Counted from the stretch's first letter, positions 1 to 64,000 are shown. The stretch: DNA of 64,000 nt from Gemmatimonadaceae bacterium (GCA_030835125.1 JAUQWM010000071.1:1-64000); one strand, 5' to 3'. A program made the numbers and translations. The notes: generated by a model from the letters alone, not told the origin.

Positions 1-1640
1 GCCCTTCACATCCACCGTGATCTTGCGCGACAGGTCGCCGCGCGCCACCGCCGTCGCCACCTCGGCGATGTTGCGCACCTGGCTGGTCAGGTTGCCCGCC
101 ATCGAGTTGACGTTGTCGGTCAGGTCCTTCCAGGTGCCCGCGACGCCGCGCACGGTCGCCTGCCCGCCCAGCTTGCCCTCGGTGCCCACCTCGCGGGCCA
201 CGCGCGTCACCTCGGACGCGAAGGCGTTGAGCTGGTCAACCATCGTGTTGATCGTGTCCTTCAGCTCCCGGATCTCGCCCTTCACGTCCACCGTGACCTT
301 GCGCGACAGGTCACCACGCGCGACGGCCGTCGCCACCTCGGCGATGTTCCGGACCTGGCCCGTGAGGTTGGACGCCATCGAGTTCACGTTGTCGGTCAGG
401 TTCTTCCACGTGCCGGCCACGCCCGGCACCTCGGCCTGCCCGCCGAGCTTGCCGTCGGTGCCCACCTCGCGCGCCACGCGACTGACCTCGGACGCGAAGG
501 CGTTGAGCTGGTCTACCATGGTGTTGATGGTGTCCTTGAGCTCGAGGATCTCGCCCTTCACGTCCACCGTGATCTTGCGCGACAGGTCGCCGCGGGCGAC
601 GGCGGTGGTCACGGCGGCGATGTTGCGGACCTGCGCCGTCAGGTTCGAGGCCATCGCGTTCACCGAGTCGGTGAGGTCCTTCCACGTGCCCGCGACGCCC
701 GGCACGACGGCCTGTCCGCCCAGCTTGCCGTCGGTGCCCACTTCGCGCGCCACGCGCGTGACCTCCGAGGCGAACGCGTTGAGCTGGTCCACCATCGTGT
801 TGATGGTGTTCTTGAGCTCGAGGATCTCGCCCTTCACCTCCACCGTGATCTTGCGCGACAGGTCGCCGCGCGCGACGGCGGTGGTCACTTCGGCGATGTT
901 GCGGACCTGCGCGGTGAGGTTGGTGCCCATCGCGTTCACCGAGTCCGTCAGGTCCTTCCACGTGCCGGCGACGCCGGGCACCGTCGCCTGGCCGCCGAGC
1001 TTGCCGTCCGTCCCGACCTCCCGTGCCACGCGGCTCACTTCGGACGCGAACGAATTGAGCTGGTCCACCATCGTATTGATGGTGTCCTTGAGCTCGAGGA
1101 TCTCGCCCTTCACGTCCACGGTGATCTTGCGCGACAGGTCGCCGCGGGCGACGGCGGTGGTCACGGCGGCGATGTTGCGGACCTGCGCCGTCAGGTTCGA
1201 GGCCATCGCGTTCACCGAGTCGGTGAGGTCCTTCCACGTGCCCGCGACGCCCGGCACGACCGCCTGTCCGCCCAGCTTGCCCTCGGTGCCCACTTCGCGC
1301 GCCACGCGCGTCACCTCGGCGCCGAACGATCGGAGCTGGTCCACCATCGTGTTGATGGCTTCCTTGAGCTGCAGGATCTCGCCCCGCACGTCGACCGTGA
1401 TCTTCCGCGACAGGTCGCCGTTGGCGACGCCGATCGTGACGTCGGCGATGTTGCGGACCTGGGCCGTGAGGTTGCCGGCCATCTGGTTCACGGAGTCCGT
1501 CAGGTCCTTCCACACCCCGGACACCCCGCGCACCTGTGCCTGTCCGCCGAGCTTGCCCTCCGTTCCCACCTCGCGGGCGACGCGCGTGACTTCCGACGTG
1601 AAGACCGACAACTGGTCGATCATCGTGTTGACGAGCCGCG
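1..1640 (-). repeat. 276-bp tandem coding repeats (92-residue HAMP units)
   Basis: Six in-frame units recur every 276 bp. The complement of GKLGGQA falls near 165, 441, 717, 993, 1269 and 1545. Units starting near 550 and near 1102 are almost identical over roughly 200 bp, although they are not adjacent, while neighbouring units differ more. That pattern suggests recombination or gene conversion between alternate units. Confidence 0.85.
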
Positions 1641-2124
1641 CCGAGCGGAGGAACTCGCCCTCGAGCGGGCGGCCGTCCACTTCCAGGGCCATCGACTGAC
1701 CGAGGTCGCCCTTGGCGACCGCGCCCACGGCTCGCGTGACCTCGGCCGTGGGGAACGCGAAGTCGTCGATGAGGGTGTTGATGGCCGCGACTTCATCTGC
1801 CCACCCACCGCTCGCGCCCGGCACCGACATGCGCTGCTTCAGCTTTCCCTCGCGCCCCACCATGTGGGAGACTCGAGCGGTCTCGCGCGACCGCCGTTCC
1901 GCGAGCGTGACGATGTCATTGAAGGCGTCGGCGATCTTTCCTTCGAGGCCCGTGAGGTCCTGTGGCAAGCGGACGGAGAAGTTCCCGTCGCGGAAGCCGT
2001 ACATCGCTGACAGCAGTTGCCTGGAAAAGCCATCGACCGCCATACCGTCGTCAGGCGCTGGCGTGAGTGGCGACAACGCGCGCGCCCCGTCCGCGGACGG
2101 AAAGGCGTTCTGGACTTGCTCCAT
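1..2124 (-). CDS. Multi-HAMP sensor histidine kinase, N-terminal part (cut by window start)
   Basis: The minus frame is open from an ATG at 2124 (GAGAGG five bases upstream) to base 1, giving 708 codons with the C-terminus outside the window. The product begins [13 protein letters not shown] and has no obvious signal peptide or membrane segment. After about 120 residues comes one divergent repeat ([19 protein letters not shown]), then six copies of a 92-residue HAMP unit with the signatures [27 protein letters not shown] and [11 protein letters not shown]. Such poly-HAMP arrays are known in soluble hybrid kinases (fungal group III/Nik1 and bacterial relatives), where alternating HAMP states relay osmotic or other signals to a HisKA/HATPase/receiver end. 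That end should lie beyond base 1, so the kinase assignment is inferred from architecture. The gene is divergent from the RCC1 gene. Confidence 0.85.
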
Positions 2125-2298
2125 GCAAACCTCTCGGAAATGCGTCGGACTCAGCCGAGACAAAGCGTTCAATAAGAACGGCTTCCGGGTCTGCGGGGGA
2201 AATCACCCGTCGGTGGTGCTTTTGCCTACTCCCCAGGGATAGTCCCGCCGGGCTCGCCATGGCAGGGCTCCGGGGCATAGGTTGGGCGCACCAGCGTC

Positions 2299-3540
2299 GT
2301 GGGAGGTCTGGCTGTGTTTGCTTTATTGCTCCGTCCGCCAGGCTCGTCCGGGCGGCCCCAATGGGGTCTGACCCCATTGATCGCGCTTGCCGTCGGGTCG
2401 CTGGTGTTCCTTACGCTGGGTGCCCGACACGCGGCGGCGCAGCGCCCGCAGTGCGGCACGCGAAGCACGGCCGCCTGCACGGCACCCGGTCTCACGTTCC
2501 AGGCCGTCAGCGCCGGCTTCTCCCACTCCTGCGGCGTCGCCCTCGATGGAGCCGGCTGGTGCTGGGGAGACGGACGCGCAGCCGCGTTAGGCGACGGACA
2601 ACGGCGGGTCAGCCGGTTGCCGCAGCGGGTCCAGACCACGCTTCCCTTCGTGGAGATCGGCGCTGGTGGCAGCTACAGCTGCGGCCGGACGGTCGACGGC
2701 CGCGTGCTCTGCTGGGGGTCGGAACGCGTCGTTCCGGGCTGGCCGGAGGTCGCCACCACCCCTCGCGACGTCGTCCTCCCCGCTCCGGCGACTGCGCTCG
2801 TCACCGGTCGCCGCCATGCCTGTGTGCTGGACGCGGAGCGGCGGGCGCTGTGCTGGGGCTGGAACGTGGACGGCGAGACGGGTACGGGCACGGGCGGCCT
2901 GTCGACGTCCATGGTCCCGGGCCCGACACCGGTCGATACGGCGGTGCGCTTTTCCGGGTTGTCGGCCGGACTCGGCTTCACCTGCGGGGTCACCGAGTCC
3001 GCCGATGTGCTGTGCTGGGGCTCGAACATCGATGGGGTGATCGGCGCCGGCGCGGCTGACAACTGTGGTGAGGTCAACCCGGTCGCCTGCGCCCTCCGGC
3101 CCGTGAAGGTCCGGATGCCGGAACGCATCCGGCAAGTCTCCGCTGGTTCCACGCACGCCTGCGTTTTGACCGAGACCGGTCGCGTGTTCTGCTGGGGCGC
3201 CAATGGTGCCGGCCAGGTTGGGGCGCACGGCCCGGGCGTCCCCCTCGTCCGCACCCCGGCGGAAGTGAAGATCAGCCGTTCAGGGAAGTTCCTCGAGGTG
3301 ACCAGCGGCGGCGTTCACTCCTGCGCGCTGACGGAGTCGGGTCGCGTCTACTGCTGGGGAGCCTACGACCACGCCGGATCGGACCTCGCGGACAGCGAGC
3401 CGCTGGAACCGGCGCTGGCCGCGGGCGGCACGCTGTTTCGGGCCATCAGCGCCGGACAGATCCACGCCTGCGGCCTGGACAAGCGCGGGAGGGTGTTATG
3501 CTGGGGAGACACCATCCTCGGCGCGTTAGGCGTCCGGTAG
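2299..3540 (+). CDS. Secreted RCC1-repeat seven-bladed beta-propeller protein
   Basis: A 413-residue product from a GTG at 2299. A hydrophobic stretch (ALAVGSLVFLTLG) followed by ARHAAAQ looks like a signal peptide. The mature part carries seven blades, each with a His/Cys-Gly strand (HSCGV, YSCGR, HACVL, FTCGV, HACVL, HSCAL, HACGL) closed by a CWG motif (CWGDG, CWGSE, CWGWN, CWGSN, CWGAN, CWGAY, CWGDT). This is the ATS1/RCC1 fold, used extracytoplasmically by bacteria mostly for unknown binding roles. The paired cysteines per blade probably form disulfides (inference). A 21-bp palindrome lies inside the codons before the signal, so the true start may be downstream, for example the TTG at 2377. 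No partner gene is evident; the neighbours are divergent and convergent. Confidence 0.85.
   Translation: MGGLAVFALLLRPPGSSGRPQWGLTPLIALAVGSLVFLTLGARHAAAQRPQCGTRSTAACTAPGLTFQAVSAGFSHSCGVALDGAGWCWGDGRAAALGDGQRRVSRLPQRVQTTLPFVEIGAGGSYSCGRTVDGRVLCWGSERVVPGWPEVATTPRDVVLPAPATALVTGRRHACVLDAERRALCWGWNVDGETGTGTGGLSTSMVPGPTPVDTAVRFSGLSAGLGFTCGVTESADVLCWGSNIDGVIGAGAADNCGEVNPVACALRPVKVRMPERIRQVSAGSTHACVLTETGRVFCWGANGAGQVGAHGPGVPLVRTPAEVKISRSGKFLEVTSGGVHSCALTESGRVYCWGAYDHAGSDLADSEPLEPALAAGGTLFRAISAGQIHACGLDKRGRVLCWGDTILGALGVR
2359..2379. repeat. 21-bp perfect palindrome, 10-bp arms around one T
   Basis: The arm CAATGGGGTC, a single T, then GACCCCATTG. It sits in the apparent N-terminal codons of the RCC1 gene. 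GGGGTCTGACCCC-type palindromes recur as dispersed elements in many bacteria (from memory). Only one copy was seen here. Confidence 0.75.
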
Positions 3541-3572
3541 CCGGCGGTCCCGGCCCGCCTCGCACGCCCGCG

Positions 3573-6278
3573 TCATGGACGGTGGGCCTTGAAGGTGTAG
3601 GTCACGGTCATCGATGCGGTCGGGATGTGCTTGCTGCCGGCCTTGCTGAAGTCCTGATAGACGGCCCGGATGGTGCCGGTCAGGTGGCGTCCGACGGCCG
3701 TCCCCTCGATCTCGAACCTCGACGCCAGAACCGGCGTGCCCGGTGTCGGGCCGATCAGGCAGGAATTGATTCGGCCCCTGCCGATGAGCGAGCCATTGGT
3801 GGTGGTGCCGGTGAAGTTCAGCACGCCGATGTGGCTGCAGACCGTATCACGCGTCGCCATCAGCAGCGAACTGAAGGTCGTGGGACTGGGCGACACGACG
3901 AGCCGGATCCTGCCGCGTTCCGGGTGGCCGGGCGGCTCGTTGTAGTCGAGCCTGCCGGTCGCGGGCGCGGTCTGGATGGCGGCGAAGAACAGGCCCTGCT
4001 TGGTCCAGTCGTTGGCGGTCGAGACGTCAACCGGTGACCAGGGGGGGACCGTGCCCTTCAGCTCGTCGAAGATCCAGGTGGTGATGGAGTCCCCCACCTC
4101 GACCGAGGTCACCGCGCGCGCGAGCCGCTTCGCCGCGGCGTGGTCCCAGAGTTCCACCGAGACCGTGCGAAGGCCCGACGCGGCGAACGAGTGCTGCACC
4201 GTGGAATCATCGAGCACGGTGACCGGGGCCGTGCCGTCGCTGAAGTCCCAGACATAACGAGCGACCGCCGGGCGCACGCCATAGGGACGGGCGACGAACG
4301 GCGCCGGGATGCCGGGAGCCACCTTCGCGTCGGCGGGTTCGATGGTGAACGGGACCGACGTCACATCGAGCCATGTCCAGTCAAGGAAGACCCAGATGGC
4401 GTCCTCACTGTCGGCCTGCGTGAACAGGCCGATCTTCTGCGCACCGGACGCGAGCGGGAAGGTGGTGCCGTCCGTCGTCTGCCCCGCCGGTTGCCACGAG
4501 TCGCCCACGACGTTGCCGCCGGCATCATGCGCGGACAGCCACTCGACCCAGTCGGGGGGCGTGGTTCCCGGCGCCACCGGCATCCCTTGGGTGCACGCAC
4601 CGCAGATGGAGCGCACGCGCAGCTGGTCCTGTCGCGTCACCAGGCTGCCCGGCAGGTTGGCCCAGGCGTCGTTCAGCAGGTCGTAGTACTCGTAGCGCAG
4701 TGCCGGGAACGCCTGGTCGCCGATCGTGCTCGACATGACCTGCGGCCACAGCGCATCGACGGTGCCGAGCGGCACGAGGGTCGTGATGCCGACGCCGCGG
4801 ATGATGTCATACAGGCTGGTCTGCGCTCCCCTCACGGTTTCCGCCGGGAACGGCGTGTACGTGGTGCCGTCGAAGTCGATGACCCGCGTCTGCCCCGGAT
4901 AGTTCGGGTCCGCGATGTAGAGGTGATTCGCGTCGGCGCGGAACGCGACGACCGCGTGGCCGCCCGTCTGGTTCTGGAGCGTGATCAACTGCGGTTCGCC
5001 GGTGACGATCATGCTGAGCACCGAGGCCGTGAAGTGGAGCTTGTCGCGAGGGACGGAGGTGGCGAAGCCCGTCCCGGTCACGACCAGGAAGGCACGCTCC
5101 ATCGCGTTCCAGTCGAGCGACTCCTGCACGACGCTGGCGAACCGGTACCCGTCGCGATTGTCGGGGTCGAACCCGGGGATCGTGCTCAGGCGACCATGGA
5201 GCGGACCGTCTATCGACTTCCGGCGGAGGTAGTACCAGATGGCCGACAGGCTCTGCCCGGCGCAGTGCCCCCCCTGCGAGATGTACGATCCCCTGTTCTC
5301 GAACTCCCAGTCATCGACGCCGGGCCGGAACCCGCTTTCGGCGCCGCTCGCGATGCGAGCCTCGATGGCCTCGAGGGTGAGGAGCTCGAGTGTCTGGCCA
5401 GCGAGCGACAATGCCGGAGCTCCCACGCGACGGAACGCAGTCCCCGAGGGGCGCAGCAACATCGCCGGCGATAGATGGCGCGCGACCACCGTGTATTCGG
5501 TCGCCGTGCGCGACTGCGCGGGCAGGAGCTCGAGGCGCCCGGTCGTGGGATCGCGCAGGAATGCGGCGACGACCGTACTGAATGGCTTCGTCACCGGCAG
5601 GCGGATCGTCAGGAAGCCGTCGGCCGCATGCTCCGGGAATCCCGAGATCCGATAGACCGGGCCAGCGATGGAGACTCCCGCCGGGAGCGTCAGCGTGCGA
5701 CCCGTGTCGACGTCGATCGTCACGTGCACGCTCGCCGCGAATGCGCTCGAGGGAATGGTCACGCGCATGCCGTCGCCCGGCTTCCCCGGTTGATTGATCT
5801 CGACGGAGCCGCCGCCGACCGCGATCGTCGTGTCGGCACCGACGAGCGGCGCGGCCATACCGATGGCCCGGATCGTGACCGGGGCGAGTCCATTCGCGCT
5901 CGCCCGGATCGTGTTCTCGCCGGGGACGGCGCCGAGGGTCCACTGACCGGCGCTGGCGACGCCATCCTGGCCCGTCGTGGCCTGCGAAAACTGCAGCGAG
6001 CCGCCGCCCGATTCGATCGTGAAGGTGACCACCACGCCAGCCACGCCGGTGTTCGTCGCGCTCACGGCGCGAACGCCGGGAGCCGTCGTCACGGCGAGTC
6101 CAGCCGTCGCCTGCTGGTCGTTTCCGCCCGCGACAACGAGGGTGGTGGCCTGCACGGGTGGCGGGGGCGGCGGTGGCGTGACGGGATCGCCCTCCCCGCC
6201 GCCGCCGCAGGCCAATAGCGCGCCGACCGAGAGCGTCGCGACAACCGCGCGTCCCGCCGAACCATGGATCCCCAGCAT
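3573..6278 (-). CDS. Lipoprotein with Ig-like, papain-like (C39-type) and PKD domains
   Basis: Start chosen at the ATG at 6278 because GGAGG lies five bases upstream; a longer frame begins at 6299. The 901-residue product has a lipobox (GALLAC, Cys24), a poly-Pro linker, a bacterial Ig-like (Big_1) domain at about 45-140, and a beta-rich ZU5-like stretch at about 155-270. A papain-like domain follows, with GGHCAGQS (Cys339), TGGHAVV (His441) and YIADPNYPG (Asp457), a plausible Cys/His/Asp triad. A PKD-type domain (YVWDFSDG) lies near 675-740, and the C-terminus is unrecognised. It is probably an outer-surface cysteine peptidase or transglutaminase-like enzyme; the substrate is unknown. It is convergent with the RCC1 gene and divergent from the acyltransferase. 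Confidence 0.75.
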   Translation of the reverse strand: MLGIHGSAGRAVVATLSVGALLACGGGGEGDPVTPPPPPPPVQATTLVVAGGNDQQATAGLAVTTAPGVRAVSATNTGVAGVVVTFTIESGGGSLQFSQATTGQDGVASAGQWTLGAVPGENTIRASANGLAPVTIRAIGMAAPLVGADTTIAVGGGSVEINQPGKPGDGMRVTIPSSAFAASVHVTIDVDTGRTLTLPAGVSIAGPVYRISGFPEHAADGFLTIRLPVTKPFSTVVAAFLRDPTTGRLELLPAQSRTATEYTVVARHLSPAMLLRPSGTAFRRVGAPALSLAGQTLELLTLEAIEARIASGAESGFRPGVDDWEFENRGSYISQGGHCAGQSLSAIWYYLRRKSIDGPLHGRLSTIPGFDPDNRDGYRFASVVQESLDWNAMERAFLVVTGTGFATSVPRDKLHFTASVLSMIVTGEPQLITLQNQTGGHAVVAFRADANHLYIADPNYPGQTRVIDFDGTTYTPFPAETVRGAQTSLYDIIRGVGITTLVPLGTVDALWPQVMSSTIGDQAFPALRYEYYDLLNDAWANLPGSLVTRQDQLRVRSICGACTQGMPVAPGTTPPDWVEWLSAHDAGGNVVGDSWQPAGQTTDGTTFPLASGAQKIGLFTQADSEDAIWVFLDWTWLDVTSVPFTIEPADAKVAPGIPAPFVARPYGVRPAVARYVWDFSDGTAPVTVLDDSTVQHSFAASGLRTVSVELWDHAAAKRLARAVTSVEVGDSITTWIFDELKGTVPPWSPVDVSTANDWTKQGLFFAAIQTAPATGRLDYNEPPGHPERGRIRLVVSPSPTTFSSLLMATRDTVCSHIGVLNFTGTTTNGSLIGRGRINSCLIGPTPGTPVLASRFEIEGTAVGRHLTGTIRAVYQDFSKAGSKHIPTASMTVTYTFKAHRP

Positions 6279-6407
6279 CGTGCCTCCGGCTCCTGTCATG
6301 GCCCATGCGGAATGACGGCACGGAGTGGCTCATGACGGTGCAGATCGACCTCGCGCCCGAGCGGTGGTGCCCTATGTTCCCCGGACCCGACCCGTGTCGA
6401 TCGTCCC

Positions 6408-7709
6408 GTGTGGCTCCTGCCGATATTCTCCCCGATTGCTCGAGCGGCTGCCCACGTCTACTACCGGGTGCGGTCTGACGGCGCGTCGCTGCCCCGGACG
6501 GGACCCCTCCTGCTGGTCGCGAATCACCCGAATTCGCTGATGGATCCGACGCTGGTCGCGGCCGCCGCCAATCGACCGGTCCAGTTCCTGGCCAAGGCGC
6601 CGTTGTTCAGCGACGCAAAGATCGGGTGGTTGATCCGGGCTGCGGGCGCCATTCCGGTCTACCGGCGAGCCGACGACCCCGCGCTCATGGATCGGAATGA
6701 GGATGCTTTCCGCGCGGTGTTCGGCGTCCTCGCCGACGGTGCCGCGGTCGGGATCTTCCCGGAAGGGATCAGCCACAGCGAACCGTCGCTCGCACCGCTC
6801 AAGACCGGTGCCGCCCGCATCGCGCTCGGCGCCGCATCGAGACTCGGCCGCTCGTTCCCGATCGTCCCGGTGGGCCTTTCCTTCCGGGAGAAGGACACCT
6901 TCCGCTCCGACGCGCTGGTGGTCCGTGGCGCGCCGTTGTCGTGGGACGACCTCGCACGCCGCGGAGTCGAGGATGCCAGTGCGGTCAAGGACCTCACGTC
7001 GCGCATCAACGACGCGCTTCGCGCGGTGACGATCAACCTCGAGTCCTGGGAAGACCGGCCGCTGGTGGAGTGCGCGGTGCGGATCTGGGAGGCGGAGCGC
7101 GGCGAGCCGTCGCGACAGGCCGAGCGCGTGTCGCGCCTCGAACTCACGACCCGGTTGCTTGCCGACGTGCGTGCCAGGAAGGACGCCGCGGGACTGGTCC
7201 TGGCCGAGGAGGTCCGGCGGCATGACGGGCGGCTTCGCCGGCTGAGGCTCAGGCCTTCCGACCTGCGGGCCGACGTCGGGGCGACGCGCGGCGTGCGATG
7301 GGCGGCGCGACGCCTGCATCTCCTGCTCCCGTTCGGAATCCTGCTGGCGACGGCAGGCGCCGCGCTCTTCTGGATCCCGTATCAACTGACCGGGACCATC
7401 GTGAACCGGATCCGGCTCGAGGCGGACGTTCGATCCACGTGGAAGCTGCTGATCGGGGCGGTGCTTTATGTCGCGTGGCTGGTGCTGCTGGTCATTGCTG
7501 CCGGGTTGGTGTTCGGAGGACTGGTCGCGCTGCTCAGCGCGGTACTGGTTCCAGCCGTAGCCATCAGCGGACTGCTGGTCCGCGAGCAGTGGCGCGCGTC
7601 CTGGAGCGATGCCCGCCGGTTCTTCGTGTTGCGCTCCCGGGGGTCCCTGATCCGGAGACTCCGCGAAGAGCAGCGTGCGCTGGCGACCCGGCTTGACCTG
7701 CTCCTGTAG
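6408..7709 (+). CDS. PlsC-type 1-acylglycerol-3-phosphate acyltransferase family protein
   Basis: A 433-residue protein with a GTG start. The acyltransferase core includes NHPNSLMDP near residues 39-47 and GIFPEGISHSEP near 120. These match the catalytic His/Asp block and the glycerol-phosphate-binding FPEG block of PlsC/GPAT enzymes. Spacing is His-X5-Asp, as in the NHPNSF/LMD subgroup, rather than the usual His-X4-Asp. The C-terminal 130 residues contain two or three hydrophobic segments (about 305-325, 350-395), so the enzyme is membrane-bound. It probably transfers fatty acyl groups to a lysophospholipid or related acceptor. It stands alone, transcribed toward the M14 peptidase gene. Confidence 0.87.
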   Translation: MWLLPIFSPIARAAAHVYYRVRSDGASLPRTGPLLLVANHPNSLMDPTLVAAAANRPVQFLAKAPLFSDAKIGWLIRAAGAIPVYRRADDPALMDRNEDAFRAVFGVLADGAAVGIFPEGISHSEPSLAPLKTGAARIALGAASRLGRSFPIVPVGLSFREKDTFRSDALVVRGAPLSWDDLARRGVEDASAVKDLTSRINDALRAVTINLESWEDRPLVECAVRIWEAERGEPSRQAERVSRLELTTRLLADVRARKDAAGLVLAEEVRRHDGRLRRLRLRPSDLRADVGATRGVRWAARRLHLLLPFGILLATAGAALFWIPYQLTGTIVNRIRLEADVRSTWKLLIGAVLYVAWLVLLVIAAGLVFGGLVALLSAVLVPAVAISGLLVREQWRASWSDARRFFVLRSRGSLIRRLREEQRALATRLDLLL

Positions 7710-7782
7710 CATGTTGATGCAGTCCGATGTCGAGCTGTCCCCCCCCAACGCTTTCGTTGTCCGCCCTCATCGAGCCACGGAA

Positions 7783-10530
7783 ATGAAGAGACTTGCCTTC
7801 ATCGTCAGCGTGTTCCTCGTCCCGCTCGTGCCGGCGATCGGTCAGGGCCAGGGGCGCATCACCAGCCCTCGCGAGGAGTTCGGGGCCAACTTCGGCGACG
7901 ACTATTTCCTCGCGAACTACCAGCAGATCGCGTCGTACTGGCGAAAGCTCGACGCCGAGTCGGACCGGATGGTCGTGCAGGAGATCGGGAAGACCGCGGA
8001 GGGGCGGCCCCACTTCATGGCGATCGTGACCTCGCCGGAGAACCACCGCACCCTCGAGCGGTATCGCCAGGTGTCGATGCGACTCGGGCTGGCCGAAGGC
8101 CTGACGGATGACGGGGCCCGGGCGCTCGCCCGCGACGGCAAGGCGGTCGTGTGGATCGATGGCGGCCTGCATGCGAGCGAGGTGCTCGGTGCCCAGCAGC
8201 TCGGCGAGATGGTGTACCAGATGGTGAGCCGCACCGATCCGGAGACGATGCGGATCCTGGACAACGTCATCATCCTCTTTGTCCACGCCAACCCGGACGG
8301 CAACGACCTGCTGGCCGACTGGTACATGCGGAAGTCGAACCCGCAGGAACGGAGCACCGGCGGCGCGCCGAAGCTGTACCAGAAGTACATCGGCCACGAC
8401 AACAACCGCGACTTCTTCATGTCGACGCAGGCCGAGACCGAGAACATCAGCCGCGTGCTGTACCACCAGTGGATGCCGCAGGTGCTGTACAACCACCACC
8501 AGAGCGGCCCGGCGGGCACGGTGTTCTGGTCGCCGCCGCTGCGCGACCCGTACAACTTCAACCTCGACCCCATCGTCGTGCTGGGGTACCAGGCGTTAGG
8601 CGCGGCCATGCACTCGCGGCTCGCCGCCGAGGGCAAGCCGGGGGCGACCATGCGCTCCGGCGGGCCCTACGACGGGTGGTGGAACGGCGGGATCCGCAAC
8701 ACGGCCTCGTTTCACAACGTGATCGCGCTGCTCACCGAGATGATCGGGAACCCGACGCCGCAACGCATCCCGCTGGTGATGAGCCGGCAACTGCCGTCGG
8801 CGGACCTGGCGTATCCCATCGCGCCGCAGGCATGGCACTTCCGCCAGAGCGTGGACTACTCCATCTCGCTCAACCGCGCCGTGCTCAACTACGCCGCCGG
8901 GATGCGGGAGGAGCTGCTCTACAACATCTACGCGGCCGGCAAGCGGTCGATCGCGCGCGGCAGCACCGACACGTGGACGACCAACCCGAAGCGGCTGGCG
9001 CAGGTGGCGGCGCGGTTCGGCGGGGCCGGACGCGGGGGACGTGGCGGCGGGGCCGTCTCCAATGAGGATGCGGCGTGGGCCGAGCTGCATCGCCCCGAGC
9101 TGCGCGACCCGCGCGGCTACATCATCCCGTCGGACCAGCCGGACTTCCCGACGGCGACCAGGTTCATCAACGCACTCCGCGAGGTGAACGTCGCCGTCCA
9201 GCGGGCGACCGCGGACTTCACCGTGCAGGGGAAGGCGTATCCGGCGGGGTCGTACGTGGTGATGACGGCCCAGGCATTCCGTCCGCACGTGATCGACATG
9301 TTCGAGCCGCAGGTGCACCCGGACGTCTTCCCCATTCCCGGGGGACCGCCGACCCCTCCGTACGACAATGCCGGGTGGACGCTCGCCATGCAGATGGGGG
9401 TGCAATACGACCGCATCCTGGACGGCTTCTCGGGGCCGTTCGAACCGGTGACCGACTGGAATGCGCGGCCGATGCCCGGTCGCATAACGAGCCCGAACGG
9501 CGCGGCCGGGTTCATCGCCAGCCGGCGCGTGAACGATGCCTTCATCGCGATGAACCGCCTGCTGAAGGCCGGTGAGGAGGTCTACGCACTGGGCTCTCCA
9601 TTGACGGCGGGCGGCGTCACGCATCCCGCGGGTTCGTGGTACGTGCGCGCACGCGGCGCCGCCACGCGTCGTGGCCTCGACTCGATGGCCACGCAGCTCG
9701 GCGTCAGCTTCGCGGGAGTCACGGCGCGCGCGCCGGGCACGGCGACGCGCGTGCGGGCGCCGCGCATCGGGCTGTGGGACCAGTACGGCGGGTCGATGGA
9801 CGCGGGGTGGGCGCGCTGGATCCTGGAGCAGTACGAGTTCCCGTTCGCGCGGGTCTTCCCGCAGGAACTGGACGCCGGGAACCTGAACGCGAAGTACGAC
9901 GTGCTGGTCTTCGTCGGCGGCGGGATTCCCGGCGCCGGTGGCGGCGGTGGACGCGGAGGCGCCGCCGGCCCCTCGCCTGACGATGTCCCGGCGGAGTACC
10001 GGCCGCACCTGGGACGGGTGACCCGGGAGACGACACTGCCACAACTGCGCGCCTTCATGGACAATGGTGGCACGGTGGTGGCGATCGGCTCGTCGGCCAC
10101 GAATCTGTCGGCGTTCCTCGAGCTCCCCGTCGAGGATCACCTGGTGGAGAACGGGCAGCCGTTGCCGCAGGCAAAGTTCTACACGCCGGGCTCGGTGCTT
10201 TCGGCGCGCTTCGACACCTCGAATCCCATAGCGCTCGGCATGGACGAGCTGACGAACGTCTTCTTCGATGACAGTCCGGTCTTCCGGTTGGGCGCCGCGG
10301 CCGGGGCGGCGGGAGTCAGGCGCATCGGCTGGTTCGATTCGAAGACGCCGCTCCGGAGCGGCTGGAGCTGGGGCGAGAGCTACCTGGAGAGCGGCGTGGT
10401 GGCGTTCGAGGCGCCGGTGGGGAAAGGTCGGGCCGTGTTCTTCGGCCCCGAGATCCTCAAGCGCGCGCAGCCGCACGGCACGTTCAAGCTGTTCTTCAAC
10501 AGCATCATCCGGTCGGTGTCGCCCCAGTAG
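7783..10530 (+). CDS. Secreted M14-family zinc carboxypeptidase
   Basis: Start chosen at the ATG at 7783 (MKRLAFIVSVFLV), which begins a clean signal peptide ending near AIGQG; a longer frame runs upstream without one. The mature protein (915 residues in all) has the M14 zinc motif GGLHASE (His130, Glu133), the NNR substrate-binding signature (Asn208-Arg209) and a His pair at YNHH (238-239) for the third ligand. Two glycine-rich spacers (near 430 and 720) separate the peptidase from a C-terminal Rossmann-like, glutamine-amidotransferase-like region. It should trim peptides outside the cytoplasm. The family is often expanded in Gemmatimonadota and Acidobacteriota (background knowledge). Confidence 0.87.
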   Translation: MKRLAFIVSVFLVPLVPAIGQGQGRITSPREEFGANFGDDYFLANYQQIASYWRKLDAESDRMVVQEIGKTAEGRPHFMAIVTSPENHRTLERYRQVSMRLGLAEGLTDDGARALARDGKAVVWIDGGLHASEVLGAQQLGEMVYQMVSRTDPETMRILDNVIILFVHANPDGNDLLADWYMRKSNPQERSTGGAPKLYQKYIGHDNNRDFFMSTQAETENISRVLYHQWMPQVLYNHHQSGPAGTVFWSPPLRDPYNFNLDPIVVLGYQALGAAMHSRLAAEGKPGATMRSGGPYDGWWNGGIRNTASFHNVIALLTEMIGNPTPQRIPLVMSRQLPSADLAYPIAPQAWHFRQSVDYSISLNRAVLNYAAGMREELLYNIYAAGKRSIARGSTDTWTTNPKRLAQVAARFGGAGRGGRGGGAVSNEDAAWAELHRPELRDPRGYIIPSDQPDFPTATRFINALREVNVAVQRATADFTVQGKAYPAGSYVVMTAQAFRPHVIDMFEPQVHPDVFPIPGGPPTPPYDNAGWTLAMQMGVQYDRILDGFSGPFEPVTDWNARPMPGRITSPNGAAGFIASRRVNDAFIAMNRLLKAGEEVYALGSPLTAGGVTHPAGSWYVRARGAATRRGLDSMATQLGVSFAGVTARAPGTATRVRAPRIGLWDQYGGSMDAGWARWILEQYEFPFARVFPQELDAGNLNAKYDVLVFVGGGIPGAGGGGGRGGAAGPSPDDVPAEYRPHLGRVTRETTLPQLRAFMDNGGTVVAIGSSATNLSAFLELPVEDHLVENGQPLPQAKFYTPGSVLSARFDTSNPIALGMDELTNVFFDDSPVFRLGAAAGAAGVRRIGWFDSKTPLRSGWSWGESYLESGVVAFEAPVGKGRAVFFGPEILKRAQPHGTFKLFFNSIIRSVSPQ

Positions 10531-10958
10531 CGCAGCTTGGGGCAGCCGGCGACCGGGAACGGTGGCCCGTGGTCGATGCGGCCTTCCGGGAGGAGGATTC
10601 CCGGGGCATGCGCCGCCCCCGGGGCATGCGCCGCCGCTGGCCAGAGTACTGCCTTTCCCCCACCAGCCAACGACGACGCGCTCCCGCGGGCACCGGAGAA
10701 CCAGCCACCGACGGACACATCGGTGGGCTTCGTGCCTAACGACCCCGCCCGCCCGCGGCCACGGGCTCGACACACCATGGCGCGAACCGCTCGCGGCGTC
10801 CAATCGGCGGGGACCCGGCGACTCGCCCGCGGGGCAGGCCGAGGGGCCCCGTCGGTGTGTCACCATCACCCGGAACGCCCGGAATCACGGCGCGGGCGTA
10901 AACCCGTGACCGGCCAGGGCGTGTCGGATCATCGACACCCGTCGAACTCGGCCCCACG
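10531..10958. other. Gene-free interval upstream of blaI-like gene
   Basis: No ORF here has credible protein features; those present are low-complexity shadows. The interval contains a terminator-like hairpin without a T-run (CCACCGA at 10705-10711 and TCGGTGG at 10720-10726), a perfect tandem duplication of 18 bp at 10600-10635, one CCTAACG word at 10735, and the dyad listed separately. Confidence 0.6.
10921..10938. promoter_or_regulatory. Candidate operator for the BlaI-type repressor
   Basis: Inverted repeat GTGTCG-N6-CGACAC ending 20 bp before the ATG at 10959. BlaI/MecI-family repressors bind short dyads upstream of their own operon. The link is positional inference; the word is not the classical TACA/TGTA operator. 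Confidence 0.4.
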
Positions 10959-11363
10959 ATGACCGAAACCGTCAGCCTCACCGACCTCCAGCTCGCCATC
11001 GTCCGCGTCCTCTGGGAACGCGGCGAATGCACCGTGATCGAGGTCCAGGAAGCCCTCGTGCCGGAGCGAAAGCTCGCGCAAACCACTGTCGCCACGATTC
11101 TTACCCGCCTCGAAAAGCGAGGCATCGTGCGGCACCAGGCCCGGGGCAGGATCTTCGTCTACCGCGCCCTCGTCACCGAACCACAGGTGCGGCGATCGAT
11201 GGTCTCCGAACTCACCGACCTGCTGTTCGACGGCTCGCCGGCAGCGCTCATCAGCCACCTCCTCGCCGAGAAGGAGATCGGCAAGGGAGATCTCGACGAG
11301 GTGAAGCGGCTCCTGACGGAGGCGGAACGCGCCTCGAAGGGGGGGCGCGATGCCGCTCATTAG
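10959..11363 (+). CDS. BlaI/MecI-family transcriptional repressor
   Basis: A 134-residue winged-helix protein: LTDLQLAIVRVLWERGECTV, then the recognition region QTTVATILTRLEKRGIV and the wing RGRIFVYRAL, followed by a C-terminal dimerisation helix region. This is a full-length Penicillinase_R family member. In known systems the repressor is cleaved after the M56 membrane peptidase senses a signal. The next gene starts 14 bp before this one ends and encodes just such a peptidase, so the pair forms a signalling operon. No beta-lactamase is adjacent, so the regulated target is unknown. Confidence 0.92.
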   Translation: MTETVSLTDLQLAIVRVLWERGECTVIEVQEALVPERKLAQTTVATILTRLEKRGIVRHQARGRIFVYRALVTEPQVRRSMVSELTDLLFDGSPAALISHLLAEKEIGKGDLDEVKRLLTEAERASKGGRDAAH

Positions 11364-12678
11364 TGAGCTGCTGCCTTTCCTCGGCGCGGCGGTGCGCACG
11401 GCGAATGGGCTCGCCGAGTGGCTGATGACGTATGCCATCCACAGCACGCTCGTCATCGGCGGGCTGTTGCTGGTGACCGCGACCGCGCGGGGACGCCGAA
11501 TCGCCGCCGCGCATGGTTCATGGCTGTGGCGCTTTGCGCTGGTCGGCGCGATCATCTCGGCATCGCTGCAATCCCTCAGGAATTCGTCGCCGCTCGGCGG
11601 GACGCTTCGCCTGGACAGCGACACGCCGGCCCGCATGATGGTGCGGGTCGACATGAAGGCGGACCAGGCACTGACCCCGGCGTCGATCACCCCCGGATCG
11701 CCAGCGGTCGCGTGGCAGGCGCAGGGGGGACCACGGATGGTGATGGCCTCGTCGATCGAAATTGCCCCGCGCTGGCCAATCCTGGCACTCGGGGCGTGGC
11801 TGGTGCTCGCCGCGGGGCTGGTCACCTGGTTCTTTGTCGCCCGCGGGCGCTTCCTGCGATCGATCGGGCCACGCCGGCCCGCCGCCAACCCGCTGGCCGC
11901 GAACGCCCTGCGTCACCTGTGCCGCGAATCCGGCTTCTCGCGCCCGGTCACGCTCACGCTGTCCGACCGCCTGACGAGTCCCGTGGCACTGGGCGGGGAC
12001 GAGATCTGCCTGCCGTCGCGCGCGCTCACCGAGCTCGATCCCATCCGCCTGGAGAGCATCCTGGCGCATGAACTGGCGCACCTGGTGCGGCACGATCCCG
12101 CGTGGCTGACGTTCGCCCGGGTCATCGAGGCGATCTTCTTCTTCCAGCCGCTCAACGCGCTGGCCCGGCGTCGCATGCAGGAGTCGGCGGAATTCGCGAG
12201 CGATGCCTGGGCATCCACCAGGGTCGCGCGCCCACTGGACCTCGCGCACTGCCTGGCGCGCGTGGCCGAGTGGACCATCGCCGCACCGCGCATGCCGGTC
12301 CCCGCGATGGCGGAGCGAAGGGGCGCGGTGCTGGTCCGGCGCGTGGAGCGCCTCACCAGGGGCGGGGTCATTCCCGAGACCACGCCAGGTCGCCGCGTGC
12401 GCCTGGCCGCGGTCGGGACCCTCGTGGCGCTGGTGTTCCTGGCGCCGCGAGCCGCCGTCGGTGCCGAGCGCGGGCCTGCAGGAGTTCGGGCCGGGCGAGT
12501 CCCGGCAGCGGGTGGCGTGGTGATTGTCCGCCGTGCGCATGGCGATTCGGCGGCTTCACGATTCGGCGCGGAGGTGCGCGAGATCCGGCTGACGGTCGAC
12601 AGCGTTGCGTCGACGGGGTCGGGCCGGCTGCAGGTCGATCGGGACGTTCGAATGACCTTCGTTTCCCGCCCAGATTGA
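11350..12678 (+). CDS. M56-family (BlaR1-like) integral membrane zinc peptidase
   Basis: A 442-residue protein overlapping blaI by 14 bp. Hydrophobic segments lie near 25-45, 60-75, 140-165 and 345-365. The zinc motif HELAH is at 240-244 within ILAHELAHLVRHDP. BlaR1 and MecR1 add a penicillin-binding sensor of about 250 residues; this protein has only about 75 residues after the last membrane segment, with no SxxK acylation motif seen. It therefore resembles the short M56 proteins that relay other stresses to a BlaI partner by proteolysis. The signal is unknown. Confidence 0.88.
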   Translation: MPLISELLPFLGAAVRTANGLAEWLMTYAIHSTLVIGGLLLVTATARGRRIAAAHGSWLWRFALVGAIISASLQSLRNSSPLGGTLRLDSDTPARMMVRVDMKADQALTPASITPGSPAVAWQAQGGPRMVMASSIEIAPRWPILALGAWLVLAAGLVTWFFVARGRFLRSIGPRRPAANPLAANALRHLCRESGFSRPVTLTLSDRLTSPVALGGDEICLPSRALTELDPIRLESILAHELAHLVRHDPAWLTFARVIEAIFFFQPLNALARRRMQESAEFASDAWASTRVARPLDLAHCLARVAEWTIAAPRMPVPAMAERRGAVLVRRVERLTRGGVIPETTPGRRVRLAAVGTLVALVFLAPRAAVGAERGPAGVRAGRVPAAGGVVIVRRAHGDSAASRFGAEVREIRLTVDSVASTGSGRLQVDRDVRMTFVSRPD

Positions 12679-12679
12679 G

Positions 12680-12717
12680 TGATGCGTTGACATCAGTACT
12701 ATGATGCGTTAGCATCA
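12680..12717. promoter_or_regulatory. Twin palindromic operators before the vapBC genes
   Basis: Two 16-bp sites, TGATGCGTTGACATCA (12680-12695) and TGATGCGTTAGCATCA (12702-12717), start 22 bp apart, about two helical turns. Each is an inverted repeat; the second is TGATGC-GTTA-GCATCA. They end three bases before the antitoxin ATG, as expected for RHH-antitoxin autoregulation. Confidence 0.75.
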
Positions 12718-12720
12718 TGA

Positions 12721-12984
12721 ATGCGCACGACGATCGACATCGAATCCGGCCTGCTCAAGCGTCTGCGCACCGAGGCGCACCGGCGCGGTCTTCCGTTCAA
12801 GACCCTGCTCAGCATCGTCATTCGGCGCGGCCTCGAGCAGGCTCCGGTCGCGCTCCCGCCATACGAATGCCCGACGTTCTCCATGGGCACGCCCGCGGCA
12901 GGCGTCAACTTCGACAAGGCGCTTGGTGTCTCGTCAGCCCTGGATGACGAGGAAGTCGCTCGTGAGATGTCCCTCCGCAAGTGA
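12721..12984 (+). CDS. vapB: VapB-type ribbon-helix-helix antitoxin
   Basis: An 87-residue protein. The N-terminal 45 residues (MRTTIDIESGLLKRLRTEAH and onward) fit an Arc/CopG/MetJ ribbon-helix-helix DNA-binding domain. The acidic, flexible tail (SALDDEEVAREMSLRK) would thread onto the toxin. It overlaps the toxin start by four bases (GTGA), the usual translational coupling. Twin palindromes sit directly upstream. Confidence 0.87.
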   Translation: MRTTIDIESGLLKRLRTEAHRRGLPFKTLLSIVIRRGLEQAPVALPPYECPTFSMGTPAAGVNFDKALGVSSALDDEEVAREMSLRK

Positions 12985-13412
12985 GGATCGCGGACCTCAA
13001 CCTGCTCATCTACGCCGTCAACCGGGATAGCCCTCGGCACCACCGCGCGAAGGCGTGGTTGGAGGAAGTCCTCTCGGGTGAGGAGCCCGTTGGCCTGCCG
13101 TGGGTGGTGATTCTCGGGTTCCTGCGGCTCAGCACCCATCCGCGCATCCTGCCCTCACCGCTGACCCCGGAACAGGCGATCCAGGTCGTGGATACGTGGC
13201 TGGAGCGTCCGGTGGTCGAGCTGGCGCACCCCGGTCCCGGGCATTGGGGCATCCTCCGCGAGCTGCTGGCGGACGGCGGCACCGCCGGCAACCTAACGAC
13301 GGACGCTCACCTCGCCGCGCTGGCGATCGAGCTGGGGGCGACGCTGTGCTCCAGTGATTCGGACTTCGGGAGGTATCGGCGTCTCCAATGGGAAAACCCG
13401 CTGGAGGGGTAG
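12981..13412 (+). CDS. vapC: VapC-type PIN-domain ribonuclease toxin
   Basis: A 143-residue PIN-domain protein with a GTG start coupled to vapB. Metal-binding acidic residues are recognisable: Asp5 in IADLNLL, Asp108 in NLTTDAHLAALAIE, and Asp126/Asp128 in SSDSDFGR. The central block GLPWVVILGFLRL is typical of one VapC subgroup, in which the usual second acidic residue is less obvious. VapC toxins cut tRNA or rRNA at specific sites; this target cannot be read from sequence. One CCTAACG word lies in the codons at 13292. Confidence 0.88.
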   Translation: MRIADLNLLIYAVNRDSPRHHRAKAWLEEVLSGEEPVGLPWVVILGFLRLSTHPRILPSPLTPEQAIQVVDTWLERPVVELAHPGPGHWGILRELLADGGTAGNLTTDAHLAALAIELGATLCSSDSDFGRYRRLQWENPLEG

Positions 13413-13488
13413 TGTCGAGGGTGACACCGGGCGCGGCAGCGTGGCAGATTTCAGCCGCACGCCACGACTCCGTTTCTCCCCCAGGCCC

Positions 13489-14823
13489 ATGAACCGTCGC
13501 GACTTCTCACTCCGCCTCGCCGGCGCGGTCGGCGCGCTCTCGCTCGGCAATACCCGCCTTGGCGCCTCGGCTCGTGACGGCGCCAGCCGGCAAGGCTCGG
13601 CGGCCCTGCGAGTCAACGGCGACCGGATCAACCAGCACCTCGCCGCGCTCTCCGAGTTCGGGAAGAACCCGTACGGCGGCGTGAGTCGCGTGGCCTACAG
13701 CGACTTCGACCGGAAGGGTCGCGAGTTCGTCATGGGACTGATGCGCGAGGCCAGCCTCGATGTCAGGATCGATACGGCCGGCAACATCCTCGGATCCCGC
13801 CCGGGGTCGAGCGCCGCGCTCAAGCCGATCCTGTTCGGGTCGCACATCGACTCCGTGCCGGACGGCGGCAATTACGACGGCGACGTCGGTGTGCTCAGCG
13901 CCATCGAGGTCGCGCGCACCCTGAAGGAGCGCGGCGTCACCACCCGCCACCCGATCGAGGTCGTGATCTTCCAGAACGAGGAAGGCGGCACGATCGGCAG
14001 CCGGGGGATGGCCGGTCACCTCGCCGACAAGGACCTCGACCTCGTGGCCAAGAGTGGCAAGTCGCTCCGCGACGGGATCAACTTCCTGGGCGGCGACACC
14101 ACGAAGCTGGCCGCGGCCGCGCGGAAGAAGGGCGACTATGCCGCGTACGTCGAGCTGCACATCGAGCAGGGCGGCACGCTCGACGCCGAGGGGCTCAACA
14201 TCGGGGTGGTGGAGGGGATCGTCGGCATCGGCTGGTGGGATGTGATCGTCGACGGGTTCGGCAACCATGCCGGCACCACGCCGATGGACAAGCGCCGCGA
14301 CGCGCTCCTGGCGGCCGCGAAGTACGTGCAGATGGTGAACCGGGTGGTGACGTCCGAGCCGGGACGGCAGGTCGGGACGGTGGGCCGGATCCAGGCGTCC
14401 CCCGGTGCGCCTAACGTGATCCCCGGCCAGGTCCTGGCATCGCTCGAGATCCGCGACCTGGACCAGGCGAAGATCGTGCGCCTGGCCAGGAAGGTCATGG
14501 ACGAGGCCACGAAGATCGGCGCCGAGAACGGGACGACCTTCACGTTCAAGGAGACCTACCTCAGCACGCCGGCGATGATGGACCACGGGGTGCAGAAGGT
14601 GATCGAGTCGAGTGCGAAAGCCCTTGGCATGACGACGAAGCACCTGCCGAGCGGGGCGGGGCATGACGCGCAGTACATGGCGGAGCTGGCGCCCACGGGA
14701 ATGATCTTCTGTCCCAGCCAGGGCGGCATCAGCCATTCACCGAAGGAATTCACGAAGCCGGGCGATGTTATCAACGGGGCGAATGTACTGCTGCAGACGA
14801 TTCTCGCACTTGACGCCGCGTAA
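13489..14823 (+). CDS. Tat-exported M20-family amidase/carbamoylase (AllC/hydantoinase type)
   Basis: Start set at the ATG at 13489, giving MNRRDFSLRLAGAVGALSLG, a twin-arginine signal; the frame is open further upstream. The 444-residue product matches the Zn-dependent M20 amidase/hydantoinase/carbamoylase subfamily. Metal-site motifs are GSHIDSVP, NYDGDVGV, QNEEGGTIGSRGM, ELHIEQGG and, near the end, GGISHSPKE. The insertion domain includes NHAGTTPMDKRRDAL. Relatives hydrolyse allantoate, N-carbamoyl-amino acids or ureido compounds; the exact substrate is not determinable. It opens the D-amino-acid and peptide degradation region. Confidence 0.87.
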   Translation: MNRRDFSLRLAGAVGALSLGNTRLGASARDGASRQGSAALRVNGDRINQHLAALSEFGKNPYGGVSRVAYSDFDRKGREFVMGLMREASLDVRIDTAGNILGSRPGSSAALKPILFGSHIDSVPDGGNYDGDVGVLSAIEVARTLKERGVTTRHPIEVVIFQNEEGGTIGSRGMAGHLADKDLDLVAKSGKSLRDGINFLGGDTTKLAAAARKKGDYAAYVELHIEQGGTLDAEGLNIGVVEGIVGIGWWDVIVDGFGNHAGTTPMDKRRDALLAAAKYVQMVNRVVTSEPGRQVGTVGRIQASPGAPNVIPGQVLASLEIRDLDQAKIVRLARKVMDEATKIGAENGTTFTFKETYLSTPAMMDHGVQKVIESSAKALGMTTKHLPSGAGHDAQYMAELAPTGMIFCPSQGGISHSPKEFTKPGDVINGANVLLQTILALDAA

Positions 14824-17383
14824 AGCGCAGAGCGCAAGGCGCAAGGCGCAAAGTCATCGGCGATTTCCCGTCCTGTTCGCGCTGGCGGTCCTGGGTGCAA
14901 CCACCGTTGGCGCGCAGGCGTCGACGGCGGCCGACCCGCAGCTCGTTCGCGCGACGCCGGCGGGCAACATCGGGCGCACGATGCGCGTGGAGCAGGCCCC
15001 CGTGCTGGATGGCCGCGACGGCGACGCGGTGTGGCGCGACGCGCTCACCCTCGACGACTTCCGCCAGGCGGAACCCGCCGAGGCCGGCGAGCCTGCCTTC
15101 CCGACGGTGGCGAAGGTCGTGTACGACCAGCGGTACCTGTACGTCTTCGTGCGCGCGCACGACCCGCACCCGGACAGCATCGTCGGACGCCTGAGCCGCC
15201 GCGACATCGACACCGATTCCGACCAGGTCGGCCTGGTGATCGATGCCTATCACGACCGGCGCACGGGGGTGATGCTGGCCGTGAACCCGGTGGGAGTACG
15301 CTACGACGCCGTGGTCTTCCTGGACAACCAGTCGGATGCGGCATGGGATGGCGTGTGGGACGTCGTCACCCGGGTCGATTCCGCGGGCTGGTCGGCGGAG
15401 TTCCGCATCCCCTTCAGCCAGCTCCGCTTCAATGACCAGGCCGAGCACGTGTTCGGGTTCGGTGTCTGGCGGGACATCGCGCGGCGCAGCCAGCGGGACG
15501 CCTGGCCGCCGACCTACCGCGTCTCTCGTCAGGCGCTCATGTCGCAGATGGGCACGCTCGAGGGACTCAGTGGCATCCAGCGATCCTCGAAGCTGGAGTT
15601 GCTGCCGTTCGTGACGACGCAGAACGTCACCGAGCAGCGCGCCAGCGAGTGGGCCCATCCCCAGAAGGCGGCGATGGGCCTCGACATCAAGTACGGCATC
15701 AAGGAGAACCTGACGGTGGATGCCACGATCAACCCGGACTTCGGGCAGGTCGAGGCCGACCCGGCGGTGCTGAACCTGACCGCGTTCGAGGTGCGATTCG
15801 ACGAGCGGCGGCCGTTCTTCCAGGAAGGCGTCGGCATGTTCCGGTGCCAACCCTGCCAGGGGATCTTCTACCCGCGGCGGATCGGGCGCACGCCGCAACT
15901 GCGCGCCGCGGGGGACCCGGCGTTCACCACGATCCTGGGGGCGGGAAAGCTCACCGGGCGATTCGGCGGTGGCCTCAACCTCGGCATCATCGAGGCGGTG
16001 ACCCAGCGCGAAACCGGGGCGACGGGCAGGACGATCGAGCCGCAGACGAACTACTTCATCGGGCGGCTCTCGCGCGACCTGCGCGGCGGGAGCACGTCGA
16101 TCGGGCTCGTGACGACGGCCGTCAACCGCTCGCTGGATGACGACACGCGTCCGTTCCTCCGCAGCGGCGCCTACATGGCGGTCCTGGAGGGATATCACCG
16201 CTTCGCCGGGGACCGATACGAGTTCAGCGCCTATACCGGTCGCAACCTCGTCACCGGCTCCGAGGAAGCCATCGCCCGGACGCAGCTCAGCTCCGTGCAC
16301 CTGCACCAGCGGCCCGACGGTGACGCAAGGTTCGACTCGACGCGCACGAGCATGGCGGGTGGTGTGGTGTCGTTCTCGCTGTCAAAGATCAGCGGCATGG
16401 TGCGGTACAGTTCGTACGTGCGGATCGCCTCGACGGAGATCGAGCTGAATGACGCCGGCCTGGTCCCGCTCATCAACGATCGGTCGATCCGCAACAACAT
16501 CTCCCTGCGGTCGCTGAGGCCCGGTTCGTGGTACCGCAGCTCGTTCAGCATGATCGAGACGGAGAACCACTGGACGAGTGGCGGGATGCCGAGCGGCAAC
16601 CTGGTGCGCGCGCACACGAGCTTCAGCATGCTGAACAACTGGGGGTGGGCGCTCACGTATACGCTGCTCAACCCGACGGCGAACTACTGCACGTCGTGCG
16701 CGCGTGGCGGGCCGGCACTGCGCGTGGAGCCGACGCAGGCGTTCCAGGTGAACGTGAATGGCGACAGCCGGCGCATGGTCATCCCGCAGCTCGAGTGGGC
16801 GGTGCAGTCCGGCGACGCCGGTCGTTCCTGGGAGCGCCGGGGTTCGGTGGGCTCCGACCTCCGCCTCTCGACCCGCTTCTCGACGTCCCTGAGCGTGGGC
16901 GCGACGCGGCGCGTGGACAACCAGCAGTGGATCGGCAACTACGGACACGTGCTCAGCGACACGACGCACTACACGTTCGCGCGCCTGGCGCAGACTACGA
17001 TGAGCCTGACGGCGCGCGCGTCATTCACCGTGACGCCGATGCTCACGTTCCAGTTCTACGCGCAGCCGTTCATGTCCGCGGGTTCGTTCACCAACTGGCG
17101 CGAAATCGCGGCGGCGAGGGCGGGGCAGTATGACGACCGGTTCCAGCCGTACGGGAACGGGGCGACGCCGACCGGCTTCAACGTGAAGCAGTTCAACTCG
17201 AACGCGGTGATCCGCTGGGAGTACCGCCCGGGCTCGACCGTCTTCCTGGTCTGGCAGCAAGGCAGGGCGCAGGACAACCTGAACCGCGGGTCATTCGAAC
17301 TCGAGCGGGACTACCGCGACCTGTTCCGCGCCCATCCGATCAACACCTTCCTGATCAAGGCGACGTATTTCTTCAATCCGTAG
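14765..17383 (+). CDS. Outer-membrane CBM9/DUF5916 beta-barrel protein
   Basis: The longest frame gives 872 residues. A CBM9-like carbohydrate-binding beta-sandwich (about 70-250: APVLDGRDGDAVW, SDQVGLVIDAYHDRRTG) is followed by a DUF5916 beta-barrel ending in the aromatic terminus LIKATYFFNP. The start is uncertain. ATG 14765 and ATG 14783 overlap the preceding gene; TTG 14810 gives a basic N-region then a hydrophobic signal (FPVLFALAVLGA) ending near AQA. In every case the basic N-region is encoded by a 7-bp repeat array. The role is unknown; the family is common in exporters of proteases and glycans. It is probably co-transcribed with the M20 gene. Confidence 0.82.
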   Translation: MLSTGRMYCCRRFSHLTPRKAQSARRKAQSHRRFPVLFALAVLGATTVGAQASTAADPQLVRATPAGNIGRTMRVEQAPVLDGRDGDAVWRDALTLDDFRQAEPAEAGEPAFPTVAKVVYDQRYLYVFVRAHDPHPDSIVGRLSRRDIDTDSDQVGLVIDAYHDRRTGVMLAVNPVGVRYDAVVFLDNQSDAAWDGVWDVVTRVDSAGWSAEFRIPFSQLRFNDQAEHVFGFGVWRDIARRSQRDAWPPTYRVSRQALMSQMGTLEGLSGIQRSSKLELLPFVTTQNVTEQRASEWAHPQKAAMGLDIKYGIKENLTVDATINPDFGQVEADPAVLNLTAFEVRFDERRPFFQEGVGMFRCQPCQGIFYPRRIGRTPQLRAAGDPAFTTILGAGKLTGRFGGGLNLGIIEAVTQRETGATGRTIEPQTNYFIGRLSRDLRGGSTSIGLVTTAVNRSLDDDTRPFLRSGAYMAVLEGYHRFAGDRYEFSAYTGRNLVTGSEEAIARTQLSSVHLHQRPDGDARFDSTRTSMAGGVVSFSLSKISGMVRYSSYVRIASTEIELNDAGLVPLINDRSIRNNISLRSLRPGSWYRSSFSMIETENHWTSGGMPSGNLVRAHTSFSMLNNWGWALTYTLLNPTANYCTSCARGGPALRVEPTQAFQVNVNGDSRRMVIPQLEWAVQSGDAGRSWERRGSVGSDLRLSTRFSTSLSVGATRRVDNQQWIGNYGHVLSDTTHYTFARLAQTTMSLTARASFTVTPMLTFQFYAQPFMSAGSFTNWREIAAARAGQYDDRFQPYGNGATPTGFNVKQFNSNAVIRWEYRPGSTVFLVWQQGRAQDNLNRGSFELERDYRDLFRAHPINTFLIKATYFFNP
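14824..14853. repeat. Heptad array A (AGCGCAR/GGCGCAA)
   Basis: Four units of 7 bp (AGCGCAG, AGCGCAA, GGCGCAA, GGCGCAA) start immediately after the TAA of the M20 gene (14821-14823). They are also in frame with the possible N-terminus of the DUF5916 gene. Confidence 0.75.
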
Positions 17384-17391
17384 ATTGAAGG

Positions 17392-17445
17392 GACGGGCGA
17401 CGGGCGACGATGTGCCGAGTCACGAATCACGAATCACGAGTCACG
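17392..17445. repeat. Heptad array B (GACGGGC and ARTCACG)
   Basis: GACGGGC twice, then AGTCACG, AATCACG, AATCACG, AGTCACG, all with period 7. The array begins nine bases after the DUF5916 stop. The ARTCACG part supplies the last codons and the TGA of the convergent amidase gene (stop at 17434-17436). Confidence 0.75.
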
Positions 17446-18927
17446 GGGTTTCTTCTCCCGCCATGGCGCCGCCAGCTCCAGTTCCGCGGCGAGCCTGAAC
17501 AACGTCGCCTCATCCGCATAACGACCGGTGAAGTGCACACCGATCGGCAGTCCCTCGGCGTTCCACGACAACGGCACGGACATCGCCGGCTGGCCCGTGG
17601 CATTGGCCACCGGGGTGAAGGCCATCCACTCGAAGACGGTCGACGCGGCGCGTTCCAGCGCGTGCATCGCCTTCAGCACGGCCGACGCGCGCAACGCGCC
17701 GAGCACCGCCATGGCCGCCTTCTCGCCGGCCGGCGGCTGGAGCGCACCGTGGGGAAACGGCGGCCCGGCCAGGACCGGACACATGTGGACGTCGTACCGC
17801 CCGAAGAACTCGCCGATGCGGCGTGACGCGCGCTGCAGGTACCGGACGGCGTTCGAGTAGTCGGGCGCCGAGATCGAGCGACCGATCAGCGCCAGCGCCC
17901 AGGTAGCGACTTCGACGTTGGACCGGGAGGCGCGCCGCCCGAGCATCGCCGCGGCGTCGTCGAGTTCCGCGGCGAGTTCACAGGCGACCACGGTCAGGAA
18001 GGCCTCGTTGAACGCCTCGCGGTCCAGGGCGGGCGAGTCCTCGACCACGTCATGTCCCAGCGACTCGAGCAGCGTCGCCGCATCCTTCACCGCGCGGACA
18101 CAGTCGGGGTGCACCGTGTGGCCGAGCATCGACCCGGTCGTGAAGGCGATCCTCAGTCGTCCGGGCGGGGTCTTCACCTCCTCGATGAACGGCCTTGCCG
18201 GCGGTGGCGCGAAGTACGGCGCCCCGACATCGGGCCCCGCGAGGGCGTCGAGCATCGCCGCGCTGTCACGCACCGAGCGGGTGATCACGTGCTCGACCAC
18301 CGCGCCGCGCCACAGCTCGCCCTCCACCGGGCCGGTCGGCGTCCGTCCGCGCGTCGGTTTCAACCCGAACAGTCCGCAGCAGGACGCGGGAATGCGGATG
18401 GACCCGCCGCCGTCGCCACCGCCGGCCATGGGAACCATGCCGCTCGCCACCGCCGCCGCCGAGCCGCCTGACGAGCCACCGGTGGTGCGCTCCGGGTTCC
18501 ACGGGTTGCGACAGGTGCCAAGCAGGTCGGACTCGGTGAACGGCACGAGCCCGAACTCCGGGGTGTTGGTCTTGCCGACGATGACCAGGCCCGCGCGCCG
18601 GTACCGCTTCGCTGTCTCGCTGTCCATCGGCGCGACCCATCCCTGGAAGAGCCGGCTGCCGGAGGTCAGCGGTTCGCCCTCGCACCACGTGAGCAGGTCC
18701 TTCACCAGGAAGGGAACGCCCCGGAACGGGCCGTCGGGAAGGTCCCCGTCGGCTTCGCGCAGGGCGCGGTCGTACATGCGGTGGACGACGGCGTTCAGCG
18801 CCGGGTTGCGCGCCTCGATGCGTGCGATCGATGCCTCGACGGCCTCGCGCGGCGAGACGTCGCCCTGCCGGATGAGCGCGGCCAGGCCGAGCGCATCGAG
18901 CGAACCGAATTCGGGAAAGGTGGACAC
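17434..18927 (-). CDS. Amidase-signature family hydrolase
   Basis: A 497-residue cytoplasmic amidase. The Ser-cisSer-Lys triad is in place: Lys76 (VPFLVKDLL), Ser152 (GGSSGGSAAAVASG) and Ser176 (GGGDGGGSIRIPAS). Spacing matches GatA and 6-aminohexanoate-dimer hydrolases. It is a stand-alone amidase rather than part of a GatCAB operon, since no gatC or gatB is adjacent. It likely hydrolyses amides or small peptides, fitting the neighbouring M20 and D-aminoacylase genes. The last residues (RDS) and stop lie inside heptad array B. It is divergent from the next amidohydrolase. Confidence 0.87.
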   Translation of the reverse strand: MSTFPEFGSLDALGLAALIRQGDVSPREAVEASIARIEARNPALNAVVHRMYDRALREADGDLPDGPFRGVPFLVKDLLTWCEGEPLTSGSRLFQGWVAPMDSETAKRYRRAGLVIVGKTNTPEFGLVPFTESDLLGTCRNPWNPERTTGGSSGGSAAAVASGMVPMAGGGDGGGSIRIPASCCGLFGLKPTRGRTPTGPVEGELWRGAVVEHVITRSVRDSAAMLDALAGPDVGAPYFAPPPARPFIEEVKTPPGRLRIAFTTGSMLGHTVHPDCVRAVKDAATLLESLGHDVVEDSPALDREAFNEAFLTVVACELAAELDDAAAMLGRRASRSNVEVATWALALIGRSISAPDYSNAVRYLQRASRRIGEFFGRYDVHMCPVLAGPPFPHGALQPPAGEKAAMAVLGALRASAVLKAMHALERAASTVFEWMAFTPVANATGQPAMSVPLSWNAEGLPIGVHFTGRYADEATLFRLAAELELAAPWREKKPRDS

Positions 18928-18992
18928 GGCGCGGTGTGATTGAGGGGCCGCGGGGACTGGCCGAATCGTCCGCGACGAGCCAACAATAGAGC

Positions 18993-20573
18993 ATGAATCG
19001 ACTGCTCACGACAGGCGTGTTCTCCCTGATGATCGCCGTCCATGCCCCGGCCCAGGCGCCGACGTATGACCTGCTGATCGCCGGGGGGATGGTGGTGGAT
19101 GGCACGGGCAGCCCCGCATTCCGGGCCGACGTGGCGATCGCCGGGGGGCGGATCGCGGCGGTTTCCCGGACGCCCATTCCGGCGTCGGCGGCCCGGCGGC
19201 GGATCAACGCATCGGGCCTGATCGTCGCACCGGGCTTCATCGACCTCCACGCCCACCTCGAGCCGATCCTCACCATGCCCGACGCGGAGTCGCACGTCCG
19301 GCAGGGCGTGACCCTGGCGTTAGGCGGAGCCGATGGCGGCGGGGCGAGCCCCATGGGGGCGTACCTGGCCCGCGTGGAGCAGGTGAAGCTCGGGATGAAC
19401 GTGGCCTTCCTCACCGGGCACAACACGATCCGCCGCGCCGTGATGGGCACCGCCAACCGCGCACCGACGCCTGACGAGCTGCAGCGCATGCGGGCGATGG
19501 TCGCGCAGGCGATGGGCGAGGGCGCCTTCGGGCTCAGCACGGGACTCCGCTATGTCCCCGGATTCTACTCACACGTCGACGAGGTAGTCGCGCTGTCGCA
19601 GATCGCGGCCGACTCGGGCGGGATCTACACCTCGCACCTGCGCGAGGAGGGCGTGCACCTCCTGGAGGGCGTGGCAGAGGCGCTCGAGATCGGGCGGCGG
19701 GCGCGGATCCCCGTGGTGCTCACTCACCACAAGGCCGTCGGCCGCCAGATGTGGGGAAAGAGCGTGGTCACGCTCGCCATGGTCGACTCGGCGCGTCGCG
19801 CCGGGACCGATGTCATGATCGACCAGTATCCGTACGCGGCAAGCCACACGGGACTCGACATCCTCGTGCCGCCCTGGGCGCTCGCCGGCGGCGACTCGGC
19901 GCTGCGGCGTCGCCTCGGCGATCCGGTGCTCAACGACAGCATCGAGGCCGGCATCGTCGACAACCTGCTCAACGATCGGGGCGGCGGCGACCTGAAGCGC
20001 GTCCAGTTCTCGCGCGTGGGCTGGGACTCCACGCTCAACGGGAAGACGCTGCACGACCTGCTGGTCCGGCTGAACATCGATCCCACGATCGAGAACGCGC
20101 CGCCGGTGATCCTCGACGCCGTGCTCAGGGGCGGCGCGTCAACGATCTACCACGTCCTGGACGAACAGGACGTCAGGCGGATCATGGCGCACCCGCAGAC
20201 GATGATTGCCAGCGATGGCCGGTTGAACCGGCTCGGCGACGCGGTGCCGCACCCGCGCGCGTACGGCACGTTCCCGCGCGTGCTGGGGAAGTACGTGCGC
20301 GAGGACAAGGTGCTGACGCTCGAGCAGGCCGTGCGGAAGATGACGTCGATGCCGGCGACGCGGCTTGGCCTTACCGATCGCGGCTGCCTGCGCGAAGGAT
20401 GCGCGGCCGACGTGACGATCTTCAGCGCGCAGCAGGTGAGGGACGTCGGCACGTACGCCGACCCGCATCACTATCCCGAGGGCATTCCCTGGGTGATCGT
20501 GAACGGCGTGCCGGTGGTGGACAACGGCGCATTCACGACGGCACGGCCGGGGAAGGTGCTCCGGCGAAAATAG
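18993..20573 (+). CDS. Secreted D-aminoacylase-like (N-acyl-D-amino-acid deacylase) amidohydrolase
   Basis: A 526-residue protein with a short signal peptide (MNRLLTTGVFSLMIAVHAPA). The amidohydrolase barrel shows DLHAH (His86, His88), YTSHLREEG, VLTHHKAVG and the conserved Asp in MIASDGRLN. Characterised D-aminoacylases have a metal-ligand Cys in a GNCG-type loop after strand 2; the matching position here is GGADGGG (Asp114). That puts it in a subgroup whose substrate may differ (dipeptides, N-acyl or N-carbamoyl compounds). A second paralogue with the same swap lies at 23064. Confidence 0.82.
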   Translation: MNRLLTTGVFSLMIAVHAPAQAPTYDLLIAGGMVVDGTGSPAFRADVAIAGGRIAAVSRTPIPASAARRRINASGLIVAPGFIDLHAHLEPILTMPDAESHVRQGVTLALGGADGGGASPMGAYLARVEQVKLGMNVAFLTGHNTIRRAVMGTANRAPTPDELQRMRAMVAQAMGEGAFGLSTGLRYVPGFYSHVDEVVALSQIAADSGGIYTSHLREEGVHLLEGVAEALEIGRRARIPVVLTHHKAVGRQMWGKSVVTLAMVDSARRAGTDVMIDQYPYAASHTGLDILVPPWALAGGDSALRRRLGDPVLNDSIEAGIVDNLLNDRGGGDLKRVQFSRVGWDSTLNGKTLHDLLVRLNIDPTIENAPPVILDAVLRGGASTIYHVLDEQDVRRIMAHPQTMIASDGRLNRLGDAVPHPRAYGTFPRVLGKYVREDKVLTLEQAVRKMTSMPATRLGLTDRGCLREGCAADVTIFSAQQVRDVGTYADPHHYPEGIPWVIVNGVPVVDNGAFTTARPGKVLRRK

Positions 20574-20591
20574 AGACGGGAGACGGGAGAC
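20573..20591. repeat. Heptad array C (GAGACGG)
   Basis: GAGACGG twice plus a partial third unit. The first G is the last base of the TAG that ends the D-aminoacylase-like gene. Confidence 0.6.
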
Positions 20592-20618
20592 TACTCTGGG
20601 GCGACCCGCGCGCGCTCC

Positions 20619-21623
20619 TCAGCGACTGACGTTCGTCGTGTAGGCGATGCCGTCCGGGGTCGGGCCGGCGGGGATGTGGCCGACCACCGTCCGGGTACGC
20701 ATGTCGATCACGACCACCTGCGATTGCGTGCTCAGCGACTCGAACAGGTAGCGCCCGTCGGGCGTCATGATCACGCCCTGCGGCCCCGCGCCGGCGAGCT
20801 TGATGCGCGACAACTCGCGTCGCGACGAGCGGTCGAGGAAGCGAACCTCCTCGTTGCGAAGGTCGGGAAGCACCACCGTCGCAAGGTCCGGCGTGAACAG
20901 CACGCGATACGGCCACGACACTCCCTCGGCTGCGGTCGTCACGGTGCCGGTGACAGGGTCTACCACGCTCACCTTGCCCGTCTGGTTGCTGCCGACCCAG
21001 ACCTCGCGCCCATCCGGCGTCACGTTGATGGCTTCGGGTTGTGCCGGGACGTCGATGCTGCGCAGGTATTCTCCTGTCGTGACGTCGAGTTCGGAGACGG
21101 TGTTGCTGCCGATGTCGCCGGTCCAGGCGCGGCGTCCGTCGCGCGTGACGCCTACCATGTGCGACCCGTTGTGGCGCGTGGGAATCGCCTTGCGGATCTC
21201 GCCCGATGGAACGGCCACGATGACGACGTTCTGGGTCGCCTCGGAGGTCACGGCCACGAGCGAATCGCCGGGCAGGTAGACGATGCCGTGCGGTCGGCGG
21301 TACTGGCCAAGGTCGATCGTGCGCACGACGCGCCGGGCGGGGACGTCGATCACCGTGAGCGAGCTGCCAGGCGCGGGACCCGTCCCATAGTCGGTGACGA
21401 CCGCGATGCGGCCGTTCGCGGACAGCACGATCTCGTGTGGGCCGTTGCCGGTCGGGAGCGTCGCCAGCGCGCGACCGCTGGCCACGTCGATGATGGTCGC
21501 GTTGGCGGTGGACTTGTTGGTGACGATGAGGGTGCCCGTCAGGCCGGCAACCTGCGCTTCAGAAATCGACGCCGCGGCGAGGAAGCCGGCGATGGAGACC
21601 AGTCGAGTCGGGCGGGTGATCAT
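20619..21623 (-). CDS. Secreted YncE/YVTN-type beta-propeller protein
   Basis: A 334-residue protein with a signal peptide (SIAGFLAAASISEAQ), then seven YVTN/YncE-type repeats with strands such as GTLIVTNKSTANATIIDV, GNGPHEIVLSANG, RPHGIVYLPGD, AQPEAINVTPDG and GPQGVIMTPDGRYLF. Family members are periplasmic binding propellers, some binding DNA or quinoprotein cofactors; the function here is unknown. It is convergent with the amidohydrolase gene and divergent from the M20 peptidase gene. Confidence 0.82.
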   Translation of the reverse strand: MITRPTRLVSIAGFLAAASISEAQVAGLTGTLIVTNKSTANATIIDVASGRALATLPTGNGPHEIVLSANGRIAVVTDYGTGPAPGSSLTVIDVPARRVVRTIDLGQYRRPHGIVYLPGDSLVAVTSEATQNVVIVAVPSGEIRKAIPTRHNGSHMVGVTRDGRRAWTGDIGSNTVSELDVTTGEYLRSIDVPAQPEAINVTPDGREVWVGSNQTGKVSVVDPVTGTVTTAAEGVSWPYRVLFTPDLATVVLPDLRNEEVRFLDRSSRRELSRIKLAGAGPQGVIMTPDGRYLFESLSTQSQVVVIDMRTRTVVGHIPAGPTPDGIAYTTNVSR

Positions 21624-21747
21624 GGCTGTGGGAAGAGGGTCGCCGCGGAGTGTGCGAGGCCAGCATGCCTGCGCGCAAGCGTGGCGGGATGGGCCGTGCT
21701 GTCCCGGGTGGTGGGGCGTAGATTACCCGACATTCCCGGAGACGCAC

Positions 21748-23067
21748 ATGAACCTGCCTGAATTCCGCCTCGCGACCTTCGTCGTCCTGCTCGCGATCCC
21801 GGCCGCCGGGAGTGCCCAGGGCCTGACGGCCGCCGAACGGCGCATCGTGGCGAGCGTGGACGCAGGGTCGGCCGCCGGCATTGCCCTGCTCGAGCGCATC
21901 GTCAACATCAACAGCGGGACGCACAACTTCCCCGGCGTGCGCGCGGTCGCCGACGCGCTGGCGCCCGGGTTCCAGCGGCTCGGCTTCACGACGCGATGGG
22001 CCGACGGCGCGAGCTGGAATCGCGCCGGGCACCTGGTCGCCGAGTGGAAGGGAAACGGCACGGGGCGGAAGCTGCTGCTCATCGGTCATCTCGACACCGT
22101 CTTCGAGAAGGATTCGCCGTTCCAGCGTTTCGAGCGCGTGCCGGGCGATTCGGCGCGCGGGCCGGGCATCGCCGACATGAAGGGCGGGAACGTGGTCATG
22201 CTCATGGCGCTCGCGGCGTTGAAGGATGCCGGCCTGCTCGACCAGCTCCAGGTCACGGCCGTGTTCACGGGGGACGAGGAAGACAGCGGTCGCCCGATCG
22301 AGAAGACACGCCACGACCTCACCGCAGCCGCCGACTGGGCGGACGTCGCGTTAGGCTTCGAGAACGGGCCCGAGGCGCCGCACGTGGCGGTGATCGCGCG
22401 CCGCGGCTCGACCACGTGGTGGCTGCGCACGTCGGGGACGCCGTCGCATTCGTCGCAGGTGTTCCGGCCGGAAGTGGGCAGCGGCGCGATCTACGAGATG
22501 GCCCGGATCCTCGCCGCGTTCCATGACTCGCTCTCCAACGACCCACCGCTCACGTTCAACCCCGGCGTGATGGTCGGCGGGACGACCGTGTCGTTCGACG
22601 CCGTCGAGAACCGCGGCACCGCGTTCGGCAAGACCAACGTGGTGGCCGAAAGCGCGTACGTGGCCGGCGACCTGCGCGCGCTGACGCCGGAGCAACTGGC
22701 ACGCGCCAAGGCTACGATGCAGCGCCTGGTGGCGCGTCACTATCCGCGCACGAACGCGGTGCTCACGATTGACGACGGGTATCCGCCCTTCGCACCGACC
22801 GACGGGAACCGCCGGCTGCTCTCGCTGCTCGACCAGGGCAGCCGCGACGCCGGTCTGCCGGCGGTGGGGCCGGTGGATCCGGCCCGCGCCGGCGCGGCGG
22901 ATATCTCCTTCGTGGCGGGCCGCGTCGAGGCGGCGCTCGACGGGCTGGGCCTCAAGGGCCGCGCCGACCATACGGTCAACGAGACCGCGGACCTGACCAT
23001 GCTTGCCGTCCAGGCCAAGCGCGCGGCCATCCTGATGGCGAGGCTGGCCGCGGGGAGGGAGAAGTGA
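21748..23067 (+). CDS. Secreted M20-family metallopeptidase (glutamate carboxypeptidase type)
   Basis: Start at the ATG at 21748, with GGAG about seven bases upstream and a signal peptide (LATFVVLLAIPAAGSAQG). The product has 439 residues. Zinc-site motifs are IGHLDTVF, GPGIADMKGG, FTGDEEDSG, FENG and the C-terminal KGRADHTVNE. The dimerisation domain carries GTPSHSSQV. It resembles carboxypeptidase G2/PepV-like enzymes that release C-terminal Glu or hydrolyse dipeptides. The next gene starts within its stop (GTGA), so the two are translationally coupled. Confidence 0.87.
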   Translation: MNLPEFRLATFVVLLAIPAAGSAQGLTAAERRIVASVDAGSAAGIALLERIVNINSGTHNFPGVRAVADALAPGFQRLGFTTRWADGASWNRAGHLVAEWKGNGTGRKLLLIGHLDTVFEKDSPFQRFERVPGDSARGPGIADMKGGNVVMLMALAALKDAGLLDQLQVTAVFTGDEEDSGRPIEKTRHDLTAAADWADVALGFENGPEAPHVAVIARRGSTTWWLRTSGTPSHSSQVFRPEVGSGAIYEMARILAAFHDSLSNDPPLTFNPGVMVGGTTVSFDAVENRGTAFGKTNVVAESAYVAGDLRALTPEQLARAKATMQRLVARHYPRTNAVLTIDDGYPPFAPTDGNRRLLSLLDQGSRDAGLPAVGPVDPARAGAADISFVAGRVEAALDGLGLKGRADHTVNETADLTMLAVQAKRAAILMARLAAGREK

Positions 23068-24725
23068 ACGGAGATCGTCGCGACTTCGTCGTTGCCGGGA
23101 CGGGCTCGCTCCTGGCACTGGCCGGAGTCCCGGCCATCGTCAGGCAGCAGGGCGCCGCGGACCTCATCGTACGGGGCGGAACGGTGTTCGACGGCACGGG
23201 TGCCGGCGGAGTCGAGGCCGACGTGGCCATCGCCGGCGGGAAGATCGTGCAGGTGGCCCGTCGCATCGCCGGGCGGGGCACCGAGGAGATCGATGCTCGT
23301 GGCATGGCGGTCGCGCCGGGATTCGTGGACCTCCACTCGCATGGAGACGGGGGCCTGCAGGATGATCCGCGCGGCGAATCGCTGATCCGGCAGGGCATCA
23401 CGACAATTGTCGCCGGGCAGGACGGAAGTTCGAGGGGAACCGGCATGGCGGAGGCCGCAGGCCAGAGGCCTGTGGAAGGCGCTCGAGATGTCTCGTTCGC
23501 CGGGTTCCTGGAGTCGATCGACGGCCTGGGGCCGGCGGTGAACGTTGCGTCGATGGTAGGGCTCGGCACGGTGCGGGGACGGGTGGTCGGCCCGGATGAT
23601 CGGCCGGCGACGCCTGACGAGTTGCGCACAATGGTAACGATGGTCGAGGCGGCGCTCGCTCAAGGCGCCTGTGGCGCCTCGTCGGGATTGGAGTACACCC
23701 CCGGTGCATTCGCCTCGACCGAGGAACTCATCGCGCTCTGCCGCCCGCTCGCGGCGCGCGGGCTTCCCTATGCCACGCACATGCGCAACGAGGATGACCG
23801 CCTGCTCGAGTCGATCGACGAGTCGATCGCGGTGGCGCGGGGCGCGCGGTGTCCCCTGCAGATCTCGCACCTCAAGACCCAGGGGCCGCGCAACTGGTCG
23901 AAGCTGGACACGGTCTTCGCGCGGGTCGACGCCGCCGCGCGCGCGGGCCTCGACGTCATGTTCGATCGCTATCCCTACATTGCCTACGCCACCGGACTCA
24001 CCAACCTGTTCCCGGTCTGGAGCCGCGATGGCGGCACCGACGCCTTCCTTGCCCGCCTCGCCGCACCGGACGCCGCCGCCAGGATCAGGACCGAGACGCT
24101 GGCCAAGGTCGAGTTGATCGGTGGATGGGAGAACGTCCATATCTCGTCGGTCCGCGCCCCCGAGGATCGAGCCGCCGAAGGCAAGCGACTCGGCGCCTAT
24201 GCGAAAAGCATCGGCGCGGATCCCTATGCGCTCACCGTCGACATGCTCAACCGCAATCGCGGCAGCATCGGGATGGTCGGGTTCGCGATGAGTGAGGAGA
24301 ATCTCGACCGCATCCTCGCGCATCCGCGCGGCATGGTCGCCAGCGATGGGGGTGCGTTCGCCATCGAGGGGCCGACGCGTCGAGGAAGTCCGCATCCGCG
24401 CGGCCTGGGCACGTTCCCCCGCGTCCTCGGCCGGTACGTGCGCGAGCGGAAGGCATTGTCGCTGGAGCAGGCCCTCCACAAGATGACCAGCCTGCCGGCG
24501 TCGCGGATCCGGCTCCGGGATCGCGGTCGCCTTGCCGCGGGCCTCGCGGCCGACGTCGTGGTCTTCGACCCCGCCACGGTCGCCGACCGGGCGACGTTCG
24601 AGGAGCCGTTCCAGTATCCGGTCGGGATGAAGGCGGTCGTGGTCAACGGCGTCGTTGCCCTGCGCGACGATCGGCGCAGCACCACGATGACGGGGCGCGC
24701 GGTCCGGCCCGCCGCGTCCGGGTGA
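23064..24725 (+). CDS. Tat-signal D-aminoacylase-like amidohydrolase
   Basis: A 553-residue product coupled to the M20 peptidase by a four-base overlap. The N-terminus (GDRRDFVVAGTGSLLALAG) is a twin-arginine signal. The barrel motifs are DLHSHGD (His91, His93), ATHMRNEDD, QISHLKTQGP and VASDGGAF. As in the 18993 gene, the loop that holds Cys in classical D-aminoacylase reads AGQDGSS (Asp120). It most likely cleaves an acyl or peptidyl group from a D- or modified amino acid delivered by the coupled peptidase (inference). Confidence 0.82.
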   Translation: MNGDRRDFVVAGTGSLLALAGVPAIVRQQGAADLIVRGGTVFDGTGAGGVEADVAIAGGKIVQVARRIAGRGTEEIDARGMAVAPGFVDLHSHGDGGLQDDPRGESLIRQGITTIVAGQDGSSRGTGMAEAAGQRPVEGARDVSFAGFLESIDGLGPAVNVASMVGLGTVRGRVVGPDDRPATPDELRTMVTMVEAALAQGACGASSGLEYTPGAFASTEELIALCRPLAARGLPYATHMRNEDDRLLESIDESIAVARGARCPLQISHLKTQGPRNWSKLDTVFARVDAAARAGLDVMFDRYPYIAYATGLTNLFPVWSRDGGTDAFLARLAAPDAAARIRTETLAKVELIGGWENVHISSVRAPEDRAAEGKRLGAYAKSIGADPYALTVDMLNRNRGSIGMVGFAMSEENLDRILAHPRGMVASDGGAFAIEGPTRRGSPHPRGLGTFPRVLGRYVRERKALSLEQALHKMTSLPASRIRLRDRGRLAAGLAADVVVFDPATVADRATFEEPFQYPVGMKAVVVNGVVALRDDRRSTTMTGRAVRPAASG

Positions 24726-24864
24726 GCCAGCGCACCTCGCCCCTCCCTCCGCTGGCGTCGACCGCCTCGATGGCGGCGCGCACGTCGCCGGATGACGGCG
24801 GTCGCGGCTCGGCGATCAACGGCGCCGAGCACCCTGCCGCAGGGCGGCGGGGGGGTCGCGACGC

Positions 24865-26103
24865 GTGACGACGCTCGACGAGCGCGCGCAGTTCATCACC
24901 GACTTCGCCAGGCGGCTCCACCTGGCGGGTGTCTCGGCGGCGAGACTCGAGGGCGCGGTGAGGATGACCGCGCATGCGATCGGCGTCGAGTGCGAGATCT
25001 GGTCGAGCCCGACCGGCATCCTCCTCTCCATGGCGGAAGCAGGTGACCCGCGCTCGATCCAGCATACGCGTGTCCTTCGCCTCGATCCTGCCGAGCCGAA
25101 CCTGTCGGACCTGGTGACGCTCGACGCTGTTGCGGAGGATGTCATTGCGCAGCGCGTGGGCATTGGTGAGGCGTCGCGCCGCCTGACCCAGCTCGACCAG
25201 CCGCCGGGCCGCGCGCAGTTGGCGTGGACGGTGATGGCTTTCGGCCTGGCGTCCGCGGCGGTGGCGGGCCTGTTACGGACCAGCTGGCTGGACATCGCCG
25301 TCGCCGGGGGACTTGGCCTCATCATCGGGAGCATCGCGGTCGAGGCGCGAACGCGCCCGCACCTGTCGGCGGCGTCGGAGGCGATTGCGGCGATCGTGGC
25401 CACGGTGCTGGCCGCCGCCTTCGCGCACTTCATCGCGCCGCTTTCGATCCAGACCGTGGTGATTTCCGCGCTGATCGTGCTGATGCCGGGCCTTTCGCTG
25501 ACGACCGCGGTCGCCGAGCTGGCGTCGAAGCAGCTGGTGACCGGGACGACGCGCTTCGCCGGCGCCATGGTCGTGCTGTTCAAGCTCACGTTCGGCAGCG
25601 TGGCGGGTGCCCAGATCGTGAGCGCGCTCGGGTGGGTGCCGCGCACGGCGCAGGCGGTCCAGCTTCCGGCGGCGATCGAGGTGGTCGCCACGCTGGCGGC
25701 GGCCTTCTCGTTCGCGATCCTGTTCCGCGCCTCACGGCGCGACGTGCCGCTGGTGGTGGGGAGCGCGGTGCTGGGTTACGTGCTGACCCGCGTCGGGAGC
25801 GCCTGGTTCGCGCAGACGGAGGGCGTCGCGTTTGCGGGCGCGGTCTTCTTTTCCAGCCTGGTGATGGCCGCGCTGGCGAATGTCTACGGTCGCGTGGCGG
25901 GGCGGCCCGGCACCATCGTGCGCCTGCCGGCGATCATGCTGCTGGTACCCGGGAGCGTGGGCTTCCGCGGCCTCGCCTCGCTGATGGAGCGGGACTACAC
26001 GTTAGGCCTGGAGACGGGGGTCGCCGTGCTGAGCGCGCTGGTGGCACTGATGGCGGGACTGCTGTTCGGGAGCGTGCTCGTGCCACCGAGAAGGTACTTG
26101 TAG
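24865..26103 (+). CDS. Threonine/serine exporter (ThrE) family membrane protein
   Basis: A 412-residue protein from a GTG start. A soluble N-terminal domain of about 115 residues (RLHLAGVSAARLE, ECEIWSSPTGILLSM) precedes about ten hydrophobic segments. The layout is that of single-chain ThrE proteins (DUF1212 plus ThrE_2). Known members export threonine and serine or short peptides. Placement after the amidohydrolases and before an OPT transporter gene suggests a role in balancing amino acid release. The stop is followed three bases later by heptad array D. Confidence 0.85.
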   Translation: MTTLDERAQFITDFARRLHLAGVSAARLEGAVRMTAHAIGVECEIWSSPTGILLSMAEAGDPRSIQHTRVLRLDPAEPNLSDLVTLDAVAEDVIAQRVGIGEASRRLTQLDQPPGRAQLAWTVMAFGLASAAVAGLLRTSWLDIAVAGGLGLIIGSIAVEARTRPHLSAASEAIAAIVATVLAAAFAHFIAPLSIQTVVISALIVLMPGLSLTTAVAELASKQLVTGTTRFAGAMVVLFKLTFGSVAGAQIVSALGWVPRTAQAVQLPAAIEVVATLAAAFSFAILFRASRRDVPLVVGSAVLGYVLTRVGSAWFAQTEGVAFAGAVFFSSLVMAALANVYGRVAGRPGTIVRLPAIMLLVPGSVGFRGLASLMERDYTLGLETGVAVLSALVALMAGLLFGSVLVPPRRYL

Positions 26104-26106
26104 AGT

Positions 26107-26274
26107 GCAGAGCGAGCAGAGTGCAGAGTGCAGAGTGCAGAGTGCAGAGTGCAGAGTGCAGATTGCAGAGGGGCAACGAAGCACTCATGTCGAGGGACGG
26201 GCAGAGAACGCGTGACACAACCCCCTCTGCAATCCGCAATCTGCACTCTGCAATCTGCACTCTGCTCGCTCTGC
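26107..26274. repeat. Heptad array D: inverted pair between convergent genes
   Basis: The left arm (26107-26173) is two variant units, six GTGCAGA, one TTGCAGA, then GGGG. The right arm (26221-26274) is the inverse: the same two leading units, then GTGCAGA, TTGCAGA, GTGCAGA, TTGCGGA, TTGCAGA and GGGG. The left arm starts three bases after the TAG of thrE; the right arm starts two bases after the TAG of the OPT gene. A loop of about 47 bp separates them. It could act as a bidirectional transcription end signal. Confidence 0.85.
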
Positions 26275-26276
26275 CG

Positions 26277-28259
26277 CTACAACAACACGTTCACGATCGC
26301 GTTCCCGATGCCCACCAGCGCGGCGCCTGAGATCAACCCGGCGCAGATCGATTCGTAGCCGTCGACCCAGATCGCGTGCGCGCGTGAGCCCGGTGCCGGC
26401 TTTTTCCGGGCCATCCACCAGAAGATCATGGCGCCGACCCACATCGCGAGGCACGATTCGGGCGGGAGCACCACGCCCAGTCCGATCGACACCGCCGAGA
26501 GCGGGAACGCACCCTTCGACCTGATCCGGGCGAGCTCAAAGACGAGCGCGAGGATCGCGGCGACGATCATCGAGATCACGGCTGATGTCGGCAGCTGGCT
26601 CAGTCCATTGGTGATCAGGTCTGCCACGCCCTTCCACTGCATCGCCGCCGGCATCGCGAATTGCTCCGACACGATCGTGGTGGTCGAGCGGACCCCATCG
26701 GCACCAGGCGGCAGGAAGAGCAGGAAGAAGAGCGGAACCGTGGCGATGGAGCCGGCCAGGATGCCGATGACGTGACCGATCGCCTGCTGCCGCGGCTTGG
26801 CGCCGAGCATGTACCCGGGCTTGATGTCCGACAGCAGGTTCGAGGCGTTTGACGAGATCTCCGCCGTCATCGTGGCCGGGATCAGGTTGGTCGCCGGGTT
26901 CACCCGATCGATCGCGCCCATCGTGAACTGCGTGATCTTCGACAGCGCGCCGGTTGGCGTCCACGACGTCAGCGCCATCGAGTTCGTCGAGATGATCGTC
27001 AGCACGAAGATGAGCGGCAGCGAGACCAGCGCCAGGAACCACGACACGCCGAAGAACACGTGCGTGAGCGCCGCGCCCACCACGCACAGGACCGGCACGC
27101 CGATGAACGAGATCCAGAGCGGCAGCTCGATGTGCCGCAGCGGATCCGCGCCCCCGGGCGCCGTCTTCTTCGCCTTCAGTGCCGCGAACGCCTTCGTGAT
27201 CAGCTCCGGCTTGGCGAAGAGTCCCACCAGCGACCCCACCACCATCATCGTCACGCCCCACCAGAGCGCCCACTGGTTCACGATCTCGGCCCGCGAGATC
27301 GCCACCAGCGCACCGTTGGGCGCCGTGTACGAGGCGATGTCCCCCCGCTGGATCATGATCGGCGCCAGCACCGCAAAGTTCACCAGCGCGCCGAGCAGCA
27401 CGCTCGTCGCCACCTTGATGCCCATCAGGCCACCGATCCCGAGCATCGCGGCATCGAGGGTGAGCCGCAGGCCAAGCTGGCGGATATCCGTCCCCAGGAT
27501 CCTGGGGATCCAGAGGTTCATCCGGGCGGCGGCATCGTAGTAGTACGTGTCGAAGCGCTCCATCCAGTGCCAGGGCTCCGTCATCCCCGCCCACCGGTCC
27601 ATGCGCAGGATCCTGAACTGCAGCAGCCGCATCCAGCCGTCGCTGGAGATGAACTGGTAGAATCCCGTGGCGGCCGCCGTGACGCCGAGCAGCCTGGCCT
27701 TGAACATCCCCGCCGCGGCCTCGCCCGTGTACAGTGCGTCGAGGACGACGCCGGCGGCGCGTCCCTCCGGGAACGGGAGCTGGTCCTCGTTGATGAAACG
27801 ACGCTTCATGGGGAACGCGACCAGTACCCCGATGCACGAGATGCACGTGTTCCACAGCATCAGCTGCCACCACGGCACGATGTTCGTGGTGACCATCATG
27901 TACGCCGCCATCCCCGACGTGATGGGCGTGACCATGTAGCCGGCCGCCGTGGCGATCGACTGCGTGCAGTTGTTCTCGAGGATGGTGAAATCGTCGATGA
28001 TCCCCGACTGCGACATGATCCGGAACATCGCGAACGCGAGGATCACCGACGTCAGCCCCACCCCGATGGTGATGCCGGTCTTGCCGGCGATGTACAGCGC
28101 CGTGGCCGACAGCACACCGCCCAGCAGGAACCCGGTGATCGCCGCCCGCACGGTGAGCTGCGGCATGTCACCCCGGTACACGTTCTCGAACCACCACTGG
28201 TCCTTCTGGAGGCGCGACCAGGAGGCGACCTGTTCCTCGCTCAGCTGCTTGATGGCCAT
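26277..28259 (-). CDS. OPT-family oligopeptide transporter
   Basis: About 660 residues; start put at the internal ATG at 28259 (MAIKQLSEEQ), though the frame extends to 28268. The N-terminal block RAAITGFLLGGVLSATALY and the following ENNCTQSIATAAGYM region, plus QLPFPEGRAAG near 165-175, are OPT-family signatures. The rest is about a dozen hydrophobic segments. OPT proteins take up oligopeptides or metal chelates by proton coupling. Beside peptidase and D-aminoacylase genes, peptide import is the simplest role. It is convergent with thrE. Confidence 0.88.
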   Translation of the reverse strand: MAIKQLSEEQVASWSRLQKDQWWFENVYRGDMPQLTVRAAITGFLLGGVLSATALYIAGKTGITIGVGLTSVILAFAMFRIMSQSGIIDDFTILENNCTQSIATAAGYMVTPITSGMAAYMMVTTNIVPWWQLMLWNTCISCIGVLVAFPMKRRFINEDQLPFPEGRAAGVVLDALYTGEAAAGMFKARLLGVTAAATGFYQFISSDGWMRLLQFRILRMDRWAGMTEPWHWMERFDTYYYDAAARMNLWIPRILGTDIRQLGLRLTLDAAMLGIGGLMGIKVATSVLLGALVNFAVLAPIMIQRGDIASYTAPNGALVAISRAEIVNQWALWWGVTMMVVGSLVGLFAKPELITKAFAALKAKKTAPGGADPLRHIELPLWISFIGVPVLCVVGAALTHVFFGVSWFLALVSLPLIFVLTIISTNSMALTSWTPTGALSKITQFTMGAIDRVNPATNLIPATMTAEISSNASNLLSDIKPGYMLGAKPRQQAIGHVIGILAGSIATVPLFFLLFLPPGADGVRSTTTIVSEQFAMPAAMQWKGVADLITNGLSQLPTSAVISMIVAAILALVFELARIRSKGAFPLSAVSIGLGVVLPPESCLAMWVGAMIFWWMARKKPAPGSRAHAIWVDGYESICAGLISGAALVGIGNAIVNVLL

Positions 28260-28415
28260 GGTCGGCACCAGAAGGGGGATCCCTGACGAACCCGATGGAG
28301 CGCGCCAATCGTCGCTGGCGGACGGGGCCTTCGCAAGCCGGCGCGGGTGACACGATGCCAGATTTCCCGGGACACCGGTCCGATCCCGTGTGCGTCGACC
28401 ATCACCCCCTCCATC

Positions 28416-29465
28416 GTGGAACTGGGCATCTATACCTTCGCGGAGAACTCACCCGACCCCGCCACGGGGGCCGTGATCACGGCCGAGCAGCGGCTGCGCA
28501 ACCTCATGGAAGAGGTCGAACTGGCGGACCAGGTGGGGCTGGACGTGTTCGGTGTCGGGGAGCACCACCGGCCCGACTTCGTCGTCTCCACGCCGGCGGT
28601 GGTCCTCGCCGCCGCCGCCATGCGGACGCGGCGCATCCGCCTGACGAGTGCCGTGAGCGTGCTGAGCTCCGACGACCCCGTGCGGGTCTTCCAGGAATTC
28701 GCGACCCTGGACCTGCTCTCGGGCGGGCGGGCCGAGATCATGGCCGGGCGCGGCTCGTTCGTCGAGTCGTATCCGCTGTTCGGCTACGCCCTCGACGACT
28801 ACGACGCGCTGTTCGCCGAGAAACTGGACCTGCTGCTCGCGCTCCGGACGTCGACCCACGTGACCTGGCGCGGACGACACCGCGCGCCGATCGACAACCG
28901 CGGCGTGTATCCCCGTCCGGTGCAGGACCCGTTGCCGGTCTGGATCGCCGTGGGCGGCACGCCGGCCTCGGTCGTCCGCGCCGGCACGCTCGGCCTCCCG
29001 CTGGCCGTGGCGATCATCGGCGGGACGCCGGTGCACTTCCGGGACCTGGTGGCGCTGTACCGCGACGCCGGCCGGGACGCCGGACATGGCCCGGACGTCC
29101 TGAAGGTGAGCATCAACTCGCACGGCTTCATCGCCGACACGTCTCGTCAGGCAGGCGACGATGCGTGGCCGCCGTACCTGGACACGATGGGGCGCATCGG
29201 GCGCGAGCGCGGATGGCCGCCTCCGTCGCGCGACCGGTACGAGGCGGAGCGATCCCCGCGGGGTGCGCTGCTCGTCGGCGACCCCCAGGAAGTGGTGGAC
29301 AAGATCCTGTGGGAGCACGAGCTGTTCCGCCTCGATCGCTTCCTCATCCAGTTCAGCGTCGGGTCGATGCCGCACGCGAAAATGATGCGGTGCATCGAGC
29401 TGTTCGGGACCGCCGTGGCGCCGGCGGTGCGCAAGGCGCTCGACCCGGGATCGGGAACCGGCTGA
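28416..29465 (+). CDS. LLM-class flavin-dependent oxidoreductase
   Basis: The frame is open from 28347, but homologous proteins begin at (M)ELGIYTFAE, which points to the GTG at 28416; 349 residues result. Bacterial luciferase-like TIM-barrel motifs are [54 protein letters not shown] and [12 protein letters not shown]. The SYPLFG subgroup is widespread and usually annotated as a putative oxidoreductase. It would use FMN or F420; the substrate is unknown. It is divergent from the OPT gene. Confidence 0.82.
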
Positions 29466-29565
29466 GCGCGCCGCGTGCCAGAATGGTGCCTTGCGGTGCC
29501 GGCCGCGAGGTTCATCTTCGTGCAGTCGGAGTCACCTGAACCCCGAGCTGTCGCGCGGAGAGGTC

Positions 29566-30186
29566 ATGCGAGCCCGCTTCGTCCTGCCCACATCCAGCCT
29601 CCTGCTGGTCGCCGCCGCTGCGGCCGGCGCCCAGGATCCCAAGCCGCGCCCGATGCCGCGCGGAGTCGTGCTGCAGGCGAGCACCGAGCGGTATCCCGTC
29701 GGCGGTTCCACGGTCGAGGAGATCACGGCTGCGCTGCGCGGCGCCCTCGGCGCGGAAGGCGGATTCATCGGCCATTACGCCGTGGGTTGGCGGTATTCGT
29801 ACCGGATGGGCGACGGGGTCAGCTCCAAGTCGGGTTGCCGCCTTGCCAACGTCCGCGTGGACATGCAGACGCGAGTCCGCGTGCCCGACTGGAAGGCATC
29901 GGCCGATGCGCCGCCGGAGGTGGCCGCCGCCTGGGAGGCGTTCACGACGTCGCTCGAGAACCACATCCGTGAGCACGAGAACATCGCCATCCGCACCGCC
30001 GGCGACTTCGTGCAGAAGCTGGAGCGGATGACCGACATGTCGTGCCGGCAGCTCTCGTCCGACGTGCAACGCGAGGCGCGGTCCAACACCGATCGGCTGC
30101 AGGAACGGCAGCGGAAGCTCGACCTCGACACGCGCGAGGGTTCGCAGGCCGGGGCCCGCTGGCCGCCGGTGCCGCCGGCGCCCTGA
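29566..30186 (+). CDS. Secreted DUF922-like putative zinc protease
   Basis: ATG at 29566 with GGAGAGG upstream. The 206-residue product has a signal peptide (FVLPTSSLLLVAAAAAGAQ). The region around GWRYSYRMGDG, CRLANVRVDM and SLENHIREHENIA fits DUF922. Family members carry a compact H-x(2)-E-H site, here His133/Glu136/His137. Cys91 and Cys161 may form a disulfide. The tail is Pro-rich (RWPPVPPAP). Protease activity is proposed for the family, not shown here. Confidence 0.7.
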   Translation: MRARFVLPTSSLLLVAAAAAGAQDPKPRPMPRGVVLQASTERYPVGGSTVEEITAALRGALGAEGGFIGHYAVGWRYSYRMGDGVSSKSGCRLANVRVDMQTRVRVPDWKASADAPPEVAAAWEAFTTSLENHIREHENIAIRTAGDFVQKLERMTDMSCRQLSSDVQREARSNTDRLQERQRKLDLDTREGSQAGARWPPVPPAP

Positions 30187-30192
30187 CGCGCG

Positions 30193-31389
30193 TCAGTCGC
30201 GCAGGAGGATGTCGGGGCTGACGTCGCTTACCGAGGTGAGGCCGGTGAGCGCGAGCGTCACCGAAAGCTCGCGCTGGAGCTGCGACAGGATGTGCCGCAC
30301 CCCGGCCTCGCCACGCGCCGCGAGCGCGTAGACCCACGCCCGCCCGATCATCACCGAGCGTGCGCCCAGCGCCAGGGCCTTCACGATGTCCTGGCCGGTG
30401 TGCACGCCGCCATCCATGAAGATGTCGATGCGGCCGCGGACCGCGTCGACGATCCGGGGCAGGGCCGAGATGGACGAGGGCGCGGAGTCGAGCTGGCGGC
30501 CACCATGGTTCGAGACCACGATGCCCTGGGCGCCGGCGTCGGCCGCCGCCACGGCGTCCCCGGCCTCGAGCACGCCCTTGATGATCAGCGTTCCCGGCCA
30601 CTCCGCGCGCAGCCACTCGATGTCCCTCCAGGTCACCGAGGGATCGAACTGCGCGTCGATCCAGGCGCGGAACTGCTGGATGTTGGCGGCGCCCGCCACG
30701 AGGGAGGCGAGGTTGCCGAAGACAAGCGGTCGGCCACCTAACGCGACGTCCGCCAGCCATCGCGGGTGCGCGGCGAAGTTGAGCGCGCTGCGCAGCCGTG
30801 CCCCCAGCGACAGGCCGCCGCCCATGCCGTTGCGGGTGTCGCGGTAGCGCGAACCCACGACCGCCAGGTCGACGGTGAACACCAGGGTCCCCACGCCGAC
30901 GGCGCGGGCCCGCTGCAGCAGGGCCCGCACGTGGCCCCGGTCGCGCATCATGTACAGCTGGAACCAGAAGTCGGCGTTCGTCGCCGCCCGCACTTCCTCG
31001 AGGGAGCAGAGGCCGACGGTCGAGAGGCAGAACGGCACGCCGGCGGCGGCGGCGGCGCGCGCGGCCTGGACCTCACCGCGCCGCCGCATCAGTCCCGCCA
31101 GGCCCACCGGCGCCAGCACGAGGGGCATCGACGCGTGCTGCCCGCAGAGGTCGATGCTGGTGTCGACCGTCGAGACGTCGCGCAGCACGCGCTGCCGGAG
31201 GTGAAACGTCGCGAAGTCGGCTCGATTGGCGGCCAGCGTCCGTTCGTCGACCGCACCGCCGTCGATGTAGTCGAAGAGCTGTCGGGGCAGGCGCGCTTCG
31301 GCGAGCCGGCGGTAGTCGGCGACCGTCGCCGGGGCGAGTCGGAGGGTGCCCATGGTGTCCGGGAGGGTGGAGGTCGGGATCGCAGCCAT
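30193..31389 (-). CDS. FMN-dependent alpha-hydroxy-acid dehydrogenase/oxidase
   Basis: About 398 residues from the ATG at 31389 (MAAIPTSTLP); an ATG at 31353 is possible and the frame is open further upstream. Features are the family start DYRRLAEARLPRQLFDYIDGG, FWFQLYMMRDRG, TVDLAVVGSRYRD, LIIKGVLEAGDA (FMN Lys), VVSNHGGRQLD (catalytic His) and DGGVHTGQDIVKALALGA. Relatives oxidise L-lactate, glycolate or mandelate. Without an adjacent lactate permease the substrate stays open. It follows the VTT gene on the same strand. Confidence 0.88.
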   Translation of the reverse strand: MAAIPTSTLPDTMGTLRLAPATVADYRRLAEARLPRQLFDYIDGGAVDERTLAANRADFATFHLRQRVLRDVSTVDTSIDLCGQHASMPLVLAPVGLAGLMRRRGEVQAARAAAAAGVPFCLSTVGLCSLEEVRAATNADFWFQLYMMRDRGHVRALLQRARAVGVGTLVFTVDLAVVGSRYRDTRNGMGGGLSLGARLRSALNFAAHPRWLADVALGGRPLVFGNLASLVAGAANIQQFRAWIDAQFDPSVTWRDIEWLRAEWPGTLIIKGVLEAGDAVAAADAGAQGIVVSNHGGRQLDSAPSSISALPRIVDAVRGRIDIFMDGGVHTGQDIVKALALGARSVMIGRAWVYALAARGEAGVRHILSQLQRELSVTLALTGLTSVSDVSPDILLRD

Positions 31390-31420
31390 ACTACGCCGGC
31401 GCCCCCCGCCCGTCCACGCG

Positions 31421-32107
31421 TCAGGGCGTCGCCGGTCTCCGGGCCAGCTGCCCCCGCCAGGCGCGTCCCAGCAGGAGCGCCGCCAGCAGGGCCAGCGCAC
31501 CTAACGACACCAGGAGCCCCAGCCGTCGCGAGACGAAGCCGACTCCGAGGAGCATGGTGCCGATGGCGTAGGGCAGCTCGGCGATGGCCAGCGCCAGCAG
31601 GTACCGCCCGAGGGGATAGTGGATGAGTCCGAGCACGTAGCCGGGGATCTCCGACGGCAGGGCGAGCTGGAAGAGGACGATCGACCCGAACGAGGTGTGG
31701 AGCCGCACCTGTCGCTCGTAGGACGCGAAGGACTTGCCCGGGGCTGCCCAGCGCAGGGCGCGTCGCCCGAAGTGGTACGCCACCGCGTACGACAGCAGGC
31801 CGCCGAGCATCCAGCCGGTCCAGAGGAGGGCGACCGATGCCAGCGGCCCCCAGGCGTAGACGGCGGGAGGAACCAGCACCGCGCTCGAGAAAAAGGCGAG
31901 CATGGCCGACAGCGCCGAGAGGACCACGAAGAGCAGGGGTCCCGCCACGTGATGCTCCTGCATGATCGCTTTCGTTGCCTCGAAGACCCGGATCGCGGTC
32001 TGGTGCACCGGGTCCGACCACGCGAGGACCACAAGCCCGGCCACCAGCACCACCAGGAAGATGGCGCGCAGGCGATGGACCGGTGGGCGATCGTCGAGGG
32101 TCGTCAT
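31421..32107 (-). CDS. VTT/DedA-superfamily (TVP38-like) membrane protein
   Basis: A 228-residue membrane protein with five or six hydrophobic segments. The VTT-domain landmarks are present: FFSSAVLVPPAVYAWG, GWMLGGLLSYAVAYHFGRR and the amphipathic SEIPGYVLGLIHYPLGRYLLALAIAE split around a re-entrant loop. DedA/TVP38 proteins include undecaprenyl-phosphate and lipid flippases and affect membrane homeostasis. It is upstream of the lactate-oxidase-type gene on the same strand, with 31 bp between them. Confidence 0.78.
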   Translation of the reverse strand: MTTLDDRPPVHRLRAIFLVVLVAGLVVLAWSDPVHQTAIRVFEATKAIMQEHHVAGPLLFVVLSALSAMLAFFSSAVLVPPAVYAWGPLASVALLWTGWMLGGLLSYAVAYHFGRRALRWAAPGKSFASYERQVRLHTSFGSIVLFQLALPSEIPGYVLGLIHYPLGRYLLALAIAELPYAIGTMLLGVGFVSRRLGLLVSLGALALLAALLLGRAWRGQLARRPATP

Positions 32108-32214
32108 GAGGACGCCTCACGTTATCGCCCGCGGACCGCGCCGCCAGTGGGCCGCGGTGAGGCACGTGTCTGGCGCCGGGCAGGTGCGCAGCGGTATCGT
32201 CCCGCCCGACACCG

Positions 32215-32760
32215 ATGATCCAGGTCACGAGGACTTACGCGGCTGTGCCGACCGACGATTGGTCGGCCGGCGTGCATCGCGTCCTGAAGGACGCCGGCGT
32301 ACGAATGGTGGGCGTCGTCCCCGACGCCGGCCTGGCCCGCCTGATCACGTTCTGCGAAGCGGACCGGTCCATGCGCCTCGTCAGGCTCACGACCGAGGAG
32401 GAAGGCGTCGGCCTGCTGGCCGGCGCCTGGCTGGGGAACCAGCGAGGCGTGCTGCTGATGCAGAGCAGCGGCACCGGCAATTGCGTCAACATGCTGTCGA
32501 TCGCCACGGCGTGCCGCTTCCCGGTGGTCATGCTGGTCACGATGCGCGGCGAACCGGGCGAGTCCAACCCCGCCCAGGTGCCGATGGGGAGCGCGACCCA
32601 GGCGGTGCTCGAGGCGATGGGAGTGCGCGTATCCCGGGCGTCGTCGGCGGCGGCGGTCCCCACGCTGGTGGCCGCCGCGCTGGATCGCGCCTACGACACC
32701 GAGTCGCCCGAAGCGGTGCTCGTCGCGCAGCACGTGCTCGGGTTCAAGGCGTTCAAGTGA
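32215..32760 (+). CDS. TPP-dependent decarboxylase, alpha (PYR-type) subunit, ComD-like
   Basis: A 181-residue protein with the N-terminal pyrimidine-binding fold of TPP enzymes. The cofactor-activating Glu lies in RLTTEEEGVGLLAGAWLG, followed by QSSGTGNCVNML and the RGEPGESNPAQ loop. Splitting of the PYR and PP domains into separate small genes occurs in sulfopyruvate decarboxylase (ComD/ComE) and phosphonopyruvate decarboxylase relatives. The next gene encodes the PP partner and overlaps by four bases. Coenzyme M biosynthesis is not implied; no other com genes are seen. Confidence 0.78.
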   Translation: MIQVTRTYAAVPTDDWSAGVHRVLKDAGVRMVGVVPDAGLARLITFCEADRSMRLVRLTTEEEGVGLLAGAWLGNQRGVLLMQSSGTGNCVNMLSIATACRFPVVMLVTMRGEPGESNPAQVPMGSATQAVLEAMGVRVSRASSAAAVPTLVAAALDRAYDTESPEAVLVAQHVLGFKAFK

Positions 32761-33377
32761 GCCGCGGAACGCTCGACCGGCGCGCGGTCGTGGGTCGCCT
32801 GCTGGCCGGGCGCGGCGACCTGCTGGTGGTGGCCGGACTCGGGGCGCCCGCGTGGGACATCACTGCCGCGGGCGACCACCCGCTGTCCTTTCCCCTGTGG
32901 GGCGGAATGGGCGGCGCCGCGATGATGGGACTGGGCCTGGCGCTTGCGCAGCCGCGCCGACGGGTGCTGGTCGTCACCGGCGACGGCGAGATGCTCATGG
33001 GCCTTGGCTCCCTGGCGACGATCGCGGTCCAGCGGCCTCGCAACCTGTCGATCGTGGTCCTCGACAACGAACGCTACGGCGAGACGGGCATGCAGCGGAC
33101 CCACACCGCCCATGGGGTCGACCTGGCCGGGATCGCCAGGGCCGCCGGGTTCCCCCGCGCCCTGAGGATCGCCACCATGACCGGGGTCTCGCGACTGACG
33201 CGGCTCGTGCACGACGGCACGGGGCCGGTCTTCGCCCAGGTGAAGGTGTCACCGGCCAGGGCGCCGCTCGTGCTTCCCCCGAAGGACGGGGAACGCCTGA
33301 AGCAGCGCTTCCGCGACGCCCTGCGCGCCGGCCGCGGACCTAACGCGGCCAGCCGTCCTGCGGCAGGCCCGTCGTGA
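32757..33377 (+). CDS. TPP-dependent decarboxylase, beta (PP-type) subunit, ComE-like
   Basis: A 206-residue protein from a GTG overlapping the alpha-subunit stop. The TPP/Mg site is clear: VVTGDGEMLMGLGSL, followed about 25 residues later by VVLDNERYGETG. GGMGGAAMMGLGLA is the usual helix before it. With the upstream gene it forms a two-subunit thiamine enzyme that would decarboxylate a 2-oxoacid such as sulfopyruvate or phosphonopyruvate; which one is open. Its 3' end overlaps the convergent amidohydrolase gene by 38 bp. Confidence 0.8.
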   Translation: MSRGTLDRRAVVGRLLAGRGDLLVVAGLGAPAWDITAAGDHPLSFPLWGGMGGAAMMGLGLALAQPRRRVLVVTGDGEMLMGLGSLATIAVQRPRNLSIVVLDNERYGETGMQRTHTAHGVDLAGIARAAGFPRALRIATMTGVSRLTRLVHDGTGPVFAQVKVSPARAPLVLPPKDGERLKQRFRDALRAGRGPNAASRPAAGPS

Positions 33378-34551
33378 TCCGCAGCGCGTTCTGGTAGTAG
33401 ACCTTCTTCAGCACGCTGTCGGGCAGGTCGATGCCATACAGCTTCCAGAACGCGTGGTAGTCGCGGTAGTAGTCGAAGTAGTCGTCCCGGGTCTCGAAGA
33501 CCCGCCAGTAGTACGGGTACTCCCCGGGCTGGAACGAGTCCTTCCCGAACAGGATCCGGTCCTGGTACCTGATGAAGAAGTCGTGCGCGGCCCGGGGCTG
33601 CCGTCCGATGTCGTACAGCACGGCGCCCACCTCGGTGTAGACGTTAGGCAGGTCCAGGACCCGGCCCAGCGTCGCCAGGTCGTTCGCCTGCCAGCCCATG
33701 TGTGCGGTGACGAACGTCGTCTTCGGGTGGCGGCGGAACAGGTTGTCCCGCTCGGCCATCAGCGAGTCGAACGCCGGGTACCGGTCGGCCGGGTAGCGGC
33801 GCCCCGGGAAGAGCGAGAGTTCCAGCCAGCGCTCGTTCGCCAGGTCGATCGGCTTGAAGAACTCGGCCGGGTCCGCGGTGTGGATGAAGACCGGCACGCC
33901 CAGCCGGGCGCAGGCTTCCCAGATCGGGTCGAGCTCCGGATCGTCCAGCCGGAGGCGCGTGCCGTCCGCCTTGCGCGTGGACAGCCCGAATCCCTTGCCC
34001 ACCTCCCCCACGCCCACCGCGCCCGCCTTCACGTCGGCCTCGAGGCGTGACACGGCACGCTCGGCCCATCCCGGTCCCACATTCTGCAGGTCGAGCCCGG
34101 TGAAGATCGCGACGCGGTCCTTCAGCCCCGGGTGCGCCTTCACCGCCGCCAGCGTCCGTGTCAGGCGCTCGCCACTCATGTTCTCGGCCGCGATCATCAA
34201 CCGGAGGTTGAGGCTGTCCATCGCGGCCTGCAGGCTCGCGAGTCCCTCGGGGGAACCGAGCAAGCCACCCGGGTGACCATGGAAGTCGATGGCCGGGTAC
34301 TTCGCGCGCGGAACCGTGTGCTCCACCGAGACCAGCGTCGAGCGGGGACGGTAGTCGAGGATGCTCGGCGGTGGCGACTGCGGCGCCATGCACCGGAGCG
34401 GCCGGATTTCCGTCATCCCCGGGGGGCATTCCGCGCCCGGCGCGATCGACGTCTCGGGACCGCCCTGGCGACCGCCAGGTTGCTGTGATGAAGCCGCGGT
34501 GCCCAGGGTGAACAGGGCGCCAAGGCTGACGCTGACGAACGAAAGCCGCAT
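33340..34551 (-). CDS. Secreted Amidohydrolase_2-family metal-dependent hydrolase
   Basis: Start set at the ATG at 34551 (MRLSFVSVSLGALFTLGTAA), which gives a signal peptide; the frame continues upstream without support. The 403-residue product has DFHGHPGG (HxH metal site), LDLQNVGPGW, VGEVGKG, FIHTADPAEFF, FVTAHMGW and ILFGKDSFQPG, the ordered metal ligands of the TIM-barrel Amidohydrolase_2 group. It may be a hydrolase or decarboxylase. The stop codon TAG lies inside a CGTTAGG word. Three minus-strand genes (barrel protein, SnoaL-like, this) may form an operon. Confidence 0.82.
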   Translation of the reverse strand: MRLSFVSVSLGALFTLGTAASSQQPGGRQGGPETSIAPGAECPPGMTEIRPLRCMAPQSPPPSILDYRPRSTLVSVEHTVPRAKYPAIDFHGHPGGLLGSPEGLASLQAAMDSLNLRLMIAAENMSGERLTRTLAAVKAHPGLKDRVAIFTGLDLQNVGPGWAERAVSRLEADVKAGAVGVGEVGKGFGLSTRKADGTRLRLDDPELDPIWEACARLGVPVFIHTADPAEFFKPIDLANERWLELSLFPGRRYPADRYPAFDSLMAERDNLFRRHPKTTFVTAHMGWQANDLATLGRVLDLPNVYTEVGAVLYDIGRQPRAAHDFFIRYQDRILFGKDSFQPGEYPYYWRVFETRDDYFDYYRDYHAFWKLYGIDLPDSVLKKVYYQNALRITTGLPQDGWPR

Positions 34552-34624
34552 GTGGACTCCGGAAACGCGGATCAGCAATCTGGACGGCGGGATGTGGTGA
34601 CGGAACCGTCCCCGACGCGCGAGG

Positions 34625-35155
34625 TCAGGGGATGCGCCGGCAGTACGCGCCTCCCGTGCACGATTCGGGGACGTACGTCTCACTTTCAACGAGCCAGGCG
34701 CCATTGGTGAGCCGCCACTTGGCGAAGTACCTGCCGGCGATCGTGATCCTGCCGTCGGCGTCGGTCCACGAACCGGTCCAGCGTCCCAGCTCGGACGCCA
34801 TCCCCCAGGGATCGTAGAGACGGACTTCGTCCGGGAGCCGCTCGTACCTCACGTCGGGGCGCGAGCGAAACTGGTCAGCGAAGAGTCGGACGTTCTCCGC
34901 ACGACCGATCGCATGAACCGAGTTCGACGTGACCACGATGACGCCCGGAGCCAGGATCGCGGCGACGCCGGACGTGTCGTGTCGCGCGATAGATGCGTTT
35001 GACGATGCGCGCAGTCGACGAATCGTGGCTTCAGCACTCCCGGACTGCGCGCCGGCGATCGCAGGAACCAGCAGGGCCGCGCCGTCAACGATGACCAGGG
35101 CGAGCAGCGCGGCCGTGGAGATCGAGTGCCTTCCCGGTCGTGAGATCCGCGTCAC
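34625..35155 (-). CDS. Secreted SnoaL/DUF4440-like (NTF2-fold) protein
   Basis: A 176-residue protein with a signal peptide (TAALLALVIVDGAALLVPAIAGAQ). The rest fits an NTF2-like cone: IRRLRASSNASIARHDTSGV, the strand AAILAPGVIVVTS, then GRWTGSWTDADG and YFAKWRLTNGAWLVESE. Many such proteins are annotated DUF4440; they bind small molecules or lack known activity. Its GTG start directly abuts the TGA of the upstream barrel gene, so translation is coupled. Confidence 0.75.
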   Translation of the reverse strand: MTRISRPGRHSISTAALLALVIVDGAALLVPAIAGAQSGSAEATIRRLRASSNASIARHDTSGVAAILAPGVIVVTSNSVHAIGRAENVRLFADQFRSRPDVRYERLPDEVRLYDPWGMASELGRWTGSWTDADGRITIAGRYFAKWRLTNGAWLVESETYVPESCTGGAYCRRIP

Positions 35156-35734
35156 TCAGAAGACCAGCCCGAAGGTGAGCGGAATGAACTGTGCCTTGCT
35201 GAACCCGAACTTCCCCTGGTCGTAGGAGGCCGAGCCGATCCGTGCTTCGAGGAAACCGCGCACGGCACCGAGCCCGAAGCGGAGGCCGGCACCCGCCTCG
35301 AAAGTCAGCTTGCTCTGTGAGATATCGCTGGTGCCCGTTCCCGGGGTAGACAGCGAGAGAAGACCCCCGCCGGCCAACACGTACAGTCCACCGCCAAGCG
35401 GCAACTCGATGTTCCCCATGGCCGCCATCATTTGCGTCACGTCGCCGTCGACCGTGCCGCCCCCGGCGGTCTCCTTGAGCTTGAACTGCGTCAGCGAGAA
35501 CTCCGGGCGCAACGCGATGGGGAAGCCCGGCAGGTTGAGGATGAGCGATGCGTCGTAGTGGAACCCGGCGTCATGGAAATCGCCGAGGTCACCGGCCGGC
35601 AGGGTCATGCCACCGCTGATCACGAGCTGGATCAGACGGGGGCTGCCCGCTCCGCCGGGGAACTGGGCCTGACCGGCGGTCGCCGTGCCGGTAATGGCGA
35701 TCAGGGCGAGGGCGGCAACGCGTGCTGGGGTCAT
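35156..35734 (-). CDS. Outer-membrane beta-barrel protein, OmpW/porin-like
   Basis: Start at the ATG at 35734, giving a 192-residue protein with a signal peptide (VAALALIAITGTATAGQAQ). The mature region alternates hydrophobic and polar residues in about eight strands: LIQLVISGGMTLP, FHYDASLILNLPG, ALRPEFSLTQFKL, GLYVLAGGGLLSLS and LTFEAGAGLRFGLG. The C-terminus FIPLTFGLVF ends in Phe, the usual barrel-assembly signal. Function unknown. It is the first gene of a likely three-gene operon. Confidence 0.78.
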   Translation of the reverse strand: MTPARVAALALIAITGTATAGQAQFPGGAGSPRLIQLVISGGMTLPAGDLGDFHDAGFHYDASLILNLPGFPIALRPEFSLTQFKLKETAGGGTVDGDVTQMMAAMGNIELPLGGGLYVLAGGGLLSLSTPGTGTSDISQSKLTFEAGAGLRFGLGAVRGFLEARIGSASYDQGKFGFSKAQFIPLTFGLVF

Positions 35735-35898
35735 GTGGACTCCGAGGACGGGGACTTCAGGGACTGCGTGCGGGGAATGTGCGGGTGGCTTGCCGATCGC
35801 GACAGGTGGGCGCCTCCACGCCTCGACACCCTTCACCGCTGCCGGACACGCCCGTAGTCATTCACAACCGTTCGTGAACGGACAAACCAGGGGTGACC

Positions 35899-36207
35899 AT
35901 GTACGGACTGATCGGGAAGATGAGCGCGACCAAAGGACAGCGCGATGCGCTGTGCGCGATCCTCCTCGAGGGGACCGGATCGATGCCGGGGTGCCTCTCG
36001 TACGTGATTGCGCTCGACCCGGTCGACGAGGATGGACTCTGGATCACGGAGGTCTGGGACAGCAGGGAAACCCATGCGGCGTCGCTCACCCTGCCCGCCG
36101 TGAAGGCGGCGATCGCGAAGGGAAGGCCGCTGATCGCGGGCTTCAGCAACCGGGTCGAGACCACGCCCGTCGGCGGGTACGGCCTGACGCGACACGGGAC
36201 GGACTGA
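35899..36207 (+). CDS. ABM-family (antibiotic biosynthesis monooxygenase-like) small protein
   Basis: About 102 residues from the ATG at 35899, with AGGGG upstream; a GTG at 35893 is the other option. The dimeric ferredoxin-like ABM fold is recognisable: YGLIGKMSATKGQRDALCAIL, MPGCLSYVIALDPVD and GLWITEVWDSRETHAAS. Members act as quinol monooxygenases or haem-degrading enzymes, or have no known role. It is divergent from the barrel operon and about 70 bp upstream of the MATE gene. Confidence 0.82.
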   Translation: MYGLIGKMSATKGQRDALCAILLEGTGSMPGCLSYVIALDPVDEDGLWITEVWDSRETHAASLTLPAVKAAIAKGRPLIAGFSNRVETTPVGGYGLTRHGTD

Positions 36208-36276
36208 CGGGCCTCGCTGCCGGCACGTGGCGCGCGCCTTGCCCGCCGCCGTGCCACCGGCGATGCTGCACGACTC

Positions 36277-37692
36277 ATGGCTTCCATCCCAAGCGGCCGT
36301 TTTGACCGGTCCATCGTCGATGGGCCCGTCGCACCAGCCGTCTGGCGGCTGGCGTGGCCGACGATGCTGCAGAACGCCTTTGGCGGGCTGCAGGGGATCG
36401 TCGATCACGTCATGGTCGGCAACTTCGTGGGGACCGCCGGGAACGCGGCCATCGGTGTGTCGTGGCAGATCTTCCTGGTCGTGATGGTGTTCGTGAGCTC
36501 GCTGTTCACGGGGATGGCGGTGCTGGTGGCGCGCTTTGCGGGCGCCGACGAGCCCGAGAAGGTGAATCGCGCCGTGGCGCAGGCGATGATCACGGCGGCC
36601 GTGCTCTCGGTCGCGGTGCTGGCGCCGATCGGCTGGTTCGTGGCGCCGTCCCTCCTGGAGTTCGTCAACGCGGAGCCCGCCGTGCGCGCCGAAGCGCTCC
36701 CGTTCCTGCGGCTGATGTTCGTTGCCAGCGTGGGCATGATGATGTTCTTCATGCTGGGCGGAGCGCTGCGCGCGGCGGGCGATGCGCGGACGCCGTTGCG
36801 GCTGGGCGTGGCGATGACGCTGCTCAACATCGGGCTCAACCTCGTGCTGATCCCCGGCCTGGGTCCGGTCCCGCGTCTGGGTACCATGGGAGCGGCGATC
36901 GGCACGAACCTGGCCGGCACGCTCGTCAGTGGGTACGCCGTCTACAAGCTGGTGAAGGGCAACTGGGTCATCCAGCTGAACGACACCGGCTGGCGTCCCG
37001 ACTGGAGCATCATAAGGGCGCTCTTCCGGTTCGGCCTGCCGACGGGGGTGCAGGCGGTCGCCATGAACATTGCCGGGGTGCTCCTCATCCGGTTCATCGG
37101 ATCGCTGCAGGAAAGCGCGGCGGCGCAGGGCGCGTACGCCGTCGCGTACACCGAGCTGTTCTCGCTCATCACCTGGACGTCCGTGGGACTGATGGGGGCC
37201 TCCGCGGCGTACGCCGGCCAGAACCTCGGCGCCGGCTATCCGAATCGCGCCGTCGAAGGCGTGAAGGTCGCTTCCCGGATCGCCCTCGTGGTCTCGGCGG
37301 CGGTCGCGATCCTCTTCCTGTCCATTCCGCGACTGTTGCTGGCCGGTTTCGGCATGAGTGCGGTGGAGGACCCGGCGGCGGTGGAGATCGGCGTGCAACT
37401 CATGCGGTTCCTGGCGGTGTCCGGGTTCTTCATTTCGGTGGCGCTGGTGCACACCGGGGGCCTCCAGGGCACGGGTGACACGCGCGGACCCCTCTACATC
37501 TCGATCGTGTCGCAGATCGTGATCCCGCTGGGGATCTGCACGTACCTGCAGTCAACGCGCGGCCTGCAGCCGTCGGACATCTGGTCGGCGATCCTGCTGG
37601 GACATGCGACGCGATGCCTGCTGAGCATCGTCCGGTTCCGGCAGGGGAAATGGCGGGACATTCGCGTCGAGATCGAGCCCGCCCGGACCTGA
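36277..37692 (+). CDS. MATE-family multidrug efflux transporter
   Basis: A 471-residue protein with about 12 membrane segments in two homologous halves. Signatures are LAWPTMLQNAFGGLQGIVDH and VMVGNFVGTAGNAAIGVSWQ in the first half, then FMLGGALRAAGDARTPLRLG and, in the second half, SVGLMGASAAYAGQNLGAG and ALVHTGGLQGTGDTRGPLY. It belongs to the DinF/NorM-type MATE exporters, which expel cationic drugs or metabolites using Na+ or H+. It is co-directional with the ABM gene. Confidence 0.9.
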   Translation: MASIPSGRFDRSIVDGPVAPAVWRLAWPTMLQNAFGGLQGIVDHVMVGNFVGTAGNAAIGVSWQIFLVVMVFVSSLFTGMAVLVARFAGADEPEKVNRAVAQAMITAAVLSVAVLAPIGWFVAPSLLEFVNAEPAVRAEALPFLRLMFVASVGMMMFFMLGGALRAAGDARTPLRLGVAMTLLNIGLNLVLIPGLGPVPRLGTMGAAIGTNLAGTLVSGYAVYKLVKGNWVIQLNDTGWRPDWSIIRALFRFGLPTGVQAVAMNIAGVLLIRFIGSLQESAAAQGAYAVAYTELFSLITWTSVGLMGASAAYAGQNLGAGYPNRAVEGVKVASRIALVVSAAVAILFLSIPRLLLAGFGMSAVEDPAAVEIGVQLMRFLAVSGFFISVALVHTGGLQGTGDTRGPLYISIVSQIVIPLGICTYLQSTRGLQPSDIWSAILLGHATRCLLSIVRFRQGKWRDIRVEIEPART

Positions 37693-37819
37693 GCACAGGG
37701 CCACGGCGCGGTCCGATCCGGAGGGATCAGGATTCCACACCGTTCTGGTAGGGAGATCCTCGCCTGACCTGGTGGTGCAACACACGTACGATTCACCAGG
37801 GATCACGAGGGGGTATCTC

Positions 37820-38332
37820 ATGCGCGCACGCGGAATCTCAATCGCCATCGTCGGGACTCTTCTTCTCGGCGAAGGCTGGAAGCAAGGCATGCAACACCAG
37901 GACACCAGGGAGGCAATCCCGCTCACGGCGATGCAGCGTGACATGCTGCTTGGTGAGATGCGTGGCCTGCTGAAGGGCGTCAACGGGATCCTCCACGGGG
38001 TGGCGAGCCACGACACCGCCGCGATGCGCGCCGCGGCCGCCAGTGCGGGGATGACCGCGATGATGCGTGGTGAAGGCATGGGCCGCATGGGGGCTGGCCG
38101 TGGGACGGGCGCGATGCCGGGGCGGGCGATGGGCGGGCAGGGTCACGGCATGGGCCAGGCGATGCCGGAAGCGTTCCGCACGCTGATGCATGCGACGCGC
38201 GCCGGCTTCGACAGCCTCGCCGCCGGCATCGCCGCGGGAGCGGGGAGCGAAGCGGTGGTCGCGCGCCTCGCGGCGCTCACGAACAACTGCGTGAGCTGTC
38301 ACGCAACGTACCGCCTGACGGTCAGTCCGTAG
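37820..38332 (+). CDS. Cytochrome c'-like monohaem protein with Met/Gly-rich insert
   Basis: ATG at 37820 with GAGGGGG upstream; 170 residues. The signal-like N-terminus is short (ISIAIVGTLLLGEGW). The C-terminal haem motif CVSCH (in NNCVSCHATYRL) and helical flanks fit cytochrome c'/c556. Between helices lies an unusual Met/Gly/Arg/His-rich insert of about 50 residues (MMRGEGMGRMGAGRG, AMGGQGHGMGQAM). Such Met-rich stretches are seen in copper-handling periplasmic proteins. A cupredoxin gene follows by 121 bp, suggesting a redox or copper partnership (inference). Confidence 0.75.
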   Translation: MRARGISIAIVGTLLLGEGWKQGMQHQDTREAIPLTAMQRDMLLGEMRGLLKGVNGILHGVASHDTAAMRAAAASAGMTAMMRGEGMGRMGAGRGTGAMPGRAMGGQGHGMGQAMPEAFRTLMHATRAGFDSLAAGIAAGAGSEAVVARLAALTNNCVSCHATYRLTVSP

Positions 38333-38453
38333 GGGACCGCCAGCGGGGCGCCGGCGGGTGCCGGGAACCGTTGCTGGCGGGGGCGCTCGATCCTAACGTT
38401 CCAGGCGCGCGCGGCGCGAGCGACGCCGCCCATTCCCGTTCGCCATTGCCCCC

Positions 38454-38867
38454 ATGCTGATGAAGGCCGTGACCACGCTGGTGCTTGCCATCCTCGTGTC
38501 TTCCGCGCGCGAAACGCCCATGGAGCGCGCGGAGGTCCGGCTGAACAACAACCGCTTCCTGCCCGCCCTCGTGACGGCGCGCGCCGGTGACACCCTCGCC
38601 TTCATCAACGGACGCGGCGGTCCGCACAACGTGCAGTTCGCCGACGACTCGCTCAGCGACGCCGCCCACCGGCTGATCGATGCGGCCATGCCGGAACGCC
38701 CGAAGGTCGCGTGGTCGCGGGACGTGCCCCTCGCCGGTCCGCTGCTCGTCCTCGAGGGGGACACCTACAAGGTCGCCGTTCCGGACCTGCCGCCCGGGCG
38801 GTACCGCTTCTTCTGCACGCCGCACGTGGGGGGCGGGATGCGTGGCGAACTGGTCGTGGTGCGGTAG
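38454..38867 (+). CDS. Plastocyanin-like cupredoxin (blue copper protein)
   Basis: A 137-residue secreted protein with a short signal peptide (AVTTLVLAILVSSA). Type-1 copper ligands fit plastocyanin: His58 (GGPHNVQF), Cys121, His124 and Met129 in FFCTPHVGGGMRG, with C-x2-H-x4-M spacing. VTARAGDTLAFING is the usual first sheet. It should shuttle electrons in the periplasm or at the outer face of the inner membrane. It follows the cytochrome c'-like gene and is convergent with the response-regulator gene. Confidence 0.87.
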   Translation: MLMKAVTTLVLAILVSSARETPMERAEVRLNNNRFLPALVTARAGDTLAFINGRGGPHNVQFADDSLSDAAHRLIDAAMPERPKVAWSRDVPLAGPLLVLEGDTYKVAVPDLPPGRYRFFCTPHVGGGMRGELVVVR

Positions 38868-38875
38868 GCCACTCG

Positions 38876-39529
38876 TCAGGCAGTGCCCTTGAGGTAGCGC
38901 ACCGCCGCCTCCGTTCGTGACCGCACCTGCAGCTTCTCGTAGATGTGGCGGATGTGCGTGCGCACGGTGTCGAGGCTGATCGAGAGCCGCTCGGCGATCT
39001 CCCGGTAGCGATATCCCTGCGCCAGCAGGCCCAGGATCTCGTTCTCGCGCGCGGTGAGCGGCTCCCCCTGCGATGGCGCGCGATCGGAGCCGCCATGGAA
39101 GGTCTCGACGACCCGCCGCGCGATGCCGCTCGACATCGGGGAGCCGCCGGCGTGCAGGCTCTCGATGGAGCGCACCAGCTCCGCCGGTGGGGTCTTCTTG
39201 AGGACGTACCCGGTCGCCCCGGCCTGCAGCGAGCGGAAGATCCGGTCATCGTCCTCGTAGACGGTCAGCATCATGACCTGCACGGCGGGCCATTGCCGCT
39301 TGATCTCGCGCGCGGCATCGATGCCGGAGATCCCCGGCAGTTCGATGTCCATCAGCACGACATCCGCCGCCATGCCCTGCAGCACCTCGATGGCGCGCTC
39401 GGCGCTCTCGTACGCGCCGACGCACGCGAAGCCGGCCGACCCGCCGACCAGGGACGCCAGGCCGAAGCGGACATCCGCACGATCCTCCACGATGGCGACC
39501 CGGATCACGCGGGTGATCTCGTCAGGCAT
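38876..39529 (-). CDS. NarL/LuxR-family response regulator
   Basis: Start at the ATG at 39529, or at 39535; both overlap the kinase stop. The 217-residue product has a receiver (phospho-acceptor Asp61 in VVLMDIELPG; acidic pocket VEDRAD; YVLKKTPPAE). A LuxR-type helix-turn-helix follows at about 150-205 (PLTARENEILGLLAQGYRY, SISLDTVRTHIRHIYEKL). It is the output partner of the kinase encoded immediately upstream. Confidence 0.93.
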   Translation of the reverse strand: MPDEITRVIRVAIVEDRADVRFGLASLVGGSAGFACVGAYESAERAIEVLQGMAADVVLMDIELPGISGIDAAREIKRQWPAVQVMMLTVYEDDDRIFRSLQAGATGYVLKKTPPAELVRSIESLHAGGSPMSSGIARRVVETFHGGSDRAPSQGEPLTARENEILGLLAQGYRYREIAERLSISLDTVRTHIRHIYEKLQVRSRTEAAVRYLKGTA

Positions 39530-42500
39530 GGACATGGACAGCCGCCTGCGGCAGGGGCAAACTGCACTCGACGGTCGTCCCCTGTCCCGGCGACGAGCGA
39601 ACGACCAGTTCCCCGCCAGCGGCGGCCGCCCGCTGGCGCATGTTGTCGAGGCCATCCTCCCCGTGCGCCCGGCCCACCACGGCTGATGGATCGAACCCGA
39701 CCCCGTCATCGGCGATGACCAGGGACAGCTGTCCGCCCTCCAGCAGCAGGTTCACCTTCACGCTCCGGGGCCGGCCGTGGCGCACCGCGTTGGCGAGTGC
39801 CTCCTTCAGGATCAGGAACACCGTCCGGCGGAAGTCGGCGGTGAAGCGACCAGGTCCCGGCGACGCCGGGAAGGCCAGGATTGCGCGCGGGCCGGCGCTC
39901 TCGAGGTAGTCGGCGGCGTATTCGCGCAGGTAGGCCACGAAGCGGTCACCGGCATCGTTTCGCGGATCGATCGCCCAGACGATCTCGCCGATGGAGTCGA
40001 TGGTGGCGCGCGACTTCTCCCCGATGCGCTGCAGGTGGGCGTTGCCCGCGGTGCCGGAGCCGGTGCGCAACGCCACCTCGCTCAGGATCGCGATCTCGGT
40101 GAGGCTCGCCCCCACTTCGTCATGCATGTCGCGCGAGATCCGGCTGCGCTCGGTCTCGAGCGCCCGCGCCGATTCGGAGCGTTGCAGCGCCAGCCGGAAC
40201 CGGTTGCGTGAGGCATACCACGTGGCGGCGATGACCATGGCGACGGACGCGGCGACGAGGAAGGCCCGGAACCACCACGTCTGCCAGAAGAAGGGCTCGA
40301 CGATCACCACGAGGGACGCCGGCTGTTCATTCCACAGGCCGTCATCGTTCGACCCGCGGACGCGGAACTCGTACCGCCCTGGCGGGACGTTCGTGTAGGT
40401 CGCGGTGCGCGACACCCCGAGGGACTTCCAGTCCTGGTCGAAGTCCACGAGTTGCACGGCGTACTGGTTCCGGTGCGGGTTGATGTAGTTGAGGGCCGCA
40501 AACCCGACCGTGAAGGTGTACTCGTCGGCCGCGACCCGCACAGGGGCATCGCCGAGATGATGTGTCACACGCGTCCCGCGCTGCGTCGACCGTTCCAGGG
40601 TGGTGAAGACCACCGGGGGTCGGTAGGTATTCAGTTCGACCGAGTCGGGATGGAACCAGGTCACGCCGCGGTCCCCACCGAAGTACATCGTCCCGTCGCG
40701 CGCGCGCAGCGAGGCGTTGCGGTTGAACTCGACGTTGCCGATTCCGGTGGTGTGATCGTAGACCCGCACGTCGTTCGAGGCCGCCTTCGGGTCGATCGAC
40801 ACGAGTCCGCGATTCGTCGACAGCCAGAGGTGACCGCGTGCGTCCTCGAGGATGCCGAACACCGCGTTTCCCGGCATTCCGTTGGCTGCCGTGTACCGAC
40901 CCCTCAGGTGCCCGCCTTCATCGAACCGGAACAGCCCGCTGTTCGCGCCCACCCAGACGCTGCCCTCCGACCCGCGATGGAAGGCGAGGATGCCATCCAG
41001 GTTGCCCCCGCCCGAATCGGCGGGTGACGTGACGGCTTGCGACCCGATGTCCAGCCGTCGAATGCCGACGGTCGATCCGATCCACAGCGCCCCGCGGTCG
41101 AGCTCGATGTACCCCGCGGGCTCCGTGAAGGCGGACACGCCTGCATAACGACCCGTGGCCGGGTCGAGGCGCCGCAGGCTGTTCCGGCAGGGCGCGCACG
41201 TGGTCCAGATCGCGCCGCGACCGTCTGCCACCACGTCGGAGACGACGTTGTCGCTCGGTCGGATGCCGGAGCGCTCCGCCAGCGGGTCGGCCAGGTACCG
41301 GCGGAAGGCGCTCGAGGCGGGATCGAATCGGTTGAGGCCGAAGGCCGTCCCCGCCCAGAGGCCGCCCGTGCTGTCCACGGCCAGGGACCAGACGATGTCG
41401 TGACTCAGCGATCGTGGATCGCCGGTGACGTAGCGGAACCGCGTGATGATGCCGGTGCGTCGATCCCACCGGTTCAGTCCACCGCCGATGGTGCCGATCC
41501 ACACCTGACCGTCGTGGTCCTCGGCGAGCGCGGTCACCAGCCCGGCGCTGGGACTGTTCGCGTCGCGCGGGTTGTGCTCGAGGTGACCGAACGTACTCCG
41601 GCGAAGCTCGTGGCGGTACAGTCCCCAGACGGTGCCCACCCAGACCGTGCCACCGCGGTCGGCGTGAATGACGACCGGCGCGGGGTTGGCCTCATTGGCG
41701 AGTGTCGTCAGGCGGTGTTGCCGCGCTTGCGTCGCTCCGGCCGGAAGCTCGAAGACCCCGTCGTTCGACAGGATCCAGAGCGTCCCCGCGCGGTCCTGGG
41801 TGAACGCGAAGGCACCCGTTCCCGGAGGGAGGACATCGAAGCGCTCCGCCTGGTCGCGTCCCCGAGGGAAGCGCCCGATGCCGTCACGCAACCCGACCCA
41901 GATGTTGCCGTCGCGATCCTCGAACGGCCGTCCCGCCACGAGACTGTCCGGCAGGACGTGGTCCCGTCCATCGCGAAACGCCATGGACCGGCAGGTGCGT
42001 GACGCCAGGTCACACGACTCGATACCTCCTTTCACCTGGTCCGCGATCCACAGGCGACGATCCCGTCCCACGGCGGTTGCCATCAGGGCCTGGTCCGGGG
42101 ACACGCGTCCTTGGGCCCGGGGCGCGCGCGCAAATGGCTGGTTGAACACGCCACGTCGCGCGTCGAAGCGGAAGATGCTGTCCGCGGTGATCGCGAGCGC
42201 AACGCCGTCGGTGTCCACCGCGACGTGCCGTGCCGGAAGGTCGAAGCGCTCCATGACCTCGAGCTCCGGGCCAACGATCCGCGCGATGCCCGCGGCCTTG
42301 TCCAGGTAGTTGTGCAGGACGACCCACACGCTTCCCTCGCGATCCTCGGCCAGGGAGCGCACCACGTTGCCCGGCAGCGACGCGCGGTTGAAGGGGTCAT
42401 GGCGCCACACGCGCATCGCGTACCCGTCCCATCGCGCGACGCCTTCACGCGTGCCGAACCAGAGGAACCCGCGCGCGTCCTCCATCATGTACATCACGCT

Positions 42501-42653
42501 GCTCTGGGGCAGCGCCCGCTCCACGTCCACCGCCGGGCGGAACGCCGGCACGGTCTGTGTCGCCTGCGCGACTACCGACCCCCGTGCGGCGGCCATCGCG
42601 ACAACCAGGAGCAGGGGAACACGGGAAGCGCGCGACACGGGCAGGGCGGACAT
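39522..42653 (-). CDS. Reg_prop/Y_Y_Y beta-propeller sensor histidine kinase (HisKA_3)
   Basis: Start set at the ATG at 42653 (MSALPVSRASRV) with a signal anchor; 1043 residues. The large periplasmic sensor has two-component-regulator propeller repeats (DARGFLWFGTREGVARWDG, DHDGQVWIGTIGGGLNRWD, RGHLWLSTNRGLVSID) and a Y_Y_Y domain near 690-760 (YAVQLVDFDQDWKSLG). One membrane segment follows (AFLVAASVAMVIAATWYAS). The kinase core has RDMHDEVGASLTEIA (phospho-His near 845), then ATPase boxes (EALANAVRHG, ADDGVGFD, GEDGLDNMRQRA). It overlaps the regulator gene. The architecture resembles glycan-sensing systems; the ligand here is unknown. Confidence 0.9.
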   Translation of the reverse strand: MSALPVSRASRVPLLLVVAMAAARGSVVAQATQTVPAFRPAVDVERALPQSSVMYMMEDARGFLWFGTREGVARWDGYAMRVWRHDPFNRASLPGNVVRSLAEDREGSVWVVLHNYLDKAAGIARIVGPELEVMERFDLPARHVAVDTDGVALAITADSIFRFDARRGVFNQPFARAPRAQGRVSPDQALMATAVGRDRRLWIADQVKGGIESCDLASRTCRSMAFRDGRDHVLPDSLVAGRPFEDRDGNIWVGLRDGIGRFPRGRDQAERFDVLPPGTGAFAFTQDRAGTLWILSNDGVFELPAGATQARQHRLTTLANEANPAPVVIHADRGGTVWVGTVWGLYRHELRRSTFGHLEHNPRDANSPSAGLVTALAEDHDGQVWIGTIGGGLNRWDRRTGIITRFRYVTGDPRSLSHDIVWSLAVDSTGGLWAGTAFGLNRFDPASSAFRRYLADPLAERSGIRPSDNVVSDVVADGRGAIWTTCAPCRNSLRRLDPATGRYAGVSAFTEPAGYIELDRGALWIGSTVGIRRLDIGSQAVTSPADSGGGNLDGILAFHRGSEGSVWVGANSGLFRFDEGGHLRGRYTAANGMPGNAVFGILEDARGHLWLSTNRGLVSIDPKAASNDVRVYDHTTGIGNVEFNRNASLRARDGTMYFGGDRGVTWFHPDSVELNTYRPPVVFTTLERSTQRGTRVTHHLGDAPVRVAADEYTFTVGFAALNYINPHRNQYAVQLVDFDQDWKSLGVSRTATYTNVPPGRYEFRVRGSNDDGLWNEQPASLVVIVEPFFWQTWWFRAFLVAASVAMVIAATWYASRNRFRLALQRSESARALETERSRISRDMHDEVGASLTEIAILSEVALRTGSGTAGNAHLQRIGEKSRATIDSIGEIVWAIDPRNDAGDRFVAYLREYAADYLESAGPRAILAFPASPGPGRFTADFRRTVFLILKEALANAVRHGRPRSVKVNLLLEGGQLSLVIADDGVGFDPSAVVGRAHGEDGLDNMRQRAAAAGGELVVRSSPGQGTTVECSLPLPQAAVHVHA

Positions 42654-42834
42654 GGTGGAGTCGGCGCCCAATCTACGCGCGACCGGTGACGGCGTCGACA
42701 CGGTGACGCCGAATCACCCAGACATGCGATCCGTGCTGGTGCGTCACCCAAACGGCCGATGCCGGTCCATCCCGGGCGCACCTAACCTCGGTCGAGCCTG
42801 GGTTGCCATCGGTTCCCGAGTTGGAGGAACGTCC

Positions 42835-44130
42835 ATGTCGTTGTGTCGTGCGGTCCAATCGCTTGCAGCCATCCTCACGCTGGCCGCGAGCGTCCACCCG
42901 GTCGGCGCCGGCGCGCAGGTGGTGGACCGGCTGCGCAAGCGCGTCGAGCGCGCGGCCGAGAACGAGGTGGGACGCAAGCTCGAGACGGCGACCCGCGACG
43001 CGGTGCGATGCGCCCTGGGCGACAAGGCCTGTGCAGACAAGGCGGAGAAGGAGGGAAAGACCGCCGTCTTCGTCGACAAGGAGGGCAAGACGGTCGTCGA
43101 TTCCCGCGGGCGCCCCATCACCGATGCCGACGCTGCCCAGCGGGCCACGGACGTCCCCGGCTCGGGAGTATGGCGCAACTACGACTTCGTGCCCGGGAGC
43201 ACGGTCTGGTTCGCGCTCGACCTCACGGGCGAGCCCATCGGGCGGTTCCCGGCCAGCCAGCTGGAATTCGTCAGCGGCAACGTGCAGGTCGTCGACCGCG
43301 GCGGTGAGCGACTGCTCGAGGTGACCTCGAACAGCGTGATCCGGGTCCCGCTCCGCGACACGCTGCCTGACGACTACACGATCGAACTGGACTTCCAGGC
43401 GTCCGCGCCGCACCGGGCGATGTACCTCCTGGTCGGGGCGACGCAGGTGCGAAGCATGAACTCGTACCCCAACCATTACTTCCACGTGGCGCAGGCCACC
43501 AGCATCGCCATGCGGGGCAATCCCGTCTCAGGCATCCAGGGCCTGTGGCGGATCAGCCGCGAGATGACGCCGGTGAAGATCCAGGTGGACGGGGACGCCC
43601 GGCAGCCGACGGACTACGCGATCCTCTATGCCGGCGCGGACCGTGCCGGCCAGGTGCCCGCGGCGAGCTTCCCGCGGGCCCGGGCGATCGAGCTGCACGT
43701 CGCCGCCACGCGAACGGAGCCGGCGTACCTCGGCGGGATCGTGGTTGCCGTCCACGCCGACCCGCTGTATGACGCGCTCAGCAAGGCGGGCACCTTCACG
43801 ACGCGCGGTATCCAGTTCGACTCGGACAGCGACAAACTGCGACCCGAGTCGACCCCGACCCTGAACGAACTGGTGAAGGCGCTGGCCACGCATCCGACCC
43901 TGCGGGTCGAGATCGAGGGGCACACCGACTCGGTGGGGGCCGATGCCTACAACCGCGACCTCTCGTCCCGGCGCGCGCGCGCCGTCGTCGGCTGGCTCGC
44001 CAGCCAGGGGATCGCCGCCAGCCGCCTGACGAGTGCCGGGAAGGGCGAGAGCGAGCCCGTGGGCGACAACGGGACCGAGGCCGGTCGCCAGCAGAATCGC
44101 CGCGTCGTCATCCGGCGCACCGGCGCCTGA
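42835..44130 (+). CDS. OmpA-family outer-membrane/peptidoglycan-linked protein
   Basis: ATG at 42835 with a strong GGAGGAA site; the open frame extends far upstream without support. The 431-residue product has a signal peptide (SLAAILTLAASVHPVGAGAQ), a basic/acidic helical segment (VDRLRKRVERAAENEVGRKL), a central jelly-roll-like domain (IELDFQASAPHRAMYLLVG) and a C-terminal OmpA domain. The last has IQFDSDSDKLRPES, IEGHTDSVGADAYNRDLSSR and RRARAVVGWL. It is likely a peptidoglycan anchor with a ligand-binding beta-sandwich. It is divergent from the kinase gene. Confidence 0.88.
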   Translation: MSLCRAVQSLAAILTLAASVHPVGAGAQVVDRLRKRVERAAENEVGRKLETATRDAVRCALGDKACADKAEKEGKTAVFVDKEGKTVVDSRGRPITDADAAQRATDVPGSGVWRNYDFVPGSTVWFALDLTGEPIGRFPASQLEFVSGNVQVVDRGGERLLEVTSNSVIRVPLRDTLPDDYTIELDFQASAPHRAMYLLVGATQVRSMNSYPNHYFHVAQATSIAMRGNPVSGIQGLWRISREMTPVKIQVDGDARQPTDYAILYAGADRAGQVPAASFPRARAIELHVAATRTEPAYLGGIVVAVHADPLYDALSKAGTFTTRGIQFDSDSDKLRPESTPTLNELVKALATHPTLRVEIEGHTDSVGADAYNRDLSSRRARAVVGWLASQGIAASRLTSAGKGESEPVGDNGTEAGRQQNRRVVIRRTGA

Positions 44131-44159
44131 CACACCTCACACCCACTGGAGTCTCCACC

Positions 44160-44618
44160 ATGAAACGCATGTCCGCCCTCGCCCTCGCGGTGGCCGTCCC
44201 GCTCTTCGCCTGCAGCAACTCGTCGGGCCCGGATGACGACGGGGATGGCAACGGCTCGTTCTCGAACCAGGCGTCGGCGACCATCAACAGCACATCCTGG
44301 AGCGCGACCAGCGTGCTGTCCAATCGCGTGGCCGCCGCCGGCTTCGTCACCATCACCTTCGTCGCCCACGGACCCAACGACTCACACGTCAGCTTCGGGA
44401 TCGCCAACGCGAGCGTCGGCACGTTCAGCGTGGCCGAGGGCACGGCGAACCAGGCGGACTTCAAGTTCGGCGGCAAGAGCTACGGCCAGGGGGAGTCCGG
44501 CACGATCAGGATCGACGCGATCACGGCCACCGGGATGCGCGGCTCGTTCACCATCTCGGCCAAGACAACACAAAACGAGAACGGCAGCGCCAGCGGGACG
44601 TTCGAAGCGGCGTTCTGA
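44160..44618 (+). CDS. Small lipoprotein, DUF6252-like
   Basis: A 152-residue lipoprotein: MKRMSALALAVAVPLFACSN with the lipid-attachment Cys18, then an acidic linker (GPDDDGDGNG). The beta-rich body (ATINSTSWSATS, FVTITFVAHG, GTIRIDAITATGMRGSFTIS) resembles DUF6252-type lipoproteins, whose function is unknown. It follows the OmpA gene by 29 bp, so it is probably co-transcribed. Heptad array E begins one base after its stop. Confidence 0.7.
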   Translation: MKRMSALALAVAVPLFACSNSSGPDDDGDGNGSFSNQASATINSTSWSATSVLSNRVAAAGFVTITFVAHGPNDSHVSFGIANASVGTFSVAEGTANQADFKFGGKSYGQGESGTIRIDAITATGMRGSFTISAKTTQNENGSASGTFEAAF

Positions 44619-44619
44619 A

Positions 44620-44647
44620 TGCAGAGTGCAGAGTGCAGATCGCAGAT
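44620..44647. repeat. Heptad array E (TGCAGAG/TGCAGAT)
   Basis: Four units (TGCAGAG, TGCAGAG, TGCAGAT, CGCAGAT) begin one base after the TGA of the small lipoprotein gene. There is no inverted partner. Confidence 0.75.
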
Positions 44648-44747
44648 TGATGATTTGCGGTAGCTTGGGGTGGGGAGCTGGGGTGCGGAGCTTCGCCTGC
44701 GTTGTGGAGATGACGGGCCCAAAGGGCCGAAAGGCGATGTTCAGGGC

Positions 44748-45113
44748 ATGGCGAACGACGCGTACAGTCCGGAGCGCTTGCAGCAGCGGCTTGTGATGTT
44801 CGGAGTGGGAGTCTGCCGCGGTCCTGCGCGTGCGCGCGGCGATGCCATCACGGCGCATGTAGCGGCGCAGCTCATCCGCTCAGCGACCGCCCCCGCGGCG
44901 ATCTGCGCCGAGGCGCGGTCGGCGGAGTCCCGGCGGGACTTCCAGCACAAGATGCAGGTTTGCCTCAAGGAGCTGCGCGAGACGGCGGTCTGGTTGCAGT
45001 TCCTCGACGCACTGCACTCCGGCGATCCCGAGCGGACGCGCCTGGCGCAGGAGTGCAATGAGCTGACCGCCATCTTCGTCGCCAGCCTTCGCACCGTACG
45101 ACGAGGACGATGA
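44748..45113 (+). CDS. Four-helix-bundle protein of the 23S-IVP/S23 family
   Basis: A 121-residue all-helical protein. The order RLVMFGVGVCR, AAQLIRSATAPAAICAEARSAESRRDFQHKMQVCLKE (shown split here as two helices), LRETAVWLQFLDALHSGD and LAQECNELTAIFVASLRTV matches the IVP23/S23 four-helix-bundle family. The fold is also used by Avd of diversity-generating retroelements, but no reverse transcriptase is nearby. The biological role of free-standing members is unknown. It is bracketed by TGCAGAG/TGCAGAT arrays on both sides. The start (ATG at 44748) has only a weak ribosome site. Confidence 0.75.
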   Translation: MANDAYSPERLQQRLVMFGVGVCRGPARARGDAITAHVAAQLIRSATAPAAICAEARSAESRRDFQHKMQVCLKELRETAVWLQFLDALHSGDPERTRLAQECNELTAIFVASLRTVRRGR

Positions 45114-45221
45114 GTGCAGATTGCAGAGTGCAGATTGCAGATTGCAGAGTGGGGGCGTAGGGAGTGACACTCGCGCTGCAACGCTCCAATCCGCAATCTG
45201 CACTCTGCAATCTGCATTCAC
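45114..45221. repeat. Heptad array F: inverted pair between convergent genes
   Basis: Left arm: five units of GTGCAGA/TTGCAGA directly after the TGA at 45111-45113. Right arm (45186-45219) is the inverse: TGCAGAT, TGCAGAG, TGCAGAT, TGCGGAT, read from just after the TGA of the minus-strand gene. The variant unit TTGCGGA also occurs in the right arm of array D. Confidence 0.8.
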
Positions 45222-45857
45222 TCAGGGTCTGACGGCACGCAACTTCACGCCATCCATCACCAGGCCGTCCTTGCCTCCTTCGCCCAGCAACTGGAACGGC
45301 ACCGTGCGGTCGAGCGCCGGCCGTGGCTGCCACAGCCTGGCCTGGCCATCCAGCACCGTGTAGAAACCGGCCTCCATTGGTGGCGGTGCGGTCTGGCCAG
45401 GCGGGGTTGTCAGGCTGTGCGCGTACGTCCCATCGTCGAAGAACTCCCATCGGTGCGTGACGCCCAGGTCCTCATCGGACCAGGCAAACGTCCGGCGGAA
45501 CGTCCCCTGCAGCTCGAACGGCGGCGTCCCGGTCGTGCCGGCTGACGTGCGGATGCCCTTCTCGGCCGCCTCCCAGGCCTCATTGGCCAGCTTCGTGCAG
45601 TCCTCGGCGCGCGTGGTCTCGCCGCGGTCCTTGTAGTACTCGGCCAGCTTGAGGTGAATCCGGGTCGCGTCCCGCAAATCACCGCGGCGGTGATAGCGGA
45701 GCAGGGTGAAGATCTCCTTCTCGATATCGCTGGACGCGGCCTTCGGCAGCCCCGCTACGTCGAAGCGCTCGACGCCCACCGCGCGCGGCGTTCCCTGGGA
45801 AAGCGCGGCGGTGGGGATCGTCAGCAGTCCGGCGAGCAGGAGGTCACGGGTGCGCAT
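45222..45857 (-). CDS. Secreted protein of unknown function
   Basis: A 211-residue protein with GGGAGGA before the ATG and a signal peptide (LLLAGLLTIPTAALSQG). Residues 45-95 are helical (EKEIFTLLRYHRRGDLRDA, LKLAEYYKDRGETTRAEDC) and could be one or two TPR-like hairpins. The C-terminal half is beta-rich (WEFFDDGTYAHSLTTPPGQ, GFYTVLDGQARLWQP, LVMDGVKLRAVRP), like a small lipocalin-type or DUF domain. I do not recognise the family. Its stop directly precedes the right arm of array F. Confidence 0.65.
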   Translation of the reverse strand: MRTRDLLLAGLLTIPTAALSQGTPRAVGVERFDVAGLPKAASSDIEKEIFTLLRYHRRGDLRDATRIHLKLAEYYKDRGETTRAEDCTKLANEAWEAAEKGIRTSAGTTGTPPFELQGTFRRTFAWSDEDLGVTHRWEFFDDGTYAHSLTTPPGQTAPPPMEAGFYTVLDGQARLWQPRPALDRTVPFQLLGEGGKDGLVMDGVKLRAVRP

Positions 45858-45940
45858 GGCATCCTCCCTTGGGTGACCGGATCGGGCACGGCCTGTCCCT
45901 GCGCGACCCGGATCGTTGCGGTGTACTCGTCAGGCACGGG

Positions 45941-46080
45941 AATGCAGAGTGCAGATTGCAGATTGCAGATTGCAGATTGCAGATTGCAGCCGCTGGATGG
46001 ACGTCACGACGCGACACGCCGACCCTCGCCCGCCGGCCCTCCACACTCCAACTCAGCAATCTGCAATCTGCAATTCGCCG
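45941..46080. repeat. Heptad array G: inverted pair, one arm orphaned
   Basis: Left arm: TGCAGAG then four TGCAGAT (45941-45975). Right arm (46055-46075): the inverse of TTGCAGA, TTGCAGA, TTGCTGA, beginning nine bases after the stop of the minus-strand 46082 gene. No plus-strand gene ends before the left arm; the nearest gene, at 45857, starts in the opposite direction. Confidence 0.75.
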
Positions 46081-46081
46081 C

Positions 46082-46300
46082 CTAACGTGAGCCGATGACG
46101 GGGCGGTGGGGAACGAGCCCATGGGCCAGGCGGGTCAGGTGGCCCCTCGCGAAGGCCGCGAGGCGGATTCCCCATTCATCGTGCCACATCCGTGCGGCTG
46201 CCCATCCCAGGAAGAGGACATCGAACAGGACGGCAAGCAGGATTAGCAGGATCGGCAGGGCCATTGCCGCAAGCGGGATGATCACGGCTGCTGCGTACAT
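46082..46300 (-). CDS. Small membrane protein of unknown function
   Basis: A 72-residue ORF with a strong GGGAGGT ribosome site four bases before the ATG. One long hydrophobic stretch (about residues 5-35: IIPLAAMALPILLILLAVLF) is followed by an amphipathic, basic tail. Its TAG stop lies inside a CGTTAGG word and a heptad arm follows, as for larger genes in the window, which supports it as a real gene. No family recognised. Confidence 0.6.
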   Translation of the reverse strand: MYAAAVIIPLAAMALPILLILLAVLFDVLFLGWAAARMWHDEWGIRLAAFARGHLTRLAHGLVPHRPVIGSR

Positions 46301-46533
46301 CTGTACCTCCCGCCGGGGTGAATCCCGGCACGTCAGGCACGCGTGGCCTCGTCAGAGGCCTGGCTGTCCGGCGTCGAACAGGTGGTGATGCGGCCCCGGT
46401 GTCAGGGCTTGGGGCTCAAGCTATCGGGCGATCGTGGCCAGCGGCTCAGTGAAAACCCTTCCAGTCGCGTCGGGGAATCGCCGCTGCATTTCCGGTGCAG
46501 GATTTCCTGGGGTTGCACCGTGCACCTCCGCCC

Positions 46534-47031
46534 TCACGTTCCGGGTGGAATCCGCGGTCCCAGCGTGAGGACCGGGTCCGCCCAGATGAGCGTGGCCGCG
46601 CCCCTGAAGCGGACCGTGATGTATTCCCCATTGGGCGTCACCTCGAGCATCCACGGCATCACGCCCGGGCCAAAGGGGTCCGGGCCATACCCGAGGAGCT
46701 GGAGCTGCGTCGCGGTCGACTCGATGCGCCCCGCGGCGACCTGCAGGAACGATGAGCCCTCGGTGCCGTTGCCATCGAGGCAGCGATACTCGTAGGGCAG
46801 CGCGAGGAGGAACGGCTGACCAGAGCCGATCGTCAACGTGCCATCCCCGGCGAATGCGACCTGGCAATTGTTCGCCGTATGGTGATACCAGCCGAGGGCG
46901 TGTCCATCGACCATGGCCAGCGGGTACACCCCATGGAAGTCAACGGGATCGAGCGCTTCGGGGCCGCTGGGTGAGTCTGCGCGGCACGCGAAAGCGGCGG
47001 CGATCACGGGAATGCGAAACCAGGCGCGCAT
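46534..47031 (-). CDS. Putative lipoprotein of unknown function
   Basis: Start at the ATG at 47031, giving 165 residues. The N-terminus MRAWFRIPVIAAAFACRADS has a lipobox-like FAC (Cys16). The body is beta-rich: VDFHGVYPLAMVDGHALGWY, VAFAGDGTLTIGSG, ATQLQLLGYGPD, MLEVTPNGEYITVRFRG. Cys60 and Cys89 could pair. No family recognised; similar small lipoproteins with a hydrophilic barrel are common in Gemmatimonadota (impression only). It is divergent from the VPS10-like gene. Confidence 0.62.
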   Translation of the reverse strand: MRAWFRIPVIAAAFACRADSPSGPEALDPVDFHGVYPLAMVDGHALGWYHHTANNCQVAFAGDGTLTIGSGQPFLLALPYEYRCLDGNGTEGSSFLQVAAGRIESTATQLQLLGYGPDPFGPGVMPWMLEVTPNGEYITVRFRGAATLIWADPVLTLGPRIPPGT

Positions 47032-47179
47032 GGGTTTCCGGGGTGGAGTCCGGACCGCGTACCCCGACAGGCTCAGCCAGTTGCGCCGGGCCAGCCGTCC
47101 AAGACCACCTGGTCCTTCTTGCCCTCGCACGGAGCGGACTGCCAATTAGCCGGTCATCAGGCGGCCCAACCGAGGAGTC

Positions 47180-50100
47180 ATGTCGATGCGTGCGTTCCCC
47201 CTTGTCGTGAGACTGTGCACCGCGGGTATGGCGCCCGCACTCGTACTGAGCGCAACCGGGCTGCCGGCGCAGCAAGTCCCGGCGACTGCACTCAGTCCGC
47301 TGACCTTCCGGCACATCGGACCCGTGGGGAACCGGGTCTCGTCGGTGGCCGGCGTGCCGGGCGACCCGCTCACCTACTATGCCGGCGCCGCCACGGGGGG
47401 CGTCTGGAAGTCCACGGACGGCGGGATCATCTGGCGGCCCGTCTTCGACGAGCAGGAGTCGCACGCCGCGGGCGCCCTGGCCGTCGCTCCATCCGACCCC
47501 GCCATCGTCTGGGTCGGCACGGGTGAACCGCACATCCGGTCGAACGTCACCGTGGGCGATGGCGTCTACAAATCCACCGACGCCGGCGAACACTGGACGA
47601 ACATGGGCCTGCGGGCGACGGGGCGGATCAGCCGCGTCGTCATCCACCCGTCGAACCCCGACCTCGTCTACGTGGCGGCGTTAGGCCACGCGCACGGCCC
47701 GCAACGGGAGCGCGGGATCTTCCGCACGAAGGACGGCGGGAAGACCTGGGAGCACGTCCTCTTCGTGAACGAGCACGTCGGGTCCTCGAGCCTCATCATG
47801 GACCCGAACAACCCGCGCATCCTGTTCGCGGGCATGTGGGAGGTCGTCTACAACACATGGGGGCGCGAGAGCGGGGGCCCGGGCAGCGGCATCTTCATGT
47901 CGCGCGACGGCGGCGACACGTGGACGAAGCTCCAGGGCAACGGGCTGCCACGCCTGCCGGTCGGCAAGATCGACGTCTGCATGACGCCGGCGGACTCGCG
48001 CCGCGTCTACGCGCTCATCGAGACGGGCGACGGCGTGCCGTGGAAGGGGCAGGAGACGGAGAGCGGCGAGCTCTGGCGCTCCGACAACGGTGGCCAGACC
48101 TGGCAGCTCATGAGCCACGACCGCAACTTCGGCGGCCGCACCGGCTACTACAACCAGTGCCGTGTCTCGACCGACGATCCCGACGAGGCGTACTTCCTGA
48201 CCGCCTCGTTCGTGAAGACCATCGATGGCGGGCGCACCGGGCAGAATCAGGGCGGCCTGCGCAGCCCGGGCGGCGACCACCATGACCTGTGGATCGACCC
48301 GACCAACGCCGACCGCATGATCGGCGGCAACGACCAGGGGCTGGGCATCTCCAGCAACCGCGGCGAGACCTGGCATCGCGTCCATCTCCCGATCGCGCAG
48401 ATGTACCACGTGACCGTGGACAACGCGATCCCGTACAACGTGATGGGGAACCGCCAGGACGGCCCGTCGAGCCGCGGCCCGAGCAACTCGCTCTATGGCG
48501 GCGGCATCGCGCGCGGTGACTGGCACGCGGTCGGTGGGGGCGAGAGCGGCTTCGCCACGCCGGACCCGAAGGACCCCGATATCGTCTGGTCGAGCGCCTC
48601 GGGCTCCGGCGCCCGCGGCGGCATCGTCGTCCGGTACAACGAGAAGAACCGGCAGTTCCGCAACGTCGAGGTCTGGCCGCAGAGCACCGGCGGCTGGCCG
48701 GCCGAATCGCTGAAGTACCGCTTCCAGTGGACGTTCCCGGTGCTCATCTCGCCGCACGACAACAACACCCTGTACGTCACCAGCCAGCACGTGCATCGCA
48801 CGACGAATGCGGGCCAGAGCTGGCAGGTGATCAGCCCCGACCTGTCCACGAACGACAAGAACCGGCAGAAGATCTCCGGCGGCCTGACGCCGGACAACAT
48901 CGGCGTCGAGTACTGCTGCGTGATCTACGCGTTCGACGAGTCCCCGGCGCAGCAGGGCGTCTTCTACGCCGGCACGAACGACGGCAAGGTCCAGGTGAGC
49001 CGCGACAACGGCGCCACCTGGGTCGACGTCACCGCCAACCTGCCCGGCGCGCCGAAGGATGGCGTCGTGCGCGGGATCGACGCCTCGAAGTGGAGCGCCG
49101 GCAAGGCTTACCTGGTCATCGAGGGCCATGAGGTCGGTGACTTCAGGACCTATGCCTATCGAACGGCCGACTTCGGGCGCACCTGGAAGCTCATCACCGC
49201 CGGCGTTCCCGAGCACCCCCTGAGCTTCACCCGCAGCATCCACGAAGACCCGGTTCGCCAGGGCCTGCTCTACCTGGGCACCGAGAACCGGATCTATGTG
49301 TCGTTCAATGACGGCGACGCCTGGCAGCCGCTCATCAACAACATGCCGCCGACGCCGATCTACGATCTCAAGGTCCAGCCGCACTTCAACGACCTCGTCG
49401 TCGGCACCTATGGGCGCGGCTACTGGATCCTCGACGACGTGACGCCGCTGCAGCAGCTCACGGCGCAGGTGGCGTCGTCGGCCGCGCACCTCTTCAGGCC
49501 GCGCGACGCCTACCGGTTCCAGCAGCGTACCCAGCCCATGACGATGCCGAACGACATGACGATCGGCGAGAACCCCGAGTTCGGCGCGTCGATCAACTAC
49601 TGGTTAGGCAGCACCCCGCGCGGCGCCGTCACCATCCGCATCGCCGACGCGTCGGGCGCCACCGTCCGCACGATGCAGGGCACCCGCAACCAGGGCATCA
49701 ACCGGGTGATGTGGAACCTGCAGGACACGCCGTCGATGGCCGTCCGGCTGCGGACCACGCCGCTCTACGCCGACTGGGTGGACCTGGGCCCGAATCGCGT
49801 GCGCAGCGGCGGCAATGGCATCTCGATCCTCCAGCCACCCGGGAACTACACGGTGACGCTCGAGGTGGACGGCCGGACCTCCTCGCAGCCACTGCGCGTG
49901 CTCAAGGACCCGAACTCCGACGGCACCGAGGCCGACATCGCCGCGCAGGTCGCCGCGCTCAAGGTCATGCGCGCCGACCACGACTCCGCGGCGTCGGCGA
50001 TCAACCGCATCGAATGGACGCGGCGGCAGGTGCTGGACCTCGAGGCGATCCTCCGTGACCAGGGCGGCACGGGCGCCGCCGAGATCCTGCAGCAGAGCCA

Positions 50101-50395
50101 GTCGCTCACGCGCAAGCTCATCGGCGTCGAGGAGAACCTGATCCAGCTCCGCACGACCGGGACCGGACAGGACGGCGTACGCTGGGCGGCGCAGGTGTCG
50201 GAACGGCTGCGCTACCTCATCGGCAACACCGCCACCGGTGACTTCCGCCCGACCGACCAGACCGGCGAGGTACACCAGGTGCTGAAGGCACAACTCGAGG
50301 AGGCGCGGCGGAACCTGAATGCGATCCTCTCGACCGACCTGCCGGCGTTGAACCGGCTGCTGCAGGCCAGGAACCTGCCGGGGATCATTCTGTAG
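47180..50395 (+). CDS. Large secreted sortilin/VPS10-like BNR beta-propeller protein
   Basis: ATG at 47180 with GAGGAG; 1071 residues and a signal peptide ending near LPAQQ. The first 750 residues are BNR/Asp-box repeats (STDGGIIWRP, STDAGEHWTN, TKDGGKTWEH, SRDGGDTWTK, SDNGGQTWQL, SRDNGATWVD, TADFGRTWKL), as in VPS10/sortilin and exo-glycosidase propellers. A beta domain follows (VTIRIADASGATVRTMQGT, PPGNYTVTLEVDG), then a helical C-terminus (about 925-1060). These proteins are plentiful in Gemmatimonadota and Acidobacteriota; activity is unknown. The 61920 gene is a paralogue. Confidence 0.85.
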   Translation: MSMRAFPLVVRLCTAGMAPALVLSATGLPAQQVPATALSPLTFRHIGPVGNRVSSVAGVPGDPLTYYAGAATGGVWKSTDGGIIWRPVFDEQESHAAGALAVAPSDPAIVWVGTGEPHIRSNVTVGDGVYKSTDAGEHWTNMGLRATGRISRVVIHPSNPDLVYVAALGHAHGPQRERGIFRTKDGGKTWEHVLFVNEHVGSSSLIMDPNNPRILFAGMWEVVYNTWGRESGGPGSGIFMSRDGGDTWTKLQGNGLPRLPVGKIDVCMTPADSRRVYALIETGDGVPWKGQETESGELWRSDNGGQTWQLMSHDRNFGGRTGYYNQCRVSTDDPDEAYFLTASFVKTIDGGRTGQNQGGLRSPGGDHHDLWIDPTNADRMIGGNDQGLGISSNRGETWHRVHLPIAQMYHVTVDNAIPYNVMGNRQDGPSSRGPSNSLYGGGIARGDWHAVGGGESGFATPDPKDPDIVWSSASGSGARGGIVVRYNEKNRQFRNVEVWPQSTGGWPAESLKYRFQWTFPVLISPHDNNTLYVTSQHVHRTTNAGQSWQVISPDLSTNDKNRQKISGGLTPDNIGVEYCCVIYAFDESPAQQGVFYAGTNDGKVQVSRDNGATWVDVTANLPGAPKDGVVRGIDASKWSAGKAYLVIEGHEVGDFRTYAYRTADFGRTWKLITAGVPEHPLSFTRSIHEDPVRQGLLYLGTENRIYVSFNDGDAWQPLINNMPPTPIYDLKVQPHFNDLVVGTYGRGYWILDDVTPLQQLTAQVASSAAHLFRPRDAYRFQQRTQPMTMPNDMTIGENPEFGASINYWLGSTPRGAVTIRIADASGATVRTMQGTRNQGINRVMWNLQDTPSMAVRLRTTPLYADWVDLGPNRVRSGGNGISILQPPGNYTVTLEVDGRTSSQPLRVLKDPNSDGTEADIAAQVAALKVMRADHDSAASAINRIEWTRRQVLDLEAILRDQGGTGAAEILQQSQSLTRKLIGVEENLIQLRTTGTGQDGVRWAAQVSERLRYLIGNTATGDFRPTDQTGEVHQVLKAQLEEARRNLNAILSTDLPALNRLLQARNLPGIIL

Positions 50396-50437
50396 CGCAG
50401 CGCGTGGAGCGAGAGCGCAAAGCGCAAAGCGTAAAGG
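50396..50437. repeat. Heptad array H (AGCGCAA)
   Basis: Directly after the TAG at 50393-50395 comes a degenerate lead, then GAGCGAG, AGCGCAA, AGCGCAA, AGCGTAA and AG. The unit is shared with array A. Confidence 0.65.
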
Positions 50438-50496
50438 GGGTTCGAGAGCAGGGGGCAGGTCGCGGCGAACCGCGCCCTGCCCCCGCACGGCAACTG

Positions 50497-52380
50497 CTAC
50501 CGCTCCCGGGCTACCAATAGCGCGCGTTCGCGGACCTGTTCGGCCAGCCTGACGAATTCGGCTCGGTGTCCGCCATCGTCGCGGCCGAGTGACCCGCGGG
50601 CGAGCGCAATGACATCATCGAGCGTCGCCGACCCGCGGTACTCGGATTCGCGCAACACCATCCCGAATGCCGCCACCGACGCGGCAAAGCGGAAGTCCGT
50701 CGACCCTTCCGTCGCCTCCGACACCGGCACCACGTGATCGAGCCACCGACTGGTGCTCGCGTCAGGCAGCTTGTACCGGAGCTTGATGTACGCCAGCTCC
50801 CCGGGATGGCCTGACCGGGATTCCCGGGCGACGGCCTGGTACCGCAGCGGCTCGGCACCCGGCTCCGCTGCGCCGGACCTCGGGACGACTTCGTACAGGG
50901 CCGTCACGGAATGGCCGGCGCCGATCTCGCCGGCATCCTTCGCATCGTCGTCGAAGTCCTCCGTCCTGAGCATCCGGTTCTCGTAACCCACCAGGCGATA
51001 CGACGCCACCCGCTCCGGGTTGAACTCGACCTGCAGCTTCACGTCCTTGGCCACCGCCAGGAGCGTGCCGGCCATTTCGTCCACCAGCACCTTCCGCGCT
51101 TCCACCAGGTTGTCGATGTAGGCGTAGTTCCCGTTTCCCTTGTCGGCCAGCTTCTCCATCTTCGAGTCCTTGTAGTTGCCCATCCCGAAGCCGAGCACCG
51201 ACAGGAACGTCCCCTGCTTCCGCTTGTCCTCGATGAGCCGTTCCATCTCGGCGTCACTCGAGGCGCCAACGTTGAAGTCGCCGTCGGTGGCGAGGATGAC
51301 GCGATTGTTGCCTCCGGCAATGTGGTTCGCGCGTGCCACGTCGTAGGCGAGCCGGATGCCCGCGCCGCCAGCGGTGGAGCCGCCCGCCTGCAGCCGGTCG
51401 AGGGAGGCCAGGATGAGGTCCCGCTGGTCGCCGCTCGTCGACGGCAGCACCAGCCCGGCCGCGCCGGCGTAGACCACGATCGCGACGCGGTCCTGCGGCC
51501 GGAGCTGCCTGACGAGCAGGCGCATCGACTCCTTGACGAGTGGCAGTTTCTCGTCAGGCGTCATCGAGCCCGAGACGTCGACCAGGAACACGAGGTTGCC
51601 GGGTGGCAGCGCCGCCGGGGACAGGCGCCGGGCCTGGAGCCCGATGCGGACCAGCAGGTTGGTGGCGTGCCACGGCGCCCGGGCGACCTCGGTCGTGACC
51701 GAGAAGGGGTGCCGTCCCTCCGGATCGGGGAGGTCGTAGGGAAAGTAGTTCAGCAGTTCCTCGATCCGCACCGCATCCTTCGGGGGCCGCTGTCCCATGG
51801 TCACGAAGCGCCTGACGTTGCTGTACGAGGCGCGGTCGACGTCGATCGAGAAGGTGGACAGCGGGTTGGCGCGCGCGCCGAGGAACGGGTTGTCGGTGAT
51901 GCGGTCGTACGACTCGGTGTTGTCGGGCGGACGGAAGCGCCCCGGGAGTCCCTGGGGCGGGGCGAGTCGGCTGCGGCTCGCGGCCGCCGCGAACGCGAAC
52001 TTGCGCATCTCGGCCGCACCGGCGGGGCCCGTGACGACCACCTCGCTGAGGCGATTGACGTCCGGCGTGAGGGCGAAGTCGGCCGTGATCGTGTCGGCCT
52101 GCAGGCGGATGGTGCGGCTGGCGGGCGCGAACCCGATCGCGCGCGCCTGGACCGTGATCTCCCGACCGCGGTGCTGCCCGGGAACCACCATGCGGTAAGT
52201 GCCGTTCGCGTCGGTGCCGACGCTCAGACCCGCGTCGACCGATCGCACGCTGGCGCCCTGGATGCCCGCGGCGGTCGCACTGCCGGTCACCCGGCCGGTG
52301 ATGACGACCGCCTGGCGTTCCTGGCTTGCCGGTGTGAGGACGAGCAGCGGGAGGGCGATGCTGACGAATACAGGTTTCAT
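50497..52380 (-). CDS. Secreted VWA-domain protein with CarboxypepD_reg-like and DUF3520 domains
   Basis: A 627-residue protein with a signal peptide (VSIALPLLVLTPASQ). A CarboxypepD_reg-like beta-sandwich (25-105) ends in LSEVVVTG, the motif that in TonB-dependent receptors joins this domain to the plug. Here it is followed instead by a YfbK-type vWF N-domain (STFSIDVDRASYSNVRRFV), a VWA domain with an intact MIDAS (DVSGSM, Asp268) and ATDGDFNVG, and a DUF3520-like C-terminus. It is probably a periplasmic or surface adhesion or assembly factor. Confidence 0.85.
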   Translation of the reverse strand: MKPVFVSIALPLLVLTPASQERQAVVITGRVTGSATAAGIQGASVRSVDAGLSVGTDANGTYRMVVPGQHRGREITVQARAIGFAPASRTIRLQADTITADFALTPDVNRLSEVVVTGPAGAAEMRKFAFAAAASRSRLAPPQGLPGRFRPPDNTESYDRITDNPFLGARANPLSTFSIDVDRASYSNVRRFVTMGQRPPKDAVRIEELLNYFPYDLPDPEGRHPFSVTTEVARAPWHATNLLVRIGLQARRLSPAALPPGNLVFLVDVSGSMTPDEKLPLVKESMRLLVRQLRPQDRVAIVVYAGAAGLVLPSTSGDQRDLILASLDRLQAGGSTAGGAGIRLAYDVARANHIAGGNNRVILATDGDFNVGASSDAEMERLIEDKRKQGTFLSVLGFGMGNYKDSKMEKLADKGNGNYAYIDNLVEARKVLVDEMAGTLLAVAKDVKLQVEFNPERVASYRLVGYENRMLRTEDFDDDAKDAGEIGAGHSVTALYEVVPRSGAAEPGAEPLRYQAVARESRSGHPGELAYIKLRYKLPDASTSRWLDHVVPVSEATEGSTDFRFAASVAAFGMVLRESEYRGSATLDDVIALARGSLGRDDGGHRAEFVRLAEQVRERALLVARER

Positions 52381-52576
52381 GGAGCCTCCTCGATGGGAGC
52401 GTGGTCCGTCCCCTGACGGAGTGTCACCGGGACGGAATCCAGCCTGCTACCCTCAGCCGTGAGCACGGGATGGCAGGGCGACGGTCGCCCGTTCGCACCA
52501 TCCGCGACCGCGGCATGCCCATGGAGACGCCGGACCTGCGTCCGACTTGCACATCGTACCGGAATTCGTTCCGGCC

Positions 52577-52608
52577 GACGCAATTACGACCGGGGAAGAC
52601 GCAATTAC
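52577..52608. promoter_or_regulatory. 11-bp direct repeats 21 bp apart
   Basis: GACGCAATTAC at 52577-52587 and 52598-52608, about 200 bp upstream of the VWA gene start. Two-turn spacing is typical of regulator binding sites; no factor is assigned. Confidence 0.4.
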
Positions 52609-52639
52609 CTGACGAGCGGTCCTGAGCGCCGCATGATCG

Positions 52640-53000
52640 CAGAATCAGAACGGCATTGCACCACGGGGGACACTGAGGACGCAGAGAACGGCAGGAGCGA
52701 CGATGGACTCTGCAGTGACGCCGTTCAGTTCATTTCTCTTCTGAATGCAGCACCCTGATGTCAATGTCACGGGTGCTCCCAGTGACCCCTGTGTCCCCTG
52801 TGGTGAACAAGCTCCTGATCCGCGGAATCAGAACAGCATTTCACCACACGGGACACTGAGGACGCAGGGAACGGCAGGACCGACGATCGACTCCGTGGTG
52901 ACGCCGTTCAAGCAGCTTCTCGCAGCATCCTTGTCTTCAGAGGGCCCAGGACACCGGTGTCCATGTTCCCCGCGGTGACCTCCGTGACCCCTGTGGTGGT
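52640..53000. repeat. Two tandem copies of a hairpin-forming repeat of about 170 bp
   Basis: Copy 1 (about 52640-52808) and copy 2 (about 52825-53000) align closely over their first 90 bp. In each, a 5' arm CACCAC(A)NGGGACACTGAGG faces a 3' arm ending in GTGACCCCTGTG(G)-type sequence, so each can fold into a long imperfect stem. They fill the 619-bp interval between the VWA gene and the 3' end of the permease gene. The region is less GC-rich than its surroundings, and no gene was seen in it. Confidence 0.7.
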
Positions 53001-55663
53001 CATTCCGCGCGAAGGGCAATCGCGGGATCAACCCGTGTCGCCCGCCAGGCAGGAATCGCCGAGGCGCAGAGCGCGATCACCACGAGCAGGATCGCAGCCG
53101 ACGCGAATGGTACCGTCGACCGGATCGCCGTGTCGAAGAGCAGCGCCTGCACCGCCACGCTGGCATACCAGCTTGCCACACCGCCCAGGACCAGTCCCGC
53201 CCCGACGATCGCCAGCCCTTCGCCCATGACCAGCCTGACGAGACTTCCGGAACGGGCGCCCAGGGCGGCGCGAATGCCGAGCTCACCGGTTCGCTGGGCG
53301 ACACTGAACGCCAGGATGCCAAACAGTCCGACGCCGGCCAGCACGACCGCGAGCAAGGCGAAGGCCCCGAACATCGCCGTGCCTAGTCGCAGGGGCCGGT
53401 AGTCCGTCTCGAGCATCTGCGCCAGCGGCCGGATCTCCACCGTGGCCAGGTCAGCGCGCACGTCGCGCAGCACCGCATGCAGTTGCGGGACGAGAGGCGC
53501 CGGGTCTCCGTTCGCGCGGACCACGAGATACGCCCCCAGCTCATCGAGGTCCGGGTCCGTCGTCGACAGCAACGCCGCCATCGGCGCCTCCTCGCGAATC
53601 GACCGCGTGCGAAGGTCGCGGATCACCCCGACCACCTCGCGACATGGGGAACCAGGGTTGCCGAACCGGGCACACTGGCCGATCGCGGTCGATCCCGGCC
53701 ACAGCCGGCGTGCCATCGTCTCGGTGACCAGCACTACCCCGCTTCCCCGAAGGTCGCCTTCTGTGATCCATCGGCCGCGCACGAGGCGGAACCCCAGCGT
53801 CTGCTGCAGGTCCGGAGTCACCGACCAGATCGCGCTGAACCCGGAATCACCCGCCGGCACCCAAACGCGCGTCACCCCGTTCCCGCTCAGCGGGACGCTC
53901 TCGGCGATCGAGACGCGCTCCACCCCCGGCAGGCGCCGCGCGCGACGCGCCGCCTCGTCGAGCATGGCGCGCCGGCCGGCGCCATTCAGTGAATCCTCCT
54001 CGAGGAACAGCCGGCTCACGATCACGCGGTTGATGTCCAGTCCCATGTCAAACTCGTAGGCATGGCGGAGGCTCTGTCCGAACGCCGCCGCGCCGACGAT
54101 CAGCAGCACCGAGAGGGCGACCTGCAGTGCCAACAGCCCCTGGCGCCAGCGTCCGGTGGATGTCGCCAGCTGCGGCGCCGCCGACCGCAGTGCCAGCGCG
54201 ACATCCGCCCGCGTCATGCGGATCGCGGGGGCCAGCGTGGCGATCAGGGCAACGACCACCGCGCAGCCGACCGAGAACAGCATCACGCGTGCATCGAGCG
54301 TGCCGGTCGCCCACTGCATCTGCGGGAACACGAGCGAGCGAAGCGCACCGCCGCCCCAGCGCGCGACCAGCATCGCCGCACCCGAACCCAGGCCCGCGAT
54401 GATGAGCGACTCGAGCACGAGTTGCCCGACGAGGCGCGCGCGCGATACGCCAACGGCGAGCCTGAGCGCGATCTCCCGACGCCGGGTGAGCGCCCTGACG
54501 AGCAGCAGGTTCGCCAGGTTCGCGCAGGCAGCCAGCAGCACGAGGCCAGCCGCGATCACGAGTCGCGACGACACCTTCACCTCGGCGGGTTGCTCGGACG
54601 CGGCGCGTCCGGGGAGCACCGACCCGAGTCGCACTGTTTCCTCGACCGGATTCGACGCCTGGCGATCGGGCAAGCGCCGAAGGATGAGCGTGGCCTCGGC
54701 GTCCGCGGTGGCCGGGTCGACACCCTCTCGGAGCCGGACAACGGCGCGCGCGCCGAACCCGTCCCAGGCCTTCCAGTCCGGCTCGATCCAGAGGGGCCCG
54801 GCGCTCTCGAGCGGCACCCAGGCGTCCGCCGCGTCCATCTCGACCCCGCTGAAGTCGCGCGGTGCGACGCCGATGACCACGACGGTGGCGCCGGAGAGTT
54901 GCAGCCGTGCTCCGATTGCGGATGGTGCGCCGCTGAAATGCCGCTGCCAGAAGGCGTGCGAGATCACGGCCGCCGGCTCCGGGGTATCCGGTCGCGCATC
55001 GTCGGGCGCGAAGAAGCGCCCCGCCACGGATCGCACCCCAAGGACATCGAAGAAATCGCCAGCCACCATCGATGTCTTGATGCGGGGCGCGTCGGGCCCG
55101 CGGCCGAGCCGCCGGCGTGACGGCGCCGTGTACGGCACCACGGCATCAAAACTCGTCGCGTGCTCCCTGAGCGCGAAGACTTCCGGGAACATCAGGGCGT
55201 TGTAGAAGGGCCGTGGCTTCGCCGGGTCGTAGATGCGGCGGACGTTCACGGCGTGCAGGTTGCCGGCATTGGCAACGTGCGGCGGCGGCCGCAGCAGCAG
55301 CCGGTCCACCACGGTGAACACGGCGGCGTTGGCCCCGATGCCCAGTGCGAGGGAAACGACCGCAACCGCCGTGAACCCGGGCGATCGCCTGAGGAAGCGT
55401 GCCGCATACCGGGCATCCCGGACGACCCCCTCCAGGCCGCCGAGCGACCAGGCGTCACGCGTGCGCTCGCGGATGGCGGTCCCATTCCCGAGCCGCCGCG
55501 AGGCCTCGCGTGCAGCCTCATCGTCGCCGGCGCCGGAACGCCTCGCCTCATCGAGGAGCAGTTCGCGATGCAGCCGCAGTTCCTCGGCGAGCTCGCGGTC
55601 GAGGGCGTCGCGGCGGGTGCGCGACCGGATCCGGAACCACAACGAGCGAATGAATGCGAGCAT
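53000..55663 (-). CDS. ADOP-family MacB/FtsX-type ABC transporter permease
   Basis: An 887-residue protein. A soluble N-terminal ADOP domain (about 1-75: ELAEELRLHRELLLDEARRS, ASRRLGNGTAIRERTRDAW) precedes a duplicated MacB_PCD/FtsX module. Each half has one N-terminal membrane helix (FTAVAVVSLALGIGANAAVF in the first), a periplasmic domain and three C-terminal helices. The C-terminus is AIPAWRATRVDPAIALRAE. ADOPs (acidobacterial duplicated orphan permeases) lack their own ATPase gene, as here. A PadR regulator gene lies just upstream, the usual pairing. Confidence 0.9.
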   Translation of the reverse strand: MLAFIRSLWFRIRSRTRRDALDRELAEELRLHRELLLDEARRSGAGDDEAAREASRRLGNGTAIRERTRDAWSLGGLEGVVRDARYAARFLRRSPGFTAVAVVSLALGIGANAAVFTVVDRLLLRPPPHVANAGNLHAVNVRRIYDPAKPRPFYNALMFPEVFALREHATSFDAVVPYTAPSRRRLGRGPDAPRIKTSMVAGDFFDVLGVRSVAGRFFAPDDARPDTPEPAAVISHAFWQRHFSGAPSAIGARLQLSGATVVVIGVAPRDFSGVEMDAADAWVPLESAGPLWIEPDWKAWDGFGARAVVRLREGVDPATADAEATLILRRLPDRQASNPVEETVRLGSVLPGRAASEQPAEVKVSSRLVIAAGLVLLAACANLANLLLVRALTRRREIALRLAVGVSRARLVGQLVLESLIIAGLGSGAAMLVARWGGGALRSLVFPQMQWATGTLDARVMLFSVGCAVVVALIATLAPAIRMTRADVALALRSAAPQLATSTGRWRQGLLALQVALSVLLIVGAAAFGQSLRHAYEFDMGLDINRVIVSRLFLEEDSLNGAGRRAMLDEAARRARRLPGVERVSIAESVPLSGNGVTRVWVPAGDSGFSAIWSVTPDLQQTLGFRLVRGRWITEGDLRGSGVVLVTETMARRLWPGSTAIGQCARFGNPGSPCREVVGVIRDLRTRSIREEAPMAALLSTTDPDLDELGAYLVVRANGDPAPLVPQLHAVLRDVRADLATVEIRPLAQMLETDYRPLRLGTAMFGAFALLAVVLAGVGLFGILAFSVAQRTGELGIRAALGARSGSLVRLVMGEGLAIVGAGLVLGGVASWYASVAVQALLFDTAIRSTVPFASAAILLVVIALCASAIPAWRATRVDPAIALRAE

Positions 55664-55712
55664 GGTCGCTCACCCTCCAGGGAAGCGCGCGGAGCGCGGG
55701 TGGGCGCGCAGG

Positions 55713-56039
55713 CTATTCCTGCGTGCGGAGGACGCGCTGGATGGCGCCGGCCATGCGCTTGAACCCGGCGACTTCCTCGCCGAGCTGCTTCCGGCCGGCG
55801 GTGGTGATGGTGTAGTAGCGTGCCCGGCGCTTAGTCGGGGTTTCGCGCCACTCGGCCTTTGCCCAGCCCTTCGCCATGACCCGCTGCAAGGCAGGATAGA
55901 GTGACCCTTCCTCGACCTGCAGCACGTCCTGCGACACCTGCCGCAGGTGCTGGGCGATGGCGTATCCGTGCATCGGCGCCAGGGAGAGCGCCTTGAGGAT
56001 CAGCATGTCGAGCGTTCCCGGCATCAACTCATCCCGCAC
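55713..56039 (-). CDS. PadR-family transcriptional regulator
   Basis: A 108-residue winged-helix repressor with a GTG start and GGAGGG upstream. Signatures are LMPGTLDMLILKALSLAPMH, GYAIAQHLRQ, VEEGSLYPALQRVMAKGW and ARYYTITTAGRKQL. The C-terminal helix would dimerise. It is 49 bp upstream of the ADOP permease gene on the same strand and most likely controls it. A dyad lies just before its start. Confidence 0.92.
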   Translation of the reverse strand: MRDELMPGTLDMLILKALSLAPMHGYAIAQHLRQVSQDVLQVEEGSLYPALQRVMAKGWAKAEWRETPTKRRARYYTITTAGRKQLGEEVAGFKRMAGAIQRVLRTQE

Positions 56040-56061
56040 GCTTCCCTCCCGGAGGACGTTT

Positions 56062-56078
56062 CCATAGGTAGACTATGG
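56062..56078. promoter_or_regulatory. Candidate PadR operator
   Basis: Perfect inverted repeat CCATAG-GTAGA-CTATGG, 23 bp upstream of the GTG of the PadR gene, with a further GGTAG half-site at 56079. Position and symmetry suggest autoregulation. Confidence 0.5.
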
Positions 56079-56218
56079 GTAGGACACGGGAGGGAGGTCA
56101 AGGGTTGCCCTGTGGAAGCGATACGTGCACTCCAGCACGTGGCGTTTCGTATCCCGTCCGTGAGTGGACCGCGGGTTGGCGGGACGCCAGATTGGAGGCA
56201 TACTCGAGGACGCGATCC

Positions 56219-56716
56219 GTGCCGACGCCAATCGTTCGACCCGCGACATCCGCCGATCTCCCCCGGATCGGCCGACTCGGCGCGCTTCTCGTCGAGGAAC
56301 ACCACGGCTTCGATCCCGAGCGATTTCTCGGCGCGAAGCGCCGGACGCCAGCGGACTATGCCGCGTTCATGAAGGCGCAACTCGACAACCCGGACGTCGC
56401 CGTCCTGGTGGCCGAGGTCAACGGGGACGTGATCGGTTACGTGTACGCAGCCATCGAGGGGTACGATTACATGGCGTTGAGGGGCCCGGCCGGCGTCCTG
56501 CACGACATCATCGTGGATCCCGAGAGTCGTGGTCGCGGGGTCGGGCGGCTCCTGCTGGACGCGGTGCTCGCGTTCCTCAGGTCGCGCGGGGTTCCGCGCG
56601 TGGTGCTGACGACCGCCGAACAGAATGCAGCGGCCCACCGGCTCTACGAGAGCGTCGGATTCCGCCGGACGATGATCGAGATGACGCGTGAGCTGGGGGG
56701 CGACGGCCCCGCTTAG
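56219..56716 (+). CDS. GNAT-family N-acetyltransferase
   Basis: Start put at the GTG at 56219 (V/MPTPIVRPATSADLPRIGRL); the longer frame has no support. The 165-residue product has the GNAT core: PDVAVLVAEVNGDVIGYVYA, then acetyl-CoA motif A LHDIIVDPESRGRGVGRLLL, and AAHRLYESVGFRRT near the end. It is closest in pattern to RimI-like or small-molecule acetyltransferases; the substrate is unknown. It is divergent from the PadR gene and convergent with the M20 gene. Confidence 0.87.
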   Translation: MPTPIVRPATSADLPRIGRLGALLVEEHHGFDPERFLGAKRRTPADYAAFMKAQLDNPDVAVLVAEVNGDVIGYVYAAIEGYDYMALRGPAGVLHDIIVDPESRGRGVGRLLLDAVLAFLRSRGVPRVVLTTAEQNAAAHRLYESVGFRRTMIEMTRELGGDGPA

Positions 56717-56723
56717 TGCGGTA

Positions 56724-58142
56724 TCAGGGCGTCACTGGCCGCTGCACGATGCGCTGGACGACCTCGAGCATGATCTGGGTGCCACGACGCACGTTCGCCT
56801 CGGACATCCGCTCGTTGTTGCCGTGCAGGCCACCCGCCTGGTTCGACGGGATGAGGAACGGCGCGTACCCGTAGCTCGGGATGCCCAGGTCACGGAAGAA
56901 GTGGCTGTCGGTGAAGCCGGTGGACACCGACGGGATGATCGACGCCTGGGGGTGGTGCTTGCGCGTCACCTCCACCATGGCCTGGTAGGCGAGGTTGTCC
57001 TGCGGAGACACCGCCGGCGTGAAGCCCAGCGTCTTCTCGATCCGCACATCGGGGTCGTTGATGACGGCGGCCAGTTCGGCGATGAATGCGGCGTGGTCCT
57101 GGTCGGGAAGGGTGCGGCAGTCGATCTGCGCGGAGGCTTCCGGCGGCACCACGTTGACCTTGTTGCTGGCCTCCAGCATGGTGATCGAGCAGGTGTTGCG
57201 GGTGAGCGCGGCGGCGCCGGGCGCCTCGGCCTGCAGCCTGAGCAGGACGTTCCGGTCCTGGACCGTCCTGGTCATGTCGCTGAACGCCGCCTGCCAGGGT
57301 CCGGCGTTAGGCGCGATGCCCTTGAAGTAGGCATCCACTGCCGGCACGATGCGCGGCGGGAACTCGTAGGTCCGCAGCCGCTCGAGCGCGCGGACCAGTT
57401 TCGTCACCGAGGTCGACACCTGCGGCGACGACCCGTGGCCCGGGTTACCCGTCGCCACCAGTCGCAGCCAGAGCGGGACCTTCTGGGTGACCTCGATCCC
57501 GAACGACAGCCTTCCATTGTCGATGCTGCCGCTTCCGCCCTCATTCAGGACGAAACCCGCCCCGCGGAACGCCTCCGGGTGGTTCTTCACGATCCACCCG
57601 GCGCCGAACGCGCCGCCGGCTTCCTCGTCGGCCGTCGCCATGAAGATCACGTCGCGGTTCAGCGGCACCTTGAGGCGGTGGAGCGCGATGAACGCCTGGA
57701 AGTGCACGATGCCGAGCATCTTGGTGTCGAGGGCCCCGCGCCCGTAGATGTCGCCGTTGCGCACCTCCGCCGCGTACGGGTCGACCTCCCAGTACCGCGG
57801 ATCGGCGGGCACGACATCCATATGGTGGAGCAGCACCAGTGCCGGCTCGCTTCCCCCCTTGAGCCGTGCCCAGATGTTGCCGCGGCCCGGCGCCGCCGAC
57901 GCCGTGTCGAACGGGATGCCTTCCTGCTGGAGGATGCGCGCGAACCACCGCATCGACGCCGCTTCGTTTCCAGGCGGGTTGGCGGTGTTGATGCGCAGGT
58001 ACTCCTTCGCCCGCTGCACCGCCTCGTCCTGGAGCCGCTGGAGGTCGGCAGCGGACTGCGCCAGGCCGGTCGTGGGCAGGATCGCGCAGCCGGCGCCGAA
58101 CAGCAGCGCCGCGGCGAGGGGACGGGAACAGGGCAATCGCAT
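56724..58142 (-). CDS. Secreted M20-family metallopeptidase (ArgE/DapE/CPS1 type)
   Basis: ATG at 58142; 472 residues with a signal peptide (LAAALLFGAGCAILPTTGLAQ). Zinc motifs are LLHHMDVVP, IYGRGALDTKM, TADEEAGG, NEGGSGS and SVSTGFTDSHFFRDLGIPS. The dimerisation domain has GNPGHGSSP. The YWEVDPYAAEVRNGDIYGRG block is typical of the CPS1/aminoacylase-like branch, which cleaves dipeptides or N-acyl-amino acids. It may share a transcript with the downstream GNAT region only by convergence. A CGTTAGG word lies at 57305. Confidence 0.87.
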   Translation of the reverse strand: MRLPCSRPLAAALLFGAGCAILPTTGLAQSAADLQRLQDEAVQRAKEYLRINTANPPGNEAASMRWFARILQQEGIPFDTASAAPGRGNIWARLKGGSEPALVLLHHMDVVPADPRYWEVDPYAAEVRNGDIYGRGALDTKMLGIVHFQAFIALHRLKVPLNRDVIFMATADEEAGGAFGAGWIVKNHPEAFRGAGFVLNEGGSGSIDNGRLSFGIEVTQKVPLWLRLVATGNPGHGSSPQVSTSVTKLVRALERLRTYEFPPRIVPAVDAYFKGIAPNAGPWQAAFSDMTRTVQDRNVLLRLQAEAPGAAALTRNTCSITMLEASNKVNVVPPEASAQIDCRTLPDQDHAAFIAELAAVINDPDVRIEKTLGFTPAVSPQDNLAYQAMVEVTRKHHPQASIIPSVSTGFTDSHFFRDLGIPSYGYAPFLIPSNQAGGLHGNNERMSEANVRRGTQIMLEVVQRIVQRPVTP

Positions 58143-58264
58143 GGGTGTGCTCCGCACAGTCGTTTCGCGGCCTCTCACGTCGCCGCTGCCGGATTCTACC
58201 TCCACGCACCCGGGACCGCGAACGACCGGGGACTGACCGGCAGGAGTCCAGCCCCCGGCCGCGC

Positions 58265-59515
58265 TCAGCCTCCGGTCGACAGACGGAGCCGGACGATCCG
58301 CTCGACGCCATCGTCGGTGCGCGCCGCGCCATAGATCGCGCTGTCCGTCATGCGGAAGATGCGGAACCGGCGCGGCAACCGGATTGCGCCCAGGAAGGAG
58401 CCTGACGAGTCGAGGATGTGCCACGTCGATCCGCCCAGGAAGTCGGCGCGATCCGGCGCATTGATCGCCATCGGGTCGATCGACTCGACCGGGCCCATGA
58501 GCTGGACCCACAACGTCCCGCGGGGCCCGGCACGCACCGTGGTGATGGCCGGGAATCGCGCCGGCGCCTCCACCTGCGGTGAATCGGCAAAGCTGGCATC
58601 GCCCCCGATCGCCCGGAGCTTCACCCGGAGCAGTTCCACCATGGTCGCCTGGTCGGCCGGCGTGACGTCCCGCGCGGTCCACTGCGCATGTCGTATGCGC
58701 GACAGCACCCGGCCGGTCGAGTCGTGGACCTGGATGTAGTCCCGGTCGAGCGCGGTCCAGGCAACCCGACCGTCGGGGAGTCGCGCCCATGACGGGTTGT
58801 TCACGATCAACTGGATGCGAAGCCGCCCCGGGCCACCAAGATCGGTCCGGCCGTAGTCGAACTCGAACAGGGTGTCCGCCGTCGCGCCGTCGGCATTGAG
58901 CGCGAGGAGCGCATCCCAGAACGCAAACCGTCCCTCGACCCGGGAAATGGTGAGTCCACGCATGAGGAAGTCACCGCCGGGAGTCCGCGTCCAGCCTTGA
59001 CCCGTCGGGGCGGGCGGCAACGGCGTGACGGCGCCGACCGACCCATCGGGCGCGAAGACGGTCATCCGGCGCTCACCGGGATCGAGCACGAGGATCGAGT
59101 CGCCGCCAAGCACAAACACGCCATTCGCGGACCGACTCAGCTCGCCAGGGCCACGACCCGGCCGACCGAGCGCGCGGAGAAACCGGCCCGTGCCATCGAA
59201 GACGCGCACGACCCCTGCCAACTGGTCGATGACGGCGATGTCACCGCCGGGAAACACCGTCAGGTCCCCGATGCGTCCGAACTGGTATTCGTCCCCGAGA
59301 GTCTCGGACCCGATGGTCAGGTCCTCGGAGATGGTCCACGGTGAGGCATCCGACCACCCGTCACCCGTCGCCCGGTTCTCCACCATGCGGATTCCCGCAC
59401 TATCGGTGACGGACACGTCGCCGCTGCCGGGGGAACACGCGCCCGCGACGGCCAGTGCGACCAGCGCCGAGACGGTCCGGCCGGGCCGTCGCCGAAGGAG
59501 ACGCTGAAGCCTCAT
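58265..59515 (-). CDS. Lipoprotein with 6-bladed (NHL/TolB-like) beta-propeller
   Basis: Start at the ATG at 59515 (MRLQRLLRRRPGRTVSALVA); 416 residues, lipobox VAGAC (Cys27). Repeats such as FGRIGDLTVFPGGDIAVIDQ, VRVFDGTGRFLRALGRPGRG, DSILVLDPGERRMTVFAPDG and THILDSSGSFLGAIRLP fit a 6-bladed propeller. These proteins are common in Gemmatimonadota and function mostly as unknown sensors or binders. It is 41 bp downstream of the 59557 lipoprotein gene on the same strand, a likely operon. Confidence 0.78.
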   Translation of the reverse strand: MRLQRLLRRRPGRTVSALVALAVAGACSPGSGDVSVTDSAGIRMVENRATGDGWSDASPWTISEDLTIGSETLGDEYQFGRIGDLTVFPGGDIAVIDQLAGVVRVFDGTGRFLRALGRPGRGPGELSRSANGVFVLGGDSILVLDPGERRMTVFAPDGSVGAVTPLPPAPTGQGWTRTPGGDFLMRGLTISRVEGRFAFWDALLALNADGATADTLFEFDYGRTDLGGPGRLRIQLIVNNPSWARLPDGRVAWTALDRDYIQVHDSTGRVLSRIRHAQWTARDVTPADQATMVELLRVKLRAIGGDASFADSPQVEAPARFPAITTVRAGPRGTLWVQLMGPVESIDPMAINAPDRADFLGGSTWHILDSSGSFLGAIRLPRRFRIFRMTDSAIYGAARTDDGVERIVRLRLSTGG

Positions 59516-59556
59516 GGTCTTGCGTATGTGGTCACCGTCATGGGCAGCGCCGAGGG

Positions 59557-60180
59557 TCAGGGGGGTGAACCCCATGGTGCCGGCGGCGTGGGGACGGTCG
59601 TTCCGAGCGCGAACTCGGCCCGGAATCGCCGCGGCGTGCCTTCACGTCGCAAGGCGTAGGCGAACCGCCCGTCACGAATCTCGATCGTCCAGACGTTCGC
59701 TCGCGCTGCCGGGATCAGCGATGCCGTGAGCGAATCGGCATGAAAGTCCTGCCTCGCCGGGTCGCCCGCGGCCTGCGTGTCCCCGCCGTACATCGTCACG
59801 GAATCCGGCGTTCCGTCGGCGTGCCGGTGGTCGTGCTTGAGGCGCAGGCCGGTGGCGGTCCTCGTGATCACCCAGGTCCGCGATCGATCGTCGCCCACGT
59901 GGAACGGGACCCGGATCGTGTCTCCCTCGCACTCGCGCACGTGCATAACGAGTGCGGCGCGGCCCATGACCGTGTCCGGCGGTTCCGACTCGGCGACGCT
60001 CCCGCCATACGCGTTGCCGCAGAGGGCCGTCAGCGAAGCCCAGAACGCTTCCTGGGCCGGCGGGAGGGACGCCGAGTCCACCCTCGCCGAGTCGCCGCCC
60101 GTGCTACAGGCAGCGATCGCGACGATGAGACAGGCGAACGGGGCACCACGCCGGCAAGCGTACTCGAGGCTGGAGGGCAT
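59557..60180 (-). CDS. Putative lipoprotein of unknown function
   Basis: A 207-residue protein; AIAACSTGG gives a lipobox with Cys25. The mature part has VMGRAALVMHVRECEGDTIR and FHVGDDRSRTWVITRTATGL, then a HDHRHADG loop rich in His and Asp that could bind metal. The C-terminus is beta-rich (VWTIEIRDGRFAYALRREG). No family recognised. It is upstream of the propeller lipoprotein gene, so probably co-transcribed. Confidence 0.65.
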   Translation of the reverse strand: MPSSLEYACRRGAPFACLIVAIAACSTGGDSARVDSASLPPAQEAFWASLTALCGNAYGGSVAESEPPDTVMGRAALVMHVRECEGDTIRVPFHVGDDRSRTWVITRTATGLRLKHDHRHADGTPDSVTMYGGDTQAAGDPARQDFHADSLTASLIPAARANVWTIEIRDGRFAYALRREGTPRRFRAEFALGTTVPTPPAPWGSPP

Positions 60181-60322
60181 GTGTCAAGCTACGAGCGGTT
60201 CCGTCCTTCGCCACCGCGGCTTGTCCCATCCCGCGCCCGGTCGCACCTTCACGACGCGCCGCGTTCTCCGGGATGCCACGCGCGCGGGCGACGTCGCGTC
60301 ATCGTTCACGGTGGAGGTTGAG

Positions 60323-60589
60323 ATGGGAGGCGGGAACGGAGATCGCGATGACGAGGACCTGGAATCCCTCGACGAGGAGTTTCCGCTGGGTGACGGCACG
60401 GCCGACCTCGATGCGGCAGTCTCGTGCCCGTACTGCGGCGAATCCGTGGAGATCACGCTCGATCCGGGCAGCGGTGCCGAGCAGGACTATGTCGAGGACT
60501 GCGAGGTCTGTTGCCAGCCATGGCGCGTCCTCGTTCGCTACGACGACGAGGGGCATGCCGAAGTCATCGTGAGCCCACTCGGGGAGTAA
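60323..60589 (+). CDS. CPXCG-motif cysteine-rich protein
   Basis: ATG at 60323, preceded by GGAGG; the long upstream frame is unsupported. The 88-residue product has an acidic start (DRDDEDLESLDEEF), then VSCPYCGESVEI (Cys35, Cys38) and DYVEDCEVCCQPW (Cys60, Cys63/64), and a C-terminal acidic strand. This is the small CPXCG protein family, a probable zinc ribbon of unknown role. It is divergent from the 60180 lipoprotein gene. Confidence 0.85.
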   Translation: MGGGNGDRDDEDLESLDEEFPLGDGTADLDAAVSCPYCGESVEITLDPGSGAEQDYVEDCEVCCQPWRVLVRYDDEGHAEVIVSPLGE

Positions 60590-60692
60590 CAGGCGAGCCG
60601 ATCCGCACGGGTCCGAGTTCGCGGCTCCGCTCGCGCATCGCGCGCGAGCCTCCGGGGTCTACAGGGCGTCGCTGCAGTGTGATCCCCCGGAC

Positions 60693-61760
60693 GTGAGGAT
60701 ACCCGTGGCCGCCAGCACGCAGGGGAATGGTCGATCGATCGAGCGGGCGTTGCTGACCGGGATCTTCCTGATCCTGCTCACGGGCGCGCTTCGGCTGGGA
60801 GCCGGCCTGCTCCTTCCGGTCGCGATCGCGTGCCTCTTCGCGTTGCTGCTCGACCATCCGGTTCGTGTCCTGCGCAAGATCGGCATTCCGACCGCCCTCG
60901 GCGCTGCCCTCGTCGTGTTCGGCACGATGGGTGTCCTCGTCACCGGCGGGGTGCGCCTGGCCGCGCCGGCTGCCGAGTGGGTGGAGGGCGCGCCCGCGAC
61001 GCTGCGCCAGGTGCAGACGCGCGTTCGCACCATCCTTCGTCCCCTCCAGCGAGCCGCCGACCGGGTGGAGCAGGCCACCGAGTCGGCGACACCGGGACAG
61101 CCGCCGACGGTGCAGATCAAGACGCCGGGACTCATGGAGCGCATCTCGGGAAGCACGGCGCAGATTGTCGCCACCGCGATCACGGTGGTGTTCCTGACCT
61201 ACTTCCTGCTGGCGATGCTCCCGGTCTTCCGGGTGAAGCTGGCGGCGCTGATCGGCACGCGCTCCGGCGTGAGGAGCATGGAGGAACTGCTCAGCGAGAT
61301 CGAGCTACAGATGTCGAGGTATATCCTGCTCAACACGCTGACGAGCCTCGGCGTCGGCCTGGCGACGTGGGGATTCCTGGCAGCGCTCGGGCTTCCGCGG
61401 GCACTGCTCCTGGGGGTCGTGGCGTTCTTCCTGAACTTCATTCCCTATGCGGGTGCCCTGGTGACGACGGCGCTGGTCGGCATCGCGGCCCTGGTGGCGT
61501 TCGATGAAACGGGGCGCGTGCTCCTCGCGATGGGCGGCTGCGTGGCCATCAACCTGCTCGAGGGCAACCTCGTGACGCCGCACCTGATGGGGAAACACCT
61601 GCCACTCAACCCGGTCGCGATCTTCGTGAGCCTGCTCTACTGGGGGTGGGTCTGGGGACCGGTCGGGGCGCTGCTGGCCGTGCCGATCACGGTGATGCTG
61701 CAGGTCATCTTCGCGCGCGTCGAGCGGCTGCGACCCGTCGCGGTGCTGCTGGACAGCTAG
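60693..61760 (+). CDS. AI-2E family transporter (PerM/TqsA-like)
   Basis: A 355-residue membrane protein; GTG at 60693 or 60705. It follows the AI-2E family plan: early hydrophobic hairpin (LLTGIFLILLTGALRLGAGL), a hydrophilic segment with AAPAAEWVEGAPATLRQVQ, then FLTYFLLAMLPVFRVKLAAL and five more membrane segments, ending ALLAVPITVMLQVIF. LPRALLLGVVAFFLNFIPYA and NLVTPHLMGKHLPLNP are landmarks. Members export autoinducer-2, Na+/H+ or unknown solutes; the exact role is open. Confidence 0.87.
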   Translation: MRIPVAASTQGNGRSIERALLTGIFLILLTGALRLGAGLLLPVAIACLFALLLDHPVRVLRKIGIPTALGAALVVFGTMGVLVTGGVRLAAPAAEWVEGAPATLRQVQTRVRTILRPLQRAADRVEQATESATPGQPPTVQIKTPGLMERISGSTAQIVATAITVVFLTYFLLAMLPVFRVKLAALIGTRSGVRSMEELLSEIELQMSRYILLNTLTSLGVGLATWGFLAALGLPRALLLGVVAFFLNFIPYAGALVTTALVGIAALVAFDETGRVLLAMGGCVAINLLEGNLVTPHLMGKHLPLNPVAIFVSLLYWGWVWGPVGALLAVPITVMLQVIFARVERLRPVAVLLDS

Positions 61761-61919
61761 CGTCCCGCGTCGCTCGCTCCCGGGGACGGCGCAGCCGGCG
61801 TCGAGCCTCGTCGGATCCTGTCGCGAGGCCATCTCAGGCGGTAGCTTCGGTGACCACCGTCGCCGCGGCGTCACGCGTGCCCCGGCGAGATCGACGTCCC
61901 CGCCCGAGGCTATCCGATC

Positions 61920-64000
61920 ATGACCAGGTTTTCGTCCACGACCGGCCGGTTCCTGCTGGCCCTTGGCGCACTTGCCCCCTCGGTTGCGGGAGCCCAGGCC
62001 GCGGCCAGGCCACCCATGATGGCCTCGGTCGACACGGCGCTGTTGCGGGGCCTCGACTACCGGCTGCTGGGCCATTCGCGCGGTGGCCGTGTCACGACGG
62101 TGACCGGGGTGCCTTCGCAGCCACGGACGTTCTACATGGGCGTTGCCAGCGGCGGGCTGTTCCGGACGACCGACGGTGGCCAGAACTGGGAACCGATCAC
62201 GGACCACAAGGTGCCGGTGGCGTCGAGCGGCGACGTGGCGGTCGCGCTCTCGGACCCGAACGTGATCTACCTCGGCACCGGGTCGGACGGCGTGCGTTCG
62301 AACGTCTCCACCGGCCGAGGCGTCTACAAGACGACCGACGGCGGACGGACCTGGAGCTTCGCGGGCCTCTACAACGCCGGGCAGATCGGCGCGGTGCGCA
62401 TCCATCCTTCCGACGCGAACACGGTCTGGGTGGCGGCCTATGGCGACATCTTCAAGCCTAACGTGGATCGGGGGATCTTCAAGACCACCGACGGCGGGCG
62501 GACGTGGAAGAAGACGCTCTACCTGAACGACAGCACCGGCGCGATGGATGTCGAGCTGCAGCCGGGCAACCCGAGCGTCGTCCTTGCCTGGATGAACCGG
62601 ATCGAGCGCAAGCCGTGGTCGATCATCAGCGGCTCCCGCGAGGGTGGCCTGTTCCGCAGCACCGATGGCGGCGACACCTGGGTGCGCGTCCGGACCGGGC
62701 TGCCCTCGGCGATCATCGGCAAGGGGAATCTCGCGGTGACGGCGGCCAACCCGTCGCGGGTCTACGCCCTGGTCGAGGCCAAGCCGGGTGGCGGGCTCTA
62801 TCGCTCGGATGACGCCGGCCTCACCTGGGCGCAGGTCAATGCCACGCCGGCGCTGGTGCAGCGCCCCTTCTACTACACCACGCTCGGGGCCGATCCGACC
62901 AACGCCGACGTGGTGTACGCCGGCGCCGAGGGCTTCTTCAAGTCGACCGATGGCGGGCGCACGATGGTGTCGATGCGCGTGCCGCACGGCGACAACCACG
63001 ACATCTGGATCAACCCGAACGACGGGAACACGATGATCCAGTCGAACGACGGCGGCGCGAACGTCTCGTTCGACGGCGGCCGCACCTGGTCGACCCAGAT
63101 GAACCAGGTCACGTCGGAGATCTACGGGGTGTGGACGGACAACGCCTTCCCCTACAAGCTCTACGGCGCGCAGCAGGACAACTCCACGTCGATCTACTCC
63201 AGCATCGCCAACCCCTTCGACCTGACCGCGTGGCGCACCGGCCCCGGGTGCGAGACGGGCCCGATCATCCCGCACCCGAAGGACCCGAACATCGTCTACG
63301 GCAACTGCAAGGGGCAGTACGAGTACATGAGCATGGCCACCGGGCAGACGCGCTCGTACTGGATCGGCGGCCAGTCGCTGTACGGCAACGACGCGCGCGA
63401 CCTGATCCTCCGCTTCCAGCGCACGACGCCGATGGCGACGTCGCCGCACGATCCCGACATCCTCTACTACGGGTCGCAGCACCTGCACCGCACCCGCGAC
63501 AAGGGCGTGACGTGGGAGACCATCTCGCCCGACCTCACGTGGAACCCGCCGCACGGGCAGGGCGGGAGCGGCGAGCCGATCACGCGCGACGTCACCGGCG
63601 AGGAGTTCTACAGCACGCTGTACGCGATCACCGAGTCACCGCAGGAGGCGGGCGTGATCTGGACCGGGTCCAATGACGGGCCATTCCACCTCACGCGGGA
63701 CAACGGGAAGACCTGGACCAACGTCACGCCGAAGGAGCTGGCGCCGGGCGGTCGTGTGGCGTGGATCGAGGCGTCGCCGCACCGCCGGGGCTCGGCGTAC
63801 TTCGCCGTGTACCGCTACCTGCTGGGCGACTACGCGCCGTACCTGTACCGCACCGACGACTACGGGCGCACCTGGACGCGCCTGACCGATGGCCGGAACG
63901 GCATCCCCGCCGACTGGCCGACGCGCGTGGTGCGCGAGGATCCCGACCGGGAAGGCCTGCTCTACGCCGGCACCGAGTTCGGGATGTTCATCTCGTTCGA
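61920..64000 (+). CDS. Sortilin/VPS10-like BNR propeller protein (cut by window end)
   Basis: ATG at 61920; open for 693 codons to the window edge. A signal peptide (TGRFLLALGALAPSVAGAQA) is followed by BNR repeats (TTDGGQNWEP, TTDGGRTWSF, TTDGGRTWKK, STDGGDTWVR, SDDAGLTWAQ, SFDGGRTWST, TRDKGVTWET, TRDNGKTWTN, TDDYGRTWTR). The layout parallels the 47180 gene, so they are paralogues. The C-terminal part lies outside the window. It probably functions at the cell surface; activity is unknown. Confidence 0.87.
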   Translation, partial: MTRFSSTTGRFLLALGALAPSVAGAQAAARPPMMASVDTALLRGLDYRLLGHSRGGRVTTVTGVPSQPRTFYMGVASGGLFRTTDGGQNWEPITDHKVPVASSGDVAVALSDPNVIYLGTGSDGVRSNVSTGRGVYKTTDGGRTWSFAGLYNAGQIGAVRIHPSDANTVWVAAYGDIFKPNVDRGIFKTTDGGRTWKKTLYLNDSTGAMDVELQPGNPSVVLAWMNRIERKPWSIISGSREGGLFRSTDGGDTWVRVRTGLPSAIIGKGNLAVTAANPSRVYALVEAKPGGGLYRSDDAGLTWAQVNATPALVQRPFYYTTLGADPTNADVVYAGAEGFFKSTDGGRTMVSMRVPHGDNHDIWINPNDGNTMIQSNDGGANVSFDGGRTWSTQMNQVTSEIYGVWTDNAFPYKLYGAQQDNSTSIYSSIANPFDLTAWRTGPGCETGPIIPHPKDPNIVYGNCKGQYEYMSMATGQTRSYWIGGQSLYGNDARDLILRFQRTTPMATSPHDPDILYYGSQHLHRTRDKGVTWETISPDLTWNPPHGQGGSGEPITRDVTGEEFYSTLYAITESPQEAGVIWTGSNDGPFHLTRDNGKTWTNVTPKELAPGGRVAWIEASPHRRGSAYFAVYRYLLGDYAPYLYRTDDYGRTWTRLTDGRNGIPADWPTRVVREDPDREGLLYAGTEFGMFISF

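Follow-up and report, generated by a model that had tools for sequence, protein, structure and literature searches.

A heptanucleotide hairpin between thrE and an oligopeptide transporter gene in a Gemmatimonadaceae genome is one member of a genome-wide class of period-seven arrays

Why two convergent genes of a Gemmatimonadaceae bacterium should end in mirror-image arrays of the same seven-letter units, and whether such a structure is a terminator, a copied element or part of something more widespread, is the question raised by the gap between thrE and an OPT gene in the window analysed here (the whole stretch of 64,000 nucleotides, JAUQWM010000071.1:1-64000). The threonine/serine exporter gene thrE (ORF at 24865–26103, plus strand, stop codon TAG at 26101–26103) encodes a product matching Pfam ThrE (PF06738, E 7e-53) and also ThrE_2 (PF12821), while the product of the oligopeptide transporter gene (ORF at 26277–28268, minus strand, stop codon TAG at 26279–26277) matches Pfam OPT (PF03169, E 1.5e-68). 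The two genes form a convergent pair and a heptad hairpin fills the gap between them.

The left arm begins 3 bases past the TAG of thrE with the leader GCAGAGC-GAGCAGA (26107–26120, plus strand), followed by six GTGCAGA units, one TTGCAGA and GGGG (26121–26173). After a loop of 47 nt (26174–26220) comes the right arm which, read on the minus strand and beginning 2 bases past the TAG of the OPT gene, consists of a second copy of the leader (26261–26274) and the units GTGCAGA, TTGCAGA, GTGCAGA, TTGCGGA and TTGCAGA ending in GGGGG (26221–26260). The general unit after the leader is KTGCAGA, each arm closes in GGGG, and the full left arm (26107–26173) holds nine units and the full right arm (26274–26221) seven. 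Arms, leaders, TAG codons, spacers, unit counts and loop length all agree to the base with the first-pass annotation of the window. The entire inverted repeat extends over 26098–26282, includes TTGTAG and thereby both stop codons, and has 53 of 59 positions matching when gaps are allowed. The symmetry and a possible hairpin are supported, with a predicted RNA fold of -116.2 kcal/mol compared with -66.2 ± 4.2 for shuffled sequences (z = -11.9); the inverted heptad structure is not due to chance. A search of Rfam with the hairpin gave just sub-threshold microRNA-precursor and 3'-UTR models, which were interpreted as false hits on a long hairpin.

The first description of the arms as inverted copies holds for the leader and the inner TTGCAGA-GGGG end, to which the exact mirror is confined, but not for the inner units, whose order differs between the arms. 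The leader GCAGAGCGAGCAGA was not found anywhere else in the whole genome, other convergent pairs included, and is therefore specific for this locus rather than a recurring module. Since it is private to the two arms, inverted copying at the thrE-OPT locus itself appears likely from the sequence, and the proposal of a single element, copied in inverted orientation to the end of each gene, is plausible here.

What the first-pass annotation had missed is that the hairpin belongs to a class spread over the whole genome, in which about ten different units are used; despite the private leader, about 30% of the sampled convergent gaps (23/76) carry heptad arrays, of various units. The genome statistics are all drawn from 862 kb, corresponding to 19% of one genome, a non-random and somewhat enriched sample in which several contigs were picked for their TGCAGA arrays and in which genes were called with a home-made script based on simple ORFs and hexamers. 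A unit-agnostic scan of these 862 kb revealed 101 intergenic and 10 genic runs of period 7, while the other periods from 4 to 15 gave at most 11 intergenic runs each, except for 14, the double of 7. Period 7 dominates the intergenic repeats of the sample. The units fall, when grouped by eye, into about ten families, one of them TGCAGA and the others AACTCTC, ACGAGTC, ACCTCTG, ACTCTGC, AGGCATC, AATCGGG, ACCCTCG, AAAGCGC, AGAGGCC and ACGGGAG with their neighbours, and in some arrays one unit gives way to another while the register is kept. The three-unit KTGCAGA pattern has 112 forward and 78 reverse matches in this genome, a single match in the sister species (G001) and none in 34 other genomes of the family. 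GTGCAGA, GAGTTGA, AGGCATC and most other units lack a run of GGG, so G-quadruplexes are an unlikely explanation of the arrays. The unit GGGAATC is also present; four consecutive copies of it occur in this genome alone among 298 genomes of the phylum, and a shared phylum heritage of this unit was rejected on that ground.

Several further heptad loci lie in the window itself. A second hairpin of TGCAGA units (45111–45220, 36 of 40 matching) is situated between convergent ORFs and has the same order of variants in both arms, a third (45943–46074) lies between two minus-strand ORFs, and a lone TGCAGA array (44620–44647, plus strand) stands directly past a stop codon with no partner arm. The convergent gap at 17392–17445 has arms from two families, GACGGGC and CGAATCA, and at the corresponding gap the sister species carries GCGCCGA-type repeats. 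Short arrays of other heptads (AAAGCGC, ACGGGAG) were seen at 14824–14851, 20573–20591 and 50414–50436.

Of the convergent gaps in the sample, 23 of 76 carry arrays, compared with 50 of the 287 tandem gaps and 11 of the 100 divergent ones, and arrays were commoner in gaps containing a 3' end (63/270) than in divergent ones (11/98, p = 0.012). Median distances from the outer edge of an array are 4 nt to a stop codon and 48.5 nt to a start codon (p = 2e-6). There is also a rule of orientation, the G-rich strand usually pointing away from the adjoining gene: 34 of 42 gaps with two arrays, 12 of them with arms of different families, have a G-rich array on the left and a C-rich one on the right, and lone arrays obey the same rule (52 vs 10). 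Control gaps free of arrays are skewed in the same sense, more weakly if tandem or divergent and hardly at all if convergent, and the rule is thus partly a matter of general base composition.

The relations between arms were examined in the same 42 two-array gaps. Inverted arms of the same family occur in 25 of them; 2000 shuffles gave 9.7 on average and never more than 22. In 15 the two arms do not stand as same-family copies, inverted or direct, some gaps pairing one arm from each of two families; another 63 gaps in the sample hold a single array. Among 28 strong inverted pairs no similarity was found from loop to loop, and the thrE-OPT loop is likewise unlike those of the other sampled hairpins. 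The order of variants matches between arms at several loci (e.g. C45:175971 and C7:24579). Within a family, however, arms often resemble arms at other loci at least as closely as their own partner, and the expectation that arms of a family match best inside their own locus was rejected as a general rule. The duplication of one element in inverted form at the two gene ends, plausible at thrE-OPT, is for this reason not a general description, and arm similarity gives no general support to local inverted copying as the rule for the whole class.

The structure had also been taken for a deliberately symmetric bidirectional terminator. A stable, GC-containing hairpin does sit between the convergent stop codons and, judged from its position, the layout fits a 3'-end hairpin serving both transcripts; with bidirectional intrinsic terminators it has exactly this in common, and it differs from them in its long loop, its repeat-built stem and its lack of a U-tract or A-tract. 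No T-run was found beyond either arm at thrE-OPT, and in the sample only 1 of 32 hairpin 3' sides has at least 5 T within 8 nt. The loops have a median of 27.5 nt (28 hairpins), the 47 nt at thrE-OPT comparing with a terminator norm of about 3–8. As the U-tract is missing and the loops are mostly long, these are not canonical intrinsic terminators. Nor do the arrays track canonical terminator-like hairpins, which are present at 5 of 95 3' ends with heptads and 23 of 310 without; the idea that heptads replace canonical terminators was discarded for this lack of association. A deliberately symmetric terminator is at most a candidate reading.

A broader version would have the arrays selected as bidirectional terminators or insulators, an RNA stem forming soon past the stop codon, with the hairpin kept and the unit free to change. 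This agrees with the position of the arrays at stop codons and their being commonest in convergent gaps, with the very stable folds and with the pyrimidine-rich 3' arm, and further with the sister species, which keeps a hairpin of a different unit at the thrE-OPT gap. It accounts less well for the absent U-tract, the median loop length and the canonical hairpins that are equally frequent with or without heptads and in places lie between the arms, or for the 63 gaps with one array and the 15 of 42 two-array gaps whose arms are not same-family copies in either orientation. On this evidence, selection as terminators is possible but doubtful. Canonical terminator-like hairpins within gaps that carry heptad arrays, some of them between the arms, were observed at C22:152255-152443, C45:69488-69612 and C22:131416-131653.

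To what extent the arrays persist between species was addressed with the sister species G001, whose ThrE is 86% identical. Its thrE-OPT gap contains GAGCGAT units with an imperfect inverted arm, shortly past a TGA stop codon. At a looser threshold, 7 of 25 orthologous gaps have period-7 repeats in both species, and in 6 of these 7 the units differ, as judged by reading; AACTCTC and ACGAGTC are units common to both species. For hairpins at one threshold, 8 of the 25 gaps were occupied in both species, 4 and 1 in a single species and 12 in neither (Fisher p 0.004), a co-occurrence that the terminator reading would predict, but neighbouring thresholds gave p values of 0.01 to 0.09, period-7 scores 0.10 to 0.63 and a combined criterion 0.39, so that most remaining thresholds are non-significant and occupation of common sites beyond chance is only suggestive. 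In the family member G016 the unit ACGCTCC was present at each of the four pairs sampled, and in three of these the C-rich arm comes first; G015 and G023, also of the family, have inverted heptad pairs as well, while in small samples of G022, G011 and G004 no such pairs were found. The differing units at several matching sites of the sister species suggest that what lasts is the arrangement and not the heptad sequence. A genome of the same order and another family (G040) gave 27 forward and 6 reverse matches to the control pattern AGACGTNAGACGTNAGACGT and may carry a heptad family of its own.

The explanation that we put forward, with about even confidence, is that the heptad hairpins are driven by slippage and fold-back at tolerated 3' ends, any effect on the 3' end being at most secondary. 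A short stretch with a 7-bp period near a stop codon would lengthen by 7-bp replication slippage, and the array or its single strand would then template an inverted copy, by fold-back, template switching or conversion from another locus, giving two head-to-head arms whose unit numbers later change independently. At thrE-OPT, where leader and inner end are common to both arms, an inverted duplication is indicated, after which the number of inner units changed. The arrays would persist where they are tolerated, near stop codons and rarely between divergent genes, and RNA from either gene would terminate within or encounter a highly stable hairpin that may aid the end of transcription or the protection of the 3' end irrespective of the unit sequence. 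Slippage, fold-back copying and any such effect on the RNA are our inference. In favour of the reading stand the dominance of period 7, the grading of units in register, the excess of inverted same-family arms, the placement at stop codons, the unrelated loops, the private leader and the GAGCGAT hairpin of the sister species. Against it stand the arms that often resemble their own partner no more than arms of the family at other loci, the shared occupancy that is only suggestive and an orientation bias partly independent of the arrays. Moreover, slippage alone leaves unexplained that a single genome repeats its heptads at many unrelated loci and that two species have different units at one site, and a spread between loci, for which there are candidate processes only, is needed in addition.

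One candidate for this spread is a unit-copying process, for instance template-directed addition or conversion among arrays, which would leave each species with its own units and overwrite older ones where a site is already occupied. It would suit the largely species-specific units (TGCAGA with 112 and 78 matches here, one in the sister species and none in the 34 others; four consecutive GGGAATC in just one of the 298 phylum genomes), the single unit at all four sampled pairs of G016, the different units at orthologous sites and the gaps that pair arms of two families. AACTCTC and ACGAGTC are nevertheless common to both species, and independent loss and gain at permissive sites could also yield differing units; we regard this candidate process as unlikely. 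An active process of this kind that rewrites the heptad word in both arms, keeping place, 7-bp period and head-to-head layout, seems improbable to us, and so does the analogy that would follow, of species-own word sets as in a telomere-like or conversion-driven repeat system.

A non-autonomous, MITE- or REP-like mobile element, inserted near stop codons and in opposite orientation at the two ends, would likewise bring one unit to many unrelated loci of one genome, and gaps that are occupied in one species and short in the other (C22:199414 and C45:43916) are what it would leave behind. The loops are unrelated, however, unit number and length vary continuously, and no target duplications were seen in the orthologous gaps, which were inspected by eye alone. 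Furthermore, the RAYT transposase domain Y1_Tnp (PF01797) is absent from the heptad carriers G000 (this genome), G001 and G016 and present in G004 and G011, whose small samples showed no heptads. Palindromic intergenic repeats at 3' ends are a feature common to REP/BIME elements with RAYT and the present hairpins, which differ in having no fixed palindrome and no RAYT gene found here. A REP/RAYT system was rejected for the lack of PF01797 in this genome, a MITE with a shared interior was not supported by the dissimilar loops, and we consider a mobile element of any such kind quite unlikely. Another, short palindrome, CAATGGGGTCTGACCCCATTG in whole or in part, recurs in the gaps at C45:197646, C28:65688 and C22:137197 of this genome without RAYT (PF01797).

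Library preparation can generate perfect inverted repeats, and as the genome of the window is a draft of 73 contigs, an assembly or sequencing artefact in the form of a fold-back chimera was considered. The architecture at gene ends recurs in two genomes of the genus that were assembled independently and in others of the family, and every locus has its own loop and flanks, which makes an artefact highly improbable.

Heptads are over-represented among long bacterial simple repeats, for reasons that are not agreed upon. A search of the full-text literature, with most subscription papers outside its scope, returned no report of such hairpins in Gemmatimonadota, and we know of none. The nearest known kind are the GGGAATC heptads of Xanthomonas campestris and X. 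axonopodis, of which 89–93% are intergenic; they lie near stop codons or overlap the end of the ORF, with 70 and 75 inverted head-to-head pairs, an under-representation between divergent ORFs and mostly the same gene neighbours in the two species while length and sequence vary (PMC4692102). Common to both systems are period 7, placement, inverted pairs, the orientation rule and the scarcity between divergent genes, and the GGGAATC unit itself is also found in this genome. The Xanthomonas arrays were described with one unit type and a focus on G-quadruplexes (PMC4692102), whereas here there are about ten families, mostly without GGG, so that neither a G-tract of at least three per unit nor a single genome-wide unit is found, and, unlike in the description of Xanthomonas, the unit differs between sister species at one site. 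Transcripts start or stop at the G4-forming repeats of Xanthomonas more often than at controls (PMC4692102), and an influence on transcription is conceivable also in the present case.

Other heptads resemble the present ones in part. As far as they are cited in PMC4692102, the GGGGA(C/T)T repeats of Nostoc and the tandem heptanucleotides of Calothrix are likewise dispersed in intergenic regions near ORFs, with other units and in another phylum. The TAACTGA heptads of Beggiatoaceae are also abundant, intergenic and species-specific in their distribution but are situated mostly just upstream of start codons and in direct orientation, with one inverted case (PMC4679880). In Geobacter metallireducens tandem heptads, four per element and with the consensus GGACCGG, occur in 49 dispersed copies and were proposed as regulatory RNA elements; in contrast to the present arrays they are found also within genes and can be aligned as one family (PMC2700814).

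In this genome a layout like that of Xanthomonas is built from many words, most of them unable to form quadruplexes. The question then shifts from the meaning of the heptad to what sets the period at seven, by which route one arm comes to resemble the other and how a word reaches further loci of its genome. The many such loci make a direct test by comparison of strains possible.

A second family of hairpins in the same genome, with arms GCTGCGTGCTGATTGCTGC...GCAGCAATCAGCACGCAGC and GCTGGT hexads, does not have period 7 and was observed at C22:78455, C22:157658, C28:74022, C7:58660 and C28:131248. At the start of the window (1–1602) there is in addition a tandem repeat with a period of 276 bp, 5.8 copies and 85% matching, which runs past the window edge and probably represents repeated domains within a coding sequence.
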